DNA of 64,000 nt from Zingiber officinale (taxonomy: Eukaryota; Streptophyta; Magnoliopsida; Zingiberales; Zingiberaceae), in assembly GCF_018446385.1 (NCBI RefSeq), contig NC_056001.1, positions 10,968,672 to 11,032,671 of the forward strand, written 5' to 3'. This document shows, piece after piece, positions 1-64,000 of this stretch (position 1 is the stretch's first letter; each line of letters starts with the position of its first letter). Both the position numbers and the translations under genes were made by a program. The notes under the pieces are model-generated. The model did not search any database and was not told where the DNA came from. It was given only the letters and a program-made list of their open reading frames with translations.

Positions 1-2440
1 TCGTTAAATCAAGAGCCGCGCCGATCGACTATAAATATCCGCCCCGTCGAGCTCCGTCAAAGATCGAGTGCTGAACTCGCGACTGTGAACTTGGACGGAA
101 CTGAGGACGCCAAATAACGAGCGTTCGCAAGTACTAAATTAATTAGGTCCGATCGGCCATCGGCTTGCCAACACTTCGCATTCACTGGATGCAAGCAGTG
201 TAACCAAGCGTTAAACGATTTCGAGGAAAACGAGTCTACCGATTAACCTGATCAGTCGTTTGGTAGGAAACATGGGGAGCCCAACTGATTCTACGAATAA
301 GCAGCAACACACTAAAAGGAGACAATGAAGGGCAAACAAATACAAGCAAAGGAACATAAGGAGGCCGAACGGCACGTACAAAAAATGTTGCATCCGCCGA
401 GCGGATGAAATACAGAAAGCACTTGAAAGAACTCGCCTCACTCAGGGTCTTCAAAATTAAAGAAGGCGTCCGGAATATCATCAATCATGGCCGCCAGGTC
501 GGAGGCGGGAATATGCATTCCCTCGGGAAGGTGGCCACCCTTCTTCAAATACGCCATGGTGACCTTGACCGCCTCGGCGAAAGTTGAGGAAACGTTGCCG
601 CCGAATATTGCGCCGAACCGTTCAGAGCGGAGGTATTCTTGGCGCGCTGCTGCCAGGCGACTCGGCTCTCCCTCCTTATATTGTCTGAACGCCGCCCGGG
701 AGGCAATCAATGAATCTTGAAGTACTTTCTGGTCCACCTCCGATTTGGTGCGTTCAGCGGAGCGCCCATCCCGTTCGGCAGCTAATTGGGCTTCCAGATT
801 CTTAGACTGCTGATCTAGGGCTCGGACTTCGACTTTCATCTTGTCCAGATCAGCAATCGCCCGCTTCTTCCGACTGTTGGCGCGCTTCACGTCTGCGTCG
901 CGTGTCTTCACCAGGCCTTCAAGTCGAGTCACCTCTGTAGCTAGGTCGGCGGCCTTCTTCTGTTCGGCCTCGAGGGCTTGTTTCTCCCGCTCGGCCGTGG
1001 GACCCCCCGACACTTGAAGTTTTTCCAGGAGCTCCTCCAGCTCGGCTAGCCGATGGCTAGTGGCGATTTGCTCAGCCCAGCGCTGTAAAGGAAATAATGA
1101 AATCAGGAACCAAACAGTAGCATGACACAGGAAGAAAGATGAATTTACCTGAGTGGCCTGCTGCATGTTGTTGTCGCCGAGCTGCTTGGGCGTCATGAGG
1201 GCCACTTGAATCTGCGCGTCCTCAAAAAGCTTGGCGAGCGGACCCGTCAAGGTTATTTCGTGAACGGGGCTCGATGGCCGATTGGCGGACAGTAAATATT
1301 CCTCCGATGGGAATCGGAGGGTAGTCTTGATGGTTGGATGGTCGGACGGCGCTTCTTCAGTCGCGGCCGCCTGATGCGAGGACTCCCCTATAGTGGAAGT
1401 TTCGCCCAACCGACGTAAGCGGCGACGAGTCCGGGGAGGAGAGCCGGAGGGCTGTGCGGTAAGCGAAGCCACAGGGGTCCCGATCTGTGATGGCGTGCGA
1501 GCAGGCGAAGTTACGCCGATCAGCGCCTGTGGTTCCCCCTCTTGGGTCGGCGGAAGGCTGGAGTCTCTTCGACGTTTCCGCCGAACCTCCAATGGTGGAT
1601 CTCCAACTTGGGGGACGCCCAGCTCGGCGGGGGCTGAGGAAACAGGATCCGCCTCAACCTCCGTTGAAGTGGATGGGGCAGCTTCTGTTTCAGGGGCGGA
1701 CTGCCCCCCCCCCCCTCTCCTGCATCTGCCGGGCGGCTGGGGATGAGACCCCGCTCGGCGAGCTCTTTTTTGGTGGCCGCTTCAATCTCCACGGACTTTA
1801 ATTTCAAATGAGCGGTAGCCTTGGAGCGCCACATGACTTCAGCTGCAGTAAAAGAAATTAAAATCAATTAGACAAAAAAGACTAAGAGAGTAGAGAATCC
1901 TTACTCATGCGGAAGGAGAGATTTGCCCGAACGGGAGACAATCCGAAAATATACAACACCCCCTTGAGAAGCAACTGGTCAATCTTGTATCGCTGACCGG
2001 ACAACCAGTTCACCGCATGAAGATAGGCTGGATTGCTTCTGAACTTGCCGAGCTCCGGCTGAGTCGGCACAGCGGTCTGCCATTTGGTTCAGAATGCTGG
2101 CCGCTCGGGAAGTCGGATATAGAAGAAAAACTCCTTCCAGTGTTTGTTGGAGGTCGACATATTATCAAAAAATTTAAAGCCTATTCTACTTTGGAAGATA
2201 AAAGTGCCCGACTCGGATTGTTTGGGGTAGAAGAAGAAGTGGAATATTTTGGGGTCAAGAGGGATACTGTGCAGCTTAAAGAGGACGACCACCCCGCTCA
2301 GCAGCCTAAAGGAATTCGGCACAAGTTGGCCGAGCGGGATGCGAAAATAGTTACAAACCTCTAAAATAAAGGGATGTGTAGGAAATCTAAGGCCGCCCTG
2401 GAATTGGTCTAGAAAAAAGCAAATGGTGCCGATCGGGGGG
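1..2440 (-). mobile_element. Ty3/gypsy-associated coding fossil (gag-like/coiled-coil accessory ORF)
   Basis: The minus strand carries a chain of coding pieces. The largest (438-1592) is rich in Lys, Glu and Ala and reads as a long coiled coil, ending in an acidic tail. Upstream pieces at 1882-2070 and 2089-2322 contain the FRLLSGVVVLF...IPLDPKIFHFFF type of block that I associate with the 'putative gypsy-type transposon' domain (PF04195-like) of plant genomes. A short GT-AG intron of the kind this family uses lies within the largest piece, near 1084-1149. No protease, reverse transcriptase or integrase is visible, so this is a fragment running off the window edge. It is broken, with a few interruptions. 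The first 430 bases are non-coding and probably belong to the same element. Family assignment is from memory of the domain, so moderate confidence. Confidence 0.6.
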
Positions 2441-2634
2441 TCATAATTTAAAAAATTTGAAAATCATACCAAATAAGAAACATATAAAGTATCATTCTAT
2501 ATGCACTAATAGAAATCTTCGCTTATTGCCAACTACAAATACATTTCATATTTATTTAAAATTTTAATAACATGATAAATATAAAAAATTAATAATATTT
2601 CACTAAAATGTTTAAATCATACCAAATGACAAGG

Positions 2635-4200
2635 CTAAGCTATCAGTCCTCCAAGTGTATCCTCAAACCTTTGTAAAAGATCATAAGGTCTAATTAAATT
2701 TTCTTCGGGTTCTAGGACAACTAGTACTTGTACTTCACAGCAATTTGGTCCTAGTTTTTGTCTCCCTACTATATTATTTGGATCCATGTTGAGGAGCACT
2801 CCTTTTGCCACAATTTTTGTTGAATCAAATAAACTTTTGATCAAGACAGAACTTCCAATCTACATGAAAGTGAAAAATATAGCAAAAATTTTTCAAGATG
2901 TGTGAAATATATAATAAAATAGAAATTAAAAAAAAATCTTACCCTTTAAGGTTAGATGAGATGGAATGGAACCTTATGGATTACTACTTGATGAAGTGTG
3001 TTGACTATTATTACAATTTGAAAGAGGATTTGTGCTTGATTGTTCAGAAATCTTTGTTTCTAACATTGTAATATGTTGGCCTTGCTTTTTGATTTATTCG
3101 TTCATCTGTTCTAACTTTGTATTCTGTTCCATAACTAGTCGATTGCATGTGCCACGACTAGGAACTACTCCCCATAAATTAGATGGGTTAATACCATCAT
3201 CAAGCATACGTACTCGACCAGGTCTATCTAGTCCCATGATTTGAGCAAATATATCATTCGGGCTCACTCGATCATTGTAATCTTCAGGAAGTTGATTTTC
3301 TAGTTCTTTCATTGCAACCTTCAAGACATGTTAATACTTAGTTAATACATAATGATAATTAAAAAATACTTTAAAATAAAATAAATGAAGAGTATAAAGT
3401 ATCTTACCAATCTTTCTTTTACAATATTACTTGAGGGACTTCCATTAGCATGAGTAAAACAGGCATGAAATAATTCAACTCGTGTTGGAGGATGCCCCTT
3501 TTCTTTTCCTGAAAATATATTTGGCTACTAATTTCTATAATCAAATGCACATAAAATTATAATATGATAACAGGATCTACCAATATTTGTTACACTTGAG
3601 AAAAAGATGTCCTTCCCGTGGTCTGATTCATTATCCTTTGCTTTCTAGCATTTTTATTCTTTTCAGTTCTTTCCTAATATATTAAATTACACATAATACA
3701 TAAAATAAAAATCTACTAACATTATATTCTAAATGAATAAAATACATACTTTGATTTTTCTGTGTTCCAAAAAGCAACTAGTCTCATATATTGTTCTACT
3801 TGAGCTCTTTCATCTCTTTTTTGTAAAACAATTTGAATTGACAACTCAGGATCATAGTACTTTATTTTTAGTTCAGACTTCTAATTTCTCTAATTTTTTT
3901 TTTGCTACTGAGCATAATTTCTAATTTTCTGTTCATAAAGGAAGGTCATACTTATCTTGTAAAAAAAATATATAGACAAATTATTATTGCATAAATTAAA
4001 AGTTTGAAATACTAAAATTATACAAAGTAATTCAGTTACCTTTATAACATTTAACATGTCTTTCTTTTTGTCCATTGGCATTTTATGCCAATCTTCTACA
4101 TCAATTGGACAATACTTAGCATTCCTTGCTAAAGAACCCAAGAAATCAGTAAATTTATTTATTTTTATTCCTATAGGACGTCCCATATCATCACATAGAA
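2635..4200 (-). pseudogene. CACTA (En/Spm) transposon-derived Transposase_24 gene fragment
   Basis: Minus-strand exon-like blocks appear in the order expected for the plant Transposase_24 (PF03004, Ptta/En/Spm) family. 4186-4040 encodes GRPIG..KF..FLG.LARN..YCPIDVEDWHKMP, the usual start of the domain. Around 3410-3640 there is a KGHPPTRVELF.ACFTHANGSP block. 3094-3324 encodes an ELE.QLPEDYNDRVSPNDIFAQIMGLDRPGRVRML region. 2635-2844 resembles the downstream DUF8039-type tail (EVQVLVVLEPEENL). AT-rich gaps between blocks look like introns. I saw no terminal CACTA inverted repeats and no TNP2-type transposase, so this is either a decayed non-autonomous CACTA element or a stranded host copy of the gene. 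Interruptions between blocks argue it is not expressed as one protein. Confidence 0.6.
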
Positions 4201-4413
4201 TTTTAATGCGTGGTAGTGTGCTAGGTCGGCCCCAAATTTCTTTGATAAATGTAGGACCTCTTTTTTTTTTCTCTTACCATTATGTTCATTTTCACTAGCT
4301 GTACAAAAAAAAAAGTTATAATACAACTTTAAAATAATGATTCAATTAAATTATTGCATTCTTCATATATGTTACCTTCATTATATTCCTGGTTCATATC
4401 ATCATTCTGGTCT

Positions 4414-5069
4414 GGAATTTAATACCGAGTTGAATGAATAATTCCTAGCTCCAGGGGCTTTTATATAACTCCTGGAAATTCTATCTCGAGTCTTGAGGGT
4501 GCCTCCAAAGGGGTTGGGATGAGCGGATAAAACTTTATCCGCTCATCAAAGACCAAGTTGGTCAGGTCGAGGGCGGCCTCAAGGGCATTGAGGGTGCCTC
4601 CAAGGTTGTTGAGGGTGCCCTCAATGCATTGAGGGTGCCTTAAGTGTGCTGAAGTCGAAGACGCCTCCAACGACTGTTGAGGGCGCCTCTAGCTGTCTTT
4701 CCAGCACTTCTTCCTCTCTTTTTCAGCTTCTGAAGTTTCGTTTGATTGGGTGATTGTGGCCAACCGAAATAGGGCTCACCTGAACTCAATTTCCAGCCTT
4801 CTCCTCGAGCAGGCTTCCGCCCCAGCTTCTCATCCCTCGAACATCGCGCACGTTCTTTTCGTCCACCGGTGTACTCTTCTGCAGTTCTTTCATCCTTCGA
4901 ACGCACTGATCCCGTCGACTCCCTTCCCGTGCCGTCCTTCTCGCTAGCTGCGTCTTCTGCTTGACTTCCTGTGCTCCTAAGCTCCTGCACACTTAGACAC
5001 AAAGATCAAAATCAAACAGGACTCAACCTAACTTGGTTGATCACATCAAAACCACCACGGGGTCCAACA
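4414..5069 (-). repeat. 3' LTR of element B1, truncated
   Basis: The sequence matches 7340-8073 in the same order, including the shared GTCGAG...TACACCGGTG block on the minus strand. A purine-rich tract on the minus strand (plus strand 5070-5084, tctctctcttttt) lies just inside it. The part corresponding to 7087-7339 is missing. Confidence 0.7.
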
Positions 5070-5698
5070 ATCTCTCTCTTTTTGATGTTCATCAACCCAA
5101 GTTTAAATTAGGGCAAAAACCAGACAAGTAGTAATTTAACGAAATTACTAAACTAACATTTTAAGCATAAAAATTGCAATAATAGAATTTACAATTTTCT
5201 AAGGAAAAAATATTAACTTGTTCCTATCCAAAAAAAATTTTTAAGTACCAAATTTTAAAAAATATTAACTCCCCCTAAACTTGTTCCTATCTCTCCCCCT
5301 TTGATCACAGTAAAAACGGGGTAGGAATGTTTCAAAATAAATTTTAAGTTAACAAAGAACTCTAACCTTTAGGCAATTTAAACAAAAAATGTTAAAAAAC
5401 TTGTTAAAACATTATCTAATTTCTATTTTCATGCTTTATCAGTAAGTTAATTAAATATTTTATTTTAATATTTTGGCTTCCAGACAGTGGCGAGACACTA
5501 GGCCTTCTTGGTTATTAGAGCAACAACCACTTTCTTAGACAAAGCCTCATAAAAAATTAGCTGTTTAATTTTTCTTGTTGAAAGCGCTAAAAAAATTTAA
5601 TCTAGAAAAAATTTTGGAACCCAGTATAGGTTCCTTCCTACTGGATTAATCAAGTATTTAGGAGGTACATAGCTTTTTGAAACTTTTCTAAGTTATCC

Positions 5699-7024
5699 TT
5701 AATGCTTTCTAATATACCAATTCAACTTTCCATAAATTCTAAGCTTTGATTTTTGAAATTTGTTTGGTTCAAAGCATGCATCAGTTTTCATATTTTCAAT
5801 TTGCATTTTCAAATTATCATTTTCTGATTTTAAATTATCTAACATTAATTTTAACTCAGTAATTTCTTTTTCTGATTTTACCAAGTCTTTTGTAAGAATT
5901 TTGATAAACTGAAAAGACTATTTAGGGGTTAGAGTACGTACCTTACTTACCTCTATTTCTGATGCTCCCCCTTCATTGTAGCTTTCTTCTGATGATTCTC
6001 CTCCTTCATCTATGCTTATCTCTGAGCTGGTCTCTTCTTTAATTTGATGGTTAGCCATCAGTGCTACTCCTGTAAAGGCTTCAACTTCTGACTCGGAGGA
6101 TGATGATTCATCTCATGTAGCCTTCAGACTCTTGCGTTTAGAGGACGTCAGTCTTTGAGACTTCTCCTTGTCCCTTTTCTTTAATTTTGGGCAGTCATCC
6201 TTGATATGTCCTTTCTTGTTGCAGTTGTAGCATCGGACCGTCCTTCTGTTGCGTTGATGCTTTCTCGACTGCGATCTAAATTTATTAGTCTTAATAAACT
6301 TATTTAACTTTCTTACCAATAGCGCCACTTTAGTTTCGTCGATTGACACTTCAGAGTGGGGATTGTCCATCTCGGCTTATAGGGCAACATTGAGATTTGA
6401 CTTCTCTATTTGTTTAGGTTCTGCAATTCGAGATTCGTGAAGTTCAAATGTAGAAAATAAATTTTCTAGCGTACTTACCTCAAAGTCCTTAGAGATGTAG
6501 TATGTATCTACTAAGGACGCCCATTCTGGAGTTCTTGGGAAGGCATTGAGCGCATACCGGATCGAGTCTCGATTTGTTACCGATTCTCCGAGGTTGTGCA
6601 ATTGAGTTATTAGTTCCTTGATTCTTGCTTGGAGTTGCGCTACCTTCTCGCCATTGTTCATCCGGAGATTTGAAAGTTGAGTCTGGAGAATGTCGCGCCT
6701 TGCTAACTTCGCTTCTAAGGTGCCTTCGTGGAGCTCCAGGAATTTTTCCTAGAGGTCTTTGGAGGAGTCATAGCTTTTGATCCGACTTACCTCCTGGGGT
6801 GGCAAAACACTGAGCAGATGGAACTCTGCCTTTCCATTGGCCATGAAATTAGCTTGTTCCTTTTTCATCCAGTTGTATTCTTCCTTATCTTTAGGGTCTG
6901 CAAAACCATATTTCATAACTAAAAGAATATCAAATTCTGTTTTGAAGAATACTTCTATTCGGCGTTTCCATGTAGCGAAGTCTCCGTCGAATTTTGGGGG
7001 ATGAATACCTGCACTGACCATCAT
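5699..7024 (-). pseudogene. Gag remnant of element B1
   Basis: Blocks on the minus strand match the UBN2/DUF4219-type copia gag: PPKFDGDFATWKRRIEVFF at the start (near 7000), an LHNLGESV..R..YALNAFPRTPEW block, a CCHC zinc knuckle CYNCNKKGHIKDDC (near 6200), and a C-terminal coiled coil. It is a fossil with several interruptions. It encodes no enzyme. Confidence 0.7.
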
Positions 7025-7086
7025 CTTGATCTTGATGCTTCAGTCGGCGGTCAGTCCTTCTGAGGTGGTCTTGCTCTGATACCACT

Positions 7087-8073
7087 TGTTGGTCTAGCAG
7101 GACTAACAAGATAGGAGGGGTGAATTGTCTACAAAAAGAAAATACCCTCCTCATTCTTTCAACTCTAAAATAGCAACAATAATAAAATAAAATAACAGAA
7201 AAGAAGAGACAAGAAATTTAACTTGGTTATAACCTAGGTGGTTGTTAATCCAAGGTAGTTAAAAAGCTCCACTAGAACTGTCTCCTTCACTGTAGGTGGA
7301 GAAGTCTTTTACACACTAAGAAAGCTCTAAGAGTTGCTAGGAATTTAATACTGAGTTGAATGAATAATTCCTACCTCCAGGGGCCTTTATATAGCTCCTG
7401 GAAATCCTATCTCGAGTCTTGAGGGCGCCTCCAAAGGGGTTGAGGGCACCACCAAAGGGGTTGAGGGCACCTCCAAGGGGATGAGCGGATAAAACTTTAT
7501 CCGCTCGTCAACGGCCAAGTTGGCCAGGTCGAGGGTGCCCTCAAGGGCATTAAGGGTGCCCTCAAGGGCATTAAGGGTGCCCTCAAGGGCATTAAGGGTG
7601 CCTCCAAGGCTATTGAGGGCGCCCTCAATGCCATTAAGGGAGCCTTCAGCGTGCTGAAGTCGGAGGCGCTTCCAACAACTGTTGAGGGCGCCTCCAGCTG
7701 TCTTTCCAGTACTTCTTCCTCTCCTTTTCAGCTTCCGAAGTTCCATTTGATTGGGTGATTGCGACCAACCGAAATAGGGTCACCCGAACCTAATTTTCGA
7801 TCTTCTCCTCGAGCAGGCTTCTGCCCCAACTTCTCATCCCTCGAACGTCGTGCACGTTCTTCTCATCCACCGGTGTACTCTTCCGCAGCTCTTTTATCCT
7901 TCGGACGCACCGAGCCCATCGGCTCCCTTCCTGTGCCGTCCTTCTCGCTAGCTGCGTCTTCCACTCGACTTCCTGCGCTCCTAAGCTCCTGCACACTTAG
8001 ACACAGAGATCAAAACCAAACGGAACTCAACCTAACTTGGTTAATCACATCAAGACCACCACGGGATCCAACA
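7087..8073 (-). repeat. 5' LTR of element B1
   Basis: The 987-base LTR begins TGTTGG and ends CCAACA. On the minus strand it holds a TATATAAAGG box near 7388 and an array of 'ccctcaagggcattaagggtg' units (about 7545-7640). The primer-binding site abuts its inner end. Confidence 0.75.
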
Positions 8074-8690
8074 CCTTGAACCCTTCTAGGCACCTCGACC
8101 ATGGCTATAAATACAACCCTAGTCCTAATGGTTCAGAACAACACTTGTAAATGATTTTAGTTTGTTCTACTATTTATTTGTGAGCCATCAACGCTGTAAG
8201 AAGCTTCTTCGCCTGAAGGAGACTGTTTACTGAGTTTTCAACTCCCTTGAATTAACAATTTCCTCATTTGTAACCAAGTAACCACTTCATGTCTCTACTC
8301 TTAGTTTACTTCTTTTTCAATCGTTTATTTTGTTTATGGAAGTGTTAGTTTAATTAAGTTGTAAAAGTTCAAGAAAGATTCCTTTTATTTTGCAGCGCTT
8401 TCACCACCCTCTAGTCGGTCACCAAGAGTCCTATAATTGGTATCAGAGTGGGTTCATTTCAGGAGGACTAACCGCCGAACTAAGCACATGAGATGATCGA
8501 ACCAAGCATCTATCCACCGAAATTCGAGGGGAAATTCTCGAGTTGGAAGAGAAAGATGGAGGTATTTTTTAAAATAGATTTTAAATTATTAATAATTATG
8601 AAATATTGTTTTACAGCTTCGAAAGATAAAGAAGAATATCAGTGGATGAAGAAGAAACAAGCCAACTTCTTGGCAAAGGCATAGCAGTTT
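8074..8690 (+). mobile_element. Copia-type LTR end, primer site and gag start (fragment)
   Basis: This is a plus-strand LTR remnant (8074-8435) followed by a TGGTATCAGAG primer site at 8438 and a gag start at 8493-8684 (YPPKFEGKFSSWKRKMEVFF). It closely resembles the B family gag, but the LTR differs. Element B1 inserted into or beside it at 8073. It is cut off after about 64 gag residues, where a TTATGT-rich tract begins. Confidence 0.65.
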
Positions 8691-8930
8691 ATGTTATGTT
8701 TTGTTCACATATACGTCTATGCTATGTTATCTACATGTTTATATTTATATTCATGTTATGTTTATGTTGATGATATGATTATGTTCACGTTAGGTTCATA
8801 TTTAAGATCTCGCTTATGTTCATATTTATGTTAATGTTTATGTTTAAACTTAAGCTTATGTTTATGTTTATGTTTATGTTTATATTCATGTATGTTTATG
8901 CTTATGTCCTACATGTGGTAAGTTAGGAGT
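8690..8930. repeat. Degenerate (TTATGT)n microsatellite
   Basis: Repeated ttatgt/ttcatgt/tttatg words run for about 240 bases, with several near-perfect stretches around 8855-8900. The tract directly replaces the gag reading frame of the fragment before it. Confidence 0.75.
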
Positions 8931-9372
8931 CATGACTAGTATGGTTCATTTCTGTGCACACGATTATATGTATCGATTACTTCATCATGGTTTGAATGTG
9001 CTGAGTGTTTAGACTCACAGACCTAACTATTTCAGGTGATGAGATGAATGAGATAGGAGACCCTGACAAGTGAGCAAGCTCGAGATGATGATAATACAAC
9101 CCGAATTGAAGATCTTCCGGTTCATGTTTCTGCATTAGGTAGTTGATATTTCCATACTAGTGTTAGTGATTTCAGTTTCAAGTTATTGCATGGGTAGTTC
9201 TGTTTTGGTATAACTATTTTAGTAAGGAAGCTAGGAATATTATTTTAAATAATTTCTGAATATACAGATATTAGAGGTTTTCAAAATGTCCATATTCATA
9301 ACAAGTAAAGTCAGGAGTTCATTACAGAACTTGATGTAGTTTCTGGCATAACTAACCTAATAGACCTCTATT
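8931..9372. other. Unclassified repeat-like DNA
   Basis: There is no coding sequence. The words 'gtgctgagtgtttagactcac' and 'caggtgatgag' resemble leader DNA of some plant retroelements, but I cannot assign a family. Confidence 0.3.
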
Positions 9373-9600
9373 GTGATAATAACGGGGGCTATTGCATAGG
9401 CTAAAAAAATTTAAGTCTCATCAGCGATCCAAACACATACTTTGGCGGTTCCATCTCATTCAAGAGATTATTTATAGAGGAGATGTAAAAATATGCAAAG
9501 CACCGATAGATGATAACATTGCGGATCCACTAGCGAAGGTTATGGCATAGAGGAAACATGATGGACGATCACATTACATCACTAGGTATTAGGTACTTCA
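9373..9600 (+). mobile_element. Ty1/copia RNase H end (fossil)
   Basis: The plus strand shows the end of a copia pol: a CDN.GAIA block, then SHQRSKHILRRFHLIQEII.RGDVKICKAP.DDNIADPLAK, which is the usual RNase H tail. No other pol domain is nearby. It is a fragment with a few interruptions. The following 60-100 bases could be the start of its LTR. Confidence 0.7.
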
Positions 9601-10464
9601 TTAATTGACTCTAGTGCTAGTAGAAGTTTGTCAACTTTAAGAGTCAATCATGAAATGATTGATATGAGACTACTGTATTATATTTACTTTGTATCTGCAA
9701 ATTTGTCCTAAAGTGGTAGGTTATATTCTATAGTATATTAATTAGTTGAATTGATTATGAGAGACTATAAATATATAGAATGTTATTCTTAATTATTTCT
9801 AGTCAAATATTAATACACAAGGGCAATATTAATACATTAAGGCTAGCATATAAGTTAATTGATGATTTAATCTTACAAGTCATGGATATAAGATATCAAA
9901 TTAACATATGAGTATATATTAGAGAATATATACCAAATTGACCTGTTATGAGAATGTTTCATGAATTGTTATATGAGCGTTATAAATATTTTTATGGTGA
10001 CTATTAGTATAAACAATTCTTTGACCTCAAGTCATTATGGTTTCTTACCTAAGGAGTTGTGTACCTTAGTAATGATAAACGTCACCTGTAATAAGGTTAA
10101 TTATGAAGTCATTTACTGGATATGCAATAAGTTATGCAGAGAGATATGAGTGATATAGATGAAATTTGTCTCTTCCATATAACAAAAGAGATATTTGTGA
10201 GTCCTTTGATTAAGTAGAACTATTAAAATGTATGACCATACTTAAATAAGTCAGTATAACATATTGAGCTTATTTGGTTAAGTAAGTCTATTAGAGATCA
10301 AGAAACACATAAATTGATGAGAGAATAATATGATCTATGCCTCGTAAATCAATCTAGATATCATGAATAAAAGAACTAAGTTATACAATAAAATAGTCAT
10401 AGACAAGTTAGGTCGAATCTACGACATTCTCATCACTTGGGTAACTAATAGCTATGATGCCTAA
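9601..10464. other. AT-rich intergenic DNA
   Basis: I see no gene here. A possible remnant LTR of the preceding copia fragment cannot be bounded. Confidence 0.4.
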
Positions 10465-10996
10465 GGCTGTAAATGAACCAAACGTTCGTGAACAAACTTA
10501 GTATTTGGCTTGATAAGAGATATGTTCATTCAATACACACAATATCAATTAAATAAATAAGCTTGAACAGCTTGTTAAATTAAACAAATAAGCTTAAACA
10601 CATATGTGTTGAACTCGTTAATGTTCTTGAATATATTTGTGTTAGTGAACCATGTTCATTAATAAAACTCTTATCAACATGTTAAATAAATAAAATAACT
10701 TTTAAAATGAACAAACAAGTTTAAATTATCAAGCTCAATAATCAATCAAATAAGCAAAAGTTTTAAATGATCAAACAAGTTTGAAATTGAGAGTTCGATA
10801 ATATCTAAAGGAACCAAACTCAAGCTAAGTTTGAATTGAGAGCTCGATAATATATAAACGAACCAAGATCAAACCAAGCTTGAACAATAATTTCAAAGAC
10901 TTGGTTCATTTTAGGCTCAGGTTGGCTTGACTCGATTAATTTATTAATCAGCTTGAACACCCTAAAGCTTGGCTCGGTTTGACTTTTTTACAACTC
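10465..10996. repeat. MITE-like repeat with imperfect terminal inverted repeats
   Basis: The ends are GGCTGTAAATGAACC and, inverted, GTTGTAAAAAAGTCAAACC, giving about 20 bases of imperfect TIR. The interior repeats words such as 'aagcttgaac', 'aaacaagttt' and 'gagagctcgataat' and has no coding capacity. Such GNTGTAAA-ended repeats are common in plants. I cannot name the superfamily or see a clear target duplication. Confidence 0.5.
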
Positions 10997-12088
10997 TTTT
11001 AATGTCTTGCTAGATATCACTTATTACTTGTGTCTTTAAAATAAGATGTTAGAGTCACTGACAATGCTATAAGAACCTATTGGATCACACACAGTGAGTA
11101 AATCGAATTTGGAGTTTTGTTTTAGTATGACTAAAATAAAGTAGGCTTGAGTTTTAAGTTTGAAATTTATTTTATATCTTAAACTTATTAGATTAATGGA
11201 TTAATCTAATTGAGTCTTAAACATATTAGATTAATGAGTTAATCTAATATGTCTTTGGTTTTTAAACAAGATCAAACCAAATAAAGTCCATGGTTTTAAA
11301 TCCACGGTTGTATTTTCATTTGAATTTTGGATATGCATGAAATAAAAATAAAAAAAATATTGTATTAGATAGGACTTGGAGGTTGAATAGTTTTGATACC
11401 GTTCTTATCTAATAAGATTATGCATGTCAAGTCTCAATTTTAAATAGTAGCAAGTATTACGGTGTGAGTTATGTGATTCATCAATCGTGCTTGTGAGATA
11501 AATGACGATTATGCTCGTGTGGATATCATAAAAGCATGAACATATTGATCGCACTCAAATCGACTAGACGATCTCGACATATGTAAAAGTTTTATCCATC
11601 TAGAATTAACATATGTAATGAGAATTCATATGGATTTTTTTTTCCACTGTGTGATTTATTTTCTGCTGTGTTTACTTTTACTACGGAAGACATGGGAAAA
11701 AAAACTCATGTACTCGCGAAGTTTGTCGAACGTGCATTTAGATAAAAGGCCGACACTTATTATCCTTATTTGAGTGTCTAATATCTCACATTTTTTTTGT
11801 CTGTCTCCTTATCGGGCAAGGAGCCAATACCAAACAAAACATTCCTTCAAAAAGAGTTCTTTGTCTTATTTCTACGTATATAAGCAACATCATTCGAGGC
11901 AAAAAGTTCAGCAAATGAAACAAGCTGTTTCAAAAAAAAAAGGAATAAATCTATATTTACATTTTCCTTTATAAATGAGGCATAAAATGACCCACAGTTC
12001 AAGTTAGGTTCATACCGCTCTTTTAACTTCTAAATTTAGACTTTAAAACCAAAATAACTTTTACTTTTTTTATCGACAAAGGAATCCA
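10997..12088. other. AT-rich intergenic DNA upstream of the polygalacturonase gene
   Basis: No gene or repeat was recognised. The proximal part presumably holds promoter elements of the next gene. Confidence 0.4.
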
Positions 12089-12096
12089 TATATAAG
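12089..12096 (+). promoter_or_regulatory. Probable TATA box of the polygalacturonase gene
   Basis: TATATAAG lies about 120 bases before the chosen ATG at 12214, a normal spacing for a plant TATA box plus 5' leader. Confidence 0.5.
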
Positions 12097-12213
12097 TAGA
12101 GGACATCATCCTAATTATTATTATTATTATTAAAATTTAAAAAAAAAATAATTTAGTTTATCTCCCTCGGGAGATAACTGGGAAGGGGGAAGGGTCTGAA
12201 TGCAAACAGGGTG

Positions 12214-13857
12214 ATGGCTTCTGCAATGGCATTGAAATCATTTTATGTTGCTTCGGTTCTTTTATGCTTGTGTAAATCCAGTTTCGAGCAAGCAATCTTT
12301 AACCCGTTGGATTATGAGGCAGAGGGAGATGGCAAAACCGATGATAGTCAGGTAAATGAATGAATGAATGAATGAATTAGTATCCATTTTGTTATTCAAA
12401 TTACTTTTAGATGTTTCATTAGTTTTATTTTTCAAAATCAAAACAAATCAAATCAAATTAAATTGGCCAATTCTTGTCTGATAGAATTAATTAGTAAAAG
12501 AATTTTCCATACAGGCGTTAGTGGACGCATGGGACTCGGCATGCGAGCACCATGCGCCGGCGATCTTCCTCATCCCGGCGCACACCACCTTCTTGTCCGG
12601 CCCGGCATCCTTCGAAGGCCCCTGCCGCGTCACTCCCAGAGTCCACATCGTCGGCACGTTGAAGGCCGTCGAATCCATCAGCGCCTTCCACTACCCCGCC
12701 TGGATCGAGTTCAAGCACCTCGACGACCTCCACATCACCGGCGGCGGCACCCTCGATGGCCAGGGAGCTCGCTCTTGGCCCCACGCCTGCTCGAGCTGCA
12801 AAAAGCTCCCCATGGTACTCAAACTAACTCACTGATATATATATAATCCCAATCGTCGTCTCATTTTCTCAAATTTCATGTCTGCGTATGTAGTCGTTGA
12901 GGTTGCTGAAGGTGAGCACTATGACCCTGGCCAACTTGACGTTCCTCAACAGCAAGGGGTTTCATATCAGCGTCCAGCAGAGCTCCTTCATCAACATAAC
13001 ACACCTCAACATAACAGCCCCCGGCGACAGCCCCAACACCGACGGCATCCACATAAGCGGAACCACCGACATCAAGATCGCCGACCTCCACATTGGCACA
13101 GGCGACGACTGCATATCAATAGGGCAAGGCGCCACCAACGTCAACATAGCGAACGTCAGATGCGGCCCTGGCCATGGAATTAGGTGACTAATTAATATAA
13201 TCCTTCCTGATCTGATGATCGATCGATCATCCACCGTACCATTGCTACAATATTAATCTTAATGTCGACCGCAGCATTGGAAGTCTTGGGAAGTATCAGG
13301 ACGAGGCGAACGTTTTCGGTGTGCACGTGAGGAACTGCTCGCTTTCGGAAACCACCAACGGAGTCAGGATCAAGACTTGGCCTGGTTCCCCACCGAGCCA
13401 AGCGTCCAACTTCACATTCCAGGATATCGTCATGGACAACGTCTCCAACCCCATCTTCATCGATCAACAATACTGTCCAGATTCTAAATGCACTGGAGCA
13501 GTAAGACCTAAACCAAAATTAGTCGACAAAGTCTAATTTGTGCAAACTAACTAACTTGTCCTTCGATTGACGTTTTACCTTTCTGCGCGATATGTATATA
13601 TGTTCTTGCAGCCATCTCAGGTGAAGATCCGTAACGTACAGTTCAAAAGAATAAGAGGGACTTCAAATGGACCTATGGCAGTGAAGCTACTTTGCAGCCC
13701 GAGCGTGCCTTGTGAGAACGTCTTTCTGGAGGAGATCAGCCTGACGATGGCAAACAATGCCAAGTCTAGTACGACCTTGTCGTCTTGCTCCAATGTAAAG
13801 GGTTCTGCAGCGGGGACTCAGAAGCCTGATCCCTGTGTCAAAAAGGTCAACCGTTGA
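12214..13857 (+). CDS. Polygalacturonase (GH28), five exons, 399 aa
   Basis: Predicted to hydrolyse alpha-1,4-galacturonan links in pectin in the cell wall. Exons: 12214-12351, 12515-12814, 12894-13183, 13275-13500, 13612-13857. All introns are GT-AG, short (about 80-165 bases), and phase-consistent. An N-terminal hydrophobic stretch (about residues 8-20) fits a signal peptide. All four GH28 signatures are present: SPNTDGIHI (NTD 194-196), GDDC (216-219, second catalytic Asp pair), CGPGHGISIGSLG (His 240) and RIKTW (274-278). C-terminal cysteines match plant family members, and length is typical. It is closest in feel to the exopolygalacturonase/PG clade, but endo or exo action cannot be told from sequence. 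No truncation is seen. The GC-rich exons contrast with AT-rich introns, as is common in monocots. Confidence 0.93.
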
Positions 13858-14780
13858 AAATTAAGATCTTAATTAATTTATTGTGCTATTTCATGGATGC
13901 ATTCCATTCAGTAAAGTCCATCAAGTTTGCAAGGAATGAATTGCATCGACAGCATTAAGTACTGCCAAATTAAAGACAAAAGTTTTAACTCAAATAGGCC
14001 ATGCAAGCCTAGTCCTTTATTGAAGTAAACTAATTCATCAGCTGATTTGGTCTATTTGCTAGACTCTAAAACCACATTCAAGATTTATTATTCTTAATTT
14101 TTAAACGAGCGAAGAGGCCTTTAAACAAGACAACTCCATTTCACACACCTTGTTCCTTAGTGATTTAGCAAAAAGTGGCCGTATAAATTAACTTGAATCG
14201 ACGTTGTTAACACTAGAGTAGCATAAAGATAAACTTCATGAATTAGTTGATGGTATAGACTAGTGAACTATGCAATTTGATTAACCAAGGATGTAAAAGT
14301 CAAAGTGAAACTACCTGGACCTCGCTAGGTACGTATAATCACAAGATAAAGTGTTTTTGCGAGCACACTAGAAACTTATCTCCTCATCCTTGTTATTCCC
14401 ATTGTAAAGGCGTTGATTTTGTGATTTGGAAAGAAATAAAGATTTCAGAGTCTAAATGAAATGTATCAAGCTAATAAAATGAAGGGTTTGAGGAATGGCC
14501 TTTAATTTCAAATCCGTATGAAGAAGCTCCAGTTCTTCTTCTAGTTGTATTTTTGCATCTTCTTTGCAACTCATTTCCAGTGAATGAATATAATATTGAT
14601 TCATTGCATTTGTCTGATTATTCTTAGGCTCATAGTAGTTTTATTTATCATGCAACTGCTGAAAAATATATTAATTAAAATTCTATGAAATTAAACTTGC
14701 TGCATTCTTTTAGCTCTATTAAATATTTTAACATCTAAAACAGTTTTTTTTCTAAAATGTTGGATTGTATCTGCATACAG
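13858..14780. other. Intergenic DNA (includes polygalacturonase 3' UTR)
   Basis: No gene was recognised. The first 100-200 bases are the presumed 3' UTR, with no single clear AATAAA signal. Confidence 0.4.
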
Positions 14781-14919
14781 GTACCTGCGAGGGGCTCCGA
14801 GAATGCTAGAGAGGCAGTCAAGGACTCAGGCAAGGCGCCTCCAGTTCCACACAGGCAAACCAAGCCTTATGCCCGTTCCCAAGGAAGGAAAATCAACAAG
14901 CATAGAGGAGGGAGAAATA
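14781..14919 (+). other. Exon-like open stretch, unidentified
   Basis: A 139-base open stretch is bounded by a good acceptor (tgcatacag) and a possible donor (gtaagcc at 14920). It encodes [19 protein letters not shown]...[17 protein letters not shown], which is basic then acidic and unlike random AT-rich DNA nearby. I do not recognise the family. It could be a stranded exon of a dead or captured gene. Confidence 0.25.
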
Positions 14920-15244
14920 GTAAGCCATAAAGGGTTTGATTTATGTCCCTTGTTTCTCTTCTATTTTTTTCATTTAAATGATATTATTATGCGTGAAGAT
15001 CTCCTGCCAGTGCCAGTGCGTTATGGCATGTTTATTTCTGTTGTGTTATCATTGGAATCGATCAGATTGAGATAGTAAATAAATAGTCGAGACTAAACTT
15101 ATTTTTTGATGACATTGGGTTTTCTATGGGACTTACATTTCCACTAAAAAGAGCCGCAAAGACTGCAATTTGCATAGTGAGTGTTATCACTATGCATTCC
15201 AATAGATAACGTTCTTTCTAAATCCTAAACGATGATTCCATTTT

Positions 15245-15354
15245 GTACAAAACCTTCAACTCTATCGTTATTGATGGCGGAGGTCGCCCCGGAGCTATCG
15301 TACAAAACCTTCAACTCTATCGTTACTGATGACGGAGGTCGCCCCGGAGCTATC
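15245..15354. repeat. Perfect-phase tandem duplication, 55-base unit x2
   Basis: Two adjacent 55-base copies start at 15245 and 15300 (gtacaaaaccttcaactc...) and differ at two positions. They are GC-richer than their flanks. No function is recognised. Confidence 0.85.
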
Positions 15355-15753
15355 GTACAGCGGACGCTAAGTTGTCACGTAGACAGATCTGTGGAGTGCA
15401 GGCGAAAAGAAGACCATGCAAACTTCGAGCAAGTTGTCAAGAGCAATTTAATATTGCCTTATTGGGAAGACAAAAATAACAAATAAAAATAGACATGTGT
15501 ATCAATAAATCTAATTTCAGCAATAAAAATGTGAATCGAGAGAGTTTTTGATATTTTAAAATCTTGTGTTTATCATATGCCTCTAATTTCTTTTTATCCT
15601 TTAAATTTTCACAAGTGATGTTAATTTACCGCCTTTAATAGTGTTAAATTTCTAAGAGTATATAAAAAAAACGATCGTAGTAAAAAGGGTGGACCGGTCG
15701 CAGAGGGCTGCGGTTCAGATAGATTCGATTCCAGGCCTAGTTGAACCGTAACG

Positions 15754-17662
15754 ATGGAGTCCAAACTACAACTCGTTCTCCATGCGGTGCCCCATCGACC
15801 GCCGGCTATTGCGGCGACGGGATTCCTTTCACTTCTCCTCGTGTTCTGCGCCTCCTCCGGCCGGTTAGGCGGTTACTCAGCTCCCCCACTGCCCTCTTTT
15901 TCCCGTCTCCTAAGTCGGTTCTTTTCCTTCACCTCCGCGGCTTTCACTTCCGCCCTAATCCGACACCGCTGCTGCAGGCTCGGCGCAACACAACGGCCAA
16001 TGGAGGGCGGCGGCGATTGGAAGATCCTGAAGCAGGAGTTCACCTTCCCTGCGGGTGCCGCCCCTTTCAACAGCTGCCACGCTTCCACTATCGTTCAGGT
16101 GGAGAGAGATGGCCCTCTTTCTCTTCTATCTCTCTCTCTGTGCTTCAATTCAACCTTCGATCTACAGGTCGACAAGGACAGCTTCCTGGTGGCCTACTTT
16201 GGTGGATCGTACGAGGGTGCGCCCGATGTGAAGATCTGGCTGCAGAGATACAGTGTCAGTAGTGTTCCGTCTTCTAGTCGTTGAACTCTGCTTCGATTTA
16301 AGCGTTGCGCTTGACTCCGTTTCGATTGCAGGAAGGTTGCTGGGAGCCGCCGTTGATAGCGGACGAGCAACCCCAAGTGCCGATGTGGAATCCTGTCTTG
16401 TTTCAGCTGCCCTCCCGTGAACTATTGCTCTTCTACAAAATTGGGCAGGAAGTCCAAAAGTGAGACCTTTCTCTTCTCTGCTTGCCTTTTTTCTGAGCTC
16501 CTTCAGTTCTTACGCTCATTCATCGGATCACTCGCAGATGGAGCGGCTCCATGAAGCGGTCGGTCGACGGCGGACTAACTTGGTCGAAGCGAGAACAACT
16601 CCCACCGGGGATTATCGGCCCATCCAAGAACAAGGTGAATTCCAACACATATCGCCCACTTGTAATAATGATCCAGAGAGGAGTTAATGGCATAACCAAA
16701 AGAACCACAATCGCAATGCAGCCAATCTTGCTGGAAGATGGTCGCCTTCTCTGTGGATCATCGGTGGAGAGTTGGAATTCTTGGGGAGCATGGATGGAGG
16801 TAATTCTGATGCACCATTATTTTCGCTGTGCGACCTTTACTCATGCTTTACCGTTTTACCATAAACGTTTTTTATTATGATCTGAAAGAACTATTAGAAA
16901 CAACTTTCATTTACTCGATTCCATATTTCATTAGCATTCTAACCATTTTAATATGCACGAGTTAACCTAAACAATCCGAGAAAGAAAGGATTTAAAACTG
17001 ATTTGAGCTCATGGTATTGCAATGTAGGTCACAGAAGATGCTGGTAGATCATGGAAGAAGTATGGGCCTATCTATATCGAAGGAGAGACTCTCAGTGTGA
17101 TTCAACCAGTGCCTTACGAGACTGCCAAAGGCACCCTCCGGCTGCTGCTGAGATCCTTTGAGGGTATTAACATGGTTTGCATGTCGGAGTCTGTCGATGG
17201 AGGGCTGACTTGGAGCCACGCTTATCCTACTGATCTGCCTAATCCGAATTCAGGCATGTTGCTTAGCCTCTTGATCACCAATCGTCGTGTCTTGGCTGAC
17301 CTTACATGGGCTGAACAATGATCTTGATAGGCATTGACGGAGTGAAGCTGAGGGATGGAAGATTTGTTCTAGTATACAACACTGTATCAAGGGGTGTCCT
17401 CAAAGTCACCTCATCGACGGATGATGGTGATTCCTGGGATGAGATTCTGACACTGGAGGAAGATTTGGACATGGAGTTTTCCTATCCAGCAGTCATACAG
17501 GCAATGGACGGCTTAGTACATGTCACATACACCTACAACAGGACACAGATTAAGGTACCATTTAACTCTCTGAATTGCGCCTGATTGCTTTTGCTGATTA
17601 AAACGTGTTTCACTTTGCAGCATATTGTACTCGAACCTGGTGATGTTGTGGGGAGGCCATGA
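15754..17662 (+). CDS. Sialidase-like BNR-repeat protein, eight exons, 408 aa
   Basis: This is a plant member of the sialidase/neuraminidase superfamily (BNR_2 type, six-bladed propeller). Plants lack typical sialic acid, so the substrate is unknown. Exons: 15754-16098, 16168-16254, 16332-16459, 16538-16634, 16722-16799, 17028-17253, 17331-17554, 17621-17662; phases agree throughout. Four Asp-box motifs are visible: SVDGGLTW (195-202), TEDAGRSW (247-254), SVDGGLTW (300-307) and STDDGDSW (349-356). The core blocks [36 protein letters not shown] and FSYPAVIQ are the family's conserved stretches. Residues about 20-35 are hydrophobic (signal anchor or transit region). The intron between exons 6 and 7 starts with GC, not GT. 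The start is the first in-frame ATG; a second Met at residue 83 could start a shorter cytosolic form. Confidence 0.9.
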
Positions 17663-17874
17663 GGGGTCTTAAGTATTTACAGAGTTCCATTGTCAACTGC
17701 GAGTTTACTGATTTTACGCTTTGAAACAGGATTACTGGTTGTGTCTGCTATATCAGCCGATCGCACAATCTTCTGCATGTAAATGTAATTTGCTCCTTTT
17801 TCTTTTCGTGTTTCTTTTAGGTTCAGATTGTAATTTTGAAGGTTGGTAAATTCAATAATTGGAAGCAGTTGTTC

Positions 17875-17880
17875 AATAAA
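17875..17880 (+). terminator. Candidate poly(A) signal of the sialidase-like gene
   Basis: AATAAA lies about 210 bases after the stop codon, a usual distance for a plant 3' UTR. Confidence 0.5.
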
Positions 17881-18452
17881 ACTTAATGTTTTTTCAAGAA
17901 AAATCTTTCAGCATTCATCAGAAAACTTTCCCTATTTTATGCAGTCTGCAATAACGTAACGGCGGATGAATCCCTAGTGCAAATTGTTGAGCGTCCACAA
18001 TTGATGTCTTGTCTAGTTATTCCACAATTATAAATGCTCCAGCAAGAATGCAATTTGTTTTCTCAAATTAACAAGCATGTTTCCGATCACAAAAATGTTC
18101 CGAAGTTCCACTAGAGATCATGAAATTAAATCATACACTTGGAGTCATTGAAGTTACTTGACAGTCTTGGATACTGCTTCTCCACTATATATTCCCAGTT
18201 ACTACAGGGACAATGCAAGTCGACAGTGTTTTAGAGAACTCATGACGCATGTGTAATACCAACATCTGGATACTGCGACATTACAAATACAAGTTTCAGA
18301 AGTACATGTAGAAAAGGGCTCTTTTTGACAAATACCTGTTCGTTACAAAATTGGATGCTCCTGTTACAGGAGCAGGTGAAGAATCACGCTGCTTCATTGC
18401 CCTTTAAAGTCTTTGAATCTACGCCCAATTCGGTGAGACTGAAGACACTCAG

Positions 18453-21400
18453 CTATGGAACCCCAAACAGCTCCTCAGTTACAATGTCATCAGGCTGGGA
18501 ACAGGGCTCACTTAATGTGCTTGTACTATCAGCGTTAAAATTAGCCGGAGCTGATAACATCATTTCAACGCTCTTTAGATGACGAGATCTGTTTGTCAAA
18601 TTACCAGAGACTAGAGTCCTTGTATCCCTGCCTCTCGGCTTTGTCCCAATAAACCCACATGCAAGAGCTTCTAAAGCCTTGGTGGTTGGAGGTCGGCTCC
18701 TGGTGCTTTGCCTTCGAGAAGTAGTGGAAATTTGTTGATCAACAGCAGCTCCAGCAAAGTTTTCCATGGAACCAAAACTATCCTGCTGCTGTCTTGTCTC
18801 TGATGACTCTCTAACTCCCTCCATAGTTAACTCCTGCTCAGTGCCACCTATTTCTGACTTACTAGGCACGCCTGTCTCGTATTCTTGTGAAACATTTGGT
18901 AGTGCATTTAAATCGATCAAACTTCTTGACTGTAGCATTCCATCAAATGAAGCAGCACTACCACGACATTCTTCCCTAGAAGAGCAATTGTCCATCTCAT
19001 CTGGACTGATGTTATTTGAAAAATTGGGATAGACTTCTCCGCAACAAGAATTGGGCACTGCCACCATATCATCATCTAGATCTTGTGAACTCATCTTTAG
19101 CTGAACTCCTTCCTCTATGGCATGGTTTTTTGAAATAGAGTACGATCGGCGACCAGCTCTTTCATACTTGCAAGCAATTAATCTCCTGCGTTTAGCCATA
19201 GGTGCTAAATAAGAATGTTGACCAGACTTAGCCCTGCGGCTGGATTCACTTTTTGAATTTTTTACTGGCAACTTTTCATTAATTTGTTCGACACATTTAT
19301 CACTTGAGACATGTTCATTATGTGGCACTGTTGTGCTCGTAAAGGTAATCTCACTCTCAGAAGGATCAGAGTGAAGAGCCTGTCTGCTGATTCCCTTGCA
19401 CTTTAGCTTAGCCATCTTGTTGTCAGATGAGTTTGGATCAGAATTTCCTTGACCATCCAATGAGCTATCATCTGAATCCTCTGAACTATCGCTTGCTATT
19501 TCTCCTATATTGGCTAAAGGGTCATAGTTATTGGCAGCGTCAACAGGCAGAGTCCTCAGTTCCCTCAGCTTGAAAGGTTCTTCGCCGAGGGTTAAACTTG
19601 TGTCCACAATAGTGAACTTCATATATTCAGAATTAGATGTTGGTACCTTAGGACAGAGATAGGAATGGTTTTTGTGATCAAGATGGCCATTACAGTCAGA
19701 TTTGGTATTAATGGAACAGTCAATTTCATCCTGAGTTATGCTTGTACCTGTGCCTCCTTCAGTCTCCAATTCAAGTAGTCTGGGGTCTGAAGCCACCTTA
19801 TTTAGGACATCAGCAACAGAATCAAAGTAGTGATTTCCTTTCACAAGCCTTTTTCTTGAGAATTTCTTGATGCCAGGGATAAGAAACACCAAGGAATGCT
19901 TTGCTGTAAGAATATCTTTGGGCTGTTCTGAGTGCCAACCCCTGGCTAGCAGACGAGGCCAAACTGCTTCCCAGAAAATATCATTTGACTTTGCCTTGCT
20001 TAACCTGAAATCACCTGTCAGAAACTTGATGATGTCTCCAGAAGAAAGAGAAGAACATGCTTTGCCAACAGGTATCTCAGGGCGAACAGATAATATCTGA
20101 TTTGATCTAACTGAATCCAAAATGATGCCAGTGAGATCATGCTTTCCCGTACCAATTCCGATGGTTTCAACCAAAACTTGCATACCAACTGTTGTCTTCA
20201 AAGTGCAGACAAATTCCTTCAAGGAAATTCTGCCCTCGTTGAATATACTTATGGCCTGGAAAAAATGTGTTGCAATTTTCAGTGGAGAATATCTTCTGCT
20301 GAGTAGGAAACTATAATGAAAATAGAATATGACACTTAATCCTGAATAGTCGATCTTAATTCTGAGGTCTATTAATAAATTGGAAATGTTGAAAGGTAGC
20401 TCCAGAGTGAAGAAACAGAAACAATAGCACAGAAATTGGTATAGCAGTGACAGCCAAACTGAATACATTTACAAAATGTTAATCTGTTTTTTTTTTTAAA
20501 TTTACAAATCTTATGTCACAAATTTGTAGTAATTTGTAGAGTTGTTTCTTCAGTTAAGAATGATTCTTGATCATTTCCCTGTAACAAATTTGTATAAGAG
20601 GAAATAAAGTTTAATAACACACCTATTACTCCGCTTGATAAAGCAATTTGCATATCCCACAAGTCAATAGATAACCTGTGTAGTTTTTTTTCAAGAAATA
20701 GAAGAAACCATTGTTCATTGATTGGACTAGCAAATCAAGTGGTAGTACCACGTATTCATTTTGGCAATATTAAAAATATATGGCATATAATAAATATGAG
20801 AAAACAAATATGATATAAATATTATAATATGGATAAGTTGTTCTTCATGAGGAATACATATTTGATGTGCCACATGATTTAGGACTCCGCTCATATTTCG
20901 CACTCAATGTATTAGCTTTCTAGCCATATTATTTTGATGAGAACCCCAGTTGTCGGGTGTGGCTGTTGGATGTGATGTCTAAATTATTTAGTTGTTTAGT
21001 TTTAGTACCTATGTTAGAGTCGGCATCAGACACGTGGCAGATGCACCACAATTACTATTGATTTATTCCTTTGGCATGGTTGTAGTTTGCTGTGCTCAAT
21101 GAAGATTTAACAATCTCACATTGAGAATTTGAGACACTAAATTAGTATAAATTATTCAACAACACTAGATTGAATATTATGTTAATATTCAATGTTCAGG
21201 TCCCTAACTACATTTGAATTCCATTTTAGTTGAAGAGCAACTTTAGGACCATTGTTGATGGAGTGTTTATTGTGCTCTCTCTCAATCTGTAAAAGTGTAT
21301 AATATCCTCTCTAGATACACAATAACCTCACTCGATTAAAAGTGAGCAAAAGAAAGATGGGCGAGGCATGAAGTCTCAGGTTAGATGAATGATCCTTGAT

Positions 21401-24400
21401 CTCATGGTGAATGTTGAGTTGTAGAGAGACTAAGCAATTTAAGAGGACGACATCTCTCTTTCTCATGTGAGCCATCTAGGACTGAGCTGGATTAAAGGGA
21501 AGGCTAAATCGGATAAGTTTCTTAAAGGGATCTCAATTTGACCAAATTTTTATTTGATTCCATCCATATTCACTTTCAATTTAACAAGATTTCAATGGAT
21601 TCAGATCAATTTTCAACTATTATCGAATGTATCTCCAGTTCTCTGTATCGATATCAACTTGTTTTGCCAATTGTAGACTCTAGCTCAATAAGGATAATGT
21701 AGTTTGACGAGGTTAGATATCTTGCAGATAACATTGTCACTAAGAGGGCAAGACTTTTCTAATTAACTCTAGAAAGTAGACATTGATCTTTTGGCTAGAT
21801 AGAACTACTACAGCAGGCAAGACTTTTGAAGCCCACAATCAGAGGGAAAGAACAAGCAATTAAAGTCTGATGGTATATCTATAGATATGAGCAAGACATA
21901 TCACTTTGATAATATGGAGTCCAGTATATGGGCAAAAAAGGTTATACTAAACATGCTTACATGTCACAAATATGAGGCGATATGAGTTATACAGATCTTG
22001 CACAAGCAATATGAAGCTTAATGTATGTGGCAAAAAGACTAATATGAGCGGTATAGATGTAAATGCAATACAAATTCAAAGTACCTAATATAACCAATGA
22101 TCATGCCTATCATGCATGCACGATAAACATAAAATAGAATTGCTAGAAAAATTAATTTGGAAGTGAATCTTAATTGTCCCAAACTAATTATATGTGTAAG
22201 CATTAGCTGAATAATGATTTAGAGAAATTATGAATAAGCACATGAATTCTGACCATAAATAAATAAATAAGCAAATGAATTTAAATTCACGTTTCCAAGA
22301 TTCAAATACTAGTTCCTTTGAAAGTGTAATTTTCATCATCAACAGCATCAACCTACATCAGTCCCGTCTATTTGTGATCAGCTACATTTGGATTGCCCTT
22401 CTACTGAATTCTGCAAGGCTATATTACTAGTAATATTCAGTCTTAAAATAATATGTAATTACATTTAAATTTTTTCTTTGGTCTCCTGCTATACCTTTGA
22501 TTTTCAACGACTCAACCATAATTTTACATTGAGAAATTTTTAAAAAAAAAACTGTTTATCAATATTTAAGGAAGATGAAGAGCTCAGATCATTACGTTAC
22601 AAAGAGCAAATAAACACGTATATTGGAAACAATTACATACTAAATAAAACTAGTATTATCTTTCATTTATAATATAAATATAGTTTCAACAGGTCAAATT
22701 TTAAGATATTTAACATTTCAGACCTTTTTATTGAAACTTGAGTAAGGTTAGAAAATATTATAACAGTGACAATCTAGTCATATGCATGCAGAATATGAAA
22801 TCATAAAAGTTAATTGTTTTAACCTTATTGGGGCGATTATAGAGTGGCGAATGTATTTTAAGATATTTGAGAGTGGTGGTGGATCAAGTTATTTTCTTGC
22901 AAAATTGTAGGGACAACAAGGACAAACTAATGTCAACTGATATTGTGTATCAACACGAGTTGACGCCAATACAATATTGTTCAATGCTAGGATGAAAACC
23001 AGTATCAAAAGTGAGGTTTAAACCCTCGCTTGATGAACTTGTTGGAGAAACACTGAGTTGCAATGATAAAAAAGTTCTGAACTTGGTATATAGAGGGCCA
23101 TCATCATGACATGGTTGCTTAATTCCATATGAATAATAAGTTGAAACTATAGGTTACTAGAAACTGCCAAAGGGATTTGTTAGATGATGTACATGAGTTT
23201 CCCAATAGTCCAAGATACCTCAGTCATTTATAAGATTGAAACTAAGACATGAAATACTCAGCAACGTATTCTCTCAATTATTGTTACTACAATTTAATAA
23301 CCAATCTATGGTAAAAAGATGGATCTACATTGAAACTTAAATTTCATTACACATGAAGATACTCAAGTGATTCTTCAAGAGAAAAAAGATTGCATCTTCA
23401 AGTTATTGGCAAATGGATTTCAGTTTGATCAGGCCCTTGTGCAAATTCTTGAAAGGAAAAATTGTCAGCTTTAAATGAAACATTCTCCGTTGTCTAGATA
23501 TATGATGTCCAAAGCTCAACTTGTGATTCAGACATGTTTTAAACTTGGCAACAGGAGGGCATAAGAGTTGGAATGAAATCTTATGATAGCTCATCAAAAT
23601 CAACTAGCTGTGAAGAACTTTGGTATACTTTCTGCAAGAAGTCTTATACTAGAGAAATAGACTTTCATTTTCATGAAAAAGGACCTAGTGTTAGACTGAA
23701 TTGAAAAATACACAAGTTGAGAAAGCAAAGATGACCCTCATGAATCCTCCAATCAAGACAGAGACCCAATGGGTAGGATAGTTAATTCTGGAGTGATGAT
23801 GCATGGCTCATAAAACAATCCCTTGATGATTGGAAAACCTACAGTGGTTGTTGGTTAAAGTGATATCCATCATGACTCTCACTGAATGCCTAATATTATG
23901 ACGAACCTTTTTTTCATTCACAATCTTACAAAAAAACTAAATTGCCTTGTGATTTGTCTCTACTAAGTGTGTTCTTCTTCAGGATCAAACTTCTAGGTGG
24001 AAGTTGGCTTGCTAGGTAAAGGCACAACCCCTACTGGCTACTACCTTGTGAAGTCTAACAGCTCCAAGAATATATGGTTGGTTCATGCTTGTTCTTCACC
24101 TAATTCCTTTAGATGTCCTCCATCCACAAATAAGATATTGTTTGAGCAATAGACTTGAGCGGTATTCTATGCTCCAGACTATGTTCCCTTGTTTTTTTAG
24201 GAATATTGATGTTATTGTTTTTCCATAGCTTAGTTTGTGTGGATCCCTTTAAGAGAAGGAGACTCCTAAGAATTAAGTATTGATTTTTTGGAATTTTTCA
24301 TGAGCCATCTTGTGTGAAAACCCTTAAGATATTAGGTCTCCGAGAAAAAAACAAATGACATCTCCTTATTGTCACTCAATTATTCCTATAGAAGGCATTC

Positions 24401-26093
24401 TTCTAGTACCTTTGCTAATAAAAGTCTGATCTAGACACTATCTAATCACTTCCCTAGAATTGTGTAATGTAGTCTTCTTATAAAGCACTCGGATGTAATT
24501 CCATTATCCACCTTTTAGAAACAACATAAAAATACCTTGGATTCAAGAGGTCACAATTTTAGCTTTCTTAGCTACTCTTAGACAATCCTTTGCCTGACTG
24601 AATGCAACAATATATGAATATATTCCCTATTTTTTGTAGTTGAACCCTCATTGTTGGGGGAGAACTTAAAGTGACAAAAGGATTCAATGATCCCTTTTCA
24701 GGTTCACTTGAGTTGCCTTTGCATGTTCAGTTCTTCCCAAATATCACCAATTGAACCTTAGCCATCGACCATTGTTTCTCCTTCTTCTACTAAGGCCACA
24801 TCACAAGAGGAATAAGCAAGAAATCAGCCGATCCTAGACAAACCCATTCCTTATAGGTTCTTTATACTCTACTACAAGGATTTCCCTTGTACTATAAGCA
24901 CCACAGGCTCCCTTTCGAAAGAGATGATAAATAAGAAACAAAGGAAATGTTGTTCTTGCTTCATATAACATATTGCTTTACGCACAAGTATAAACTAGCA
25001 ATGACACTTCAAGTCTGGTAGCAATGAGCACATAATTAGCAACGAGTACCAGGAATAATCAGTGATAAAAAAGAAAAAGACAAAATGTATATTTTTCTTA
25101 CTTAATCAATGCACAAGTTTAAATTGGCAGTGGCATCCTAAAGTCTATTAGCAATTATCACAGAATTAGCAATGTGTATTTGGAATAGTCAAAGAGTACC
25201 TCCAACAAAGCATCATGAGCATCCTTTGGCACTTTAGGTAGAACACGTGACAGGAACTCTTGTTGCCTCCATCCAGTAAAAATCCGGTGGCCAAGAATGC
25301 ACCTTCTACTTTTTAGCTTTCTACACGCTGACCATCTGCGATATGCATCAGATCTGTAGAACTTTCCATAATAGTAGGATAGTATGTCTCCCATCTCTTT
25401 GCAATCAATGAACTTCTTCACTTGGACAAGATTCTTTCCAAAGATATACAGGCTGAGGAGAAAACTTTGTGTTTCATTGTAACTCCAAGAGGAAGATATT
25501 GTACCAGGCAAGGGACTGTAAGAGATATTGACACTAGGTTGCAACAAAGGAACATCATTGTGTGCCTTATTATCTGACATAGTGCTTCCCTTGATTCTAG
25601 ATCCATCAGGTTCTTCCATATGAATTCCAAAATCAGTATGTTCTTCTTTACATGCAAGGAGATTTACGCTGTGACAACTTGAATTCTCTGTTGGTACTAC
25701 AGTTATTGTATAATCAACACACTCATCTTCAACTTTTCCAGTGCTTGAGTGCTTCACTGACCCACCTTCAATGGCACTAATGCTGGAACAAGAAACTCCT
25801 TCTTGTTCATCTTTGATAGCATCATCCATGTGGAGAACCCACATAATGGGGATGGCTAAGTCTACTCTGGCATGATAATCAATAGCACCAATGCTATTGA
25901 TACTAGTAAGGCATGATTGTGACTCTATTGCTAGATTTGGAATGCCTACTTGGTACCCATCTCCTATGCGAGGGGATATCAATGGTTCATCATAAATACC
26001 ATTTCTGACAAGGGAATCTGATGAAGGTAACTGATCAGAAAACATGTCAGCAATGTGCTCTTCTTCAACACAGTTCGTTTCGCAAGAATCCAT
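18453..26093 (-). CDS. SANT/Myb-like nuclear protein (ELM2-SANT, At2g47820-like), 898 aa
   Basis: Two coding exons: 26093-25200 (298 codons) and 20255-18453 (600 codons plus stop), joined by a 4.9 kb GT-AG phase-0 intron. Exon 1 has a diverged ELM2-like stretch (GDGYQVGIPNLAIE, about 45-58; DLAIPIMWV, about 78-86) and a SANT domain (SSWSYNETQSFLLSLYIFGKN...YYGKFYRSDAYRRW, about 201-254). After the junction come the family's conserved FNEGRISLKEFVCTLKTTVG and FWEAVWPRLLARGWHSEQP blocks (DUF7650-like). The C-terminal half is Ser/Asp/Glu-rich with a basic AKRRRL nuclear-localisation-like patch. I recognise the plant 'arginine-glutamic acid dipeptide repeats'/SANT family, proposed to act in chromatin complexes; the function is inferred. 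The gene is tail-to-tail with the sialidase-like gene. No breaks were seen in either exon. Confidence 0.85.
20256..25199 (-). other. 4.9 kb intron of the SANT gene
   Basis: AT-rich throughout, with several small open frames that show no recognisable domain. I looked for copia or gypsy motifs on both strands and found none I would defend. The acceptor at its 3' end (tttttccag) and the donor (gtactc) are normal. Confidence 0.6.
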
Positions 26094-27330
26094 CTGTCAT
26101 CACATTGACTAGAAAAGGTCAAGCGCCTGTGCATTGCCTCAACTTTGCAGAGAAAGGCCCAAATAATAATTAAGTTGTTGATTTACCAACACAACTCAGA
26201 TTTAAATAAAGATGTGAAATTTATCACAGACATTGTCCAGGGACACTAGATTTCAATAAAGATGTGAAATTTATATGGATGAATTATCCAGGGATAGAAC
26301 TCATATGCCAACCAGATCTTGAAAAGCTAAATCCAATTTCACCAATTTAATTGATCTGAAATAAATTGATTAAAACATTAACTAGGAAATATCAGGAACT
26401 TGTGAATAGCATTCTCATGCATCAAAGAAAAGCCCGAATATGGATGTAAGTCAGAAAAGGGGGTGGATGTCAGATACATATAAGAATATCTATTCTACTC
26501 TAGCATTCTTCAAGAGACGCATATATTTGAAATAGCGGGAATTTGAAAACAAAAATCAACGCTGGGAAAGAAAATTACTTTTACTTGTTCTGAAAAAAAA
26601 CTAATCATTTATAAATTTTTATCACCTGAAACCTAATAGAAGGATATGGTTCAACTCAGTAAAAATGGTAAAACAAGAAAGACTAATCCCACGGACCAAT
26701 TTTGGGAATGGAGATATACGACCAAGAAACCAAGCCTAACAGGCAGCATGAAGAACATGCCGACGACTCCTGTCAGCAGTCAAAACAACACGCCGATACA
26801 ATGAAACCCTGATACGATGATATCAGTCGAACAGCAAGCTAATCAATTAGCAATCGACAATAAGATCCTGCAATCATCAAGTATATCATTCTAGTTCCGA
26901 GGCGTTATGAACTAAACCATCGGCCACACACACTGCTCGATCCACATTCAAAGAAAGAACACTTTTTGACGAGGATTTCCATGATAATTCAACAAATCGT
27001 ACAACTCCCTACGTTAGCAGAACATCCGGAATCATGTCGCGAACATAGTCAAGAAAAGCAGACACAAGAAAGCTTACTAACAAGAAAGCACATAAGGTAA
27101 AAAAAAAAAAAGAAAACGATAACGAGATTGAAAGCAAAGGTACAGGAAATGGTATACCGATCGCTAGACAGAGGTCGGTCACGACTTATCTTCGCCTTCA
27201 ACAAACAAACCGATCCACGAGAGAGGAGCAGAGCGAGGGAGAGGGCGAGGAGGAGCGCGACGAGAAGGAGTCGAGGAGGCAAGAAAGAGACTTGGAAAAT
27301 AATAATAGTGGGGGAGTTCGTTCTCCTCTT
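26094..27330 (-). other. Probable 5' leader exon and leader intron of the SANT gene
   Basis: On the minus strand a CT-rich leader (27330 down to 27158) ends GATCG and is followed by a donor gtatac. A good acceptor (gatgacag) falls directly against the ATG at 26093. This gives a leader intron of about 1.06 kb (27157-26094). The transcription start is not defined. Confidence 0.5.
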
Positions 27331-29395
27331 CAATAAGTTTGCTGAAATAAATAAGGCCTTTTTACAAAGCTCTTTTATCTTTCATTTAATAAATAAAAAA
27401 AATGACTGCGCCAGTGGGTCCCGTCTTTGCATTCAATCATAAGGCAGGTAGCAACCGGTTTTTTGGATGATTAATGTAATGGATAAATCAATAATTATAA
27501 AAAGAAAGGAAGTTGACCGGCCCGTAACAAATAAAAATATCTGAGATCAATTCTTAATAAGAGTATTTATTCAGTGTCATTAATTTTAGATTTCTCAAAT
27601 TTATCTCGTGAAACATTTTTATGGGTCAAATCGATTAGTCATTTCGAAAAATAACTTTTTTCTAATTTTCAATTAATACTTCTCTTAAATTATTAAAAAA
27701 AAAGTTTTAAAATATATTTTATAGAGGCTTAATTTTCAAAATCAACACTAAAATGTTTGTAATAGATTTTATGAATGTGAATTTATAATAATAAAAAGTT
27801 TGTGATATACTTAAAAAACTATATCAATCACATAGTTTGTTATTTTTTTAAAATAATAGATTTGAAATATTCTTATTTTACTTCTTTTAAACTAAATATT
27901 GTAAATAGTTTTTATAGAGTCCTAATTTGCAAAATCAACATTAAATTTGACAATGTTTTACTTTGTATTATAGATTTTGTGTATCCGAATTTATAATAAA
28001 AATTTATAGGACCAGTAATTTACTCCTATAAAATATATCAATAATTTGTCTAATAACATCATGTAAGACTAAATTTCATTGAGACAAGATTATACAAGTC
28101 ATCGTCTGTTTTTGGAAACCCAGCCATAGGCCCATAGATGAATTGGTGTTTGCTGTTTGGATACGAACAGCTGAGAACGCTATTTCATGCTCTTCAATTG
28201 TTTTTTTTTTTATTTTTTTAAACCCCACGGGTTAGTTATTCCTCAATCAAATCATCATTTTAGGTAATGATACGAAAATATGACATTGATTCGCAAGAAG
28301 CTCAACAAGCTTTTGAAATAGCTGAAGCTAATTTGAGTGGAGTTGAGGGTAAGAGATAAACAATTCAATAGCTATGTTATTTTCTATACTAGTTAAGTCA
28401 TTAGATCAAAATAAAAAGAATAGACTGATGATATGAAACGCCTGAGATGAGTAATATTATCTTTCTCTAATATCATATTTTTATCAAATTATGTTTTCTC
28501 GGGTGGTACGATGGTTGAAACATAGAATATTATCATATGAAATTTTAGGGTCAAAACTTGACGCATCGGAATAGCCTTTTTTACCATATGTTTTTACCAA
28601 ATTACACCACTTTTTAAACCAAATTCAATTCATTTATTACTAAATCAAATAAATAACCCATAGCTCTACCATAAATTAAACGAACTAATTCCATTAGCTT
28701 GTCCTGCGCAACTTAACAGAAAGCCCAACTTGCTAAATGTTCATCAAATTAATTAAAGCGAGACATTCTTTACTACTGCTACATGAGCGCCAAGAGATAA
28801 TCCATTGGGCCAAACAAGGAAATTAGGATCCGTTACTATTAAAAGTTGACTTGCAGATCAGTTGCAGCTTGGTCGCCAAGAACATGATATACTTCCGGGA
28901 AAGTTGGATTCTCTTATGGTTCACTACTTCAGATATAAGATACAGACAATTCTTAGAAAGCAACAAAGGCAGTCTCTGTTCTTATGTCTGACATCTAAGA
29001 TAAGGCACTCATTGGACTTTCTGCAAGCAGATGACAGTAATAAAATTAATCAGCATTAATGCATCACCAGGGCTCCATTCTCTTCTCCTTTTTAGAGGGG
29101 AAAAAAAAGGGGATCGAACTGCAAAAAACAGTGAAGTTTCATGCATAGCTTTCAAAATCAAGTCTTCAGTGTGGCTTCATTCATGTGAGGCTGCTTCAGT
29201 ACCTTTTTACTTGGTAAGCATAAAATGCTCTGATAAAAAGATTTAACATATTTAAAGTACTTTGCATACTGTTAGCCAACCTGAATACAGACCAACAGCA
29301 AGGCATTTCAAGTCTTACTGAAAGCTCAATGACACATCTAGTTTAATATAAATCCCATGCAGAAGTGGACGCTACATTAGTAATCAAAGCATCAG
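27331..29395. other. Intergenic DNA with an imperfect 190-base-spaced duplication
   Basis: AT-rich, no gene seen. Two similar blocks, 27714-27800 and 27907-28000, share 'ttttatagag...cctaatttgcaaaatcaaca'-like text and a 'gaatttataataa' tail in direct orientation. The last 300 bases presumably include the 3' UTR of the ERF gene. Confidence 0.5.
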
Positions 29396-30292
29396 TCAAT
29401 GAAGAAACAGGTCGTAGGAATCAGAAATCTTTGGCAGGGAGCTGCTGATGTTATCCGTATTGATGCCATTGGAACCAGGGAAACTGAGTTCCCACACAGG
29501 TTCATCCATCCAAAACGCTTTGCTCATCTCTGAGATCATCTGATCATCTCCATTAGCGTTGCTGGTCGATGTTTGGTTCTGCAGTTGGGAAGCCACCGGA
29601 GCATTTGGCTCAGTCGAGTGTTTGCGGGAGTTGGAAGACCGGCGGCAGCTCTCCTGGACTATGCTGCTCAAGTACCCCGACCTGGTGTCGTCGCAAAAGA
29701 GGAAGTTATCAGAAATCTCTACGTCATTGCTCTTAAACTCCGCCGCAGTGCGACGGCTCGGGGCGGAGATGCTATGGCGATGGTTCTGGATTGAGAAGGC
29801 GCTGTGGTCGGGGGGTTGAACGACGGGCAGAGCACCACCGGTGAGGTGTCCGTGGCGCGGCGGCTGCGGGATGTTGAAGCTTTGGGAATGGAAATGAGGG
29901 AGGACAGAGTACTGGAATGCGGTGATGGGAGTCTCGGAGTAGATGAAGTTGGTCCTCGCTTGACTGCCCTTCATGGCGAGTGCTGCCCTGTCGTAGGCCA
30001 GAGCAGCTTCTTGGGCAGTATCGAACGTCCCCAGCCAATGCCTCTCCTTGGTCGTTGGGTCCCTTATCTCCGCAGCGTATCGCCCCCATGGCCGCCTCCT
30101 CACCCCGAGGAATCTCCCCGGCTCAGCCGGCTTCCTCCTTCCTCTCCTCTCGCCGGAGGATGGAGAAGACGATGAGGACGACGATGAGAAAGAATTCTTA
30201 GCCCGGGAGAAGTCCATCGTGGAAGAACTAGTGTTAACATTGCACCCTTGATCCTTCTCTGTTGCATTGTCGATGGACTTGGAGGAAGACAT
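29396..30292 (-). CDS. AP2/ERF transcription factor, group VIIIb (FZP/BD1/PUCHI-like), 298 aa
   Basis: Intronless, as most ERF genes are. A Ser-rich N-terminus precedes a complete AP2/ERF DNA-binding domain at about residues 60-118 ([20 protein letters not shown]...[32 protein letters not shown]). It has the ERF-type Ala/Asp pair (AAEIRDP, GTFDTA) and would bind GCC-box DNA in the nucleus. Residues 205-216 ([12 protein letters not shown]) match the SGYLSSIVP motif I recall from FZP/BD1 and PUCHI, factors that set spikelet or floral meristem identity and lateral-root primordium form; LEP/ERF086 is the nearest alternative. The C-terminus is acidic and Ser-rich ([12 protein letters not shown]), a possible activation region. 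No damage is seen. The family call is firm; the exact orthology is less so. Confidence 0.88.
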
Positions 30293-31500
30293 GGATAGAA
30301 AGAAAAAGGAAAAGAGGGAATTGGATATGGTGAGATTGTAGTAGTGGAATGGAGAGGTGAAGAGACAGAGGTTTTAAAGGAGAGATGCTGGAAGGGAGGA
30401 CACTGTAGATGGACAGGGGATGTTATGGATATCTTCATGCCTCACCTTCAAAATATATATTAATGGAAGCCATGCATTTGGATCTTCTTGTCTTCAAATT
30501 GACTAAGATATGATTAACCAACTAATCCACTAGGAATTTCTATGGGCTACAGGTGTGTATATCCGTGTGTTGGGAATGAGAAAGATAACATAGGATCAAC
30601 ATGGGTCCTCTATTCTACAGTAGTCTACCACTTTTATTTTTCCAGGGCTTATAATCGCTGTCGTTTTTAGTGAGAACTAGCAGTTGATAATTACTCAGAT
30701 TTGACATATGCAAGCATAAACTGTAGCCTCGTGGAGCCTAAACACTTTACGGATCTAAATTATGAGGCATGCAAAGGATCAGCCATGTGCTTCCGCATTT
30801 TAAGCGAGACATAAATGGATCAAGTTGCTTTTGTGGCTTTTTTGTCAGCTTCAAGGTTTACTACCGGAGGGAGCACTTAACGTTGCTCTCCGAATTAAAC
30901 AAACAAACAAACAAAGACATTCTTTTTTTCTCTCTCTCTCCTGTGAGGCAAACCTCGGTCGGTAGTGACTGCCACATGAAACATGAAGGAGGAGGAGAAG
31001 CTGCAAGGGCGGGGGTCCCCATGGCCAACTGATGCCATCTTAATTTTATCTGAGTAACATATACATTTGGGCATCGTAGCGAGAGAGCATTCATGTCCCC
31101 CCAAAGAGTGAAAATGGAGTCAAAAAGGCGAAGTGCCAATGAATAGAATGCCAAATGAATCAACACAAATTAAGTATGTCATATAATATATACGACCATT
31201 GACTTCTCCACTGAGGAATTGTGAACTTTGATGCGTATGATGATGAGGAGATCCTTTTTCATCCTGTCCAAATTATGCATTATTGTTAGACGACGTATGC
31301 TGTTGTTAGAAGCAGCAGCAGCATTGTTCTGCCTCATCTTAAAAGGTGTGAGGATTAGATAACAGTGGACATCAAATAGTGAGTACAATACATATGTGTA
31401 TTTTTTAAGGAAATTAAACAATAATCATGTAGAGAATTAATGGCACGGGAACCAAAAGAGAGAAAGAAAGAGGGCATTGCATATGGCTGTGTGGAGAGGT
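30293..31500 (-). promoter_or_regulatory. Upstream region of the ERF gene
   Basis: No coding sequence is convincing. A weak TATA-like TTTAAAA (minus strand, about 30373-30379) lies 80 bases before the ATG. A (TC)n stretch at about 30929-30942 may be a pyrimidine-patch promoter element. Confidence 0.35.
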
Positions 31501-31920
31501 GAGTAGGAGTAGGTCGCCCGGGATTTGGGGGATGGCTTTATACTAGTTTGACTTGAGGTTTTGATGGAGGTGGCAGAAGGAACAGGGCGGTTTGTCTGGC
31601 CGTGGTAGGTCGTACGCGAACGTGAGGGCGTGGCACCGGGGCCGGTGGCTAGGAGTGCGCACGTACCCAAGTGCATGCTCCGCCGTGACGTGCGTGGAGT
31701 ACTGGAGGGCATGAGGGCAGCACGAACTTGTCGGCGACAAGTTTTCATGGTGGATCTCGATATTGCTCGGTTACATCGATGTAAGGATCGCGATCTCGTG
31801 GTTTGCTTTGCGCGCCACCCGATCGGAAGCGAAACTCGCCGGTCTTCGTTACTTGAATCCGCACAAATTATCCGATGCCTTCGAGTGCCCTGCAGATTGT
31901 CCTCGTTATTCAATAGATTA
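31501..31920 (-). promoter_or_regulatory. GC-rich promoter-like patch with a TATA box
   Basis: A 300-base GC-rich patch (about 31560-31830) stands out from AT-rich flanks. On the minus strand it holds ACGT-core words (GCACGTCA, GTACGTGCG) and is followed by TATAAAG at 31543-31537. The minus-strand open frame across it is compositionally odd and is not a convincing protein. It may drive an unannotated transcript running toward the ERF gene. Confidence 0.3.
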
Positions 31921-34139
31921 GGATATTCTTAAATGAAGTGGTCTGTGAACAGAGTGTATGCAGTGAATATTGACCGGCATGCAATCATGCACAAACTAGT
32001 CGATCATGAGATGATCATCTGACGAACAACACTGACAGTGGGCATGCTCAATCCTTCCGCTCTTCTCCATGTATACGTACTCATGTAGGGATCGGATATT
32101 CCTACAACCCATTCCTATTGCAATGATCTCTCTGCGTGTTGAATTCTCAACGCCCAAGAAATTATTTAACCATGACGATCGATTTCCTGTGAACAGTTGG
32201 GCACATCGCTCCCAATCATCACAATCACTGCTCTACTGTGTCTGTCTTTCTCTTTCGGCGAGACATGTCTCCAAAATATATATATATATACACACGCATG
32301 GCAGTGTAGAACACCACTCGCTACTGACTTCTCACCATAACAAGTAACTAATGATATCAATTAGATATGTGGATAATGAATAAATGTCTTGATTAAAAGA
32401 ATTTTGAAAATATTAGAAAACCAGTCAACAAGTGAAAGCACAATGGACCTATGGAAAGGCTGTGGCATTGAAGTATGGTTCTATAATTTATATATACCCA
32501 TATTCTAACGAACAACTTAAAAAAGTTATCTAACTTGATCGACATTTTATGAATAATACGGTTTAAAGACGCTGTTGATTTCATCGTTGATTCCCTCCCT
32601 AGCTTGACTATATACAAGCCTAGCTAGCTCAAACAGTGCCTGTATCAGTCCACAACCCTCTGGGCACACTTGCTCCCGGGCTCCTTCACCTTGTTTAAGA
32701 AAATTCAAGCAACTGTAAAAAAGGGATTGACCCAGAGCACTTTTATTATTTTCACTTTCATTCGACTTGAAAAGAAATTTGCATCGCACCAAATCGATCA
32801 TGTGTCATTGTGATATATGAATGTTAATTTATTGAATAAAATTTTGTAGATCAGGGATGAAGAAATATCAAAAACTCAAAGCAAGATAGGTTTGACTCTT
32901 CTTAAAGCAAAAGTTCACTATACAGAATTCCTAGCAGAGATCTTTGAGCAATTATTTCTTAGCTTAAAATCATTGCTTATAACAACAACTTCAATAAAAA
33001 GCCATTTACTCACAACTTTGATGAAGTTTCGGTAAGCAAATGGAACCAAATATCTGAAATTTCCTAAACACACAACTAGAACGCGACCTGATCATGCCTC
33101 AACATCATTATTATCTGTTGAGGATAGAATCATAGAACATCAATTATATTTCTTGAGGATAGAATCTTAGGACATGTAAACTTTATATTATATTATATAC
33201 ACACTAAAATAATTCGAAAGCATCAAAGGATCGCATTACTTACCTTTGAGTTATTGCAAATACATATATAAAACTGTCAAATGTCATGTGATAGTGCCAA
33301 CCACTGATATCTAGCTATAGCCTTCAATTATTTGTATGCGACAATAAAGTCATAATACTGCAACTTCTCTTGTCCATATGTTAAACAAACGATCTTGCAA
33401 TTTCTCTTGCATCTATGCCACTAAACCTAAATTACATACCATAGTCCCGTGATTAGATAATATAAATTTAATTACACTTTGATTCGATCTGTTACATTTA
33501 AAATATATAATGAAACCAAATTAGGCACTGATCCCTAATTCCTTGCGGTGTTTTTTTTTTTTTGAAATAATTATACTCATTGAAAACGTTGTATAAAATT
33601 GTATATTGAAATTTTTTACATAATTATATTTGTAATTTTCTCTACTCTTTGGCTATATATATGTCATGCTAACTATATACATTATATTAAAATTTTCTAA
33701 TGTAATTATTCGGTGCCTTAACAGAGAGACGATCTTTAAGTGAACAAGATCCATGATAACGCATGCAACACAAAAGGTTCCAAGGTATAAACTCTTACCG
33801 GCCTTACCAGGCAGGTGATATGAGTACAAACATCACCACCCTAGATATTCGTAAAAGTTGGTAGACATTAAAATATATGATACGGTGTATAGCGAGGGGT
33901 CTAAGGTATAATATAGCGTCAATAGTTAAGATAATTTAATAATCAAAAGTCAAGAAGTGGTGATAATTAAGATCAGAAAGTATGTGTTTGAATGGATCAT
34001 TTTTTCCCGGAACTTGGCTCCCTTCGCCTCAAGGTCACTACTCTTAATTCCCAACCAACCAGCCCCTAGAGTTAGTCAGATCTTCTGAGACATCTCCCTG
34101 TGTTTCGTGGTTGCTCCTATGAGTACACTCTCGGTCTAC
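31921..34139. other. AT-rich intergenic DNA
   Basis: No gene, RNA gene or repeat family was recognised. A short (TA)n(CA)n tract lies at about 32276-32296. Confidence 0.45.
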
Positions 34140-34316
34140 CCCAAGCTAAGCTAGTCGGACCACAAGGTTCAACCCCTCACTTCTCAAGAACAAGGCTCCC
34201 AGTCTACTCCCAATTGGCCCCCATGTCGGTCGAACCCCCAGGGCTCAGCCACTCACTTATCAAAGGCACAGCTCCCAGTCTACTCCCGGTCATTCCCATA
34301 GCTGGTCGGGCCCCCA
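34140..34316. repeat. Tandem repeat, about 72-base unit, left part
   Basis: Two or more units of a 'gctcccagtctactccc' / 'cagcccctcacttctc' sequence run up to 34316. The array resumes at 44283 after the nested insertion, with the CCCCA bases repeated on both sides. Confidence 0.7.
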
Positions 34317-35551
34317 TGTTGGATCGAAAAGACGCTAGAGGGAGGTGAATAGCGTTCATCGTTTTTTTTTAAAAAAAAATGAGAATATGCAACAGAAAAG
34401 AAACACGAAAGTACAAACGCTAACACAAGTAATTTTTATTCGAAGAAGTTTTCGTTCTTCGAACTCCGGAGCAACCTTTCGGTGTCGTAGAAGCCTTTTC
34501 GGTGCAGCGCGCAAATATGAAAGTCGTAGCAGATGTTATTCTAAAGCTATTGGTCGAAGGCTTTTATACAGGCTTATTTCGGGGGCTAGGACTGTTGCTA
34601 ACATGGTGGTCTCTCGTTGAAACTTGATCTGTCAAGTTTATCCACCTCTGGGTGTCTGGACCGTTGACATTGGTTCAATCAATCGTCGTGCTCCAACTCA
34701 GTTTTTGGATGACTTTTCTAGTCTGGGTGCTTGGACCAACTCCGGGTGCCCGGGTGCTTAGCTAGGCACCTACCCGGCAAAGCTAGTCCGGACGCCCAGA
34801 CCAACTCCGGGTGCCTAAATCCCTTCCGGGTGCCGAAATCCCTTCCGGGTGCCTAGATCCCTTCCGGGCGCCCGGACACTCTTTTTCAGTCACTTATTTC
34901 TTGCAAAAAAGAGTTAGTCCAGGCATAAAAATTATCTTGCAAAATAGAGTTAGCACAATAAGAATATGATTAAATTATTATAGGTGTAGCGGAGGCCGGT
35001 TTGAGGTGGGTGAATTGCTGTAAACAAAAAAAATAAAATATACCCTCCTCGTACTTTCAACTCAATTAGTGCAATAGTGATAAAATAGTAAAGCAATAAA
35101 AACTAAATACAGAAAGACAGAGAAGATCGGGATTTAACCTGGTTACAACTAAGACGGTTGTTAATCCAGGGCGATGAAGAGCTCAGTAGAAAAATTCTCC
35201 TTCTCTGAAGGCGGAGAAGCCTTTTACATTTTGGAAGCTTAGAACTATTGCTAGGAATGGCTACACAATGATTGCTTGAGTTGTTGTTTCTTTCCTAGCT
35301 CCAGGGGCCTTTATATAGGTCCTGGAAATCTTATCCCGAGAGTCCAAGGCGCCTCCAACAAGGTTCAAGGCGCCTCCAGCTCAGTCAGCGGATAAAACTT
35401 TATTTGCAGCGCAAACGGTCAAACTGACCTAGCTCAAGGCGCCTTAAACAAGTCTTTCAAGGCGCCTTCAATGTTGAAGGCGCCTTGAATATGTTTAAGG
35501 CGCCCTCAATATGTTTAAGGCGCCTTCAATATATTTAAGGCACCTTCATGG

Positions 35552-37073
35552 TGTTAGGACCAAAAGTAGCTAGAGGGGGGGGTGAATAGCTCGTCGCGTT
35601 CGCTCGGTGCGCTTTGTGGCTTGGCGTTGCTTGTTTCTTCAAGGATATGCAGCGGAAAATACAGAAACAAATACAACCACGCTAACACTAGGATTTTACT
35701 TGGTATCCACCTCACAAGAGGTGACTAATCCAAGGATCCACACCAACGCACACACCCTCCACTAAATAAACTCTCCTTTATGATAACTACCAAAGGCGGA
35801 GAAGCCCTACAACACTCAATACAAGAAGAAAGGGAAAGAGTACAAGAAATAGAAGCTTACAAGCTTACAATGAGTGCAAACCCTAACCCTAGTTTCTTCT
35901 TCTTGCAATAGATCCGCCTCTTGACTTGGAAAGCCTCCAAGATCCTTCAAGAACTGGCGATCACGTGCTTGTAGAGAGCTGTGGAGAAGCTGGCGAGGAG
36001 CTGAGATGAGATCGTGAAGATATGCCGAAGACCACGCTCGCCTGCGGCTTTAAACACGACGCAACGGTCGGATCCCAATCGATTCAAATGTTCTGAATCG
36101 ATCGGGGAGGCTTTGGATCGATCCACGGATCGATCCAGAGCGCCTCTGTGCTCTGGAAATAGCGTCTGGATCGATCCACGGATCGATCCAGCGCTTGTCG
36201 CGCGAAGCAGCATCGTCCCGATCGATCGGGACCTCTAGATCGATCCACGGATCGATCCAGAAGCTTTCTGTTCGCTGAAGAGTCCGGATCGATCCACCGA
36301 TCGATCCGAGCTCTGATTCGATCGATCTCCTTGATTTTGCCCAAAACCAAGTCCCAAACCTCCCTAACCAACATCCGGTCAACCTTGACCTGTTGGTACA
36401 TCATGCCTAGCATCTGGTCACTCCCTTGACCTGCCAGGACTCCCCACCAAGTGTCCGGTCAATCCCTTTGACCCACTTGGACTTTTTCTCGTCGTGCCAA
36501 GTATCCGGTCACTCCCTTGACCTACTTGGACTCCCACCAGATGTCTGGTCAACCTTGACCCATCTGGATTTCCTTATGCCAAGTATCCAGTCAATCCTTT
36601 GACCTACTTGGACTTCCCAACACCAGATGTCCGATCATCCTTGATCCATCTGGATTTCCCTTGCCTGGCTTCACTCACCAGGACTTTCACCTAGCTTCAC
36701 TCACTAGGGTTTCCATCTGCCTAGCTTCACTCACTAGGACTTTCACCTGGCTTCACTCACCAGGATTTCCTTCTGCCTAGCTTCACTCACTAGGACTTTC
36801 ACCTGGCTTCACTCACCAGGATTTCCTTCTGCCTAGCTTCACTCACCAGGACTTTCACCTGGCTTCACTCACCAGGATTTCCTTCTGCCTAGCTTCACTC
36901 ACTAGGACTTTCACCTGGCTTCACTCACCAGGACTTTCCAGTCAAGTATCCGGTCACTCTTGACCTACTTGACTCTACTTCAATCACTATCTTATTGTCA
37001 AACATCTAAACCCAAACCAAGACTCAGCTTGGTTAACCAGGTCAACCTTGACCTAAGGGATGTTGCACCAACA
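35552..37073 (-). repeat. 3' LTR of element C
   Basis: Nearly identical to 41456-43003 except in the palindrome array (about 36075-36325), where it is about 26 bases shorter and rearranged. Confidence 0.88.
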
Positions 37074-39532
37074 ATCTCCCCCTTTTTGATGTTTGACAAT
37101 ACCACAATAACACTTACAATACCACATGTAAGTTAGGCTAATCCCATAGCCTCATTCTTCATGCCACTAGGTAATGAAAGCATAAGTTAAGCTCTTCATT
37201 CTCCTCCTAAGAGGGCAAACTCCCTCTAGGTAATGAAAGCCTAACTTACTTCCTTTCACAAGCCCTTTCATTCTCCCCCTATTGGCACACATCAATCCCC
37301 TATTGATAAAACACATCAACCCATCTTTGGACACACATCAACCGATGCTCCAATTTTGGGCACACTTCAACAACTCCATTTGTTGAAAACTCTCCCCCTG
37401 AAAAGTTGCTCATCGTTGTTCACAACATCACTCGTTGTGATCAACACGATACTGAAGGTCCCATACCCTTCATTATTCTTACCCCTACATTCTCCCCCAA
37501 TGTAGGCAAATGCCCATCCTTGAGCATTATCCAATGAAATCACTGAACAATGAGGATATACACTCCTCATTCAGGTTCAACCCATGCTCAACCTTGAGCA
37601 TATTCTTTAAAGAAGGTTAACCACCTTCCAAGGTTCATGAAAAATAATTTTCATGCCTTTAAAGAGTCCCTCCCCCTAAAGACATGGTGGTAACTTCTGT
37701 CATTGCACCAACAATGACTTGGAATCCCTAAACCTTTAGGAAACCCAGATTTAGAAGTTTTGAGGTTCAAATGTTCAAAATTTGAAACAAACCTCAACCT
37801 AAACTTCAACTTAGCCTTCCTTTACCATTCCATCCTTGTTTTCAACACGAAAACACCCTTTTTATGTATACAAATGTATTTTAAGGGTTTGGAATGAGTA
37901 CCTAGACTAAAAATAGGTTCAAAGTGCTGAAATCAGGCTTTCCCAGCCAAAATCAGCAACTTGGATCGATTGGAGTTGGGTTCCAATCGATTGAACCTGT
38001 CTGAATCGATCCACTGATCGATTCAAACTACCTGGATCGATCGGCTGATCGATCCAGCGAGCTTCTGGTCGCAGGAAATGCCTTCTGAATCGATCCACGG
38101 ATCGATTCAGACTACCCTGGATCGATCGACTGATCGATCCAGCGAGCTACTGCTCGCGAGAACTGCCTTCTGAATCGATCCATGGATCGATTCAGGCACT
38201 CCAATCGATCCATGCATCGATCGGAGCTCTGATAGTTGCTGAAATTCCATTTCAGTCAACTTCAGAAACCCTTAGAAAATTCTACAAAAATCCAAAAATT
38301 ATGAAATTTCGTGTAGACATTGTTTAGGGCATATATTATCAAGGAAAAATAGTTTTCTATGAAAATACATCATCTTTTCAAAGATTGACACAAACTTGAA
38401 AACTTGCAAAAACTTTAGTGTTTTCTTCAAGTTTGTGTCTAACTATTCAATGGTGATTACTATCAAAAGATAGCCTTCACCAAGGTTTTCCAAAATCATT
38501 TTGAAAACTTTTTAAAAACCAATATCCCACCATGTTCCTTGGGCATAATGCACATGACTTGTACATTAGCTTTCCCAATGATGGGAAAACACATATCTAT
38601 GTGTTTTGATGAAACTAAAACTCAAAAGAATGCACTAAATCAACATCTTGAGTTTTGTTCATCATCCTAACATCTCACTTGTATCTAATGTGCACTAAAA
38701 TACATACAAGTCATCTTATAGGTCTTTGTGAGATGTAGATTTTGGTTTTGCCCTAATCTAGGGATCATGCATATCTATCTAGGCATTTTGGAGATATTAG
38801 ACACCCACCTAGGATGTCACTTGTTAATAAGTGTTGTTAAATGCCTTTTGTCCTTAATTACAAAGAATTAAACTTAATGCATGATAATGTTATGACATAC
38901 ATCAAAAAGAAATAATTTTCAAAAGAAAATATCCTATAATTACATGATGTATGAATGTCATGACATGGTATTTTTGGATTTTTCATAATAAAACATGAAC
39001 GCAAAAATAGACATGATGTCATGACATATGATGGGCAAACAATCATGGCAAGATTTAGCATAAATAAAATATACCTAGATTAACTATCTAAGTATCCTTA
39101 AAACCTTAGCTAAACTTACAACTTAAACCTAGATTGCCCTAAAGTGCTTCAAGAAAATGTCAAAGCCTAAATTGGCATTTCTAATTCCCTTGATTAATTT
39201 ATGCCAGTCGAAATTAAGCATATCCTCAAATGTTGGCATATTTCATTTTTCCACAAGAGTAGCACTTCAACATAAGGCTTCAATTTCCTTTAATTTTCTA
39301 AGAACATACCAAAATCCCAACTTGGTAGCTCTTATGAATTTCCCAATATGTGCCTTTTAATATTAAAATCAAATTTTCACCACTAGGCACATTTTACTCT
39401 TTCAAGGAGTAAATAATAGTTCCATTTCATTTTCAAAGGTTAACAAAAACCTTGAAAATGCTCCTTGAGTGTCAATTTCCTCAAAGTTGGGTTAACTACC
39501 CTTCTAATTGGAGTTGACACTCTCTAACCCAT
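37074..39532 (-). other. Non-coding 3' interior of element C
   Basis: About 2.5 kb between gag and the 3' LTR with no long frame on either strand. It contains a second set of TCGATCGA-type palindromes (37965-38235) like those in the LTR. The pol genes of an autonomous relative would be expected here or before it. Confidence 0.7.
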
Positions 39533-41380
39533 TTATGGGATAGAGAAGATGCTCCTAGGAACCCAACACCTATTGGTGCTCCTTGGATGCTCTAGGTACT
39601 CACTAGGGATAACTTCCCTAGATACCTTCCTAGTGACCTTGTTGGGCTTCTTAGAAGCCTTGGTCACATTTTCTAGGTCAACCCTAGGGATAGCCTCCCT
39701 TGTGACCTTGTTAGTGACTTTCTTAGACTTCTTAGAAGTCTTAGTCACTTTGGTTGCAAAAATACTCTTAGGGATGACTTCCCTAGTATTCTTGACTTGA
39801 CCATTAAACCTAGGGTTTGTTCCATAACTATATGGAACCCTATGATAACTAGGCACATCCTTCTTAGCCTTTGGTTTGTATCCCAAACCTCTATGGCTAT
39901 TTGATGGCTTTGACTTTCCTAGCCCTAGGTTTTGCTCATTCTGCCCTTTTAGGATATTTTCCATCCTTTTTAGGGTCTTTTCCATTTTATCAAGTCTTGA
40001 TCTCAAGACTTGATTTTCTATCATTAAATCCTTAGAATTTGGTTTTTCATTAAGTCCATGAGCATTTTGGTTTCTAGGCTTGTATCTAAAATCCTTAGAG
40101 TTATTGCCTAGACTTTTACCTACATTCCTAACCCTAGGAGTGATAGTCTTAGCATGTAGGGCCACATGCTTTTCCTTAAAGCCCTCATGCTTTCTATTCT
40201 TATGGTAAATTGCATTAAAATGATAAAAATTTGAACTATCATGCTTTTTACCATTTTGCAAAGGAATAGGCTCAATGAAAGTTACCTTCCTTTTTACCTT
40301 GGAGGCTCCCCCTTGACTAGTGCCTCCTTGAGCCTTGACCTTCTTCTTCCCCTTGGGGCATTGACTACGATAATGCCCCTTTTGATTGCAAGAGAAACAT
40401 ATAATATGCTCCTTGCTCTTCTTTGTGTTGGGGATGGTCTCCTTGGGCTTCACCTTGCCCTTTTGTGCCACTTGGCCCTTCTTCTTGGCTAATTTAGGGC
40501 ACTTGCTCTTGTAGTGCCCATGTTCCCTACATTCAAAGCATATAATATGATTTTTATTATTAATTGAAACATTTATACCTTTGCTTGTAGGGGTGGCATC
40601 TTTTTCTTTGGATCCGGAGGTAGAAGCTTCCTCTTGATCGGACCTTGATTCTCCTCCATTTGATTTTTCTTGACTTGTGGAGGTAGAAGTTTCTTCCTCC
40701 TCTTCTTCTCTTGACCCGGATGTAGAAGCTTCTCCTTCTTCTTGATCCGGTGTCACCAAGGATTGCTCCCCCTCAATCCTAGAGGTGGAGGCTTCATCAT
40801 CTTGAATATGAAACAAGGAGTATGCTCCCTCCTTGTTCCCTTCGTTGCATTCCCTTGAGGATGAAGCTTCTTGGATTTCCTCTTCTTCGGAGGTTGAGCA
40901 TCTCCCAACCTCGGAGTCCTCCTCTTGGTCTTGCTCCAAAGAGTCACCCTCTTTAGATACTTCTTGATTCGGTACAGTGGAGGGGATCTCTTCATGAAGC
41001 TTGGCCAATTTGCTCCATAAATCCTTTGCATCTTCAAATTCTCCAATTTTGCAAAGGATGGTGCTTGGCAATAGATTGACCAAAAGCTTGGTCACTTTGT
41101 TATTGGCCTCGCACCTTTGGACTAGCTCCGGGCTCCATTTGCTTTTCTTTAGAACTTTGCCCTTGGAATTTGTTGGAGCTTCGAAGCCTTCCGTAAGAGC
41201 AAACCATTGCTCTATCTCCATCATAAGAAAGTTTTCGATTCTTGATTTCCAAGAATCGAAGCTCGTGGAGGTGTATGGTGGAGCCACCCTTGTGTCAAAT
41301 CCAAGTCCATCTTGGAATTGCATCTTGAAGTTGAGCTTGATAAAGTCTTGAACTTGAAGAATTTGCTCCAACTTCTTCAC
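39533..41380 (-). CDS. Gag of element C, 615 aa, uninterrupted
   Basis: Retroelement structural protein. The N-terminal part (about 30-140) has the copia gag fold signature: PPYTSTSFDSWKSRIENFL, then LLVNLLPSTIL..IGEFEDAKDLWSKL. A long acidic Ser/Glu-rich low-complexity linker (about 140-260) follows, then two CCHC zinc knuckles, CFECREHGHYKSKC and CFSCNQKGHYRSQC, for RNA binding. After these come a basic region, a coiled-coil segment (LRSRLDKMEKTLKRMENIL) and a tail ending CWVPRSIF, like the linker that precedes protease in copia polyproteins. Here the frame simply ends. The frame is whole, in keeping with the young LTRs. Confidence 0.85.
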   Translation of the reverse strand: MKKLEQILQVQDFIKLNFKMQFQDGLGFDTRVAPPYTSTSFDSWKSRIENFLMMEIEQWFALTEGFEAPTNSKGKVLKKSKWSPELVQRCEANNKVTKLLVNLLPSTILCKIGEFEDAKDLWSKLAKLHEEIPSTVPNQEVSKEGDSLEQDQEEDSEVGRCSTSEEEEIQEASSSRECNEGNKEGAYSLFHIQDDEASTSRIEGEQSLVTPDQEEGEASTSGSREEEEEETSTSTSQEKSNGGESRSDQEEASTSGSKEKDATPTSKGINVSINNKNHIICFECREHGHYKSKCPKLAKKKGQVAQKGKVKPKETIPNTKKSKEHIICFSCNQKGHYRSQCPKGKKKVKAQGGTSQGGASKVKRKVTFIEPIPLQNGKKHDSSNFYHFNAIYHKNRKHEGFKEKHVALHAKTITPRVRNVGKSLGNNSKDFRYKPRNQNAHGLNEKPNSKDLMIENQVLRSRLDKMEKTLKRMENILKGQNEQNLGLGKSKPSNSHRGLGYKPKAKKDVPSYHRVPYSYGTNPRFNGQVKNTREVIPKSIFATKVTKTSKKSKKVTNKVTREAIPRVDLENVTKASKKPNKVTRKVSREVIPSEYLEHPRSTNRCWVPRSIFSIP

Positions 41381-41455
41381 CCTCTAGCTTTTCTTGATAT
41401 GCTTGACCCTTCCGGCGATGATTCCGGTGAAGAGCAACCTTGCTCTGATACCACT

Positions 41456-43003
41456 TGTTAGGACCAAAAGTAGCTAGAGGGGGGGGTGAATAGCTCGTCG
41501 CGTTCGCTCGGTGCGCTTCGTGGCTTGGCGTTGCTTGTTTCTTCAAGGATATGCAGCGGAAAATACAGAAACAAATACAACCACGCTAACACTAGGATTT
41601 TACTTGGTATCCACCTCACAAGAGGTGACTAATCCAAGGATCCACACCAACGCACACACCCTCCACTAAATAAACTCTCCTTTATGATAACTACCAAAGG
41701 CGGAGAAGCCCTACAACACTCAATACAAGAAAAAAGGGAAAGAGTACAAGAAATAGAAGCTTACAAGCTTACAATGAGTGCAAACCCTAACCCTAGTTTC
41801 TTCTTCTTGCAATAGATCCGCCTCTTGACTTGGAAAGCCTCCAAGATCCTTCAAGAACTGGCGATCACGTGCTTGTAGAAAGCTGTGGAGAAGCTGGCGA
41901 GGAGCTGAGATGAGATCGTGAAGATATGCCGAAGACCACGCTCGCCTGCGGCTTTAAACACGACGCAACGGTCGGATCCCAATCGATTCAAATGTTCTGA
42001 ATCGATCGGGGAGGCTTTGGATCGATCCACGGATCGATCCAGAGCGCCTCTGTGCTCTGGAAATAGCGTCTGGATCGATCCACGGATCGATCCAGCGCTT
42101 GTCGCGCGAAGCAGCATCGTCCCGATCGATCGGCAGATCGATCGGGACCTCTGGATCGATCCACGGATCGATCCAGAAGCTTTCTGTTCGCTGGGAAGAG
42201 TCTGGATCGATCCACTGATCGATCCAGAGCCTGGATCGATCCACGGATCGATCCAGCACTTGATTTTTGCCCAAAACCAAGTCCCAAACCTCCCTAACCA
42301 ACATCCGGTCAACCTTGACCTGTTGGTACATCATGCCTAGCATCTGGTCACTCCCTTGACCTGCCAGGACTCCCCACCAAGTGTCCGGTCAATCCCTTTG
42401 ACCCACTTGGACTTTTTCTCGTCGTGCCAAGTATCCGGTCACTCCCTTGACCTACTTGGACTCCCACCAGATGTCTGGTCAACCTTGACCCATCTGGATT
42501 TCCTTATGCCAAGTATCCAGTCAATCCTTTGACCTACTTGGACTTCCCAACACCAGATGTCCGATCATCCTTGATCCATCTGGATTTCCCTTGCCTGGCT
42601 TCACTCACCAGGACTTTCACCTAGCTTCACTCACTAGGGTTTCCATCTGCCTAGCTTCACTCACTAGGACTTTCACCTGGCTTCACTCACCAGGATTTCC
42701 TTCTGCCTAGCTTCACTCACTAGGACTTTCACCTGGCTTCACTCACCAGGATTTCCTTCTGCCTAGCTTCACTCACCAGGACTTTCACCTGGCTTCACTC
42801 ACCAGGATTTCCTTCTGCCTAGCTTCACTCACTAGGACTTTCACCTGGCTTCACTCACCAGGACTTTCCAGTCAAGTATCCGGTCACTCTTGACCTACTT
42901 GACTCTACTTCAATCACTATCTTATTGTCAAACATCTAAACCCAAACCAAGACTCAGCTTGGTTAACCAGGTCAACCTTGACCTAAGGGATGTTGCACCA
43001 ACA
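41456..43003 (-). repeat. 5' LTR of element C
   Basis: TGTTAGG...CCAACA. From left to right it holds the C-rich motif near the primer site, a palindrome array (about 41980-42260), a two-tier hairpin array (about 42290-42590) and ten short cttcactca hairpins (about 42594-42868). Confidence 0.88.
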
Positions 43004-44282
43004 CAAGGTTCCTGCTACAGTAATTTCAGCCTCTTTTGTCTCCTTTTCTTCTTCGCTTTGGCTTCCGAAACTCCGTTCTTTTGGATGATTGCGGCCAACC
43101 GAAATAGGACTCACCCGAAGCCAATTCCCGGCCTTCTCCTCGAGCAGCCTTCCGTCCTAGCTTAACGTCCCTCGAACGCCGCGCACGCTCTTCACGTCCA
43201 CCGGAGTACTCTTCCGCAGCTCTCTCGTCCTTCGGACGCACCGAGCCCGTCGGCTCCCTTCCCGTGCCGTCTTTCTCGCTAGCTACGTCTTCCGCTCAAC
43301 TTCCTGTGCTCCTAAGCTCCTGCACACTCAAACACAGGGATCAAACACAAAGCAGGACCTAACCAACTTGGTTGATCACATCAAAACACCACGGGGTCCA
43401 ACAATTATGACTTAGATCTTATCCTCCAAACCAGGATTTAGTAAGGGTCTTAATTTATGTTTCTGAAATAGACCTAAATTGAACTAACGCTTACTGTCCC
43501 CTCAACCGGGACGCGCCCTTACTTAGTCACTATCTTCCAGTGACTTACCTCTACTTACCTATCAAATATCTGGTCATTTAGAACTGTTTGGACTTTCTCT
43601 GACCTTGCTTAGTATCTGACCAAGCTGATCTACTAAGACTTGCCTACAACACTGAGTTAGCACAATATATAAAAAATGATAAAAAAAAAATAGTATTAGC
43701 ATTATTAATAATTCATTGATCTGGTCGACTGAGCGCGGTCGACCAGAAACTAGTTGGTCACTTATTACTTAGGGTTACCTCCCTCTAGGGTTGCCTAATT
43801 TTACTCAGTAGGACTTTCATTGTCTGGCTTTACTCATCAGGACTTTCACCACCTCACCTAATTTCACTCACCAGGACTTCCACTACCTAGCTTCACCCAC
43901 AAAGGCTCGGGTTCACTCACCAGAACTTCAACTACCTACCTTCATTCACTAGGGCTCGACTTCACTCACCAGGACTACTACCTAGCTCCACTCACTAAGG
44001 CTGGACTTTACTCATAAGGACTTCCACTATCTAGCTTCACTCACTAGGGTCTGACTTCACTCACCACGACTTTCTCTTGCCTAACCTCCAATTAAGACTA
44101 GTCACTCAATAGACTTCTCACCTGCATATCCTTCGATTAGGACTTACCCTTGCTAGTCATCTAGTCCTGACTATACTTCTCTCTTCCAAACATCAAGTCT
44201 TGTTTGAATCAACCATTAGTCAAACTGACCAAACTTAGGTATATTATCAAAATCAAAATCTTAGAAGTCGATTGCACCAACA

Positions 44283-44440
44283 CCCCAGGGCTCATCCCTT
44301 TACTTCTCAAGGGCACAACCCCCAGTCTACTCCCAGTTAGCCCCTGTGCTGACCGGACCCCCAAGGCTCAGCCCCTCACTTCTCAGGGACACAGCTCCCA
44401 ATCTACTCCTAATCGGTCCCCACGTTGGTCGAACCCCCAG
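44283..44440. repeat. Tandem repeat, about 72-base unit, right part
   Basis: Continues the array that stops at 34316: 'ctcacttctcagggacacagctccca' type text appears twice more before fading after 44440. Confidence 0.7.
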
Positions 44441-46684
44441 GAAATATTTTGATACTCTTCCACATGCATGTCACGGAGCCTGCCTCTACCTAATGAAAAT
44501 CCATCATACATCCTCCATCACCCAATATAATTTGACACCGGATATTCTTTGATGCCTCATTATTACGAAAGTTATGAGAGACAATATAAAAAAAAAGTTC
44601 TTTCTATTGGTCAAATACGCGCAGACACACACATCTATTACTGTTCTACTTTCCGCACTTTTCGCTTTGCTTCAGTCCTGACATGAGCGTCAGAATGCCT
44701 ACGCCAAGGATCCCCTCCCTGATTCTTCCACTAACACTCCTATGTGCTTTCTTTGTGGCGTGCGCATAATCATGAGTACCTTATCTTCCGATCCACCTGC
44801 TCTCCTTGCAACTAACGAAAGTTTGAGGTTTTCAACTCATCATCGGGTCCCCGCCTCAAGTCGTTGCTCCATCGACGTTACCTGCCATTCCTATTCTCGT
44901 CCCTCCATTCGATCTAACTTCCGGACATGATCAATATATAAAGTATACCTTAAAAAAGATTCATAAAAGTTTCTAGAGTTCAAAACGTGACACTGGTTCT
45001 TTTAGTAGTCCATGAACTGCGCTGTACATTGCCATGCCCGGAAAGATAATAACCCATTTATAAAATGAATACATCTTAAAGGAGCCAAATCTACAGCATT
45101 TGCAATTACCTCTTCAGCCTTTTCGATTCAGCCTACATAAATAGAGACGCAATTAGATCATTTTTACACATTTTCTAGAACTACACGTACGTACTATTTC
45201 AGATTGTCTTGGAATCACTGAGTATCTTGGTCATGCTATATAAACTAGCTAAATGCCAGCTTACAACTCAGAGGAGTATGGAAAGAAAAAAAATATATAT
45301 ACATCCAACTATGCAGATCAGCGATGAAAAACTTGCATCTATGATTACTTCAATAAGAAATGCAGGGGCGTTGCCACATGGATGAGAGGGGGTGCGACTA
45401 TCCCTCTCTCATATTTTATTAAAATATTAATATTATATATTTGAAATTCTTCATCATCATGCATTTTGATGGGCTGATTCATCATCGTTCATTTTCAGAA
45501 ATTGAAATTGATCACATATTTGAAAAGACCACGACCTAAGTTATCCATCGGTACTGCTTTTATTAGAAAATATCACAACTTGAAAAATATTAAGTATTGA
45601 ATTTTAAAAATAAAATATATAATAATAAATAGATGAACTAAATCGTAGGACACGAAGTGAAAGTGCTAAATTAAAATTGAATCAAGTTTGAACTAACTCT
45701 AATAGATAGGTGCGAGATAAGGATTACGTTAGTTCAAAAAAGAATTGATTTGGTTAAGTTATAACCGAACCAACTTTAAGATTTAAATGAGTTTGATCGA
45801 TTTAAAATAAATTAGGATATTTTTTTTGTAAACTTTTTATTTCATTTTTTTTCTCATCCTTTTCTCTGTAAGCATATTGCAACCCCGACTCATTGTACTT
45901 ATGTCACCCTTTCGTCTATCTCTTTCTTTTATTTTTCTCTTCCTCTCCTTCCTCATTTGTCTCCTCCAATAGTAGTAAACTTACCACTTTTTCCTCTCCC
46001 CTTCTCGAGCACAAGAGTTATCTTTTCTTCTCCTTTCTCTTCTCCGGTAAGCAAGAAATGTAGCATCAACTGCTACCCTCTTTCAGCAACAGAAGTAGCA
46101 TTCAGCGCTCGCATCTTCTTTCTCTTCTCGTGTTTTTTAGGATTTTATTGTCACCGCAAGAATAGTCATATCTTGTCTTATTTTGCTCTTTTTTTGTCAT
46201 TGCCAAACTCATCGAAACTACTCAAGGTTATTAATAAATAAGGTATTTGCTTATTCCTCCCTATTTCCTCTTCTCTATTCTTCTCAAAAACAATAATGAT
46301 ATTCCAAGAGGAGTAAATTATTTTGTTCTTCTTTTAATATTTCATTTAATGAAGAAGAGCGGTAAAGTATAAATATTATTTTATTAGGTTGTTAATTAGG
46401 ATGATTAGTTAGATCGTAATGAAAACCACATATGTAGGAATGCTAAATATTATAAGAAATTTTTTACCTGTGAATCATAAATAAGTTTTGGAGATCGATA
46501 GCTCATTATTTCAACTAGAACCAAGGGCTATGGTCGAAATTTTCGAATTTAAATTCATTTCATCTCCTTAAATTTAAAATTTAGGCCTTTAGATGGTGAA
46601 AATCGCTCCTCCTGATTGAAAATTCTAATTACGTCACTGAAGAAATGTACATTGATGGTGTAGGATATATAGTGTCTATATCAC
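44441..46684. other. Intergenic DNA
   Basis: No gene was recognised. A pyrimidine-rich stretch (about 45840-46240) has small open frames without any family signature. The expected last EBS-type exon (a VEPKRRKR-like tail) was looked for here and not found. Confidence 0.45.
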
Positions 46685-47008
46685 CTTTGTCTCAGAAACT
46701 GGGGAAGCTGCAAAACCGTTCATAGATCTTCTAGCTTCACTTTCAGAGTCACAGTCCGAGCACAGAAAACAATCCAACTTTTTTGCCTGCTCAATTGCGA
46801 TGCCCATGCAAGATGGATGAAACCTGTCCAAATAATCAGCTTCTAAAGAGTCAGCCACACAAATGAACAAGTTTTGATTAAAAGGGTAAGGCGATAAAAG
46901 TGAATAAAAAATAAAGTAAAGAAGCAAACAAAGATTCAATTTGCAGCTATTTGAAAGAAATGTTATATTTTGATTAATCCATCGGTCGATACCAATTAAG
47001 AATAGTAA

Positions 47009-47048
47009 AAAGAAAAAAGAAAAAAGAAAAAAGAAAAAAGAAAAAGAA
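47009..47048. repeat. (AAAAAGA)n microsatellite
   Basis: Five or so copies of an A-rich seven-base unit lie within the dead gene's large intron. Confidence 0.8.
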
Positions 47049-47288
47049 ACTTATGTTACTGGTAAAAAAAACCATTTGTGAAGATTGTGCACTATAATTA
47101 ACCTGCTAAAGAGGCAAAAGGGTGCACATGAACATATTGCATCAATATACGTAGATCATCATAAATCAGTACTCTAGGATAGCACATGATGTGTTATCAT
47201 CATAACGTTTGAGGTTTAAATCTTAATAAAATCAAGATAAATACCTCTCTTATGCGTTAGTCATTATTCCAAAGGTTAATAACCGTCC

Positions 47289-47860
47289 GTGATTTACCTC
47301 CTCCGTGTTGGCCCTGAGACGGATTGACGGGAGCGCTGGAGGCGAACGTATTCGTCTTTTGCCATCTTGATTCTATATCATAGGAACCTCACAGGATTAT
47401 CCGAGATGATAAGTGGTAGTTACTTTTGCGGCTGAGAATGCGGGGTCGAACCACAGGGATGTCGTGGCGTAAATCTCCGGACTCTATGTACCTCACCCCA
47501 CCCACCACTTATCCTCTCGGTTACCGTGATTTACCTCCCTCGTGATGACCTTGGGTTGGGTGTGACGGGGGCACTAAAGGCGAGCGATTTCATCTTTTGC
47601 AGTTGATTCTAGATCATAGGAATCCCACGGGATTATCCGAGATGGTAAGTGATAGTTACGTTTACAGTTGAGAACGCGGGATCAAACCATAGGATGTCGA
47701 AGCGTAAATCTACAGACCCTGTGTACCTCAACTCACCCACCACTTGCCCTCTCAGCTACCGTGATTTATCTCTCTCATGATGGCCTTGGATTGAGCGCGG
47801 TGGGGGTGTTGAGGCGAGCAATTTAGCCTTTCACAGTTGATTATAAATCATAGGATCGAG
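47289..47860. repeat. Tandem repeat, about 236-base unit, 2.5 copies
   Basis: Units start at about 47289, 47526 and 47761 (gtgatttacctcc...). Each contains 'cataggaa.c.cac.ggattatccgagatg' type text and a 'caccac' block near its end. Copies differ by roughly 15-20%. The array lies in the intron of the dead EBS-like gene. Confidence 0.8.
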
Positions 47861-48700
47861 CGTAATTATCTTGAACCAACTTAATTTTAGCCTAGGTCAT
47901 AAGCGTAAGTAATTGGTATCTAAATGATAGACTTACATCAATTGATTCTAGGCCATAGTAAGAAAAGGAACAGATCCCATCACAAAATTTGATGCAGGAA
48001 GCTAAAATCATCCAAGTGAGCAATTTTGCAATAATATGCAGAAACACACCATTAGTCAAATTAGTCAACTTGTGTCAGTACTGATCTAAGCCATCACCAG
48101 ATTAAAGGTATGCCGATACAACACAAACCACAATGATAAACAAGAATCTACGTTAGAGTTCACATATCCAAGAATGGCATATTGACTAGGTAGCGATGTG
48201 GAGAGTTTATAAAGATCCTTTACAAAAGAAGAATTTTGATATTTTTTGTTATTTAAGTTGAAACTTGATTAATAAACTAGTTGATAATAATCACATGCTT
48301 GATGGCATATTAGTTAAACAGTAACAGTAGTACATATGTGGCCGCATGTCTGATGCAAATATGATCACAATGTTATTGGAGTAAATATTGAAATTGATTC
48401 CATTACCATATATTATGACCTTGCATACACTATGCAATGTAGTCACTTAATGGAAAGTCCATACACCTATGTGATCGCATGCTAAATATGAATAAAATAC
48501 CTGGAAGCATAGGACTTGAGCATATATTGAACTTAATTCCATGAAAATATAAACAAAAGGAGAAAGTTCGAACTCCTGAAATCAGGTAAAAATATTTGAT
48601 GTAACCTACTAACAGTGAATTTTTAACAAATTTATATATATAAAAAAAAGGAAAAATAATGATCAGCCTATACCAAAAAAGATAATTATTATGTTGATAT

Positions 48701-49682
48701 TGTTGGAATCCCAAATTATTTTTGATGTAATCAACTAAGTTAGGTCAGGTCCTGTTTTGGTTTAATCTCTGTGTCTAAGTGTGCAGGAGGTTAATTAGGA
48801 GCACAAGAAGTCGAGCGGAAGATGCGGCTAGCGAGAATGACGGTACAGGAGAGAGCCGATGGACTCGGTGCGTCCAAGGGACGAGGTGTCGCAGAAGAGT
48901 ACACCGGTGGACGAAAAGAACGGACGCAACGTTCGAGGGACAAGAAGCCGGAAAGGAAGACTGCTCGAGGAGAAAATCGGAAATTAGGTTCAGGTGAGCT
49001 CTATTTCGATTGGCCGCAATCACCTAGGCGATCAGAGCAGCAGGAGAACGAAAGGAGCTGGAGGCGCCCTCAACAAGATGTTGAAAGCGACTCCGAAGCG
49101 AACCAGCGCCTCCGTAGCCTTCAGGCAGAGGGCGCCCTCCATAAGCATGGAGGGCGCCCTCCATAGCATTGAGGGCGCCCTCCATAGCATTGAGGGCGCC
49201 CTCCATAGCATTGAGGGCTATGGAGGGCACCCTCCATGCCTATTGAGAGTGCCCTCGATCTGGTCAAAGTGGTTGTTCACAGTGGATAAAATTTTATCCG
49301 TACCGCCTCGCTGGAGGCACCCTCTATACTCTTGGGAGGCGCCCTCAAGTTATAGATAGAATTTTCAGGAGCTATAAAAAGATCTCTGGAGTTAGGAAAT
49401 AATCAATCAACTCAAGCATTCAATTCCTGGCAATAGTCTGAGCGTTCAAAGATTGTAAGAGACTTCTCCGCCTACACGAAGGAGTTTTTCTAGTGATGTC
49501 ATTGTCTTAGATTAACAACCACCCTAGTTGTAACCAAATAAAATTCTGAGTCTCTTCTTTCAGTTCTTTTGTTGTTTATTTTTATGTTGTTGCTACTAAT
49601 CTGAGTCCAAAGTTCGAGAAAGGTCTTGATTTATTTTTCAGGCTATTCAACCCCCCTTCTAGTCGGTTTACCCAGACCTACA
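48701..49682 (+). repeat. 5' LTR of element B2
   Basis: It contains GAGGGCGCCCTC palindromes in 22-base tandem units (49130-49220), a TATAAAAAG box at 49374, and the 'ctattcaaccccccttctag' type motif near its inner end. Confidence 0.85.
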
Positions 49683-49740
49683 AGTGGTATCAGAGCAAAG
49701 GACGTTTCAGGAGGACTAACCGCCGAACGAAGCACACGAG

Positions 49741-51183
49741 ATGACTGAATCAAGCATTCATCCACTAAAGTTCGAGGGGGACTTCGCCAACTGGAAAAAG
49801 AAGATGGAGGTATTTTTCAAGACTGATTTTGATTTATTTTTTATAATGGAGGTTGGTTTTGCAACACCTGAAGGTAAAGATAAATTCCATTGGATGAAGA
49901 AGGAACAAGCCGACTTCGTGGCAAACGGCAAAGCAGAATTTCATCTGCTGAGTGTCCTACCGCCACAAGAAGTCAACCGGATCAGAGCTTACGAGTCTGC
50001 CAAGGAACTCTGGAAAAAATTTCTGAAACTTCATGAAGGAACCTTGGAGGCAAAACTTACGAAACGGGACTTACTTCGCAACTAAATCAGAAACCTCCGA
50101 TTAGAAGAAGACGAGATTGTAGCACATCTTCACTCGAGAATCAATGAGCTAATTACCGGACTTTCGAATCTCGGAGAAAAGGTAAGCAACCGAGATTCGC
50201 TAAGGTATGCACTTAATGTTTTCCCTAGAAATAAAGAATAGGCATCATTAGTGGATGCCTATTATATCTCTAAGGACCTAGAATCTGTTACTTTAGATGA
50301 ATTATTCTCTACTTTTGAAGTTCATGAAACAAGATGTGCAGATTCAAAGGAGTCAAAGCACAATATTGCTCTTAAAGCAAAAATGGACGAACAAGATTCA
50401 AAATCTTCCTTCGATGATGATGAAACAACGCTAATGGTACGTAAGTTTAAAAAATTATTTAAATCTAAGCAATTTAATCAAGTGTAGGGTTGAAGAAGAA
50501 GAAAAATAAAATGCTACCACTGTGATAAAGAAGGGCACGTAAAAGACAACTGTCATAAGTTGAAGAAGAAGAACAAAGGCAAAGATAAGAAGCATGTCCA
50601 AACGAACAAACATAGGACCCTAAAGGCAACGTGGGATGATACATCATTCGAGTTAGAAGTCGAAGTTTTCTCCAGACTTGCATTGATGGCAAGTCACCAA
50701 GAAGTCGAACATGAAGCAAGCTCGCCTGAAATGAATATCGAGAGCATCGATGAAGGGAGAGCGCCAACAGAAGAAAGTAGTAGTTCAGGGGGAGCAATAG
50801 ACAACGAGATCGATAATGTAAGTAAGGTACGATCTCTCCCACCTGACAAATTGTTTAAATTTGTGAAGTTATTAACTAAAGAATGTTGTAAGTTAGGAAA
50901 AGAAAACATAGATCTGAAAATACAATTGTCCAAAGCATGTCCACTAGATTTATATGATAATTTGCAAATAGAAAATGATAAATTAAAAACAGAGATAGAA
51001 AATCTGAAAAATCATGCATGTTCATACACTGAAAATATTAGGAAATATAGAAATCTGAACTGGTATCTTAGATTTCATAAAGGTCAAATTAGGAAAATTC
51101 TTAAGAGTTATGTACCCCGTAAATTTCTAATTAATCTGATAGGAAGGAACCTATATTATGTTCCTAAAGAATATTTGAATTAA
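49741..51183 (+). pseudogene. Gag remnant of element B2
   Basis: Copia-type gag pieces in order: HPLKFEGDFANWKKKMEVFF, EFHLLSVLPPQEVNRIRAYESAKELW, a SLVDAYYISKDLE..TLDELFSTFEVHE block, a zinc-knuckle-like CYHCDKEGHVKDNC region, an acidic Ser-rich linker and a C-terminal coiled coil ending NLYYVPKEYLN. It is a fossil with a few interruptions and the same plan as B1. Confidence 0.75.
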
Positions 51184-51678
51184 GATTTTCGTTAGGCTTT
51201 CAGATAGTAGATTAAATGTTTAAATTCATTAAGCGGCTTTGTCTAGAAGTGGTTGATTATCCAATAACAAAGAAGGTCTAGTGCCTCGCCACAGTCTCGA
51301 AGTTAATTTTTGAATTGAATATTTAATTGACAAATTGATAAGCATAAAATAATTAATTAAATTAAATGCTTTCAATTTTTGTCAATCATTTTTTTTTACT
51401 TAACTAGTAAACTTCACATAGATTTTTTTAAAAATAAGTTTTTACTGTTAAATTTTATTTACCCTTAGATTTTATTGAGAACCCCCTTAGATTTTTTTTT
51501 TGAGCAAATGGGGAGAAAGAAAGAGTAAGTCTATGGGGAGGTATTTCAAAATTTAAATTTTAAAAATCTTTGCACCTTATTACATAATTACAGCTTTATT
51601 TATTTAGTATTGCAATTTTACCTTATGATTGTTCTATCCTAACTTAACTTGGGTTACTCATATAAAAAAAGGGGAGAT

Positions 51679-52606
51679 TATTGGAATCCCAGTATGATAG
51701 ATCCTGTTTTAGTTTGATCTTTGTGTCTAAGTGTGCAGAAGCTTAGGAGTATAGGAAGTCGAGCGGAAGACGCGGCTAGCAAGAAAGACGGCATAGGAGA
51801 GAGCCGACGGGCTCGGTGCGTCCGAGGGACGAGGTGCTACGGAAGAGTACACCGGTGGACGAGAAGAACGGATACGACGTTCAAGGGACGAGAAGCTGAG
51901 GAGGAAGGCTGCTCGAGGAGAATGTTGGAAATTGGGTTCGAGTGAGTCCTATTTCGATTGGTCGCAATCACCCAGGCGATCGGAGCAGCAGGAGACCGAA
52001 AGGAGCTGGAGAACACTGCTGGAGGCACCCTCAACAAAGTGTTGAAGGCGCCTCCGAACTAAACCAGCACCTCCGCAGCCTTCAGGCGGAGGGTGCCCTC
52101 CATAAGCATGGAGGGCGCCCTCCATAGCATTGAGGGCGCCCTCCATAGCATTGAGGGCATCTTCCATAGTATTGAGGGCGCCCTCGACCTAGCCAAAGTG
52201 ATCATTCGCAGCGGATAAAGTTTTATCCGTGCAACCTCGCTGGAGGCACCCTCCATACCCTTGGGAGGCGCCCTCAAGCTATAGATAGAATTTTCAGGAG
52301 CTATAAAAAGGCCTCTGGAGGTAGGAAATAATCAATCAACTCAAGCATTTAATTCCTAGCAATAGTCTAAGGGTTCAAAGATTGTAAGAGGCTTCTCCGT
52401 CTACACGAAAGAGTTTTTCTAGTGTTGTCATTGTCTTGGATTAACAACCACCCCGGTTGTAACCAAGTAAAATTCTGAGTCTTTTCTTTCAGTTCTTTTA
52501 TTATTTATTTTTATGCTATTGTTACTAATCTGAGTCCAAAGTTTGAGAAAGGTCTTAATTTATCAAACTATTTAACCCTCTTTTAATCGGCCTATCCGTA
52601 CCTACA
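51679..52606 (+). repeat. 3' LTR of element B2
   Basis: Matches the 5' LTR in order, with fewer GGCGCC units (52090-52185). The purine tract abuts its start. Confidence 0.85.
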
Positions 52607-52752
52607 GTACAACAAATTTATCCTCTAGAACATGCATATAGTAACAAACAACAAAGAAGCACCATTGTTTCTTAAGTCATGAAACAGACAAATTGACGAT
52701 AATCACACGACTCTTGTAGCAACATAATGGCTATTAATACTATCATAGTGGT

Positions 52753-53630
52753 TGATCCTGTCCTGAAGCTGAGTAGATGGCCACCAGGGAACAACGCTGA
52801 GGTGGTTCTTCGTCTACACTGATGCTCCCTCGCTCCTGCAACCACAAGTCGTTAGTGTCAAGCGGGAGGGGATTTCCGACGACGGCCCTCCGATGCTCAA
52901 GTCACACACCGGCAAGTGAAGAGAATAGAGGAAGCAAAGAAGAAGTAAATGGTGGTTCTAGAGGACGTATCCGCGTACCTCCGCGGATGGCTGCTTCCCT
53001 CCTTATATAGAGCTTCGACGGGCTGACTACACGCTTCCCGGGCGGATGCGCATCCCCAAACTTTCCCCAAAAGCTAACATTGAGAAAGGATTCCTGACAT
53101 CTTACCATAACGGGGCGAACACATCTCTGCTAAGGCAGCGGAATCTTCTTCCGTACGATTTTCTGTCCATCCGCGCCGTCAGCCGGCGGCATTGACTCCC
53201 AAAAGGATGTTGGCACGTATCCCCCATCTTATTTGTCGGCTGTTAGTCTGATTGGACTTCCCTTGATCGATTCGGCCGACCAACTCTTTGACCTCCTACG
53301 AGTATATCTAGACCGATCGACGTGAGTGCCCCTGGTCTCGATGCGTTGTAGGCTCAGCCAACCCTCTTTGAACTCTTCCGGCCGATCGGGTTGTAGGCTT
53401 GACCCACCTTCTCCAAACTCTTCTAGCCGATCGAGTTGTAGGCTTGGCCCACCTTCTCCTAACTCTTCCGGCCGATCGGCATGTAGGGACTTCGGCTCGG
53501 CTAGTCTCTTAGCTGACCACCTCTTGACTTTGACGACCACCCAAGCGTTGAACTCCCTTGGAGGTGGGACCTCCTGAATTATCACCGGATCAATGGTCTA
53601 GGTAGATAACAATCTGGTTGGTCCCATTTA
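52753..53630 (-). mobile_element. Gypsy-like LTR fragment 1
   Basis: A GC-rich block with a TATATAAGG box on the minus strand (about 53002) and the 'ggccctccgatgctcaagtca' type phrase. It has a three-unit 45-base repeat at 53345-53480, each unit ending in CCGATCGG-like text. No coding sequence. The family is inferred from style only. Confidence 0.45.
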
Positions 53631-53839
53631 ACTTCCAGGAAATTAATTAGCATGATCATCCATTATGGCCGTTGAATTGAACAATAATCAATTCCAACAA
53701 CTCATCTTTTCATGATTTATGGTATATTGGTGATTCTGTCTAAAAATGATGAAGACGACTAGTAGGAGATGTGACTTCTCGATTGATCATGTGAAGACTC
53801 TTCTTTGTTCTACAATGCAAAAAATATCAGTGTCGGACC

Positions 53840-54600
53840 AAGGAATGAGATCCTGACATTGGCCCTCCGGTACTCAAGTCAGTCACCGGAATAGGAATAA
53901 TAGAAAGATGACGAAGAAATGTAGCAACAACGAGAGCTTAAGCACAAATAGCACATACATCTACATGCATGGACCCCTTTTATATAGTGCTCCAGTAGCA
54001 GACGTGCACTCTTCTCAAGGCGAGTGCACATTTTCCCAACTGTCCTATAAAAAGACATGTTAGTAAAGTGTCTCTGACATCATTCCTTAAGAGACATGCA
54101 AATCTCTGACATGATAGTAGAAGCTTCCGACGTACAATTTGCCTGTTGACCATGCCCTTTTGTCAGCGACACTAATTCCGAGAAGGATATGACTAGATAT
54201 GGAAAGGCTCCAACTATTTGGCCAAGCGGGGAAGTCGCTCGGCTGGTATTCCCCACCTGGTAGCTCAAGGCTGTTCTTCTCCGTAGTCCCTCCGCTCAGT
54301 ATGCTATCTCTTGCCCGACTGAATAGGTAGTCCGATCGGACTAGCATTCACTTGGTCACAATTGTGAACATCTAATGTCCTCTATATAGTCATCCCGACC
54401 AGATGAGGGATCTGCTCAGATGAGCCTTCGGGCCGAATGGATCCTTCATGCCTGCTCGGCACGTTACAACCCGTTCGGCCGACTTTGGTCAGCCAACGAT
54501 TTCTTTCCTTTGATCGTCTTAACTTTAACTTTCACGTCGATTGTTGGTTCCCACCTTTAATTCATATACTTGGTGGGCTACCTTGATAGCTGCATCAATT
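53840..54600 (-). mobile_element. Gypsy-like LTR fragment 2
   Basis: Shares the 'ggccctccggtactcaagtcagtcaccgg' theme with fragment 1 (written here in part) and has a TATATAAAAGG box on the minus strand at about 53975. It is in the same orientation as fragment 1 and about 1.1 kb away. It may be an older relative or the other end of the same element. Confidence 0.45.
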
Positions 54601-55829
54601 GGTATGCAATCAACTAATAAATACTTGATAATGTTTGTAACAAGAAAAATCCTAATATGAATTCTGAGCAGTCAAAAAATCTACTAGCATCATCTGATCA
54701 GATATCCAAAGTATGGTGGCTAATCCATGCTACTTCGCATGATTGAAAATTCCAAATGGACTCATGATTGTTATAAATTGACGATTTAAAATATTAGATT
54801 TTCATATCAAGTAATAGATTGCTACACTCTTCCGAAAACGTATTATGGATTTAAATTTTAATGAAAAAACAGGAGAAAAAGTAATGGCATCATTAGACAA
54901 AGAAATAAAATAAAATAAAATAAAATTGATAGAGAATGCAAAGAGAAAGAAAGAAGGGGAGAAAATTGGATCCCCTGTAATGAATTCCTTCTCTGGAATG
55001 TTAATCTCTACGTTCTCATCAAACAATAAAACAACTATTTGTCTGTTTGTCACTTTTTTTTTTTTCTTTTTTTGACTTTGGGGAAGACAAATATTCACTG
55101 CTTTGACAAATAAGACTTATAATATAAGGTTGATAAAAAAGATGAACAAGAAATATGTAGTTCATACTTTTATCTTCAAAAAACGTTGCTTCTTTTTATA
55201 ACAACGCACATGCCTATGGTATGAAGAGCTCTCCGTGACCAAAAGAAATCTCAAAGGCTAAGCTTAGTTTTGCCTTAAAAGTGTGATATACAAATATCCA
55301 TGCTAAAGAAATAGAGATAAGAAGAAAAGACAAGTTATAGAATCCATGGTATTATTGTATGGCATCAGCATGAGAATAAGTCAATGCATGCATTGTGCAT
55401 AGCGGGAACATTTGATCCTTTTATATTATTATCTAAAAGTGATGTAAATATTAAGGCATAAGAAATTGGAGCATATACATCTGAGTTTCCTGCCGGGATT
55501 AACACACTGTCCATATACCGTGCTTATTTTATGTAAGGAGACAGTTTTGGAATGGTTCCAGTGCTAAAAGAAAGATGACGCAGATTATGACGCCTTTCTT
55601 GACATGAGTATACAACCTTGGCATAGCCATTACATGGTAAGGAAACTGAGTGGCAACATTCTGTGATCAAAACAAAATCGTGCAATCCATGAGCAAACTA
55701 AATGATGGAATTGAATAAAACAGGCGTTCTGAGGACTAACATAACCAGACATGAGATCATGCAAACTCGCATAAACTTGGTTGAGTCGAGGAAAGCAATA
55801 AAGAGGAAGAAAGAGTAGCTGTCTTTTAG
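54601..55829. other. AT-rich intron DNA of the dead BAH-PHD gene
   Basis: No exon or repeat family was recognised apart from a short (AAATA)n tract at about 54904-54927. Confidence 0.5.
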
Positions 55830-56454
55830 CAGTCCTTGAACCCCTCACACTGAACCATTAGATCGTCCGGGTTGTAAGGCATTTCACACTTGCAATACCT
55901 GGAAAAGAGCTAATGAATAAATGCCGTACACGGCGACTCGGTCAGGGGTGAAGAACCCGGTGGCAGCTTTGTAATCGAAGCGGCAGAAGCAGTCCTCGCT
56001 GTCGACATTATCTAGCTTGATGTAGTTCTTGAAGGTGTGGACGACGCACTTGCCCTGAATCGTGTGCGCACTCTGCACGTCATAGTGTTAGAGAGAAACA
56101 ACTCCTTGGCACGGCCGCCATTGGATTCCTCAGGGCGGTAATACCACCATACACACACCCGCACTTTGTTCCGGTGGTCCGCCTCGATCTTCTATTCTTC
56201 CCCACCCGCGCGACGTAGGGAGGCGTATCTGATTCCGTTGGCCGCATCAGCACGCAGTACGCCAGTACCCAACTGGAGCAAATGTTGAATAGGTGCAAAT
56301 AGAAAAGAGGTGGGATTTTAATCTCAGGTTGGGAGTTTAAATGTATATTGATTAATTTATATTGATTCACATATATTATTAACAAATGCGCATTCCTCTC
56401 CTCCTCTGTCTTACAATATTTACTCAGTAGAGTGTCTATGATAGTAATCGGGTA

Positions 56455-57079
56455 TCACGTAGTTCGCACTGACCACCGGTGTTTGGTGGGGATCACGGTC
56501 AACTGTTGTATCCTGCAAAACAAACGATCCAAGTAAGCCTTGAAGCATAGCCGGAGGTGGGCGTCAATCGCAGGCCTCGATACGTTGCTCAAAGCCCGAC
56601 TGGCCACTTGCCCGGTCAGCCTCTCCGCTTGACATCTTTGCTCGGTCTGCACTGTTCACCCGACCGGCACCATCTCAGCCTGCTTGTCTGTTCGCCCAAC
56701 CGGCCTAGCTCGATTTGCCTACTCACCCGGTCGGTTCTCTGTCTAGTCGGTCCGCTCAACCAGCCACTCGCTCGGTCTACTCTGAAAGCTACTGCTCGAC
56801 TGATTTGCTTACTCGGCGACTCAGCCCGCTCTGTTGCTTGGCAGATCTGCCCGCTTGGCAACACAGATCTGTTACTTGGTTGATCTGCCCGCTTGGCAAC
56901 ACAGACCTGCGGCTCAGCCGATCTTCCCGCTCGACGATTCTTCCGCTCATAGCAGAAACCAGCCCCTGCTGGTAGCCTGAGATTATCCGCTCAAGTCATC
57001 TCGACTGTAAGTTAAATTTAATTCAGTGTAGTTTAAATTCAGCTAATAACCTGTAAATTTCCGACAACATATTATTTAT
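56455..57079. other. GC-rich repeat-like DNA, unclassified
   Basis: Rich in 'cccggtcgg' and 'gctcggtc' words, with a duplicated 'gatctgcccgcttggcaacacagac' type segment (56824-56910). It may be the leader or LTR of the copia fragment that follows. No protein is credible. Confidence 0.35.
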
Positions 57080-57805
57080 TCCAACAATCTTGAAACAGAC
57101 TCGATCACTATTGTGAAAGTCAATGTGGTCGAGCACGCTCAAAACTCAAAATGGAAGAATCCCAAGTCTTCCAAGATGGGACACAGAAATGGAAGAATCC
57201 CAAGTATTTCAAAATGGGACCCAGAGGAGGCATCAGTAAGAAGAAGTTCTCTGGGAAGTATTTCAACTGTGACAAGTGGGTCATAAATCTTCGGAATGCA
57301 GGAGGCCAACCTAAATGAGGGACTAGAAATGGACGACCTCTACGCAGCGGTCACTTGGTCGATTCAAACCAACGACAATGGTGGATCGATACTGGAGCCA
57401 CCAGACATGTGTGCTGCAACAAGGAGTTGCTCCACAACTTCGAAGAAGTCACTGGAGATAAAATGTTCATGGGGAACTCAGCAACCTCAGACATCATGGG
57501 CCAAGGAAAGGTGGTGCTAAAGATGACATCAGGGAAGGACCTTACTCTAAACAATGTGTTGTATGTTCTAGAGATTCGGAAGAATCTAGTGTCCGGATCA
57601 CTGTTAAGCAAGCATGACTTTCGCATTGCTTTTGAGTCGGACAAAGTTGTATTGTCCAAGAATGAAATGTTTGTAGGAAGAAACTATGTATCTGATGGGC
57701 TATTCAAGGTTAATGTAATCGTCAGTAGGTCCAAGATAAATAAAAATGAAAGCTCTTCCACTTATATGCTTGAGTCTTCGTGTTTGTGGCATGGTAGACT
57801 ATGAT
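57080..57805 (+). mobile_element. Ty1/copia gag-protease-preintegrase fragment (fossil)
   Basis: After a degenerate gag knuckle region comes the copia protease signature WWIDTGATRHVC (DTGA active site, about 57370), then GNSATSDIMGQGKVVLKMTSGKDLTLNNVLYV..IRKNLVSGSLL and the GAG_pre-integrase start (SSCLWHGRL). The element is cut off at about 57805, where a B-family LTR fragment begins. It has few interruptions in this part, but most of pol is missing. Confidence 0.8.
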
Positions 57806-57810
57806 ATGTT

Positions 57811-58161
57811 TGTTGGAACCCCGTGGTAGTTTTGATATGATCAACCAAGTTAAGTTAGGTCATGTTATATTTTGATCCTTGTGTCTAAGTGTGCAGGAGC
57901 TTAGGAACACAAGAAGTCGAGCGGAAGATGCAGCTAGCGAGAAGGATGACACGAGAAGAGAGTTGACGTGCTTGGTGCATCCGAGGGACGAATTGTTGCG
58001 AAAGAGTACGTCAGTGGACGAGAAGGGCGTGCGCGATGTTCCGAGGGATGAGAAACCGTAGCGGAAGCCTGCTCGAGGAGAAGGTCAGAAATTGGATTCG
58101 GGTGAGCCCTATTTTGGTTAGCCGACATCACCCAGGCTATCACAGCAGTAGGAGAGCAAAA
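57811..58161 (+). mobile_element. Family B LTR fragment
   Basis: Begins TGTTGGAACCCCGTGG and follows the B LTR order ('gtgtctaagtgtgcaggagc', 'agtcgagcggaagatg', the GGACGAG repeats). It stops where element D begins at 58162. Confidence 0.75.
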
Positions 58162-60058
58162 TGTCAGGACCGATGATCGCGGCTAGAGAGGGGGGTGTGA
58201 ATAGACGCCCCAAATTCTTCGCTTCTTCCTACGATTAGGGTTAGCGCAGCGGAAATAAAAAGAATAGAAACGAAAAAGGAGAAGCAAACCTCAACACGAA
58301 GATGTAACGAGGTTCGGAGATGATACTCCTACTCCTCGGCGTGTCCGTAAGGTGGACGAGCCCTATCAATCCGTCGGTGGATGAGTCCCCGGAGAACCGG
58401 CTAATAAATACTCCTTGTGGGTGGAGAAACCTCGCCACAATATCTTTGCAACAGCAATAAGGAGTACAACAAAAGAGAAAGCAAACTAGAACAATCGAAA
58501 TGTAAAATGCTTTCCTTGCCTTCTCGTTGTCGACTGGAATCCTGAAGCGACAACTTCTCGGATCCAAGCTCAGCTAGAAAACCAACAGGAAGCTCACGCG
58601 AAGCTTCAAGAACAAGGAGCTCAACAAAGCTCAGGCAGTAGGAACCAGAAGTAGAAGAAGAAGAAGAAGAGCTCCCAACCCTTTTTAACGCGAAGAAGAC
58701 ACAGAAACTAGTCGTTGCTACGCGGTTAGATGTGGACCGATCAGCTTCATCCCGATCGGTTCATATGGGTCCCGACGGACCGATCAGGCCCCGATCGGTC
58801 ATGGTGACCGATCAGGTCCTTCCCCGATCGGTCCCATGACCGATCGTGGCCTTTCTCCTTCCGATCATCTCCTTCGATCGCTTCCGATCGGTCCGCAAAC
58901 CGATCGTGAACTTCACCGTATGCTCGATCGATCACCGATCGGTCTCCATCCGATCGAGATAACACACGAAGCTCATCAGGTCACCGATCGGTCACCGCAC
59001 CGATCCAGATACTCAGTATCACCGATCGATCCATCGATCGATCCAGCTTGGTTTCGCCCAAACCAAGTCCCAAGCCTTCCAAACCAACATCCGATCAACC
59101 TTGACTGTTGGTACATCATGCTTAGCATCCGGTCCACCCTTGACCTGCTAAGACTCCCCACCAAGTGTCCAACAATCCTTTGACCCACTTGGACTTTTCT
59201 CTTCGTGTCAAGCATCCGATCACCCCTTGACCTACTTGACCTTCTCAACACCGATGTCCGATCACCCTTGATCCATCCGGATTTTCCCGGCTTCACTCAC
59301 GGGACTTTCACCTAGCTTCACTCACTAGAGTTTTCACCGGCTTCACTCGATTTTCCAACTGCCCGCTTCACTCACCGGGACTTTCCCACCGCCTCTGGCT
59401 TCACTCACCAGACTTTCCAACCGCCTGCTTCACTCACCAGTCTTGTCCTGGCTTCACTCACTGGACTTTCCACATCCGGTCCAGAGAACGAGCCCCGAGC
59501 CCTCTCTGAGTCCCGAGAACGAGCCACCGAGCCCTCTCCGATTTCCATCCGGCCGAGAACGAGCTCCCGAGCCCTCTCGAACGTCCCGAGAACGAGCTAC
59601 CGAGCCCTCTCCGACTTCCCATGTGCCAGGCTTCCATACTTAGACTTCTCCGTGCCAAGTCTCCATACTTGGACTTTTCCCGTGTCAAGCTCCCTGCTTG
59701 GACTTTTCACCATGCCAAACTCCCTGCTTGGACTTTTCCCATGCCAAGCTCCCTGCTTGGACTTTTCCCGTGCCAAGCTCCCTGCTTGGACTTTTCCGAG
59801 TCAGGTCAACTCACCTCGGGTCAACCAGGTCAACCTTGACCACGGGTTGCACCCACAATCTCCCAAGCTTGTTCTCGTCAAACATCAAAATACAACTCGA
59901 GTCAAGTCAACTCGAGTCTGGTCAACCAGGTCAACCTTGACCTAAGGTTGCACCAACAATCTCCCATCATGTTCTCGTCAAACATCAAAATACAACTCGA
60001 GTCAGGTCAACTCGAGTCTGGTCAACTAGGTCAACCTTGACCTAAGGTTGCACCAACA
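58162..60058 (-). repeat. 3' LTR of element D (long form)
   Basis: TGTCAGG...CCAACA. Holds GACCGATCGGTC-type palindromes (58735-59045), cttcactca hairpins (59284-59465), a roughly 40-base minisatellite (59478-59620), CCAAGC/GCTTGG hairpins (59625-59795) and a 100-base triplication at the purine-tract end (59831-60058). Confidence 0.7.
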
Positions 60059-60566
60059 ATCTCCCCCTTTTTGATGTTTGACAAAACCCATAATCAAACT
60101 CATAATCAAGTTAGGTTAACCCGATAACCTAACTTAGGTTTTCTAATGTTCTTCCCTGAACATTCTCTATTCTCCTCAAACCTACACTCTCCCCCTTTTT
60201 GACACACATCAAAAAGAGTGAATCAAGGTCAAGAGTTTCTTTCTAATGAAAGTCTCATACCTTTCATTGAAACTCTTAATTTCCCCCTTGATACTAAGGT
60301 CAACAATTAACTTAGTGATAATCCCATATCACTCAAGTCTTTAGAGTAAAAACTCCCCCTAAAAGTCAACTCCCCCTAAAGGTCAACTCCCCCTTGACCA
60401 TTGCACCAATAATGTCTTGGAGAGTTTCAACCCTTTAGAAATCCAAGACACCACTTCCATAGCTGCAATTTCAGACAAACAGTCAAAATTCACTGGATCG
60501 GTCCAGTGACCGATCCAGCATCCCCTGGATCGGTCCTAGTGACCGATCCACTCTTTCCTGGACCGA

Positions 60567-61492
60567 TCAGAATCCTCTCTGATCGGTCCACAAGTCTGAT
60601 ATCAGAATTTCTGATTTTCCTCCCGAAATTCCCCCTTGACTTGTGCTCCTCTTCTTTTCCCATTTCTTCAAGTGCGCCAATTTCTTGAGCTCTCCTCTCC
60701 TTGGGCACTTTGTGTGGTAGTGACCCCACTCACCACATGTAAAGCACCTAATGTGCTTCTTCTCCTTCTTCTTCCTACAACTCACATTAGTTTCTAAATT
60801 AACTTTAGTGAGTTTAGGGTTACCTCCTTTACCTTCTTGAGCGAAGGACACCTACTCTTGTAGTGCCCCATCTTACCACACTCAAAGCATTTGATGTGGT
60901 CCTTTTTGCTCTTCTTGGTAGTTGAGGTGGAGGGTTGAGCTTCCAAGATCTCCTCTTCCTTGGATTGGTCTTCTTCCTCTTCATTTGAAGATGTGGATGG
61001 TTCCACTTCTTCCTCCCTTGAAGATGTGGATGATACCTCCTCATCTTCCTTCTCCTCCTCGGATGTTGAGCTCGTGTCAACATTCGATTGGTCCTTCTCT
61101 TCTTGGACCAATGAGTCCTTCTCCTTGGGTTCCTCCTCTTCTTGGATTTGTGTAGGACTCTCATGAAGCGCAATTACCTTTTTCCAAAGGTCACTTGCAT
61201 TCTCGTATTCACCTACATTCAATATCGCATTAGGAGGTAATAAATTAATTAAAATTCTAGTTACCTCCTTGTCCGTCTCCGATTGCTCCCTTTGCTCATC
61301 GGTCCAATATCGACGTCGGAGACGCTTTCCCTTCTTGTCCGTTGGAGCTTCAAACGGTTCGTCCAACACAATCCATTGGTTCCAATCCATTTGGAACCAA
61401 GTCTCCAACCGCTTCCTCCAATACTCGAAATCATCTCGATCGTATGGAGGTGGGATTCGAATATCCCATCCTAGAGGTCCCTCCGACTCCAT
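60567..61492 (-). pseudogene. Gag of element D
   Basis: Related to the gag of C. The N-terminal block PPPYDRDDFEYWRKRLETWFQ, the LINLLPPNAILNVGEYENASDLWKK block, a very acidic Ser/Glu linker and a CCHC knuckle CFECGKMGHYKSRC are present. A second knuckle CFTCGEWGHYHTKC is visible further on. It has at least one interruption. Confidence 0.75.
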
Positions 61493-61557
61493 CTTCTTCC
61501 TCTAGCCGCTCTCTTGGCGATTAGTCCAACAAGAGCTCACCTAGTTCTAATACCACT

Positions 61558-62602
61558 TGTTGGGACCTTGACGTCCGCTAGAGGGGGGGTGAATAGCGTC
61601 TCACCCAAAACTTTACTTCCTATAATGGTAGTGCACAGCGGAATACAAAAGCAAACTAACAAATACGAAAGTTAACCTAAAACAAGAAGGAAGAAGACAA
61701 CAAACCAAACACAAACCCTAACACAAGGCGTGTACGTGGTTCGGAGATAACTTGCTCCTACTCCACGGCGTGTCCGTAAGGTGGACGATCCCTCAATCCA
61801 TCGGTGGATTAGTCCCCGGCAAACTCCGGCTAGCTCAACCTCCTTGTGGGTGGAGAAACCTCACCACAACTCCAACCAAGACCTCTTGGCACACAAAGAT
61901 CTCTTGAGCACTTTGGTGACTACTAATTAGGCTTTAACCAAGTCTAATTTCGTCACCTTGGCCGGCCATCCCAAGCTCCTTCTTATAGAGCTTGGAGCAA
62001 ATCAGAAAGCTGATTTACCCGTTACCAGTCGACTGGTCAATGCACCAGTCGACTGGTCAATGCACCAGTCGACTGGTGCCAATGGCTATCTCAACGGCTC
62101 TCTGCTACAGTGCATCAGTCGACTGCTACAATAGCGCTACAGTACTGCTACAGTAACGCTACAGTAAACCCTAATTTTAGGATTTTACCTCGAGTACATT
62201 CATTCATCACTCGTTCTCTCCCGACCAACCTAGACCTAGCCTTCTAGCCTCCTCCATCAGCCTCGCGTCCCTCGGATGTCTCCCCATCCTTCACGTCTTG
62301 CCTTCTGGAGCTTCCTTCGGCCTTGTCCATATTGTCGGGTCTTCCTTTGCCAAGAGGCTCCTCACCTCCGGGGCTTCATCCATTGCCAAGTCACACTTGG
62401 ACTTACGTTGCCAAGACTACATGCTTGGACTTACACCGCCAAGACTCATTCTTGGACTTTCCTCCTTTGCCAAGATCACACTTGGACTTTTCTTGTTGTA
62501 CTTGTATCCTGCACACTCACAATGCATATCAAATACAACAATAAACCTAACTTAAACCTTTGCCCAAACATCAAAACCTAAGGCACCTAGATTGCTCCAA
62601 CA
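61558..62602 (-). repeat. 5' LTR of element D
   Basis: TGTTGGG...CCAACA. Holds three CCAGTCGACTGG palindromes (62027-62080) and CCAAG...CTTGG hairpins (62383-62490). Confidence 0.75.
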
Positions 62603-64000
62603 GAAAATTCCTAAGGCGCCACCTTTTGCCATGATTAGGTTAACTACCTATTCAAGTAATGTTGGCACACCCTAACTCATCTAGCGTGATGAGATCACGC
62701 TCCTAGGAACCCAATACCTATTGGAGCTCATTGGGTTCACTAAATATTCACTAGGGATGACTTCCCTAGCAACCCTTCTAATGACCCTCCTAGGCTTTGA
62801 AGCCTTGGTCATTTGGGACTCATCAAGATCAACTCTAGGGATGACTCCCCTTGTGACCTTGGTGATGGTCTTCCTAGCCCTAGATTTTGTTCCATAATCG
62901 AATGGAACATTGTGATAAGTGGGCTTGACCATTTGGGACTTAGGTTTGTGACCCAAACCTTTCTTGTCCTTGGACATTGGTTTTTGACCCTTAAACCCTA
63001 GAGATGACTTCTCCAAGTTCTTAAGAGCCTTTTCCAAAGTATCAAGTCTTGACCTCAAGACTTGATTCTCCTTTTCTAATACCTCAAGTTTTAATTTGTC
63101 ATTGTTCCTTGAGGTACTCCTAGGCATATGTTGAGTAGTTTTGGGATTTCTACCTAGGTTTCCCTTAACCTTAGATGAGTTAATCCTAGGGTTGACATTT
63201 CTAGAGTTATCCTTATCTAGGTTAACATGTTTGGCTCCTAAGCATGTGTATCGATTTCTATAATTATCATGCTTATCATTATTGTCAATTGCAATCAAAC
63301 TACTAGCATGCATCTTACTAGTATTGCAATAATGTGCCTTAGAGATTACCTTAGGGTTTGTCTTAGCTCCCCCTATCGATGTGCTCGGTCTCTTGTCCTT
63401 GTGAGATTGCCTCCCCCTCGGACATTGGCTCCGATAGTGTCCCTTTCGCTTGCATTGGAAGCACACCACGTGCTCCTTGCTCTTGCGTATCGGGACTCCG
63501 GCTTCCTTGACCTTTGGCGCCGGTGGAGTCTTTAAATCCTCTTTGGACACTTACTCTTGTAGTGTCCATACTCCCTACACTCAAAGCACATTATGTGTAA
63601 TTTATTTGAAATTGAAATGCTTGAGTTACCTAGGGTTCAGGATGGATGAAGACTTTCTTCTTCATCCCTTCCGGAGGTAGAAGCTTCTTCCTCTTGCTCC
63701 ATTCTTGAAGAAGAACTCTCCTCCTCTTCTTCTTTAGATGTTGAGTGGCCCTCAACTTCTAAATCCATTCCTCCATGAAGTGAACTCCTTGGCTCACTTG
63801 ACTCCTCTTCATGGCTTGAAGTGGAGTTCCCCTCATGGAACTTAGCCAAGTTGTTCCACAACTCCTTGGCATTGTTATATCCACCTATCCTACACAAAAC
63901 ATCATTAGGTAAAGAAAATTCAAAAATTTTCAATACCTCATCGTTGACTAGGGATTGGTGGACTTGTTCCTTGGTCCACTCCTTCTTCTCTAGGGTTTCT
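62603..64000 (-). mobile_element. Gag interior of a second C-type element (E), cut by element D
   Basis: Minus-strand gag pieces (62681-63550 and 63637 to the window edge) match element C: an acidic Ser/Glu linker, the CCHC knuckle CFQCKRKGHYRSQC, a coiled coil LRSRLDTLEKALKNLEK and a tail NRYWVPRSV. Element D begins 80 bases beyond the gag end, so D inserted into E. E continues past the window. It has about one or two interruptions here. Confidence 0.75.

Follow-up and report, generated by a model that had tools for sequence, protein, structure and literature searches.

Coupled changes in the arms of U3 hairpins of a gag-only, Sirevirus-type LTR retrotransposon in ginger

The arms of hairpins in the U3 region of a ginger (Zingiber officinale) LTR retrotransposon change together at orthologous positions along the tree of its genomic copies, and their pairing is kept while the letters drift. 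The hairpins were analysed in a stretch of 64,000 nucleotides from contig NC_056001.1 (the window), in which an earlier note had described an array of two-tier hairpins with compensatory arm changes; both the array arms and the matched changes are confirmed here. The array is best explained as a palindrome-rich cis-region in U3 of a gag-only Sirevirus-type element, and we lean, with rather more belief than doubt, towards the reading that pairing of the U3 arms is retained at orthologous positions and that paired copies propagate since U3 acts folded. Copies with pairing arms would then be those that propagate, and U3 would act as a folded single strand at one step or another; candidates are the U3 at the 3' end of genomic RNA and the cDNA during copying. 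Alternatively, U3 may serve as a cis-regulatory palindrome region. The results suggest that pairing of the arms matters in some of the hairpins. Hairpins are numbered U1 to U18, and hairpin U3 is always so called, to keep it apart from the U3 region of the LTR.

The element is read on the minus strand, and its features are listed in Table 1. The five bases flanking it on either side are CATGG and CAAGG, with one difference, and a primer site (TGGTATCAGAGC) is present in the minus-strand element. Gag was the only open reading frame of at least 150 aa found between the LTRs, and pol, which is expected in a Sirevirus, was not among the frames. A Sirevirus gag is expected to be large, with a CCHC knuckle followed by a coiled coil; the ginger gag has 615 aa and a zinc knuckle, and a putative coiled coil was assessed by eye. 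Among the 71 best-scored copies of 137,865 candidates, a gag frame of 606-641 aa was present in all 71 and was free of stops in 62, and these intact frames would mean that the copies are young or that Gag is selected. Plant non-autonomous LTR elements whose LTRs flank a gag-only open reading frame are known as TR-GAG elements; the ginger element shares this arrangement with them and differs from them in its Sirevirus signature motifs.

These motifs comprise polypurine tract (PPT) octamers, an attachment site and an inverted repeat at the LTR junction. The terminal octamer (plus-strand reading CTCCCCCT) lies 2 bases from the LTR end, and the four octamers upstream of the 3' LTR are found at 37076, 37273, 37392 and 37670, with further ones in gag at 40306 and 40766 and none on the opposite element strand. 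The AT/TG attachment site reads AGGGGGAG-AT-TGTTGG on the minus strand, and the LTR arm of the junction inverted repeat sits 63 bp inside the LTR. A Sirevirus would further have a TATA box halfway along the LTR, following the repeats; of five TATA-like words tried, the sole match was a minus-strand TTTAAA at 36049, past the hairpins. According to the available text of PMC2829016, Sireviruses are marked by a PPT octamer immediately before the 3' LTR, by identical PPTs (four on average), by an AT/TG attachment site and by a junction inverted repeat with its left arm beside the PPT, which averages 28 bp in length and lies on average 28 bp into the LTR. The ginger element thus resembles Sireviruses in its octamer, its AT/TG site and its junction inverted repeat, although this repeat, at 18 bases, is shorter and reaches deeper into the LTR than the averages given in that text. 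Because these published marks are combined with gag alone, we class the element as a gag-only derivative of the Sirevirus type (Ty1/copia) and do not file it as a Sirevirus. The junction inverted repeat (36993-37010/37084-37101) also aids lineage identification.

Table 1. Features of the element and of its hairpin array (positions in the window)
Feature	Position	Strand	Details
3' LTR	35552..37073	minus	97.7% identity with 5' LTR over 1548 aligned columns (self-comparison)
Third hairpin type, GGATCGATCC-loop-GGATCGATCC palindromes	36074..36314		adjoins two-tier array
U1 two-tier hairpin	36368..36396		outer CCAACA/TGTTGG, inner GGTCA/TGACC, TCC bulge
U2 two-tier hairpin	36406..36438		outer CCTAGCA/TGCCAGG
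U3 two-tier hairpin	36447..36480		outer CCAAGTG/CACTTGG
U4 two-tier hairpin	36497..36529		outer CCAAGTA/TACTTGG
U5 two-tier hairpin	36537..36567		outer CCAGATG/CATCTGG
U6 two-tier hairpin	36579..36611		outer CCAAGTA/TACTTGG, inner AGTCA/TGACC
U7 two-tier hairpin	36623..36653		outer CCAGATG/CATCTGG, inner GATCA/TGATC
Ten short hairpins, CCT[G/A]G-CTTCACTCA-C[C/T]AGG	36664..36932		56-base double unit
U18 two-tier hairpin	36941..36973		GTCAAGTA/TACTTGAC, inner GGTCA/TGACC
Junction inverted repeat, LTR arm	36993..37010		94% complementary to outer arm, 18 bases
Terminal PPT octamer AGGGGGAG	37076-37083	minus	2 bases from LTR end at 37073
Junction inverted repeat, outer arm	37084..37101	minus	adjoins PPT octamer
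Gag-only ORF, 615 aa, zinc knuckle	39533..41380	minus	PF00098 E=5.6e-6
5' LTR, same element as 3' LTR at 35552	41456..43003	minus	self-comparison, ends read
Second array copy, 5' LTR	42290..42910		0 mismatches in 621 bases against 36360-36980

The array is made up of seven two-tier hairpins, an outlier, ten short hairpins and, beside these, a GATCGATC-type block. All the arms that the earlier note had named (those of U1, U3, U4, U5, U7 and U18) are present, and the 5' LTR proved to contain an exact repetition, 42290-42910 being identical to 36360-36980; the list of units had passed over the imperfect U2 and U6, and the CTTAGCA/TGCTAAG arms placed in the first unit of element D belong to its second unit (59121). 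With the next pair included, the outer arms of U1 are ACCAACA/TGTTGGT. The outer arms of U2 have one A·C mismatch on the plus strand, which is U·G in minus-strand RNA, and the inner arms of U6 likewise have one A·C mismatch on the plus strand. U4-U5 and U6-U7 are a tandem duplication of 86 bases. The core pattern CCNNNNNTCCGGTCAN{3,8}TGACCNNNNNGG was matched 41,122 times genome-wide, and its reverse was matched 0 times.

The short hairpins are tandem duplications too, and nine of the ten in the window are fully paired, the tenth being CCTAG/CCAGG; across 100 LTRs, position 4 was paired in 518 of 604 units (G-C 312, A-T 199, rest other), and 117 distinct arm pairs were recorded. In the third type, the window element has CGATC..GATCG, and numerous other loci have CGGTC..GACCG. 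The free position of this type is mostly paired as well (A-T in 321 and G-C in 345 cases, with G·T in 30 and A·C in 20); the search pattern left no other core position free, and the count includes some overlapping loci. The CGG-CCG core, of which a Sirevirus repeat is expected to show at least eight copies, is absent from two of the three unit types. A single LTR thus carries three or more dissimilar kinds of hairpin, a mixture that speaks for shape.

Palindromic units were also seen outside the array. A fourth hairpin type (CCAAGCTCCCTGCTTGG) occurs in tandem with similar variants in element D at 59655-59789, and at 59797-60065 of the same element the LTR end and the PPT-side arm are repeated 2.7 times in 100-base units, duplicating most of the LTR/PPT junction. 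Tandem units of 20-21 bases in other repeats (7532-7648, 35459-35548, 49128-49218 and 52089-52185) hold palindromes, GAGGGCGCCCTC and AAGGCGCCTT among them, and palindrome arrays thus exist in other repeats of the window as well. A degenerate array of CTTCACTCA-type units at 43863-44072 adjoins the element and is perhaps an old LTR relic. Elsewhere in the window, an open reading frame of 298 aa (29396-30292, minus strand) putatively encodes an AP2/ERF transcription factor-like protein, as judged by eye.

The genome searched comprised 3,090,333,446 bases in 211 contigs with both haplotypes, and the genome counts therefore include allelic copies. The LTR/PPT junction was found at 21,826 places with at most 3 mismatches. 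A total of 172 loci were collected, of which seven were omitted for overlap with the window or with other loci. Of the 165 loci used, 100 were fetched through the junction, whatever array they carried; an exact hairpin U3 unit supplied 40, of which 20 were short pieces, while similarity to element D supplied 20 and similarity to the window array 5. Since 40 of the 165 were picked via the exact unit, the test of hairpin U3 is biased. Together with three window copies, 150 sequences gave a matched block of at least 110 bases, and 140 distinct LTR pieces were aligned, some of which may be alleles of a single insertion. U4 was masked in 27 of the 140 rows, where orthologous and paralogous units had mixed in the first alignment. 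A home-made R-scape-style test was employed, with a FastTree tree, an APC-corrected G statistic and 400 simulations; in its null the parsimony substitutions are re-placed at random columns of the same base, and rate differences between sites are unmodelled. E-values refer to the 48 pairs proposed for four orthologous units (U1-U4).

At E<0.05, 4 of the 48 pairs covary, one in each unit: o2 of U2 (1e-5), o6 of U1 (0.006), o1 of U4 (0.020) and o2 of hairpin U3 (0.048), whereas no pair covaries in the control registers, eight slid and six cross-unit. The paired changes at several independent positions that the earlier note had read from the letters thus stand above a phylogeny-aware null. With a tree built from non-stem columns, the pairs of U2, U1 and U4 still pass and that of hairpin U3 fails; when E is taken over all 16,290 column pairs, only o2 of U2 passes, and structure pairs hold ranks 0, 1, 3, 8, 15 and 22. 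Changes at partner columns fell on the same branch 37 times against 3.0 expected under independence, while non-partner combinations of the same columns were 2.5-fold above expectation; permuted partners averaged 7.0 and reached 18 at most in 2000 permutations, and slid registers gave 8-12. The co-changing branches are few for each covarying pair (about 1-4). Genome-wide, pair o2 of U2 (C/T with A/G) is paired in 8,793 of 9,065 cases (97.0%), with C·A in 159 and T·G in 113.

The paired outer-arm changes are CCTAGCA to CTTAGCA, ACCAACA to ACCAATA and CCAAGTG to CTAAGTG. Among the 100 LTRs anchored by the junction, these derived arms are confined to the slots of U2, U1 and hairpin U3 respectively, slots being assigned from the order and the preceding unit (in 5 CTTAGCA cases, where no earlier unit was matched, from the order alone). 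They therefore seem to have arisen in place, and duplication of units, one of two findings that had been named as undoing the claim, is ruled out as the whole explanation for U1 to hairpin U3. It is not rejected for U4, since the derived arm TCAAGTA was found in later slots too. The U4-U7 block and the short hairpins being tandem duplications, differences among those units alone prove little.

Pairing was also examined without regard to the tree. In 339 loosely anchored units, taken from 100 LTRs fetched by the PPT/LTR junction with the array ignored, on average 6.29 of 7 outer pairs were formed, whereas re-dealing the right arms five times gave 3.82-3.96; such units were present in 87 of these LTRs and absent from 13. 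The array is predicted to fold better than 20 of 20 dinucleotide shuffles both as minus-strand RNA (z = -5.9) and as plus-strand DNA (z = -11.0). A search of the 64 kb window with Rfam 15 at the gathering score gave 0 matches.

Intermediates were counted to learn which strand folds, since folding of the sense RNA would make G·U commoner than A·C among single changes. The ratio of G·U to A·C was 19:8 on internal and 100:63 on terminal branches (p=0.4; 140 sequences, U4 included). A preference for G·U of 13:1 on internal branches, seen in the first 120 sequences for U1 to hairpin U3, was dropped, as the larger set showed 19:8 and no difference from terminal branches. Genome counts of G·U against A·C were 7,846 to 4,783 and 159 to 113, with inherited copies counted, and the same pair in the short hairpins of 100 LTRs leaned the opposite way (A·C 8, G·T 17 on the plus strand). 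In non-stem columns T to C exceeds A to G, and the lean to G·U may therefore be partly mutational.

Where on the tree the changes fall bears on their cause. Double changes that keep pairing made up 15 of 50 departures on internal branches and 16 of 250 on terminal branches (Fisher p=1.3e-5), a tally from which a few double changes to a wobble state were left out. The non-stem-column tree gave 20 of 49 and 32 of 297 (1.8e-6), and over 20 bootstrap trees an average of 11.4 double changes fell on internal branches and 23.7 on terminal ones, a contrast weaker than in the main tree. The internal excess fits pairing kept in propagating lineages and lost in decaying copies, and it equally fits arm copying in retrotransposition. 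As for rates, the ratio of internal to terminal changes was 0.28 for inner arms, 0.69 for loops and 0.55 for spacers (p=0.0005 for inner arms against the other two). Outer arms were not slower than loops and spacers within the array (p=0.17), and became so once the upstream flank was added to the comparison (p=0.004). A one-sided 3-base TCC bulge lies on the same side in nearly all aligned units; its letters are without special constraint (p=0.41), and insertions there were possibly lost with low-occupancy columns.

The main rival to retained pairing is template switching between the arms, in which mutation alone would suffice: a polymerase or reverse transcriptase pauses in a hairpin and copies the other arm, and no function is needed. 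In the available text of PMC8794818, coupled arm changes of this kind keep hairpins paired in RNA genes under DNA replication. The coupled changes in ginger are alike, and coupling without clear slowing, as found for the outer arms within the array, is also what template switching predicts; 16 double changes fall on terminal branches as well, and third-type loops occur in both orientations (CACG 110/CGTG 5; TGTG 19/CACA 12). Unlike what is expected of switching between strands, however, loop inversion is nearly absent from two of the three ginger types (short hairpins 604:0, two-tier hairpins 294:1, in 100 LTRs). These counts bear on the between-strand form only, since switching within a strand inverts no loops. 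The same restriction holds for the bulge, which keeps to one side where copying from arm to arm would often erase or duplicate it. The inner arms are constrained, and by our reasoning unbiased copying should not slow them. On this evidence we regard template switching as a tentative, somewhat unlikely account. The claim of selection for folding is accordingly upheld as far as coupling above the null goes, and is not separated from arm-to-arm switching of the sort described in PMC8794818.

A stronger form of the preferred reading holds that U3 is selected for shape and not for sequence, as a modular row of stems with three unit types and compensatory change, lying in the 3' portion of genomic RNA or in single-stranded cDNA; we think this doubtful.

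The units may instead be double-stranded sites for dimeric transcription factors, their dyad symmetry representing two half-sites. The inner GGTCA/TGACC arms are indeed the most constrained columns, and they carry TTGACC, which we take to be W-box-like, in inverted pairs. Cis-regulation has also been suggested for palindromic Sirevirus LTR repeats (PMC2829016, available text). The outer arms, however, swap letters pairwise, which is unexpected for a fixed binding specificity, and in U7 TGATC replaces TGACC with the pairing intact. Fixed dyads explain the conserved inner arms and not the paired drift of the outer ones, and we judge this account to be improbable.

A last idea, raised by the earlier note, is that the array serves in RNA recognition or packaging, so that an autonomous partner's proteins can copy the gag-only elements; a gag-only frame was indeed found in all 71 best-scored copies of 137,865 candidates, and U3 belongs to the 3' end of the genomic RNA of any LTR element. 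We hold this to be very improbable, since palindrome arrays lie in a similar LTR part of gag + pol Sireviruses (PMC2829016, available text) and so are not tied to copying in trans, since three unlike unit types in the same LTR argue for shape or cis-regulation and against a single recognised motif, and since no partner element was identified here, where 150 of 120,718 RVT_2 candidates were scored.

Palindrome arrays in Sirevirus LTRs are already known. In the available text of PMC2829016 (Bousios et al. 2010) they are described as repeated motifs (RMs), which are numerous, symmetric and placed in the upper LTR half; the ginger repeats are likewise symmetric and lie in that half after the PPT/LTR junction, with the CGGTC..GACCG form of the third type matching the CGG-CCG core of several RMs. 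The two-tier hairpins with their conserved 3-base bulge and the CCTGG-CTTCACTCA-CCAGG hairpins differ from these RMs in having no CGG-CCG core. The array begins about 100 bp into the LTR in ginger and 200-400 bp into it in Sireviruses. The table in that text gives one consensus motif for each element, commonly more than 85% identical, whereas the ginger arms differ within an LTR and stay paired. New here are the two further unit types and the coupled evolution of arms at orthologous positions. No report of coupled arm evolution in Sirevirus LTR arrays was found in the literature covered, from which subscription journals are mostly absent.

In maize, palindromes of the Sirevirus cis-region have been linked with small RNAs (Bousios et al. 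2016, as cited in the available text of PMC10760457), and a conflict between needed structure and silencing has been proposed (PMC10760457). The ginger array is like the maize case in that palindromic motifs are clustered within Copia LTRs and are predicted to fold strongly; it differs in species and motifs, and is known from DNA sequence alone. The same text asks what makes elements retain structures through which they become open to silencing.

Sirevirus arrays have so far been read as cis-regulatory sites and small-RNA hotspots, and the coupled changes point at pairing itself. If U3 were indeed selected for its shape, it would be a structural RNA module aiding the copying of gag-only elements or shielding their RNA. 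The 21,826 junctions, found with at most 3 mismatches in one two-haplotype genome, offer an unusually large set for telling selection from template switching.
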